NCBI GenBank assembly: GCA_016290335.1
Contig: JAEETM010000055.1
Coordinates: 1-22,001, forward strand
Length of the DNA: 22,001 bases
Reading direction: 5' to 3'
Source of the DNA: Treponema sp.
GTDB lineage: Bacteria > Spirochaetota > Spirochaetia > Treponematales > Treponemataceae
Shown: positions 1-22,001 of the stretch, piece after piece
How the letters are laid out: every line of letters begins with the position of its first letter
Numbering within the stretch: the stretch's first letter is position 1
Notes under the pieces: model-generated
Told to the model about the DNA's origin: nothing
What the model saw: the letters and a program-made list of their open reading frames with translations, nothing else
Database searches by the model: none
Program-made: the position numbers and the translations under genes

Positions 1-2186
1 TGCTTTTTCCGTTCATTGGCAGCTTTATACTCCTCCATTTGCTGAGGTGAATAAAAACCGTCCTTCCAGTTAAAGCGGGAACTTTCCGGCAACGGTTGAC
101 CACGAGACATTGAAGTTGAAATTGCTTTAATCTGGCTGCGGGTAACCTTAGTTTTAGAGAAATCAACAAGTATTCTCTTAAAGCCTGCCTGAGTTATGAA
201 ATTAACTTTATCTGTAATTGCAAAAGGTTCTTCCGGCATAACAAACGAACCATCTTTTGTAGAGTTAACCTTAAATACAGATTCTTCCTTGTCGGTAAAG
301 TAAGTAAAATCATAATCCTTAGGAAGCTTGAATCGCATTCGGAACAAAGCAGGATAAGCAAAAACCGGAACAAGAACTCTGCCCCGTACATTCTGCTCAA
401 AAGTATCTTCAAGGTTTCTTCTGGAGTTTTCGTAAGGCATTATAAAGGCATTTACATTCTGATTTTCAAGCCAGGAAACTGCCCAACGGTTGAACGTATA
501 AAGATAAGGTCCGCCAATCATATTTACTGCAAAAGGCTTGAGCATCTGAATGTGTGCAAGATTATTTACAACAAAGTTATTAAAGCCATCTTCAATAAGC
601 TGGGAAAGCTCGTTTTGCAAAGCTTCTTCCTGAGCCGCAGAACAGAACGGATCAAGGGAAATGTAAATCTGCTTTTTTGATACAGGAAGTACTGTTTTAT
701 GATTAAGCAAATCGTAAGAGGTTTCGGAATTATACTCTACTATGTATCTTACAGGATTTAAGCCCTGAACAGTAAAGAAGTCTGGAATTGAAGAAACCTG
801 AGCATATACTCCTTCCGGGAAATAAGACAGCTCATTATCTTTTACAGGAGTTACATCCAGAATAGGAAGCAGTTCATCCTTTGGCTGACGTCTGTACCGG
901 CCCAAATCATTCGGCAGAATATGCTGGTAACGCTTTGAACCCGATTTTATCTGAAGCAGATAAACGCTGTCGCCAACAGTAAAGCCTTTTGGAATATCAA
1001 TCCAGCGTTTTTCATTATCATCAATTTCTACAGTTCTGACTTTATGGCTTTCGCGGCCCGTATCATCTTTTTTATGAAGACGGATTGAATCCCCCGGATC
1101 CGGCTCATAGCTGCCACCTTTCAGACAGGCAAGCTGAATTGAAATGCGCTCACCTTCTGCATTCTTTCCAGCCCCACTCTGATTAAGAGCCTCCACCAAC
1201 TCCTTCGGCGCAGGCTTAGTTGCAGCAATATTTCCAAGGAAAATACCCGTTCCGCCCGCCTGCTCCGGGTTCAATATTTTTTCAGCCGCATTATCAACCC
1301 CGTCATCAAAGCTTTTAAAATCATACCAGTATGTTGTTTTTGAGCGCGCAAAGTCCGAAGCAAGCATTCGTTTACCGGCCGCAATCGAACCTTTTTTATC
1401 TTCCTGATAATGGTCAATTACATAGCGGTAAGCAGAAACAACACTTCCAACATATTCCGCACTTTTCATTCGTCCTTCAATCTTAAACGAATCTACACCG
1501 GCTTTAATCAAATCCGGTATTTTATCAATCAGCTGTAAATCGCATGGAGAAAAATAATACCCCTGTTCTATTCCGCCTGGAACCTCTGCTGTATAAAAAC
1601 GACGACACGCCTGTGCACACATTCCCCTGTTTGCAGATTTACCGCCAAGGAAGCTTGAAAAAAGACAAAGGCCTGATTCACTTACACAAAGAGCTCCGTG
1701 AACAAAAACCTCAAGCTCTGCCTGAGTTTCCTGCTTTATTTTTGCAATTTCACTTAAACCAAGCTCGCGGGCAAGAACTGCACGCTTTACACCGTTTGCC
1801 TGAAGCAGCTTAACAGCATTTGCACTTTCTACATTCATCTGGGTAGAAGCATGAAGCTCCAGATTCGGAAAAAACTCCTGTGCCATACGCATAATGGCAT
1901 AATCCTGAACAATAAGGCCATCCGGCTTTACCTCGTTCAAATATGAAAGGAATCTGTAGAGGCGTTCGGTTTCGCGTTCTTCGCAGACTGTATTTACCGT
2001 AACGTAAATCTTTTTTTTCTGTCTGTGGACTGACTCAACGGCGGCTTCAAACTGATTCCAGGCAAAGTTGGTGGTTCTCATTCGGGCGTTAAAGCTTTTG
2101 AGACCTAAATATACGGCATCGGCACCTTCACCGATTGCGGCATCGAGAGATTCTATATTTCCCGCGGGGGCTAGTAATTCTACCAT
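1..2186 (-). CDS. U32-family peptidase-like protein (RlhA/TrhP type), 3' end outside the window
   Basis: The frame is open from an ATG at 2186 to the left edge, about 728 codons with no stop, so the C-terminus is missing. It starts MVELLAPAGN, the usual opening of U32 proteins. It carries the family signature (E-x-F-x2-G-A-L-C-x4-G-x-C-x-F-S) followed by a GMCAQACR cysteine cluster. Proteins of this family once called collagenase-like peptidases are now known to hydroxylate tRNA or 23S rRNA (TrhP, RlhA), with cysteines that hold an iron-sulfur cluster. The length well beyond 450 residues, with a long C-terminal extension, fits the RlhA (23S rRNA C2501 hydroxylation) type better than the short TrhP type, but I cannot separate them firmly. 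No Shine-Dalgarno precedes the ATG; a TACATT hexamer lies 7 nt upstream, so the mRNA may be leaderless. A MITE-like element lies just upstream. Confidence 0.85.
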   Translation of the reverse strand, partial: MVELLAPAGNIESLDAAIGEGADAVYLGLKSFNARMRTTNFAWNQFEAAVESVHRQKKKIYVTVNTVCEERETERLYRFLSYLNEVKPDGLIVQDYAIMRMAQEFFPNLELHASTQMNVESANAVKLLQANGVKRAVLARELGLSEIAKIKQETQAELEVFVHGALCVSESGLCLFSSFLGGKSANRGMCAQACRRFYTAEVPGGIEQGYYFSPCDLQLIDKIPDLIKAGVDSFKIEGRMKSAEYVGSVVSAYRYVIDHYQEDKKGSIAAGKRMLASDFARSKTTYWYDFKSFDDGVDNAAEKILNPEQAGGTGIFLGNIAATKPAPKELVEALNQSGAGKNAEGERISIQLACLKGGSYEPDPGDSIRLHKKDDTGRESHKVRTVEIDDNEKRWIDIPKGFTVGDSVYLLQIKSGSKRYQHILPNDLGRYRRQPKDELLPILDVTPVKDNELSYFPEGVYAQVSSIPDFFTVQGLNPVRYIVEYNSETSYDLLNHKTVLPVSKKQIYISLDPFCSAAQEEALQNELSQLIEDGFNNFVVNNLAHIQMLKPFAVNMIGGPYLYTFNRWAVSWLENQNVNAFIMPYENSRRNLEDTFEQNVRGRVLVPVFAYPALFRMRFKLPKDYDFTYFTDKEESVFKVNSTKDGSFVMPEEPFAITDKVNFITQAGFKRILVDFSKTKVTRSQIKAISTSMSRGQPLPESSRFNWKDGFYSPQQMEEYKAANERKK

Positions 2187-2229
2187 AAGATAGAATGTAG
2201 CATAAAACAGCGAAATGTACAAATATTAT

Positions 2230-2444
2230 CAGGGCAACCGTATTATAACTAATTTGATTAAAAAATGGCTTCCGGTCGTGATTCACAGGACAAAATCGCG
2301 CAATATTGCGCTAGACGCTGCATGTGGTATAGGAACTATTTAACTGCCGCTCCCGCGGCATCCACATATGCAGAGTCTTTTTGCCCTATGCCTCACTCCC
2401 TCCCGCCACCTTTTAGGTTAATAAGCTATAATACGGTTGCCCTG
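2230..2444. mobile_element. MITE-like element with 18-bp perfect terminal inverted repeats
   Basis: The ends are exact inverted repeats of 18 bp: CAGGGCAACCGTATTATA at 2230-2247 and its complement at 2427-2444. Immediately outside them are CAAATATTAT (2220-2229) and CAAACATTAC (2445-2454), 8 of 10 identical and in register, as expected of an aged target-site duplication. The 215-bp body holds no convincing gene. It does hold a 14-bp perfect palindrome, GCGCAATATTGCGC (2298-2311), and a TGCCGC/GCGGCA hairpin (2345-2360). The short size, long inverted ends and lack of coding match non-autonomous mobile elements. The element sits between the stop of the lipoprotein gene and the start of the U32 gene. 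The transposase family that would move it is not evident. Confidence 0.6.
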
Positions 2445-2450
2445 CAAACA

Positions 2451-3632
2451 TTACAACACCCCAGGGCTTGCCTCCGCTGAAACCATCCAATCATCTTGGC
2501 CAGCGGCAACCGGGTATCCAACTTCATCTCCAGCCAAGACCTTTTGTTGCAAAGCCTGGGCATTCTGGCGGGAGAGAGTTTTGGTAGCGGTGAGGCCGGT
2601 GGTGATAAAGGCGTTTTCGATGCTGCCAGATGGATAAATGCTGCAGTCGTCGATAAGCTGGGAATAGGAAATAAAGTTTTTGGTCCATTCTTCAACGTTT
2701 TCGGCGCGGTACATAAGTGCATCGAGGATTTTTTCACTGGCACTGTCGCGTACAAAGATTATGTCGGTTTTGTTTCCAAGGGCAGTTGCAGTCTGGTCGG
2801 TCCATAAATCTCGTATTTCCGGGCTTGTGTAAGATGAAGTTGCCTCGGAAAGATTTTCTGTTAACTCGCTGATGCATCCGTTGCCTCTGTTGCGAAGATG
2901 AACAACAAATACTTCCCCGGCTTTAACTTCTACAGCAGGGAAAGAATACTTTTTTTCTTCTCCATCATAAGCGCTGCAAAGCTCAAGCCCCGCAAGATTT
3001 CCGTCCGTTAAAGAAAGAAACTCTATAAACTCGTTTCTATAGATTCCGGCTGCCTTTTCCTGTGAACGCTGGGAACTTATACTTTCACTCTGAATCTCCG
3101 TCATAACGATTTTTGCCTGCCTTGCATTAAAACCGGTAAACGGAATACAGAACGTTAAAGAATTACCGTATTCATCCTTTACAACACCATACAGTTCATA
3201 CTTTTTACCAATCTCTGTACTCTGCTCAAGATTCAGCAATACAACATTTTTTTCTGTATTCACAGAGTTTACAGGAATACTTCCATTCAGCCCCGCCGCA
3301 GCAGACAAAGCCGAAGATAAGGTACCGTCCGTGGAATGTTCATCAGAATCTGAAACACCAGGCAGAACAGGCGAAACGACACAACCAGAAAGGCTTACGT
3401 TTTCCGAAAAGGTCATTTCAATGGAAGCTTCATCCAGTACTGCAAACCTCTGAAGCAGCGGCGGAGAATAATCTCCTTCGAGTATTTTAATTCCTTCAGT
3501 AGTTACCTTACAGCCAACAGGCGACACCGAAAATAAAGTGATTGAAGTAAGGATAAAAGTCTGACACAGAATAACTCCGACTTCTTTAAGCTTTCTTTTC
3601 ATCACAGCTTTTTCAATAACAGTTTTTTTCAT
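2451..3632 (-). CDS. putative lipoprotein with Ig-like (SbsA-type) and lamin-tail-like domains
   Basis: I choose the ATG at 3632 because GGAGG lies 6 nt upstream; this gives 393 residues. The frame is open further upstream, but that part runs through a hairpin and is probably untranslated leader. The N-terminus is basic (MKKTVIEKAVMKRK), then hydrophobic, ending SPVGC at Cys41, a plausible relaxed spirochaetal lipobox. A first part (about 60-190) has an SbsA-like Ig pattern (IEMTFSENVSLSG). A second part (about 195-360) begins IVMTEIQSE and has NEFIEFLSL and GEVFVVHLRNRG, which resembles lamin-tail-like domains of treponemal surface proteins. Function is unknown. It is probably anchored in the inner or outer membrane facing the periplasm or the cell exterior. 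The stop codon lies within the flank of the MITE-like element. Confidence 0.7.
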   Translation of the reverse strand: MKKTVIEKAVMKRKLKEVGVILCQTFILTSITLFSVSPVGCKVTTEGIKILEGDYSPPLLQRFAVLDEASIEMTFSENVSLSGCVVSPVLPGVSDSDEHSTDGTLSSALSAAAGLNGSIPVNSVNTEKNVVLLNLEQSTEIGKKYELYGVVKDEYGNSLTFCIPFTGFNARQAKIVMTEIQSESISSQRSQEKAAGIYRNEFIEFLSLTDGNLAGLELCSAYDGEEKKYSFPAVEVKAGEVFVVHLRNRGNGCISELTENLSEATSSYTSPEIRDLWTDQTATALGNKTDIIFVRDSASEKILDALMYRAENVEEWTKNFISYSQLIDDCSIYPSGSIENAFITTGLTATKTLSRQNAQALQQKVLAGDEVGYPVAAGQDDWMVSAEASPGVL

Positions 3633-3701
3633 AACAACCTCCAAAAAAAATTGGTATGGATTTAACAAATCCATACCAACTATTCCAGGAGGTTTTATAT
3701 G
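3630..3701. repeat. inverted duplication of a translation-initiation leader, with a 13-bp perfect hairpin
   Basis: At the centre is a perfect hairpin: TTGGTATGGATTT (3651-3663), a 3-nt loop, and its complement (3667-3679). Read outwards, each half has the same order: AAATCCATACCAA, then 8 nt, then GGAGGTT, then 4-5 nt, then ATG. The minus-strand half leads into the lipoprotein start at 3632. The plus-strand half leads to an ATG at 3699 that opens only a 7-codon frame ending at 3722. On the minus strand the hairpin is followed by a run of eight T and then the Shine-Dalgarno, so it has the form of an intrinsic terminator or attenuator. The upstream AACCTCC (3694-3688) can also pair with the GGAGGTT ribosome site. 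Confidence 0.7.
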
Positions 3702-3781
3702 TCCACTAAAAACCATTATTAATATAGTCAAAACTTATAGATTTCGGACCATATATTTTATAAAAGTTTTGTTATATTTAA

Positions 3782-4489
3782 TTATTTTATAGCTCCGGCT
3801 TCTACCATGTATCTGATTGAAACGCCTGTATCATCTTCAACAGTTTTTTCAACAACAAAGATAAAGTTCTTTTCTGTCTTGTCGCACATAATACGTTCAA
3901 TCTTATAATTACTTACACCTTTTCTTACAACATCTGGAGAACCAATCTGAGTTCTTGAAATAAGATTACCGTCGCCATCCTTCTTTTCTACCATGATATA
4001 GAAAGAAGATTTTACATTCTGACCATAACCTGAAATTGTCGGAACAAGCTGAATGTTATAAGTATTAGGCTTTTCAATATCTGAATGGATAAAATCCTTG
4101 AAAACTATTTTATCTGTTCCAGTTTTATTTGCATCATCACAAATATAGAGAACCTTGTCTGGTCCTGCTTTCTGGCAATTCAATTCCTTCATGTGATAAA
4201 AGCTTTTTGCTTCGAGAGCCTGGTAAACTTCCTCACCTGTCTTGTCAGCTGTAACAGCAGTTGGCTTCATCTTAAATACACCGCTGTCTACAAAATCATT
4301 CTTTGATATTTCTACCTGATAGATTTCTGCCCATCCCTGATATTTTTTATCAGTTCTTCCATACTGTCCGAAAACATAGTATTTTCCATCCTCTGAGAAA
4401 CCTTTATCTACAAAAGTAGCAACATCACCTGCCGAAAGACAAGCTGCAGAAATCAATAAAAATAAACCCGATAAAACTGTTTTTTTCAC
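3782..4489 (-). CDS. DUF2259-type predicted secreted protein
   Basis: This is a 235-residue protein starting with GTG; GGAGG lies 6 nt upstream, which supports this start. MKKTVLSGLFLLISAACLSA is a typical signal peptide with likely cleavage after LSA. The mature N-terminus, ATFVDKGFSEDGKYYVFGQYG, matches the opening I associate with the DUF2259 family, seen mainly in spirochaetes and of unknown function. No catalytic motif is visible. The remainder is charged, beta-rich-looking and soluble, so a periplasmic location is likely. It lies upstream of the lipoprotein on the same strand, with a 149-bp gap holding the inverted leader repeat. It diverges from the membrane protein gene at 4588. Confidence 0.75.
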   Translation of the reverse strand: MKKTVLSGLFLLISAACLSAGDVATFVDKGFSEDGKYYVFGQYGRTDKKYQGWAEIYQVEISKNDFVDSGVFKMKPTAVTADKTGEEVYQALEAKSFYHMKELNCQKAGPDKVLYICDDANKTGTDKIVFKDFIHSDIEKPNTYNIQLVPTISGYGQNVKSSFYIMVEKKDGDGNLISRTQIGSPDVVRKGVSNYKIERIMCDKTEKNFIFVVEKTVEDDTGVSIRYMVEAGAIK

Positions 4490-4552
4490 TTTGTTCCTCC
4501 CGAACTCATCAGTTAAATTATCACTTTTATTTTCGGTTTTTTTCTTTTACAC

Positions 4553-4581
4553 TTTACTATTATTTATCATACCGATACTAT
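4553..4581 (+). promoter_or_regulatory. possible sigma-70-type promoter, leaderless start
   Basis: TTTACT (4553-4558), a 17-bp spacer and TACTAT (4576-4581) form a modest -35/-10 pair (4 of 6 matches each). The ATG at 4588 is only 6 nt past the -10, where transcription should start, and no Shine-Dalgarno is visible. Confidence 0.4.
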
Positions 4582-4587
4582 TTAGAT

Positions 4588-5403
4588 ATGACCGTAAAAA
4601 CAAGAAATAGACTAAGTCTTGGGCTTTTTTTTATTGCAATCAGTATTTTCACTTTCGATGCCTTAATTTTAGTGTTAAAAATACTTCGTGGTGATTTTGA
4701 TATTTCTTCATTACCAAACTACGGAATGGGCAGAGGCTTTCTGACTAATTATAATCCTTATTTTGTGATTGCGGCACTTTTTGTTCAGATTCTTTATGTA
4801 ATTACCACCAGCTTTCTGCTTTTCAGGATTTTTGAAAAAACACAGGCTTCGGATATTGTCTACTTTCATCTTTTTCTTGTTTCCTGCCTTATAGATTCCT
4901 TCCGCTTGTGGGTTCCGCTTTTTAATGCGTTTAATTCTTATTCGAACCTGCTTGTTTTTTGTGGAAATGCCGTTGTTTTTGCCAAGCTGCTTATTCCCTT
5001 TTCTCTGCTGTTTACTGTTTATATGGGTGATGTTGAAAAGCGTCAGGATATTGAAAAAAACATTTTCATTCTGTTCTGTACGGCTTTTTTCTTTGCCCAC
5101 TATATTCCATTAAATACTGCAATTACAAAACCAAACTTTTCGGTAGATTACAGTTTTTCTACAATTTTAAATATTACAACTGCAGTAATCATTGTAAGCT
5201 GTACAGTACATCTTTTTATTCAGAACTATCATAACAGACGTTCTCAAAAAACTGCGATTGGATATCCACTTCTGTTTGTGGGAATGTCAATTCTGTTTCA
5301 TTCGGTGTCTATTCTTTACTTTATTATTGCGGTACCGACGTTAACGGTAGGAACTATTCTGTATCTTAAGGGATTGCACAATCAGTACCTTTGGGACGAT
5401 TAA
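4588..5403 (+). CDS. multi-pass integral membrane protein of unknown function
   Basis: This 271-residue protein has about seven hydrophobic spans (roughly 9-30, 55-82, 88-112, 117-142, 153-173, 187-210 and 222-262) joined by short loops. The short C-terminal tail ends QYLWDD. I recognise no family motif. The seven-span layout and lack of a large soluble domain suggest a sensor, carrier or membrane scaffold, but this is not supported further. There is no Shine-Dalgarno; the possible promoter at 4553-4581 would give a leaderless message. The gene diverges from the DUF2259 gene and converges with the lipid kinase gene, so it is probably a single-gene transcript. Confidence 0.7.
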   Translation: MTVKTRNRLSLGLFFIAISIFTFDALILVLKILRGDFDISSLPNYGMGRGFLTNYNPYFVIAALFVQILYVITTSFLLFRIFEKTQASDIVYFHLFLVSCLIDSFRLWVPLFNAFNSYSNLLVFCGNAVVFAKLLIPFSLLFTVYMGDVEKRQDIEKNIFILFCTAFFFAHYIPLNTAITKPNFSVDYSFSTILNITTAVIIVSCTVHLFIQNYHNRRSQKTAIGYPLLFVGMSILFHSVSILYFIIAVPTLTVGTILYLKGLHNQYLWDD

Positions 5404-5440
5404 TTTATTTGAACGATTAAATTATTTAAGCGATTAAAAT
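5396..5440. repeat. 17-bp tandem repeat spanning two convergent stop codons
   Basis: Units are ACGATTAATTTATTTGA (5396-5412), ACGATTAAATTATTTAA (5413-5429) and a partial GCGATTAAAAT (5430-5440). The first unit contains the TAA of the membrane-protein gene, and the last contains the stop of the convergent lipid kinase gene. It looks like local slippage duplication. Confidence 0.65.
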
Positions 5441-6027
5441 ACCTGTGTCAGGAACATGTAAAAAGAACCGATTGCTATAGGAATCATCAGATTATCAAAA
5501 TCGGCAAGTGGTAAAACTTCTATAATCATGGCAAGGAATGCAACCAGGAGGCTGATTTCTACCCGCTTTGTTACACATAATGTAGAAATAAATACTGCTA
5601 TAAAACAGGCAAGGCTGCCTTCAAAGGTTTTTCCGCCGGCCTTTGGGATTTTATGCTTACCGCAGATTTTTCCTACAAGGCTTGCAAGTCCATCTCCAAA
5701 GGAAAGCGCATAGATTCCAACCTTGGCATAATCAAGGGGTAAAACAAGGGCTGCAAAAAGAATACCAAAAACAAGTGTTATTGGACCAAGCACGATTTTG
5801 CCTTCATCACGTTCTCGGGCAGCCGCATTTGTTATCTGAGAAATAAGAGGAACAGGGTGACCTTCCAGCCTTAGAAGTTCACAGAAATAATAAAGAATGA
5901 CGATTACCATAAAGCCGATAATAACCGGCCAGTAAGCAATTTTTAAAAGAAAAGGTATTGCCGCACTGCACAGGTGAATCAGCTTTCGGAATATTTCTTT
6001 TAATAAAACCTTCTTATCTTCAATCAT
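5434..6027 (-). CDS. dolichol/phytol/diacylglycerol-kinase-like CTP-dependent lipid kinase
   Basis: This 197-residue membrane protein has about six hydrophobic spans. It shows the pattern of the SEC59/DGK1/VTE5 group: an N-terminal FRKLIHL motif, CELLRLEGH, and a loop with LSFGDGLASLVGKICGKHKI followed by GGKTFEGSLACF. In this family such motifs bind CTP and a polyprenol, phytol or diacylglycerol substrate; which lipid is used here cannot be told. Bacterial members are often annotated as phosphatidate cytidylyltransferase, a related alternative. Its ATG overlaps the stop of the upstream TPR gene as ATGA (6024-6027), so the two are almost certainly translated in a coupled way from one message. 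Confidence 0.8.
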   Translation of the reverse strand: MIEDKKVLLKEIFRKLIHLCSAAIPFLLKIAYWPVIIGFMVIVILYYFCELLRLEGHPVPLISQITNAAARERDEGKIVLGPITLVFGILFAALVLPLDYAKVGIYALSFGDGLASLVGKICGKHKIPKAGGKTFEGSLACFIAVFISTLCVTKRVEISLLVAFLAMIIEVLPLADFDNLMIPIAIGSFYMFLTQVF

Positions 6028-9000
6028 AGCTTTTCTGTATCCGTAAGCGTTTTTGGAATATCAATATAGATTGAAGGCTCAAAGTCTGGAGAAGGATGAG
6101 TTACATACTTAATGTTTTCTGCAGCAAGGTTACTTCCTTCAAGTCTGAGCAGAGTTTTCTGATTTCGTGTTAATGCATCCCACGCTCTTACTGACTGCTG
6201 GAACTGAACAATAGATTCTGCATTTTTCTGACTGTCGCCTGTTCGCCTTGCAAGACGATGCAGAACTACACCGTAATTGTTTGCGGCATAAAGATAAAGA
6301 TCAACTAAATCATACTGGTCTGCATTTGTCTGTGGGTAAACACTTCCACCGGCATTCTGTATTTCAAGGTCAAGCTCAGAAATAAGCTGTTCGAAATAAC
6401 CTTCTGCTGCATAATCATCATTGCGGAGAGCCAGAGTATTTGCCATAGAATATAGAAGATTTCGCTGCTTCTGGTTACCCTCACCTGCCTTCATAAAGGA
6501 ACCAAGCGCTTCCTGATAATTCTTTTTCTTATAGCTCATATAACCGAGTCGGTAACGGATAGAAGGATTATCGTTTCCAAGCTCAACAGAGTTTTTATAA
6601 TTTACTGCAGCATTATCATAATCTCCGGCAAGAAGATAATTTATATCTCCCAAATCTGCATAAAGAACTCCAACATCTTTATTTCCCGTAAAGCCGGCAT
6701 TTTCCTTTTCTGCGGTATAAAGTGTAATTCCCTTTGTATACTGTTCCTGTGCCTGAAGATAATCATTTGTCTTAATGTAATTTTCACCAAGCAGTCTGTA
6801 AGAATCAATGAACTTGTAAATATCTCTGTGAGAAAGCTGAGGTGCCTTATTGAACTTATCGATTGCCTTGTTCAAGGTTGGCTCAACATATTTTATTTCG
6901 CTTGTATTGATGTAATATTTTGCAAGATTATAAAGAGCAACTGGATTTTCCTGATCCATTTTTACTGCACGCTGAAGCAAAGCTCTCAAACCTTCAATCT
7001 GATAACGGAAGCGTTCTTCTGATGGAGATACAGGTCCATACATTTTTTCAAGGAGATAACCGCCAAGCTCTGTCCAGTCTTCTGAACTGAGAGATTTTTC
7101 ATCGCGTTCAAACATTTTCTGATAACCGATTACCTGCTGTAAATTATCAGAACGGATATAATAACGCATCATTCTTGAAGTATAAAGATTGTTAGGCTTA
7201 TATAACTGCATGAGGTTCATATACTGGTCTCGTGCGGCATCAAGCTTTTCAGAATCCTGTTTTTCTGTTCCCCACTCCAGGAAAATGTCTCCAAGAAGAA
7301 GAAGTCCGTCTGCATCGTTTACGTGATAGTCAAGAACCTGTCTTCTTGTTATTTCTTCTGCCTTTGAATAATTTGCAAGAGGATCAAGCTCCATCTGTGC
7401 ATATTCAATTCCGGCCTGCTTGTCGTGGTCAAAATAATAAAGAATCTTCATATATATATCTGCTGCACGCTGATACTGTTTATGTTCTTTATATTCCCGT
7501 GCATATTTGAAGAACCACTTTTTCTTCATTTTGTATGATGCAGCCTGGTCGAACTTCATCTGAGCCTGTGAGTATTCATCAGACTGGAGCAATGTATAGC
7601 CCTGCTTGTAATACTTAGAGGCTTTTGCAGGAATGTAAATGCAGTTCTTTGTAAAGTTGAACAATCCCCAGGAAACAAGAACGGCAAGCAGGAATACGAG
7701 TGCGCCCGGCAGGATTTTATTTTTAAGCTGATATTGAATCGATTTCTTATAAGCATCGTACTCTTCTGCTGTTCGGTGTTCATAATCGCGTGGAACAGGA
7801 ATTGAAGTATCGAGCATTTTTTCAAGCATTGCCGCAATCTGTCGTGCAGGTGCTTTATTCAATATCTTTTCTATGATTTCAAACTCAGCGTCGTCTGTAA
7901 ACTCGTCCTGAACAATTAAGTCTTCAAAGGCAAGTCGTACATTAAGAGGATATTCGTTGAAGTTCTTTAAGAACTTGGCATACTGTTCGTCTGATAAAGT
8001 GTTTGGAGGAAGCTCTCCACCGGAAATACCCTTGCTGAAGTCTGGCACATCAAGCTTTTTACCGGCTGCAGGCTTTGCATCTTTTTTAGGTTCCTGAACT
8101 GTTTCTACATCGGAGAAGCCCGGGATTTCAAAATCGCTGCCGTCAAAAGAAAAGTCATCATCACCAGAGCCTGCGCCCGGATTCATTGCGGTGTCTGTAT
8201 CTGGAATACCAAAATCTACATCTTCCATTCCAGATGTATCAAAGGTTTCTACCGGGCCGCTGTCGTAATCAAAGCCTTCTTCGCCTGAATCTGAACCGGA
8301 ATCAAAGCCTTCATAATCAGGAACATCGCCACCGGCAGAACCAAAAATATCGCCGAAATTATCTTCACCACTTTCTGTTTCGCCGGCCGGAATGTCATCG
8401 AATGGCACTGAAACATCAGGCATTGAGTCTAAATCATCAAGAGAAACAGATTCAAAACCAGAAGATGAAGGTTCACCAAAATCTGAACCAAAATCATCAC
8501 CAGAACCGGCACCTGAATCTTCTCCAGCTCCGCCGGGAAGTTCTATATCATCAGGATTATACAAGCCTTCAGGGACTGCACCGGAAAGGTTGTCATCGTC
8601 AGAAACGTTATCATCACCAGAAAAATCTGTTGAAAAATCATCTGAAAAATCAGAAGAAGGTGCATCAAAATCAGGAAGAGGACCAAGGTCGCCTAAATCT
8701 GAAGAATCAAAGCTGTCTGTTTCTGGTAAGTCAAAATCACCGGCAGAAGGAGTTTCAAAATCTAATGGTGCTTCATCCGGTGCATCTTTTATTATGTTTA
8801 CGCCACCCTCTTCATCTGATGGTTCAAGCTGAACAGGTGCATCAAAATCAAGCGGCATATCAAAATTATCTGGAACAGAAAAATCGTCTTCTTCGGCAGC
8901 AGCTGGTGTTACACTTTCAGAACCAAAATCAGAGCTTCCAAAATCCATATCAAAGGATTCTGCAGCTGCTCCTGAAGGTTCATCAAATGACGGTGTTTCA

Positions 9001-9785
9001 GGGATTTCCGGAATATCAAATGGAGAAGGTTCCGGAGCTGAAGGAGTTTCTTCTGCTGCCGGCTGATTCATTCCAAAAATAGCTTTTAGCTCATCCGGCA
9101 TATCAAAACCAGCAGATGATTCTGTTGAAGCTGGTATTTGTGGTTCAGGTTCTTTTGCAGCTGGTTGTTGAGGAGCTTTATCTGATTCTGATTTTGTTGC
9201 ATCAAAAATCTTATCTTCTTCAACTACAACGTTATCAAAATCTGAAAGGTAATCATCGGATTCTGTCTTCGGAGCTTCTTCAAAACCGGCTCCTTCAGAA
9301 CCGTCAAAGCCGGCACCTGCAAGAAGTGCATCCAGGCCCATATCTGCAACAGAGATTTCCTGAGGTTCTTCCTGCTGAGGAACTTCTTCCTGAACTTCAG
9401 GCTCCGGTTCGTCCATAAACATAGACAAATCTGGCATACCAGAATCATCACCGCCAGATTCTGAAGAAAAATCAACTACTGGGGCAAGAAGGGATGATAA
9501 ATCAGGGCCGCCCTGCTCTACTACTTCTTCACTGGAAGATGAGGTTGAAGCTTTACTGCCGCCACCGGTTATATCAGAAAGGTCATCATCAACTACGGAA
9601 GCCTTTTTCTCAAGCGGTACTTCCGGCATTCCAAGAACGAAATCTTCTGCATCGTTATCAACTTTTATAGTTTTTGGAATAGGAACTTTGACAGGCTTTT
9701 CACCACGAGAAGCACGAAGCGTAATTTCGTCACCGAGAGACAGGATATCCTTTTCGAATTGTTTAAGTTGACTTAGACCTGGCAT
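6024..9785 (-). CDS. giant TPR membrane protein with acidic disordered N-terminal half (flagellar-collar-like)
   Basis: This protein has 1253 residues. Residues 1-40 are a conserved-looking short domain (LSQLKQFEKDILSLGDEI). About 45-585 is low-complexity, rich in D, E, S, P, F and G, and probably disordered. About 590-670 is a small helical domain (LSDEQYAKFLKNF, APARQIAAMLEKML). A single span lies at about 690-711 (LPGALVFLLAVLVSWGLFNF). The rest is helical repeats of TPR type, for example YSQAQMKFDQA, YQRAADIYMKILYYF and YQEALGSFMKAGEG. There is no signal peptide, so the acidic half should be cytoplasmic and the TPRs periplasmic. This order resembles spirochaetal TPR proteins of the periplasmic flagellar motor collar (FlcA-type in Borrelia), but that is an inference. 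No Shine-Dalgarno is seen; a promoter sits 9 nt upstream. Confidence 0.8.
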   Translation of the reverse strand: MPGLSQLKQFEKDILSLGDEITLRASRGEKPVKVPIPKTIKVDNDAEDFVLGMPEVPLEKKASVVDDDLSDITGGGSKASTSSSSEEVVEQGGPDLSSLLAPVVDFSSESGGDDSGMPDLSMFMDEPEPEVQEEVPQQEEPQEISVADMGLDALLAGAGFDGSEGAGFEEAPKTESDDYLSDFDNVVVEEDKIFDATKSESDKAPQQPAAKEPEPQIPASTESSAGFDMPDELKAIFGMNQPAAEETPSAPEPSPFDIPEIPETPSFDEPSGAAAESFDMDFGSSDFGSESVTPAAAEEDDFSVPDNFDMPLDFDAPVQLEPSDEEGGVNIIKDAPDEAPLDFETPSAGDFDLPETDSFDSSDLGDLGPLPDFDAPSSDFSDDFSTDFSGDDNVSDDDNLSGAVPEGLYNPDDIELPGGAGEDSGAGSGDDFGSDFGEPSSSGFESVSLDDLDSMPDVSVPFDDIPAGETESGEDNFGDIFGSAGGDVPDYEGFDSGSDSGEEGFDYDSGPVETFDTSGMEDVDFGIPDTDTAMNPGAGSGDDDFSFDGSDFEIPGFSDVETVQEPKKDAKPAAGKKLDVPDFSKGISGGELPPNTLSDEQYAKFLKNFNEYPLNVRLAFEDLIVQDEFTDDAEFEIIEKILNKAPARQIAAMLEKMLDTSIPVPRDYEHRTAEEYDAYKKSIQYQLKNKILPGALVFLLAVLVSWGLFNFTKNCIYIPAKASKYYKQGYTLLQSDEYSQAQMKFDQAASYKMKKKWFFKYAREYKEHKQYQRAADIYMKILYYFDHDKQAGIEYAQMELDPLANYSKAEEITRRQVLDYHVNDADGLLLLGDIFLEWGTEKQDSEKLDAARDQYMNLMQLYKPNNLYTSRMMRYYIRSDNLQQVIGYQKMFERDEKSLSSEDWTELGGYLLEKMYGPVSPSEERFRYQIEGLRALLQRAVKMDQENPVALYNLAKYYINTSEIKYVEPTLNKAIDKFNKAPQLSHRDIYKFIDSYRLLGENYIKTNDYLQAQEQYTKGITLYTAEKENAGFTGNKDVGVLYADLGDINYLLAGDYDNAAVNYKNSVELGNDNPSIRYRLGYMSYKKKNYQEALGSFMKAGEGNQKQRNLLYSMANTLALRNDDYAAEGYFEQLISELDLEIQNAGGSVYPQTNADQYDLVDLYLYAANNYGVVLHRLARRTGDSQKNAESIVQFQQSVRAWDALTRNQKTLLRLEGSNLAAENIKYVTHPSPDFEPSIYIDIPKTLTDTEKL

Positions 9786-9794
9786 ACTATTTTA

Positions 9795-9824
9795 ATTTTA
9801 CCCCACATTTCCCATAAATTACAA
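9795..9824 (-). promoter_or_regulatory. promoter of the TPR/lipid kinase operon
   Basis: On the minus strand TTGTAA (9824-9819), an 18-bp spacer and TAAAAT (9800-9795; 5 of 6 to consensus) precede the ATG at 9785 by 9 nt. The transcription start would fall within about 0-3 nt of the start codon, giving a leaderless or near-leaderless mRNA. Confidence 0.5.
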
Positions 9825-9972
9825 GTATACTACTATTCATTTAATCTACGGTAAAAAGAGGGATTGACTTTAACTTTTCTTATATATAAATGCAATTACA
9901 ACGGTTCGCATTTTTCAAAACTTTAATTATGCAATTGCTAAACTTCATTTCTTTTTTGCCGATAGATGAAAT

Positions 9973-10710
9973 ATGAAAAGACGAAGATTTTTCTCGATTG
10001 CGGCCACGATGCTTGTGTGGATGGGGGCTGCAGCGGTACAGGGATTCTCTAAAGAGGCGGAAATTATTTATCAGCCGTATGAGCTGGATGTGGCGATTCA
10101 CAATATTGAAAAGCCGTGTGCACCAGTAATTACCGAAAATTATATTATTTTTACTGCGAGTCCTGAAAACCGTTCTGTGGGAATTGCATTTGATTTTGAA
10201 GATTATAAAATCATTCACCCCTTTACAAAGCTTAATCATATTGACGTTGACGGGAACAAAGTACCGCAGCATCTTTTTTACTGTTACGAAAGGCAGCATA
10301 AATTAACGCAGATTAAGTACAGGGTGATAATGGACGGTCTTTGGACTACAGATCCGCTGAATCCGAATAAATATTACGACGAAAACATAAATCTTTACTT
10401 TTCTGTGGTTGAAGATAAAAAGAGCATTATAAATAACACCGAAATCACAAAATCAGATGCGGTTCGCTTTATTTACAAGGGAAAATCCGGGCTGCAGCTT
10501 CATCTGGCAGGAACCTTTACAAACTGGGATCCGTGGATTTATGAGCTTAAAGAAACTTCGGCAGGATTTTATGAACTTTCGCTGCCATTGCCTAAAGGAA
10601 AATATTACTACAACTATTATATCGGGCTTACACCTGTTACCGATAATACGAATCCAAGGAAAGAGTATACGGCGGATGGAAGAAGTGTAAGCGTGATAGA
10701 GGTAAATTAA
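9973..10710 (+). CDS. secreted protein with C-terminal CBM48/AMPK-type glycogen-binding domain
   Basis: This 245-residue protein begins with basic residues (MKRRRFF) and a hydrophobic stretch ending about AAAVQGFS, a signal peptide for export. The N-terminal half (about 30-165) has an all-beta, immunoglobulin-like look, with DGLWTTDPLNP in the middle, itself reminiscent of E-set domains. The C-terminal half (about 170-243) reads LQLHLAGTFTNWDPW ... FYELSLPLPKGKYYYNYYI ... DNTNPRKEY ... VSVIEV, the hallmark order of the CBM48/AMPK-beta glycogen-binding fold. No catalytic domain is present, so it is a candidate periplasmic or surface polysaccharide-binding or scaffold protein. It converges with ffh, leaving only 3 bp between the stops. 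No clear Shine-Dalgarno. Confidence 0.75.
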   Translation: MKRRRFFSIAATMLVWMGAAAVQGFSKEAEIIYQPYELDVAIHNIEKPCAPVITENYIIFTASPENRSVGIAFDFEDYKIIHPFTKLNHIDVDGNKVPQHLFYCYERQHKLTQIKYRVIMDGLWTTDPLNPNKYYDENINLYFSVVEDKKSIINNTEITKSDAVRFIYKGKSGLQLHLAGTFTNWDPWIYELKETSAGFYELSLPLPKGKYYYNYYIGLTPVTDNTNPRKEYTADGRSVSVIEVN

Positions 10711-10713
10711 GCT

Positions 10714-12165
10714 TTACTTAAAGCGTTTTGCCAGTTCCTGGAGTTTTTTCATGTCCATGCCTTTAAGGCTGTTGAGGTCCATATCGGCAGGGAGACCACC
10801 CATACCACCGAGACCGCCAGCGCCTCCCATCATGCCGGGGTTAATGCCCATCTGGTTCATGAGTTTACCCTGCATGCCTTTGTTGCGGCTGACTTTTTTC
10901 ATCATAAGCTTTGTTTTTTCAAACTGCTTGAGCAATTTGTTAACTTCGGCAACGGTTGTTCCAGAGCCTTTGGCAATTCTCTTGCGGCGGCTTGGCCCGA
11001 TTATAAGGTGATTCAAACGTTCCTTGTATGTCATTGACTGAATGATTGCTTCGTTGCGCTTTAAGGCTCCCAAATCCATCTGAGAAGCATCTACGCCGGA
11101 CATTCCAGGCATCATATCAAGCAGAGACTGCATGTTTCCCATCTTTTTAACAGACTGGAACTGTTCAAGCATATCCTGAAGTGTAAACTCGTTGCGCTGG
11201 AGCTTTTTCTGAAGCTTGAGGGCTTCTTCGGCATCAACCGTTTCCTGAGCTTTTTCAACGAGCGAAACAACATCACCCATACCAAGAATACGGCTTGCAA
11301 TTCGTTCAGGGTGGAAAATCTCAAAATCTTCTGTTTTTTCACCAGTACCAATAAAGAGGATTGGTTTACCGGTAATTGTTTTAAGAGAAAGAGCCGCACC
11401 ACCACGAGCATCAGAATCAAACTTGGTGAGGATAACGCCTGTAAGTCCAAGCTGCTCATCAAAGGATTTTGCAATTTCCACTGCATTCTGACCGGTCATT
11501 GAGTCGGCAACAAGCAGAACTTCAACAGGATCGGTAGCTTTCTTAATTTTTACAAGCTCGGCCATCATCTCTTCATCAATCTGAAGACGACCGGCAGTAT
11601 CTATAATAATTACATCGTTTCCATTTTTGCGGGCAAAGCTGATTGCATCCTTAGCGTTCTGAACGGCATCCTTATTGTTTTCCTTGTAAACCGGAACACC
11701 AATTTTTTCACCAAGCTGACTCAACTGTTCAACAGCGGCAGGACGAACAAGGTCGCAGGCTGCAAGAAGAGGATTTCGGCCTTCTTTTTTAAGGCGGGCA
11801 GCAAGCTTGTGGGAAGCAGTTGTTTTACCGGAACCCTGAAGTCCGAGCATAAGGATTACAGACTGTGTATCGGGACCTTTAAGGTGCAAATCCTGCTTTG
11901 TATCTCCGAGCATTGCAACCATTTTGTCGTAAACAATTTTGGTAAACTGCTGGCCCGGATTTACGGATTTAAGTACCTTTTCGCCCTTTGCTTCTTCAAT
12001 CGTAGAGTTTACAAAACGGCGTACAACACGGAGGTTTACATCCGCTTCAAGAAGGGCCATTTTTATTTCTTCAACGGCATCTTCAATATTTTTTTCTGTG
12101 ATAGTAGATTTTCCACTAAGTTTTCTTACAATTCCGCTGAATGTACTCGTGATTTTTTCAAGCAT
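10714..12165 (-). CDS. ffh: signal recognition particle GTPase Ffh
   Basis: This 483-residue protein has the complete Ffh layout. A helical N domain spans 1-90. The GTPase domain has G1 GLQGSGKTT (108-116), DLVRPAA (138-144), G3 DTAGR (189-193), G4 TKFD (247-250, where TKLD is commoner) and GTGEK (273-277). A methionine-rich M domain (about 325-440) binds 4.5S RNA and signal peptides. The C-terminal tail is Gly/Met-rich and then ends KKLQELAKRFK. The protein directs ribosomes making membrane or exported proteins to FtsY. The ATG at 12165 is preceded by AGGAG at normal spacing. gpsA lies upstream on the same strand with a 52-bp gap that includes a palindromic repeat, so the two may share a transcript. 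Confidence 0.97.
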   Translation of the reverse strand: MLEKITSTFSGIVRKLSGKSTITEKNIEDAVEEIKMALLEADVNLRVVRRFVNSTIEEAKGEKVLKSVNPGQQFTKIVYDKMVAMLGDTKQDLHLKGPDTQSVILMLGLQGSGKTTASHKLAARLKKEGRNPLLAACDLVRPAAVEQLSQLGEKIGVPVYKENNKDAVQNAKDAISFARKNGNDVIIIDTAGRLQIDEEMMAELVKIKKATDPVEVLLVADSMTGQNAVEIAKSFDEQLGLTGVILTKFDSDARGGAALSLKTITGKPILFIGTGEKTEDFEIFHPERIASRILGMGDVVSLVEKAQETVDAEEALKLQKKLQRNEFTLQDMLEQFQSVKKMGNMQSLLDMMPGMSGVDASQMDLGALKRNEAIIQSMTYKERLNHLIIGPSRRKRIAKGSGTTVAEVNKLLKQFEKTKLMMKKVSRNKGMQGKLMNQMGINPGMMGGAGGLGGMGGLPADMDLNSLKGMDMKKLQELAKRFK

Positions 12166-12184
12166 ACCAATTCTCCTGTGTAAC

Positions 12185-12213
12185 TGTCATTTTCGGGCTT
12201 GTCCCGAAAATCT
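12185..12213. repeat. short palindromic (REP-like) repeat, copy 1
   Basis: Perfect 9-bp arms ATTTTCGGG (12189-12197) and CCCGAAAAT (12203-12211) flank the 5-nt loop CTTGT. The element is preceded by TGTC and followed by CT. The same core, GGGCTTGnCCC flanked by TGTCAT and ATCT, recurs at 20515-20543. It lies between gpsA and ffh. No T-run follows in either direction, so it is not an obvious terminator. Confidence 0.65.
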
Positions 12214-12217
12214 TTAT

Positions 12218-13306
12218 TTATCTCATCTTCATGGCAAGAGCCTTCATGTTGTCGCGGCTTACAAGCTGTATAAGGCATTCCTTTGGACTGCATTCCTTGT
12301 TCAGCACTTTATAAAGGCTTTCGCAAATAGGCAGTTTAAGGTTTTTCTGCTCTGTAATCTGTTTTACGTACTTACAGGCAACCGCACCTTCCGGCAAGTA
12401 TCCGACTTTCTTTATGTTAGCAATCAAATCATCAAGATTTTCGAACTTATCGAGCATATCGGTTTTAACAATATCCTGACCAAAACGTCTGTTTCGGCCA
12501 TATTTTGACTTACAGGTTACGTCCAAATCGCCTACCCCGCTTATTGAAGCAAAAGTCTGAGGATAAGGAGAGCCCATTGCCATACCAATTTTCATCATTT
12601 CGCTAACGCCGGCTGCAAGAAGAAGACTTTCTGTATTATCACCAAAGATTTCGCTTGTTTCTGCCATTGCATCGAGCATTCCATAAACGGTTGCGATTAC
12701 GTTCTTAACTGCGGCACAAATCTGAACACCAATCGGGTCAAAGCTTGCGTAAGGCATAATGCAGCTGGAGGTTCTGAGTAAATCTCGCATTTTTACTGCA
12801 TTACGGTGATGAAGGCTGGCACTTATAAGACCAGTGATTTTTCCAAGGGCAACTTCCTCTGCGTGGCTCGGGCCGGCAACATAAACAGTGCAGTCCTTGT
12901 AGCAGGGTGGCAGTGCTTCTTCCATTGTTTCAAGAATGAGCTTTGGATAATTGCCCGATGAAGGAACAAAGCCCTTTGTAACGGAGCCGATTATTGGAAT
13001 GCCTTTTTGAATATCCGGTAAGTCCGTGAACTTTTTAATTGTTGATTCAAGGAACAGGGATGGTGTTGCAAGTATGATATAATCTTTTCCTGATGCAGCT
13101 GCTCTTATGTCGTTTGTTGCCTTAAGCTTAGTGTCCAGCTTATAACCGGGGAGATACATTTTGTTTTCGTGTTCCGCGTTGATGGAGGCAACAACTTCAT
13201 CTTCCAGAGCCCACAATTCTACATCATTGCCACCGCGGGCCAAAGCAGTTCCAAGCGCAGTTCCCCATGCTCCACCGCCAATAATGCACACTTTATTCTG
13301 TTCCAT
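12218..13306 (-). CDS. gpsA: NAD(P)-dependent glycerol-3-phosphate dehydrogenase
   Basis: This 362-residue protein makes sn-glycerol-3-phosphate from dihydroxyacetone phosphate for phospholipid synthesis. The Rossmann motif is GGGAWGTAL (10-18). Lys111 (VTKGF) and Lys201 (AAVKNV) match the conserved lysines of the family, the second being catalytic. GPSHAEE (145-151), GVGDLDVTC (257-265) and SKYGRNRRFG (267-276) match conserved substrate and cofactor loops. GPSHAEE and the overall length, slightly above the usual 330-340, are within family variation. The ATG at 13306 has AGGAG 9 nt upstream. It is followed by ffh on the same strand. An intrinsic terminator separates it from ndk upstream, so it must have its own promoter, which I could not place. 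Confidence 0.96.
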   Translation of the reverse strand: MEQNKVCIIGGGAWGTALGTALARGGNDVELWALEDEVVASINAEHENKMYLPGYKLDTKLKATNDIRAAASGKDYIILATPSLFLESTIKKFTDLPDIQKGIPIIGSVTKGFVPSSGNYPKLILETMEEALPPCYKDCTVYVAGPSHAEEVALGKITGLISASLHHRNAVKMRDLLRTSSCIMPYASFDPIGVQICAAVKNVIATVYGMLDAMAETSEIFGDNTESLLLAAGVSEMMKIGMAMGSPYPQTFASISGVGDLDVTCKSKYGRNRRFGQDIVKTDMLDKFENLDDLIANIKKVGYLPEGAVACKYVKQITEQKNLKLPICESLYKVLNKECSPKECLIQLVSRDNMKALAMKMR

Positions 13307-13335
13307 TAGTACGTACTCCTGTGATAAATCATCTT

Positions 13336-13365
13336 AAAAAAATGACCTGCTAAGTTGCAGGTCAT
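13336..13365 (-). terminator. intrinsic terminator after ndk
   Basis: On the minus strand ATGACCTGC (13365-13357), a 6-nt loop and GCAGGTCAT (13350-13342) form a perfect 9-bp stem, followed by a run of seven T. It lies 24 nt past the ndk stop. A second small hairpin, CTAAGAA/TTCTTAG (13374-13392), overlaps the ndk stop codon. Confidence 0.85.
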
Positions 13366-13388
13366 CATCTTTACTAAGAAAAAACTTC

Positions 13389-13832
13389 TTAGTACCATCC
13401 GTCTTCGCAGTCATTCCAGTCGAAAATCTCGTCTTCTTTGAACCACAAGCTAATTTCACGGGCAGCACTTTCGTCACTGTCGGAAGCGTGGATTATGTTT
13501 CTTGAAGTATGAATACAATAATCACCGCGGATAGTTCCTGGTTCTGCTTCTTCTGGTTTTGTTTTTCCTACAAGCTTTCGTGCGATTGTTACACAATTAT
13601 CAGCCTGTAAAACCATTGCAATTACAGGTCCAGAAATAAGATAGTCAACCAAATCATCAAAGAACGGCTTGTCCTTGTGCTCAGCATAATGAGCTGCGGC
13701 TAATTCTCTTGTAGGATGAACCATTTTCAAACCTACAATTTTAAGCCCTTTTTTCTCCAGGCGGCTAATTACTTCGCCCATCAATCGGCGGTTTACAACT
13801 CCTGGTTTTAACATTGCAAAACATCTTGTCAT
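13389..13832 (-). CDS. ndk: nucleoside diphosphate kinase
   Basis: This 147-residue enzyme transfers phosphate between nucleoside tri- and diphosphates through a phosphohistidine. The start MTRCFAMLKPG matches the family N-terminus, with Lys9. NIIHASDS carries the active His115, and the order R-N-I-I-H-A-S-D-S is canonical. I prefer ATG 13832 over an in-frame ATG at 13856, because the latter lies inside the spacer of a strong promoter (13842-13870). The preferred ATG is 9 nt past the -10 TATAAT and has no Shine-Dalgarno, so the message is probably leaderless. A terminator follows the gene. It reads in the same direction as the alpha-CTD-like gene just upstream, but has its own promoter. Confidence 0.95.
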   Translation of the reverse strand: MTRCFAMLKPGVVNRRLMGEVISRLEKKGLKIVGLKMVHPTRELAAAHYAEHKDKPFFDDLVDYLISGPVIAMVLQADNCVTIARKLVGKTKPEEAEPGTIRGDYCIHTSRNIIHASDSDESAAREISLWFKEDEIFDWNDCEDGWY

Positions 13833-13841
13833 AATTCGATT

Positions 13842-13870
13842 ATTATAACGAAACATTTAGATTGTGGCAA
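13842..13870 (-). promoter_or_regulatory. strong sigma-70-type promoter of ndk
   Basis: On the minus strand TTGCCA (13870-13865; 5 of 6), exactly 17 bp, then a perfect TATAAT (13847-13842). The expected transcription start falls 0-3 nt before the ndk ATG at 13832. Confidence 0.75.
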
Positions 13871-13873
13871 TGC

Positions 13874-13903
13874 TAGAGTAAACATCTTAAAACATCTGTA
13901 AAC
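13874..13903 (-). repeat. three 10-bp direct repeats upstream of the ndk -35
   Basis: On the minus strand the units are GTTTACAGAT (13903-13894), GTTTTAAGAT (13893-13884) and GTTTACTCTA (13883-13874), ending 3 bp before the -35 box. Each is AT-rich and in step with one DNA helical turn. The position matches an UP element or activator site. Confidence 0.5.
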
Positions 13904-13912
13904 AGCATCCCC

Positions 13913-14185
13913 TTAATGCGTCTTAATCCACTCAATGTGCGCCAGCCCCCAGCTGAGCCAGTCGCGGTCATTCATCTGCCACCACAGGCCAATTTCTGCC
14001 AGTTTGCCTTCCAGTTCCTCAATCGATTTTTTACCGATATTGCGCATTTTCGAAATGCTGTCCTTTGACATTGCAGTTAACTCACTAAGCTTACCAATGT
14101 TCATTCGTGCCATGCAGTTGCTGCATCGTACCGAAAGCTCCAGATTTTTTACATCCATGTCCATAACTTCTTTGATTGTTTTCAT
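13913..14185 (-). CDS. free-standing RNA polymerase alpha C-terminal-domain-like protein
   Basis: I choose ATG 14185, with AGGAG 5 nt upstream, giving 90 residues. Residues 13-67 align by eye with the alpha-CTD: NLELSVRCSNCMARM, then IGKLSEL, then MRNIGKKSIEELEGKLAEIGL. All residues that contact UP-element DNA in E. coli alpha are kept: R265, N268, C269, G296, K298, S299 and E302 correspond to R20, N23, C24, G51, K53, S54 and E57. The alpha N-terminal domain is absent, so this cannot assemble polymerase. The tail (WWQMNDRDWLSWG) is tryptophan-rich and unlike normal alpha. It is likely a small DNA-binding or polymerase-linked regulator; its targets are unknown. A promoter with an overlapping palindrome precedes it, hinting at control at that site. 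Confidence 0.8.
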   Translation of the reverse strand: MKTIKEVMDMDVKNLELSVRCSNCMARMNIGKLSELTAMSKDSISKMRNIGKKSIEELEGKLAEIGLWWQMNDRDWLSWGLAHIEWIKTH

Positions 14186-14198
14186 AATAACTCCTGTG

Positions 14199-14222
14199 TT
14201 AATTTTTGCCGGCAAGAATTAA
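14199..14222. promoter_or_regulatory. 24-bp near-perfect palindrome, candidate operator of the alpha-CTD-like gene
   Basis: The palindrome has core TTGCCGGCAA (14206-14215) and arms TTAATT/AATTAA, with one mismatched pair. It covers the expected transcription start of the gene and touches its -10 box, an ideal repressor position. In RNA it could also form a hairpin just before the Shine-Dalgarno. Confidence 0.55.
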
Positions 14223-14249
14223 GATAATTCCACCTTTCCCATTTGGCAA
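14221..14249 (-). promoter_or_regulatory. promoter of the alpha-CTD-like gene
   Basis: On the minus strand TTGCCA (14249-14244), a 17-bp spacer and TATCTT (14226-14221; 4 of 6). The -35 hexamer is identical to that of ndk. The leader would be about 30 nt with a Shine-Dalgarno. Confidence 0.55.
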
Positions 14250-14315
14250 GCCGCTACCCTCCAACAATTAAGATGAATATACTATACTAACTACTATACT
14301 TCCTTGCTCTTACTA

Positions 14316-14344
14316 TTGACTTCTGAGTTTTCCGGGCTTATTTT
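14316..14344 (+). promoter_or_regulatory. possible promoter of the PARG-like/AAA+ unit
   Basis: TTGACT (14316-14321; 5 of 6), a 17-bp spacer and TATTTT (14339-14344; 4 of 6). The ATG at 14352 follows the -10 by 7 nt, so the transcription start would be at or next to the start codon. Upstream, ACTATACT occurs twice (14281-14288 and 14293-14300), a possible regulator site. Confidence 0.45.
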
Positions 14345-14351
14345 ATATCCT

Positions 14352-15392
14352 ATGAAAAGCTTAGCCTTGAAATATATAAAAGAATCCGCCTTTACCTCTG
14401 TACGAGTTCAGGACCTGATGAACGAAAAACTCTTTCCCACCGAAGAGTTTGAAAATCCAAAAAAAGAAGCCATCTATAACGAAGCCCGCCCCTATCACAA
14501 AAACCAGCGCGGACTTATACGAATGTCAAAATATGTTTTTTCCGAAACAGCCGATATAAGGCGAAAGTGCCTTAGCAAACATGGACTTGAACTTTCCTTT
14601 TCTGATATCCGCTATGATTACGGACTTGCCGATTCGATTATTATTGATAATGATGTGTTTGCCAAACCTAAGGCTCCAATTATTTCTGATGATAAAAAAA
14701 CGAAAATCTGGTACGTCAACTTTGCTTCCGAAAAAGCATTCACTGAATGGGGAAGCATGTCCACCAGCCAGGAAGCCTTTATGACAGTAGAAATGCCCCT
14801 TCTCCACAAAGCAAGCCTTTACTTGGATAAAGAAGCTACGTTACAATCAAGTCAATCTTCCACAATCTCGCACACCAAGTTTAATTCTTACGTCGTCTTC
14901 AAGCCCACAGAAAAATCTGAATTACGTTATCTTCCCAGCCCCCTTCTTTTTGAAAACGTACCTCAATGGGTAAGCATTTTTGGTGGTCAAAAACATAACG
15001 TAACATACGACAAAAAAAACAATGTAATTTCAATGATGTCCCCATTTGGCGGCGACGGAACTTACAAGGAGAAAGAAATCCTCTTTCTCTTTCTCACTCT
15101 TTTTACAGGATTTGGCGGAATCATAAAACGCGGACAAAAAGACAAATGTCCTTACACAGAAGTTCACACCGGCAACTGGGGCTGCGGCAATATGCGCAAT
15201 AACAAGGAACTGATTTACCTTGCCCAGATTTATGCAGCAGATCTTTTCGGAATAGATAAGTTAGTCTTTCATAACATAGACAAAAACCTTATGGCAAACG
15301 CAATCGAAAAATGGAAGGCTCTTCCAGATAAGCTTTCATTTACTGACATTGTTACAATCTTCACTGATTATAATTTCACATGGCGGGAATAA
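14352..15392 (+). CDS. PARG-like (poly(ADP-ribose) glycohydrolase fold) protein, possibly catalytically altered
   Basis: I prefer ATG 14352 (MKSLALKYIK, 346 residues) over the in-frame ATG 14304, which lies upstream of a TTGACT box. The C-terminal part reads HTGNWGCGNMRNNKELIYLAQ (272-292), very close to the conserved TGNWGCGAFGG ... L..L.Q motif of the PARG catalytic domain. Around residues 122-150, NFASEKAF ... GSMSTSQEAF sits where PARGs have an NFA/DFAN strand, a Gly-rich loop and Q-E-E. Here Gln140 and Glu141 remain, but the second acidic residue is Ala142 and the triple Gly is gone. It may bind ADP-ribose without cleaving it, or be a divergent enzyme. No signal peptide, so cytoplasmic. 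An AAA+ gene follows 20 bp downstream. Confidence 0.6.
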   Translation: MKSLALKYIKESAFTSVRVQDLMNEKLFPTEEFENPKKEAIYNEARPYHKNQRGLIRMSKYVFSETADIRRKCLSKHGLELSFSDIRYDYGLADSIIIDNDVFAKPKAPIISDDKKTKIWYVNFASEKAFTEWGSMSTSQEAFMTVEMPLLHKASLYLDKEATLQSSQSSTISHTKFNSYVVFKPTEKSELRYLPSPLLFENVPQWVSIFGGQKHNVTYDKKNNVISMMSPFGGDGTYKEKEILFLFLTLFTGFGGIIKRGQKDKCPYTEVHTGNWGCGNMRNNKELIYLAQIYAADLFGIDKLVFHNIDKNLMANAIEKWKALPDKLSFTDIVTIFTDYNFTWRE

Positions 15393-15412
15393 AAATACAA
15401 GGAGGAAGAAAC

Positions 15413-17068
15413 TTGAAAAACACAAACACAATCCATTGGAATGTACTCAACCACATCAACGGTATCTGCGACTCACTCATAAACTGCGAGCTCTCCCCAA
15501 GACAAACAAGTCTATATCAGACAACAATTCTTCGTCTGAATGAATACTTCGGTACCTCCGAAACTCAAACCTGGATTCTCTGCTTTGCAATTTACCAGCA
15601 CTTCAACAACAATTCGCAGATTTACCCTAGCGAGTTCGCAGATTTTCTTTCTGTCAATGTTCTCAAGGTTGCGCAAATGTATAAAGATTTTCTCTATCTA
15701 AGAAAACGCAATTTAATTGATTTTACCGACACAAAATCCATCTTCTCAGTAACCTCCCGAGTAATCAAAGCTGTCCTGAACAACCAGAAGCTCTCCTTCA
15801 ACTGTGGCGAAATCAGTTATTTTGATTTTGTTGCAAAAGCTGCAAACCTTTATGAAAACAATAAGTACACCGAAAACTCCCGCGATGATCTTGTATGCCA
15901 GCTGCAATCTCTGGAAGAAGTCAACGAGTCAATTCCTTTTGTTATCCGTAGCCGCAATCTTATTCAGGATGATAAAACACGTTTTATGTTTTATGATATG
16001 TGCAACGACAGTCTTTCAGGAATGCCAAGCTATCTTTGTTCTACAATAGAGGATATCTACGAGGATACAGAAAAGTTCATTGTTGCAAAACAATTTCTGG
16101 ACGAAAAGCATATTCTTGTGACTTCCGGCCTTGTTGAGTTTGTTGAAAAAGGCAACGTGCTTGAATCGAAAGTTTCCCTCACCGAAAAAGGCAAGAAGTT
16201 TTTCCTCGATACAGATTACGAACTTTATGCCGCCAAGCTTGATGACAAAATGATAAAAAAGCCCGAAGACATACGCGCAAAAAAACTCTTCTACAGTCAG
16301 GATAATCAAAAGCAGATTGAAGAGCTTACAAAAGCACTTTCTCAGTCAAAGTACCTGCAGATTCAAAAGCGGCTTAAAGGACAGGGATTGCCATGCGGAA
16401 TTGCAGTTTTATTATACGGAGCTGCCGGTTGCGGTAAAACGGAATCTGTTTTTCAAATTGCAAAAAAGACAGGACGTGCAATTGTTCAGGTCGATATTTC
16501 CGATACAAAAAGCTGCTGGTTTGGCGAAAGCGAAAAGAAAATCAAAAAGATTTTCACCGACTACAAGGCTCTTTGCACCAAAATCACAAAGGCTCAAAAT
16601 GGACGCATGCCGATTCTTCTTTTCAATGAGTGCGATGCGGTTTTCAGTAAGCGCAAGGATGTTAACTCTTCAAATACGGCTCAAGTCGAAAACTCAATTC
16701 AGAATATCATCCTCGAAGAAATGGAAAATCTCAACGGTATTCTGATAGCCACAACTAACCTGGTAGATAATCTTGATCCTGCCTTTGAACGCCGCTTCCT
16801 TTTCAAGATTCATTTTGAAAATCCGTCTGTCGAAGCAAAAAAAGCAATCTGGCGCTACAAGCTCCCCTGGCTCACCTCAGACAAAGCCAGTCAGTTAGCC
16901 GAGTCTTACAACCTTTCCGGCGGCGAAATAGACAACATAGTCCGTAAAGCCCAGATGAAAGAAATCGTTAGCGGCACCCGTCCCACCTTTACCGACATCA
17001 CCGAAATGTGTAAAGTTGAAAAACTGAACACTACTCAAAGCTCCCGAAGAATGGGCTTTGCGGTTTAA
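15413..17068 (+). CDS. AAA+ ATPase with N-terminal winged-helix region
   Basis: The likely start is TTG at 15413: AGGAGG lies 7 nt before it, whereas the in-frame ATG 15380 overlaps the previous gene and lacks a ribosome site. This gives 551 residues. The N-terminal 300 residues are helical, ending in a winged-helix-like stretch (SGLVEFVEKGN ... VSLTEKGKKFFLD). The AAA+ core has Walker A GAAGCGKTE (336-344), Walker B LLFNECD (402-408, with Asn where most have Asp), sensor 1 ATTN (446-449), arginine-finger-like FERRF (458-462) and sensor 2 GGEIDN (503-508). It resembles Cdc48/FtsH-like bacterial ATPases of unknown role that share the FNEAD and AFERRF motifs. It probably remodels or unfolds a partner, possibly the PARG-like protein or its target. 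Confidence 0.8.
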   Translation: MKNTNTIHWNVLNHINGICDSLINCELSPRQTSLYQTTILRLNEYFGTSETQTWILCFAIYQHFNNNSQIYPSEFADFLSVNVLKVAQMYKDFLYLRKRNLIDFTDTKSIFSVTSRVIKAVLNNQKLSFNCGEISYFDFVAKAANLYENNKYTENSRDDLVCQLQSLEEVNESIPFVIRSRNLIQDDKTRFMFYDMCNDSLSGMPSYLCSTIEDIYEDTEKFIVAKQFLDEKHILVTSGLVEFVEKGNVLESKVSLTEKGKKFFLDTDYELYAAKLDDKMIKKPEDIRAKKLFYSQDNQKQIEELTKALSQSKYLQIQKRLKGQGLPCGIAVLLYGAAGCGKTESVFQIAKKTGRAIVQVDISDTKSCWFGESEKKIKKIFTDYKALCTKITKAQNGRMPILLFNECDAVFSKRKDVNSSNTAQVENSIQNIILEEMENLNGILIATTNLVDNLDPAFERRFLFKIHFENPSVEAKKAIWRYKLPWLTSDKASQLAESYNLSGGEIDNIVRKAQMKEIVSGTRPTFTDITEMCKVEKLNTTQSSRRMGFAV

Positions 17069-17181
17069 GCATACATTGTTTAAGTCCATATCTTTTGACC
17101 ATTTTACAGAAAGAGGTGATTTTGAATGGACAGACGAATACTTCTACTTGTTTTATAACTTCAATTTTTTTTGTATTCGTC

Positions 17182-17206
17182 GTGAGTTTTGCATAGCAAA
17201 ACTCAC
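17182..17206. repeat. 25-bp hairpin repeat
   Basis: Perfect 11-bp arms GTGAGTTTTGC and GCAAAACTCAC surround ATA. Two bases on, GCGGAGACT (17208-17216) is repeated inverted as AGTCTCCGC (17246-17254). No T-run follows, so it is REP-like rather than a terminator. Confidence 0.6.
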
Positions 17207-17240
17207 AGCGGAGACTATATAAAGTGAAACTAAAGAATAA

Positions 17241-17639
17241 GCAGAAGTCTCCGCAAGGGACTACAAAAAAAACTGCAAAGCATTGTATGATTATATAAGT
17301 TACGTTGAGCGAGTAAAAATCAACCAGAAGAACAATCTGAATATAAAAGATGCCGTTGATGAAGCCGTAAACTGGGCAATTAAGGAAAACCTGCTTGAAG
17401 GCTTTTTCAAGGAACATAAAGCGGAGGTAGAAGCCATGATTTTAACAGAATTTGATAAAGACTTATACGATAAAAACCGCAGAAAAGAAGGCTATGATGA
17501 AGGAGCCCAAGCAAAAGCTGTTGAAGTAGCAAAAAATCTTTATAACAACGGCGTTTCTATCGAAATTATTGCAAAATCACTTGATATGACACTTGAACAA
17601 GTGCAAGAGATTGTAAAAAGTAACGAAACTACAGTTTAA
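17241..17639 (+). pseudogene. 3' remnant of a PD-(D/E)XK (Rpn-type) transposase/nuclease
   Basis: The open part from 17241 encodes about 132 residues, including LYDYISYVERVKINQKN, IKDAVDEAVNWAIKENLLEGFFKEHKAEVEAMILTEFDKDLY and a GYDEGAQAKAVEVAKNL ... SLDMTLEQVQEIVK tail. This is the C-terminal half of recombination-promoting nuclease/putative transposase proteins: a helical block, an EG-rich stretch, then a small helix-turn-helix-like end. The nuclease domain with its catalytic PD-(D/E)XK residues is absent. The same frame continues upstream from about 17070 (FDHFTERGDFEWTDEYFYLFYN), interrupted by stops at 17220 and 17238 beside a hairpin repeat, so that may be further remnant. A TTG at 17283 could start a short product, but it lacks a Shine-Dalgarno, so expression is doubtful. 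Confidence 0.6.
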
Positions 17640-17650
17640 TTCTTTTCTAC

Positions 17651-17734
17651 GCAAGGTATTGCCGTTCGTAGTATAGCACCGCTACCGCGGCCGCACTACC
17701 GTGCTTGGCCTGCCTACTCCCTGCCATACCTTGC
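17651..17734. repeat. GC-rich inverted-repeat block downstream of the candidate variable region
   Basis: GCAAGGTAT (17651-17659) and ATACCTTGC (17726-17734) are exact inverted repeats around a very GC-rich 66-bp core. Inside are two 4-bp stems with the same tetraloop, CCGC/GCGG (17679-17690) and GCAC/GTGC (17693-17704), and an outer AGCAC/GTGCT pair (17675-17705). On the coding (minus) strand both loops read GGTA. The block lies 16 bp past the stop of the lipoprotein gene, where diversity-generating retroelements carry hairpin or cruciform sites. Confidence 0.6.
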
Positions 17735-17749
17735 TTTCCCCTATGGGTG

Positions 17750-20398
17750 TTACTGAGCGGAGCGAACAAGCCGGAAACCGTAGGCGTTGCAGCGGTAGTA
17801 CGGGTAGTAGCGGCTCCGATTAGCGGTACGACAGTAAGTGGCGTCGTTGCTCCAGCTACCGCCGCGAAAGAGGCGGTCAGAACCCGACGAAGCGCCGTGC
17901 GGATTAGATATGCTGTCACTGCTGTAAGATTTTGAATTCCAGTCCCAGCACCATTCCCATACATTTCCGCTCATATCATACAGTCCAAGCTCATTAGCTG
18001 CTTTTTTCTTTACTTCATGTGTCTTACTGCTGCTGTTACTTGTATACCATGCTACATTGTCGATACTGTTGCTTCCACTGTAAGTATACCCCTTACTCTG
18101 TTTACCACCTTTTGCAGCATATTCCCATTCTGCTTCAGTTGGTAATCTGTAACCATTAGCAGTCCAATCACAGGTAATTGTTCCGCTTATACTGTTACCA
18201 TTATGAGGAGTGTAATTCCAACTGCTCACACTTGTACTACCGTTTACTGAATAACAAGGAGTTAAACCTACAGATTCACTGTACTTGTTACAGAAATATA
18301 TTGCATCATACCAGCTTACATTCTCTACCGGTCTGTTAGCCTGTACTTCACCGCTTGCAGGACTTGATGTGAAATTGCTTGGATTACTTCCCATAACAGC
18401 AACATATTCACTCTGTGTAAGTTCGTGATCACTAATATAGAAGTTGCCCAAGGTAACACTATGTACAGGTTTCTCATCACTTTCTCCTGATTCACTTCCC
18501 ATACTAAACGTTCCGCCTTCTACAAATACAAAGCCGTCATCAGGTCCCCACTTAGCATAGAGTGTAATGCTTTTAGTTACACTCAGCCCTGCACTGGCTT
18601 TAGTTTCTTCATCATAACTGCTGTTAGTATACCAGCCAAGGAATTTCCAGCCACTTTCTGTAAGCTCAGGTAATTGTGATGAAGTAAGCTTTTCGCCCTC
18701 ACCTACAATTATTGTGGTTGGAGTTTTACCGTATGCCGTAACATAGTTTACTGTGCATTCCTTCAGCCATTTTGCTTCTAATGTAATATTGTCTTTAACC
18801 TTATAACTTCCAGCAACAATCTTCGTAGTTCCCGAATACCAGCCCTTGAACTTATAGCCTTTGCAGGTCATTTCCGGCAGCTGGATTGTACTTAAAACAG
18901 CTCCTTCTGAAATAAGGAAGGTATCAGGTACATCGCCTTTTTCATTCACGTAGCTAACAGAATAGAATGCGCTGCCACCCGGACCGTAGAAGGTATCACT
19001 GTCTGCGGTTATGCTGTAGTAGTCAATTTCACCTTCACGAAGGTATGCTTCAAATCCTTGTGTAACTGAATAAGCCGTATCTTCTGAATGATTCTGTCCA
19101 CCAAAAGGTATGTAATTCAATATCTCGCTGCCGGAAGTAACTACTGGTCTGAGTGTAAGGGATGCTGGTTCTACCGTATAATACATTTCGGTACTGTCAT
19201 CAAGCTGTGAAGTTACTGTTGCACCGCTGAATACGAGCATATAAGGCTTATTACTTCCAAACGTTGGTACAAAAATTGGTTTGGCAGTATTATTCGGAAT
19301 TGCAAAGAACTGGTTATTACCATCCGGGTAGATTACAAATCCATTCAACGCAGCGTTATTATTATTTTCAGGATTCTTGGCCGCAATCGTAATAGGAATT
19401 GTTCCTTTAAAGAATCTGAGCGGTATATAGTCGCTCCATTCCTGTCCTGTAAAAGGATTCTGTATTGTAACGGAAATACCTGTATCTATGTAAGGTACAT
19501 CAAGTTCACCATATACAACTGAAAGATTAACTGTTTTAGTTGCACCACCGGCAAGCGTTGAGATTGTAAATCCTGACAGGTCTGTGCCATCTGTTGCTTC
19601 TATGATAAGGTTTGCATTATCTGATTTTACAAAACATGCTGATGTTGAACACTTGTTTTCGCTTATATTCGTAATTGTAAGCTGCATATTATAAGTTTTT
19701 GCATTGTTACCAAACAAATATCCGTTATCCTTCTGATCATCGCTGATTGTTCCCGTAATTTTAAGGTTGTAATCTTTCTTTCCTACAAGAGCAACTGTAC
19801 CCATATAATCGCCTGAGTTACTGATGTTCAGTCCTGAAACTACCACGAGGTCATTTCCGTTTTCAATTTCTACTGTCTGTGTGTCATTTGCGGTTGGAGC
19901 CGTAAACTTAAGGTAACCTTCAGCATCACTTTCGGAAAGGCTTTCAAAATTGCTGTATTTTGTTGATTTTCCCTTGCCTTTTATTCCGCTCATTGCAGTA
20001 CTGGCTGCTCTTCCTGTTGTAAAACCTACAAGCTTGAGGGAATATTCAAGGTTTGCGCCGCCTTTACGGAAATATGGAATATTGTTGCACACCATTACAC
20101 TGTCGGATCCTTTTGTAAACGTTCCAAGTTCTGTTACTGCAAGAGTACTTTCGTTTGAAGATGTAATAGTATAACTGTTTTTTCCCTGCACTACGCTTGT
20201 TTCCAGAACCTCATATTCCTTTCCGTTGTCCATTCGCACCCAGGTTCCCCAGAAATAATCATTTGCAGGAACTGCATTCTCATCTGGATTATCCTGTGGA
20301 TTCGGGTCAGTTTTTGCATTTGATTCCTGCTGACATCCTGTTAAAAAAGCAGCAAAGATAAAACCAAACATTAAAACAAAAGGAATAAACTTTTTCAT
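17750..20398 (-). CDS. lipoprotein with InlB-type repeats and C-terminal FGE/C-type-lectin-fold domain, candidate DGR target
   Basis: ATG 20398 follows AAGGTGA at good spacing; the product has 882 residues. MKKFIPFVLMFGFIFAAFLTGC gives a clear lipobox with Cys22. Residues about 30-470 are beta-rich and unassigned. Two Listeria-Bacteroides (InlB_B-type) repeats follow at about 475-545 and 545-616, each with F.GWY and a closing AKW. From about 620 to the end is an FGE-sulfatase domain: FVFVEGGTFSMGS, RPVENVSWYDAIYFCNKYS, GYRLPTEAEWEYAAKGG, GLYDMSGNVWEWCWDW, RLFRGGSW and YGFRLVRSAQ. True FGEs have two active cysteines in this last stretch; here only Cys856 remains and the other position is Asn851, so it is probably a binding rather than enzymatic module. 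A surface or periplasm-facing ligand binder is likely. Confidence 0.85.
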   Translation of the reverse strand: MKKFIPFVLMFGFIFAAFLTGCQQESNAKTDPNPQDNPDENAVPANDYFWGTWVRMDNGKEYEVLETSVVQGKNSYTITSSNESTLAVTELGTFTKGSDSVMVCNNIPYFRKGGANLEYSLKLVGFTTGRAASTAMSGIKGKGKSTKYSNFESLSESDAEGYLKFTAPTANDTQTVEIENGNDLVVVSGLNISNSGDYMGTVALVGKKDYNLKITGTISDDQKDNGYLFGNNAKTYNMQLTITNISENKCSTSACFVKSDNANLIIEATDGTDLSGFTISTLAGGATKTVNLSVVYGELDVPYIDTGISVTIQNPFTGQEWSDYIPLRFFKGTIPITIAAKNPENNNNAALNGFVIYPDGNNQFFAIPNNTAKPIFVPTFGSNKPYMLVFSGATVTSQLDDSTEMYYTVEPASLTLRPVVTSGSEILNYIPFGGQNHSEDTAYSVTQGFEAYLREGEIDYYSITADSDTFYGPGGSAFYSVSYVNEKGDVPDTFLISEGAVLSTIQLPEMTCKGYKFKGWYSGTTKIVAGSYKVKDNITLEAKWLKECTVNYVTAYGKTPTTIIVGEGEKLTSSQLPELTESGWKFLGWYTNSSYDEETKASAGLSVTKSITLYAKWGPDDGFVFVEGGTFSMGSESGESDEKPVHSVTLGNFYISDHELTQSEYVAVMGSNPSNFTSSPASGEVQANRPVENVSWYDAIYFCNKYSESVGLTPCYSVNGSTSVSSWNYTPHNGNSISGTITCDWTANGYRLPTEAEWEYAAKGGKQSKGYTYSGSNSIDNVAWYTSNSSSKTHEVKKKAANELGLYDMSGNVWEWCWDWNSKSYSSDSISNPHGASSGSDRLFRGGSWSNDATYCRTANRSRYYPYYRCNAYGFRLVRSAQ
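17780..17851 (-). other. candidate DGR variable region (codons 850-873)
   Basis: Of the 24 codons for residues 850-873, 17 end in C. Those at the usual variable sites all have the form NNC: AGC AAC GAC at 850-852, TAC at 855, AGC CGC TAC TAC at 862-865, TAC TAC CGC TGC AAC GCC TAC at 867-873. This is what adenine-directed mutagenesis of AAC codons yields. Invariant-looking codons between them (C856 TGT, R857 CGT, N860 AAT, R861 CGG, P866 CCG) lack the pattern. Expected flanks RGGSW and YGFRLVR are present. Confidence 0.5.
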
Positions 20399-20427
20399 AC
20401 AATCACCTTCAGACAAATATAATATAT

Positions 20428-20456
20428 ATTATAGCATATTTTATAAGTTTCGTAAA
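20428..20456 (-). promoter_or_regulatory. promoter of the FGE-domain lipoprotein gene
   Basis: On the minus strand TTTACG (20456-20451; 4 of 6), a 17-bp AT-rich spacer and a perfect TATAAT (20433-20428). The start would leave a leader of about 22 nt holding the AAGGTGA ribosome site. Confidence 0.65.
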
Positions 20457-20457
20457 A

Positions 20458-20543
20458 AGATTGTCGGATCAAGTCCGACAATGACATAATTGCAAGCCCG
20501 ACAATGACAACCTATGTCATATTCGGGCTTGACCCGAATATCT
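20458..20543. repeat. cluster of three REP-like palindromes
   Basis: The copies are: (a) ATTGTCGGA/TCCGACAAT around TCAAG at 20460-20482, followed by GACA; (b) a half copy, AAGCCCGACAATGACA, ending at 20509; (c) ATATTCGGG/CCCGAATAT around CTTGA at 20519-20541, preceded by TGTC. Copies a and b point one way and c the other. All share the GGGCTTGA core and TGTCAT border with the copy at 12185-12213. The cluster sits between the lipoprotein promoter and the end of ispH. Confidence 0.7.
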
Positions 20544-20552
20544 CTCCGCTCA

Positions 20553-21416
20553 TCATTCCCCTCTTTCCAACCTTTCTTCCACTTCATCAATAATCCTATC
20601 CGGAGTGCTCGCCCCCGCCGTAATTCCAACGGAAGAAAGCCTGAAAAAGTCATTGGGAATATCAGCCGCAGACTGAATGTGGGCGGCTTTCTTGCAATAC
20701 TTTTGCGCAGTCTGATACAACCTTTTTGTATTTGCAGAGTTTTTACCACCAATAACAAGAACTCCATCAACTTTTTTGCAAAGCTCAAGCAAGGCTGTCT
20801 GGCGTTCATTGGTGGCAGGACAAATTGTATTCATAACTGCAAGGTTTCTGATTTTAGAACGAAGCACCTGCTCTATTTTTTCAAACTCATCCACACTATA
20901 TGTAGTCTGACTCATTAAAATTACGCTTTTATTTTCGAACAGAGAAAAATCAAGCTGTCTGGCTTCTTCTGCATTTTGAATCTGAATAAAATTACGGCCG
21001 GCATATCCTGCAATCCCCTTCATTTCACCGTGGTCCCTGTCGCCGGAAATAATCACAAAATCATCATTGTATGTATATTTTTCAACCATCTTCTGGCTTG
21101 CTTTTACGCGCGGACAGGTTGCATCAACTAAAACACATTCCTTCATTCCAAGCCAGGTAATTGTCATTGGGCTAATTCCATGTGCACGCAGAATAACAAC
21201 ACTTCTTGGAGGAATAATTGCATTATTTTTTTCTTCGACTATTTCAAGTCCTTTTTCGTTTAATTCCTGCAAAGCATTTTCATTATGAATAAGGGGACCA
21301 AGTGAATAAACCTTTTTGCCTGTACCAACATTTTCCCTCAATGCCTTTTCTGCCAGATCTACGGCGCGGCGCACCCCAAAACAAAAACCTAAAACAGAAG
21401 CTCTAATTATTTTCAT
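20553..21416 (-). CDS. ispH: 4-hydroxy-3-methylbut-2-enyl diphosphate reductase
   Basis: This 287-residue IspH (LytB) catalyses the last step of the MEP pathway, making IPP and DMAPP with a [4Fe-4S] cluster. The three cluster ligands are Cys12 (GFCFGV), Cys101 (DATCP) and Cys199 (NTICPAT). IHN (His44), RAHG (His79), DHGEMKG (His129, Glu131), GGKNSANTKRL and ITAGASTPD are the family's conserved substrate-site motifs. I choose ATG 21416 (MKIIRASVLGFCFGV), the standard N-terminus; the longer in-frame start at 21452 would add non-homologous residues and reach the upstream terminator. No clear Shine-Dalgarno is present. An intrinsic terminator from secF lies just upstream, so it is transcribed separately. 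Its presence means isoprenoids come from the non-mevalonate route. Confidence 0.97.
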   Translation of the reverse strand: MKIIRASVLGFCFGVRRAVDLAEKALRENVGTGKKVYSLGPLIHNENALQELNEKGLEIVEEKNNAIIPPRSVVILRAHGISPMTITWLGMKECVLVDATCPRVKASQKMVEKYTYNDDFVIISGDRDHGEMKGIAGYAGRNFIQIQNAEEARQLDFSLFENKSVILMSQTTYSVDEFEKIEQVLRSKIRNLAVMNTICPATNERQTALLELCKKVDGVLVIGGKNSANTKRLYQTAQKYCKKAAHIQSAADIPNDFFRLSSVGITAGASTPDRIIDEVEERLERGE

Positions 21417-21452
21417 ATTAAAACAATAACATAAATCAGCAAACACTGCCAT

Positions 21453-21495
21453 AAAAAAAGAGCCACCCGATAAGTTTCCCTATCAGGCAGCTCTT
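21453..21495 (-). terminator. intrinsic terminator after secF
   Basis: On the minus strand AAGAGC (21495-21490) pairs with GCTCTT, and inner GATA/TATC and CC/GG pairs extend the interrupted stem, followed by a run of seven T. It ends the secF transcript before ispH. Confidence 0.75.
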
Positions 21496-21546
21496 CCGTT
21501 AGTTTTATTTAAGCAACTGCGTTTTTCAGCAGCCGCTTATTATTCC

Positions 21547-22001
21547 CTATTCATCATTCTTAACATGTTTCAAAGAATGGTGTACACCATATTCTGGTTT
21601 CCAATTTTTACGACAGGCAGAAATGAATCCGCTTGAAATAAAGATTGAAGAATACATACCGCTTATCAAACCAACAATCATTGCAAGTGCAAAGTCTTTG
21701 ATGCTTCCAGTTGTGAAAACATAAAGAGCAACTACTGCGAACAAAGTTGTTACAGTTGTAAGGATAGAACGAAGCAATGTATCAGACAAAGACTTGTTCA
21801 AGATTTCGTTGAACTGTTTTGCTTCCGGCATATATTTAAGATTGTATCGGATACGGTCAAGGATAACGACTGTAGCATTGATTGAGTAACCGATGATTGT
21901 AAGAACAGCAGCAAGAACAGTATTTGAGAACTCCATCTGAGTCCATACTATGAATGTAAGCATAATCAGAGAGTCGTGAATCAAAGCGATGATTGAACCG
22001 A
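21547..22001 (-). CDS. secF: protein translocase subunit SecF, 5' end outside the window
   Basis: The frame is open to the right edge, about 151 codons, so the N-terminus is missing. The visible part has GSIIALIHDSLIMLTF, then GYSINATVVILDRIRYN, the SecF/SecD signature loop, and three hydrophobic spans (about AAVLTIIGYSI, LTTVTTLFAVVALYVFT, FALAMIVGLISGMYSSIFIS). It ends with a basic cytoplasmic tail (CRKNWKPEYGVHH). With SecD it uses proton motive force to help SecYEG export proteins. secD is probably just beyond the right edge, as in most genomes, but that cannot be seen. An in-frame TTG at 21984 is internal and not a start. A terminator follows. Confidence 0.93.
   Translation of the reverse strand, partial: GSIIALIHDSLIMLTFIVWTQMEFSNTVLAAVLTIIGYSINATVVILDRIRYNLKYMPEAKQFNEILNKSLSDTLLRSILTTVTTLFAVVALYVFTTGSIKDFALAMIVGLISGMYSSIFISSGFISACRKNWKPEYGVHHSLKHVKNDE

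Follow-up and report, generated by a model that had tools for sequence, protein, structure and literature searches.

A probable C-terminal variable region in a TvpA-class putative lipoprotein of a gut Treponema: a candidate remote target of a diversity-generating retroelement

Introduction

The closest described counterparts of the locus reported here are the variable proteins of Treponema denticola. The report on that species describes one diversity-generating retroelement (DGR) with up to seven FGE-domain targets, most of them located away from the core; 62% of the DGR targets are predicted lipoproteins, and both remote targets that are served and targets that are leftovers occur (PMC4891356). 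A second point of reference is Bordetella phage BPP-1, in which homing requires a hairpin with a GRNA loop 3′ of the variable region (VR); across the phages considered there, the hairpin stems are 7–10 bp long and lie 4–34 bp from the VR (PMC3240598). Targets that do not adjoin the reverse transcriptase (RT) could not be detected by the method of a large metagenome survey of DGRs, by its own account (PMC8144416). Our literature search on the rumen and on remote targets, the coverage of which was incomplete, returned no title on DGRs of rumen Treponema.

Here we describe the end of a gene within a 22,001-nucleotide stretch of Treponema DNA, referred to below as the window. The gene end has the anatomy of a DGR VR, and we compare it with homologues, with template repeats (TRs) of relatives, and with the T. 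denticola and phage systems.

Results

The candidate target gene resembles those of T. denticola variable proteins

Two features define the candidate target:

17750..20398, minus strand: FGE-domain lipoprotein-like gene of 882 amino acids, from the ORF and its translation; DGR target candidate.
17762..18538, minus strand: FGE-sulfatase domain (C-type lectin fold), residues 621–879, from Pfam and the sequence match to 2y3c.

Pfam assigns an FGE-sulfatase domain (3.6e-52) and Flg_new repeats (4.3e-17) to the protein, and an LTGC lipobox in its signal peptide was read by eye from the translation only. T. denticola variable protein 1 (2y3c), which we take to be TvpA, is the solved structure nearest in sequence (E 1.7e-66, residues 629–878). 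The FGE-sulfatase domain is shared with formylglycine-generating enzymes, but the best enzyme chain, which is the next PDB chain after 2y3c, gives a weaker match (4e-18 vs 1.7e-66). Two features of the TvpA family, an FGE/C-type lectin domain homologous to a T. denticola variable protein and a VR at the C terminus, are found here. The likeness to the DGR variable proteins of T. denticola extends to lipoproteins being common among the targets, to targets lying far from the RT and TR, and to a template layout of AAY codons, represented by P0286, a template-like T. denticola protein of 50 residues in which these codons have the matching arrangement. The window differs in coming from another, gut Treponema, and its protein in having a longer N-terminal part with Flg_new repeats. 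The window VR is of the same kind as the T. denticola targets, in another Treponema. The best relatives found for the protein come from gut Treponema MAGs, the top one being G001 from water-buffalo rumen.

Pfam scans of 13 of the 40 listed ORFs and an AAC-density scan of the whole window found no RT, Avd or TR, in agreement with the original prediction that none lies nearby. Elsewhere in the window, positions 14304–17068 (plus strand) encode a PARG-like macro-domain protein (PF05028, 9.1e-07) followed by an overlapping AAA ATPase that resembles IetA (PADLOC 3.9e-27; NCBIfam score far under the cut-off), and the two are possibly a defence pair. Just past the VR, a 118-residue ORF at 17283–17639 (plus strand) matches, below the cut-off, only the C-terminal end of TIGR01784 (Rpn/putative-transposase) and is perhaps a remnant.

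Extent and fixed parts of the VR

The VR and its parts were placed as follows:

17753..17900, minus strand: variable region, delimited by the TR/VR homology of five cassettes and by the GC-rich stretch; 5′ edge ± about 7 bases.
17783..17851, minus strand: variable core with 15 template-N codons (residues 850–852, 854, 855, 860, 862–865, 867, 868 and 870–872), of which 13 are NNC; homologues differ here and templates carry AAY.
17753..17779, minus strand: fixed VR 3′ end, GFRLVRSAQ, in an IMH-like position, from a 27-mer search and from cassettes in which TR/VR identity reaches the same end.

The VR had been predicted at 17750..17870. The place was right and the length slightly short, with the cassette homology reaching about 17900 and taking in one more variable codon, residue 841. 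Compared base by base in five cassettes, TR/VR homology starts about 28–42 nt ahead of the RGGSW codon, and it ends exactly at the last sense codon in three of them and a few bases earlier in the other two. Of 196 genus genomes, 9 contain the 27-mer of the VR 3′ end when up to 3 mismatches are allowed; an exact 21-mer of this end had no match in viral contigs. The variable codons would face the ligand, an assignment that rests on the alignment to the T. denticola variable protein.

The variable codons carry the signature of AAY templates

The predicted clustering of NNC codons near the gene end, 17 of 24, is exact (codons 850–873, 17780–17851, minus strand), and NNC accounts for 61% of the last 38 codons vs 18% of the other 843 codons of the gene. 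Known templates have AAC or AAT at 15 positions; the codons of the window there include 13 NNC vs 4.68 expected (P 5e-6), and all 15 end in C or T (NNY) vs 12.6 expected. The expectations follow the frequencies with which this gene uses the codons of each amino acid concerned, and P was obtained by resampling. The gene end has what marks a DGR target, AAY-derived NNC or NNT codons inside a fixed framework. The NNC excess alone is no proof of this origin, because the whole stretch is GC-rich, framework codons included: of the 23 framework codons in the final 38, 10 are NNC as well, and GC content is 0.52–0.63 per 60 nt over 17639–17878 and about 0.40 upstream.

We calibrated the codon test on 52 ends, with ends that had fewer than 40 upstream codons dropped. 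In nine VRs whose TR lies on the same stretch, the medians were 14 NNC and 15 NNY codons out of 15, and eight of the nine gave P<0.01; the one true VR that failed this threshold, L092, belongs to a GC-rich gene. Among 33 terminal ends whose locus has no TR (the window included), 23 also passed the threshold, as did 8 of 10 internal, evidently cut-off VR copies; the ends that pass include the non-spirochaete L055 and L074. Because many TR-less and internal ends pass and L092 fails, the test is neither fully specific nor fully sensitive, and because internal cut-off VRs keep the signature, it is no evidence of present activity.

Homologues differ mainly at template-N positions

At the protein level, the homologues P0121 and P0122 share 476 of their first 480 residues, and in their last 38 residues they differ at 11 of 15 template-N positions and 2 of 23 others. 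Set against P0122, the window has other residues at 12 of the 15 template-N positions and at 3 of the 23 others; set against P0121, at 11 and 5, respectively. Differences between close homologues are thus concentrated at template-N positions, a comparison made on proteins only. At the codon level, codons that specify the same amino acid in the window and in the terminal VR of G001:C2 are identical in 24 of 27 cases within the VR and 78 of 121 in the rest of the domain (P 0.012), and for the terminal VR of G001:C12 the counts are 22 of 24 and 40 of 79 (P 0.00025). This silent-identity test of framework codons also gave P 0.012 against G005, and was not significant against G004, G085 and G047. 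Where the amino acid differs, the third base is kept more often in the VR than outside it in 8 of 8 pairs, with P<0.05 in seven and 0.086 for the pair of window and G085.

The G001:C2 protein has two FGE domains, with an internal and a terminal VR. Its internal VR is identical to those of P0018 and P0024 at 38/38 and 37/38 positions, vs 23/38 and 23/37 for the terminal VR, in which template-N sites are alike at 3/15 and 3/14. Domain exchange contributes to these terminal differences, because the second FGE domain ahead of the terminal VR is also less alike (196/243 vs P0018, 189/242 vs P0024); the N-terminus is identical to that of P0018 at 405 of 410 positions. The more distant P0026 differs from C2 in both VRs (20/37 and 22/38 identical).

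The probe for templates, described below, has seven matches in G001, and the four listed all lie in long protein frames, with no template for the window VR among them; no N-rich template of the window-VR type was found in the G001 stretches examined. G001 has a DGR cassette of another type (L082 70–2319; L152 11142–11786), with a WWLRSP...VGVVPAL target, VR, Avd-like gene, TR and RT, and an end similar to this target occurs on contig C60. The neighbour of the RT is Avd-like, with a bAvd match under the curated cut-off. The G001 RT was considered as writer of the window VR and rejected, its template being of another type. Two close G001 paralogues (L001, L003) are both cut short by a contig end at residue 619, the start of the FGE domain, as would happen if FGE domains acted as long repeats and interrupted the assembly.

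True and remote TR/VR pairs occur in the genus

We searched with a probe of 38 residues (RGGSW..GFR) that has N at each variable site, and 145 of 200 genus genomes gave matches; those listed are a mix of long protein frames and short N-rich frames, and the short N-rich frames are templates. In seven TR/VR pairs on the same locus, mismatches fall at 11–23 of 31–35 template adenines, with 0, 0, 0, 1, 4, 8 and 1 mismatches among 79–83 non-adenine positions. The FGE-class DGR cassettes of relatives (G085, G093, G094, G184, G104 and others) have the same VR layout and 3′ end as the window, and G085 also has the post-stop hairpins. They differ from the window in having a TR and RT beside a VR, and none of 12 distinct TRs of relatives fits the window VR by adenine-only changes, with 22–38 non-adenine mismatches. 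At its 32 non-N positions, P0239, an ORF that looks like a template, shows 5 differences from the window. In G004 (L161, about 590–690, minus strand), a template beside an RT fragment at the contig edge is shorter than the VR of the nearby FGE gene, which reflects decay or an assembly artefact.

Remote pairs were sought in stretches from 17 genomes, in which only ends caught by the motif entered the comparison. The template of G184 is at C1:457312, on a contig of 941 kb, and a VR on contig C10 differs from it at 22 of 32 adenines and 0 of 94 other bases; a second VR on C10 has 7/94 non-adenine mismatches, and two further ends have 20/94 and 33/94. In G104, ends on C8, C17 and C7 have 3/98, 0/98 and 1/98 non-adenine mismatches to the template on C15, with the C17 and C7 VRs near contig ends and the C8 VR about 17 kb inside. 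Further ends, in G094, G073, G117, G150 and G176, have 13–36 non-adenine mismatches to the template; among the stretches compared, G135 and G024 have VR-like ends and no TR, and G079 has neither. One template in G184 and one in G104 therefore fit distant genes, with five remote VRs in all, and many like ends are unmatched by the template seen. A DGR-type RT related to that of G001 was found in 49 of 200 genus genomes, with weak and broken matches counted and some carrying internal stop codons, and 42 genomes have both an RT relative and a probe match (lists compared by hand).

Stem-loops follow the stop codon

Three structures lie downstream of the VR:

17693..17704, minus strand: hairpin GCAC[GGTA]GTGC after the stop codon, identical in G085 and with a paired change in G047.
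17679..17690, minus strand: hairpin CCGC[GGTA]GCGG, identical in G085 and G047.
17651..17734, minus strand: outer 9-bp stem with arms 17726–17734 and 17651–17659, enclosing both hairpins, from the fold and from comparison.

The post-stop DNA of the window folds 3.0 sd better than shuffled sequences, none of 200 shuffles being as good. After the proven VR of G085, the same two hairpins stand at the same place inside a 9-bp outer stem of other sequence; in G047 the first hairpin is GTAC[GGAA]GTAC, the paired change, and the second is that of the window. Such GRNA hairpins were seen in 3 of 12 ends examined (window, G085 and G047), and among these 12 they are absent after the proven VRs of G093 and G094. 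The window resembles the BPP-1 target in that a candidate counterpart of its GRNA-loop hairpin lies downstream of the VR. It differs in that its two hairpins have 4-bp stems and GGTA loops within an outer stem and lie 48 and 62 nt past the VR, even the nearer one outside the 4–34 range of the phage set, and the BPP-1 target is a phage tail protein.

Discussion

The anatomy of the VR, its codon signature and the 3′ elements shared with relatives were observed in the window itself, and true and remote TR/VR pairs in the relatives. The testable parts of the original prediction, which read this gene end as a TvpA-like DGR VR, held; TR/VR pairs of relatives and close protein homologues served as the material for comparison. 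Its two alternatives, a remote target or an orphan, we also judge to be the right pair. We think it probable, with some reserve, that the VR belongs to a TvpA-class lipoprotein and is written by mutagenic retrohoming from a TR elsewhere in the same genome. The window organism would then possess both an RT and a TR that matches this VR, each of them active, and the protein would be surface-exposed and ligand-binding. In the proposed mechanism, a template RNA with AAC or AAT at the variable codons would be copied by a DGR RT that misreads adenines. The cDNA would take the place of the VR, with the fixed GFRLVRSAQ end, and probably the post-stop stem-loops as well, as guides. The protein made from it would be lipid-anchored, and the binding face of its C-type lectin fold would keep changing. 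Counted against the remote-target reading are the lack of a matching TR among the 12 compared, the other type of TR in G001, the closest genome examined, the presence of GRNA hairpins in few ends, the distance of the first hairpin from the VR, the non-significant silent identity against G004, G085 and G047, and the persistence of the signature in internal VRs.

It is possible, if somewhat unlikely, that the window holds an orphan: a genuine VR that was once written by a DGR, the RT and TR of which have since been lost, or a target acquired without them, now evolving as an ordinary gene. In favour of an orphan, probe matches in the genus outnumber RT relatives (145 vs 49 of 200 genomes), but many MAGs are incomplete and the missing RTs are therefore weak evidence. 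Leftover targets have precedent in T. denticola, where 8 of 17 isolates have targets without an RT or TR (PMC4891356). The internal VRs in relatives of G001 look frozen, and the window scans described above revealed no TR or RT. All 15 variable codons of the window are nevertheless still NNY, its framework codons are little decayed relative to G001, and close homologues differ mainly at template-N sites. We lean towards a target served in trans over an orphan because the codon signature is intact and because of this placement of the differences between close homologues.

A more speculative reading, which we hold to be rather doubtful, is that the VR, the fixed 3′ end and the twin hairpins make up a portable targeting unit, carried along with the last FGE domain from one lipoprotein to another and bringing each under a single remote DGR; a domain fused behind it would cut the unit off from its homing signals and freeze it. 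The two-domain proteins of G001 would fit this idea, with a near-identical internal VR and a diverged terminal VR (C2 vs P0018 and P0024). Against it stand P0026, with differences in both VRs, the lesser likeness of the second FGE domain, and the terminal VR of C2, which is without GRNA hairpins.

We consider it highly improbable that no DGR was involved and that the FGE end became hypervariable by ordinary diversifying selection, domain exchange or gene conversion among paralogues, with the NNC codons owed to a GC-rich segment. FGE domains are exchanged in this family, as the nearly identical N-termini and less similar second FGE domains of G001:C2 and P0018 indicate, and both the GC-rich framework codons and the passing of the codon test by L055 and L074 would agree with such an origin. 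Selection alone, however, does not explain why third bases are kept where first and second bases have changed, nor the silently identical framework codons, and other members of the genus have true TR/VR pairs with this layout. Two longer words of the VR core turn up elsewhere, one of 19 bases in the VR of G068 and one of 17 bases in G150, but these words consist of TAC codons and fixed CCG/CGC codons, in G150 also of part of TGC, and outside these two the longest word shared with the variable core at the loci compared is 12 bases, equal to the control. Gene conversion from a donor copy within the window was rejected, the longest shared word being 10 bases.

Our preferred reading, a VR served by a remote DGR, suggests that remote targets are recognisable from their own anatomy, that is, from the codon pattern, the fixed framework and the post-stop stem-loops. 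In two-domain relatives of the window protein, the cut-off internal VR offers a natural control for the terminal VR. The findings also suggest that several lipoproteins share the service of a single template in gut Treponema.
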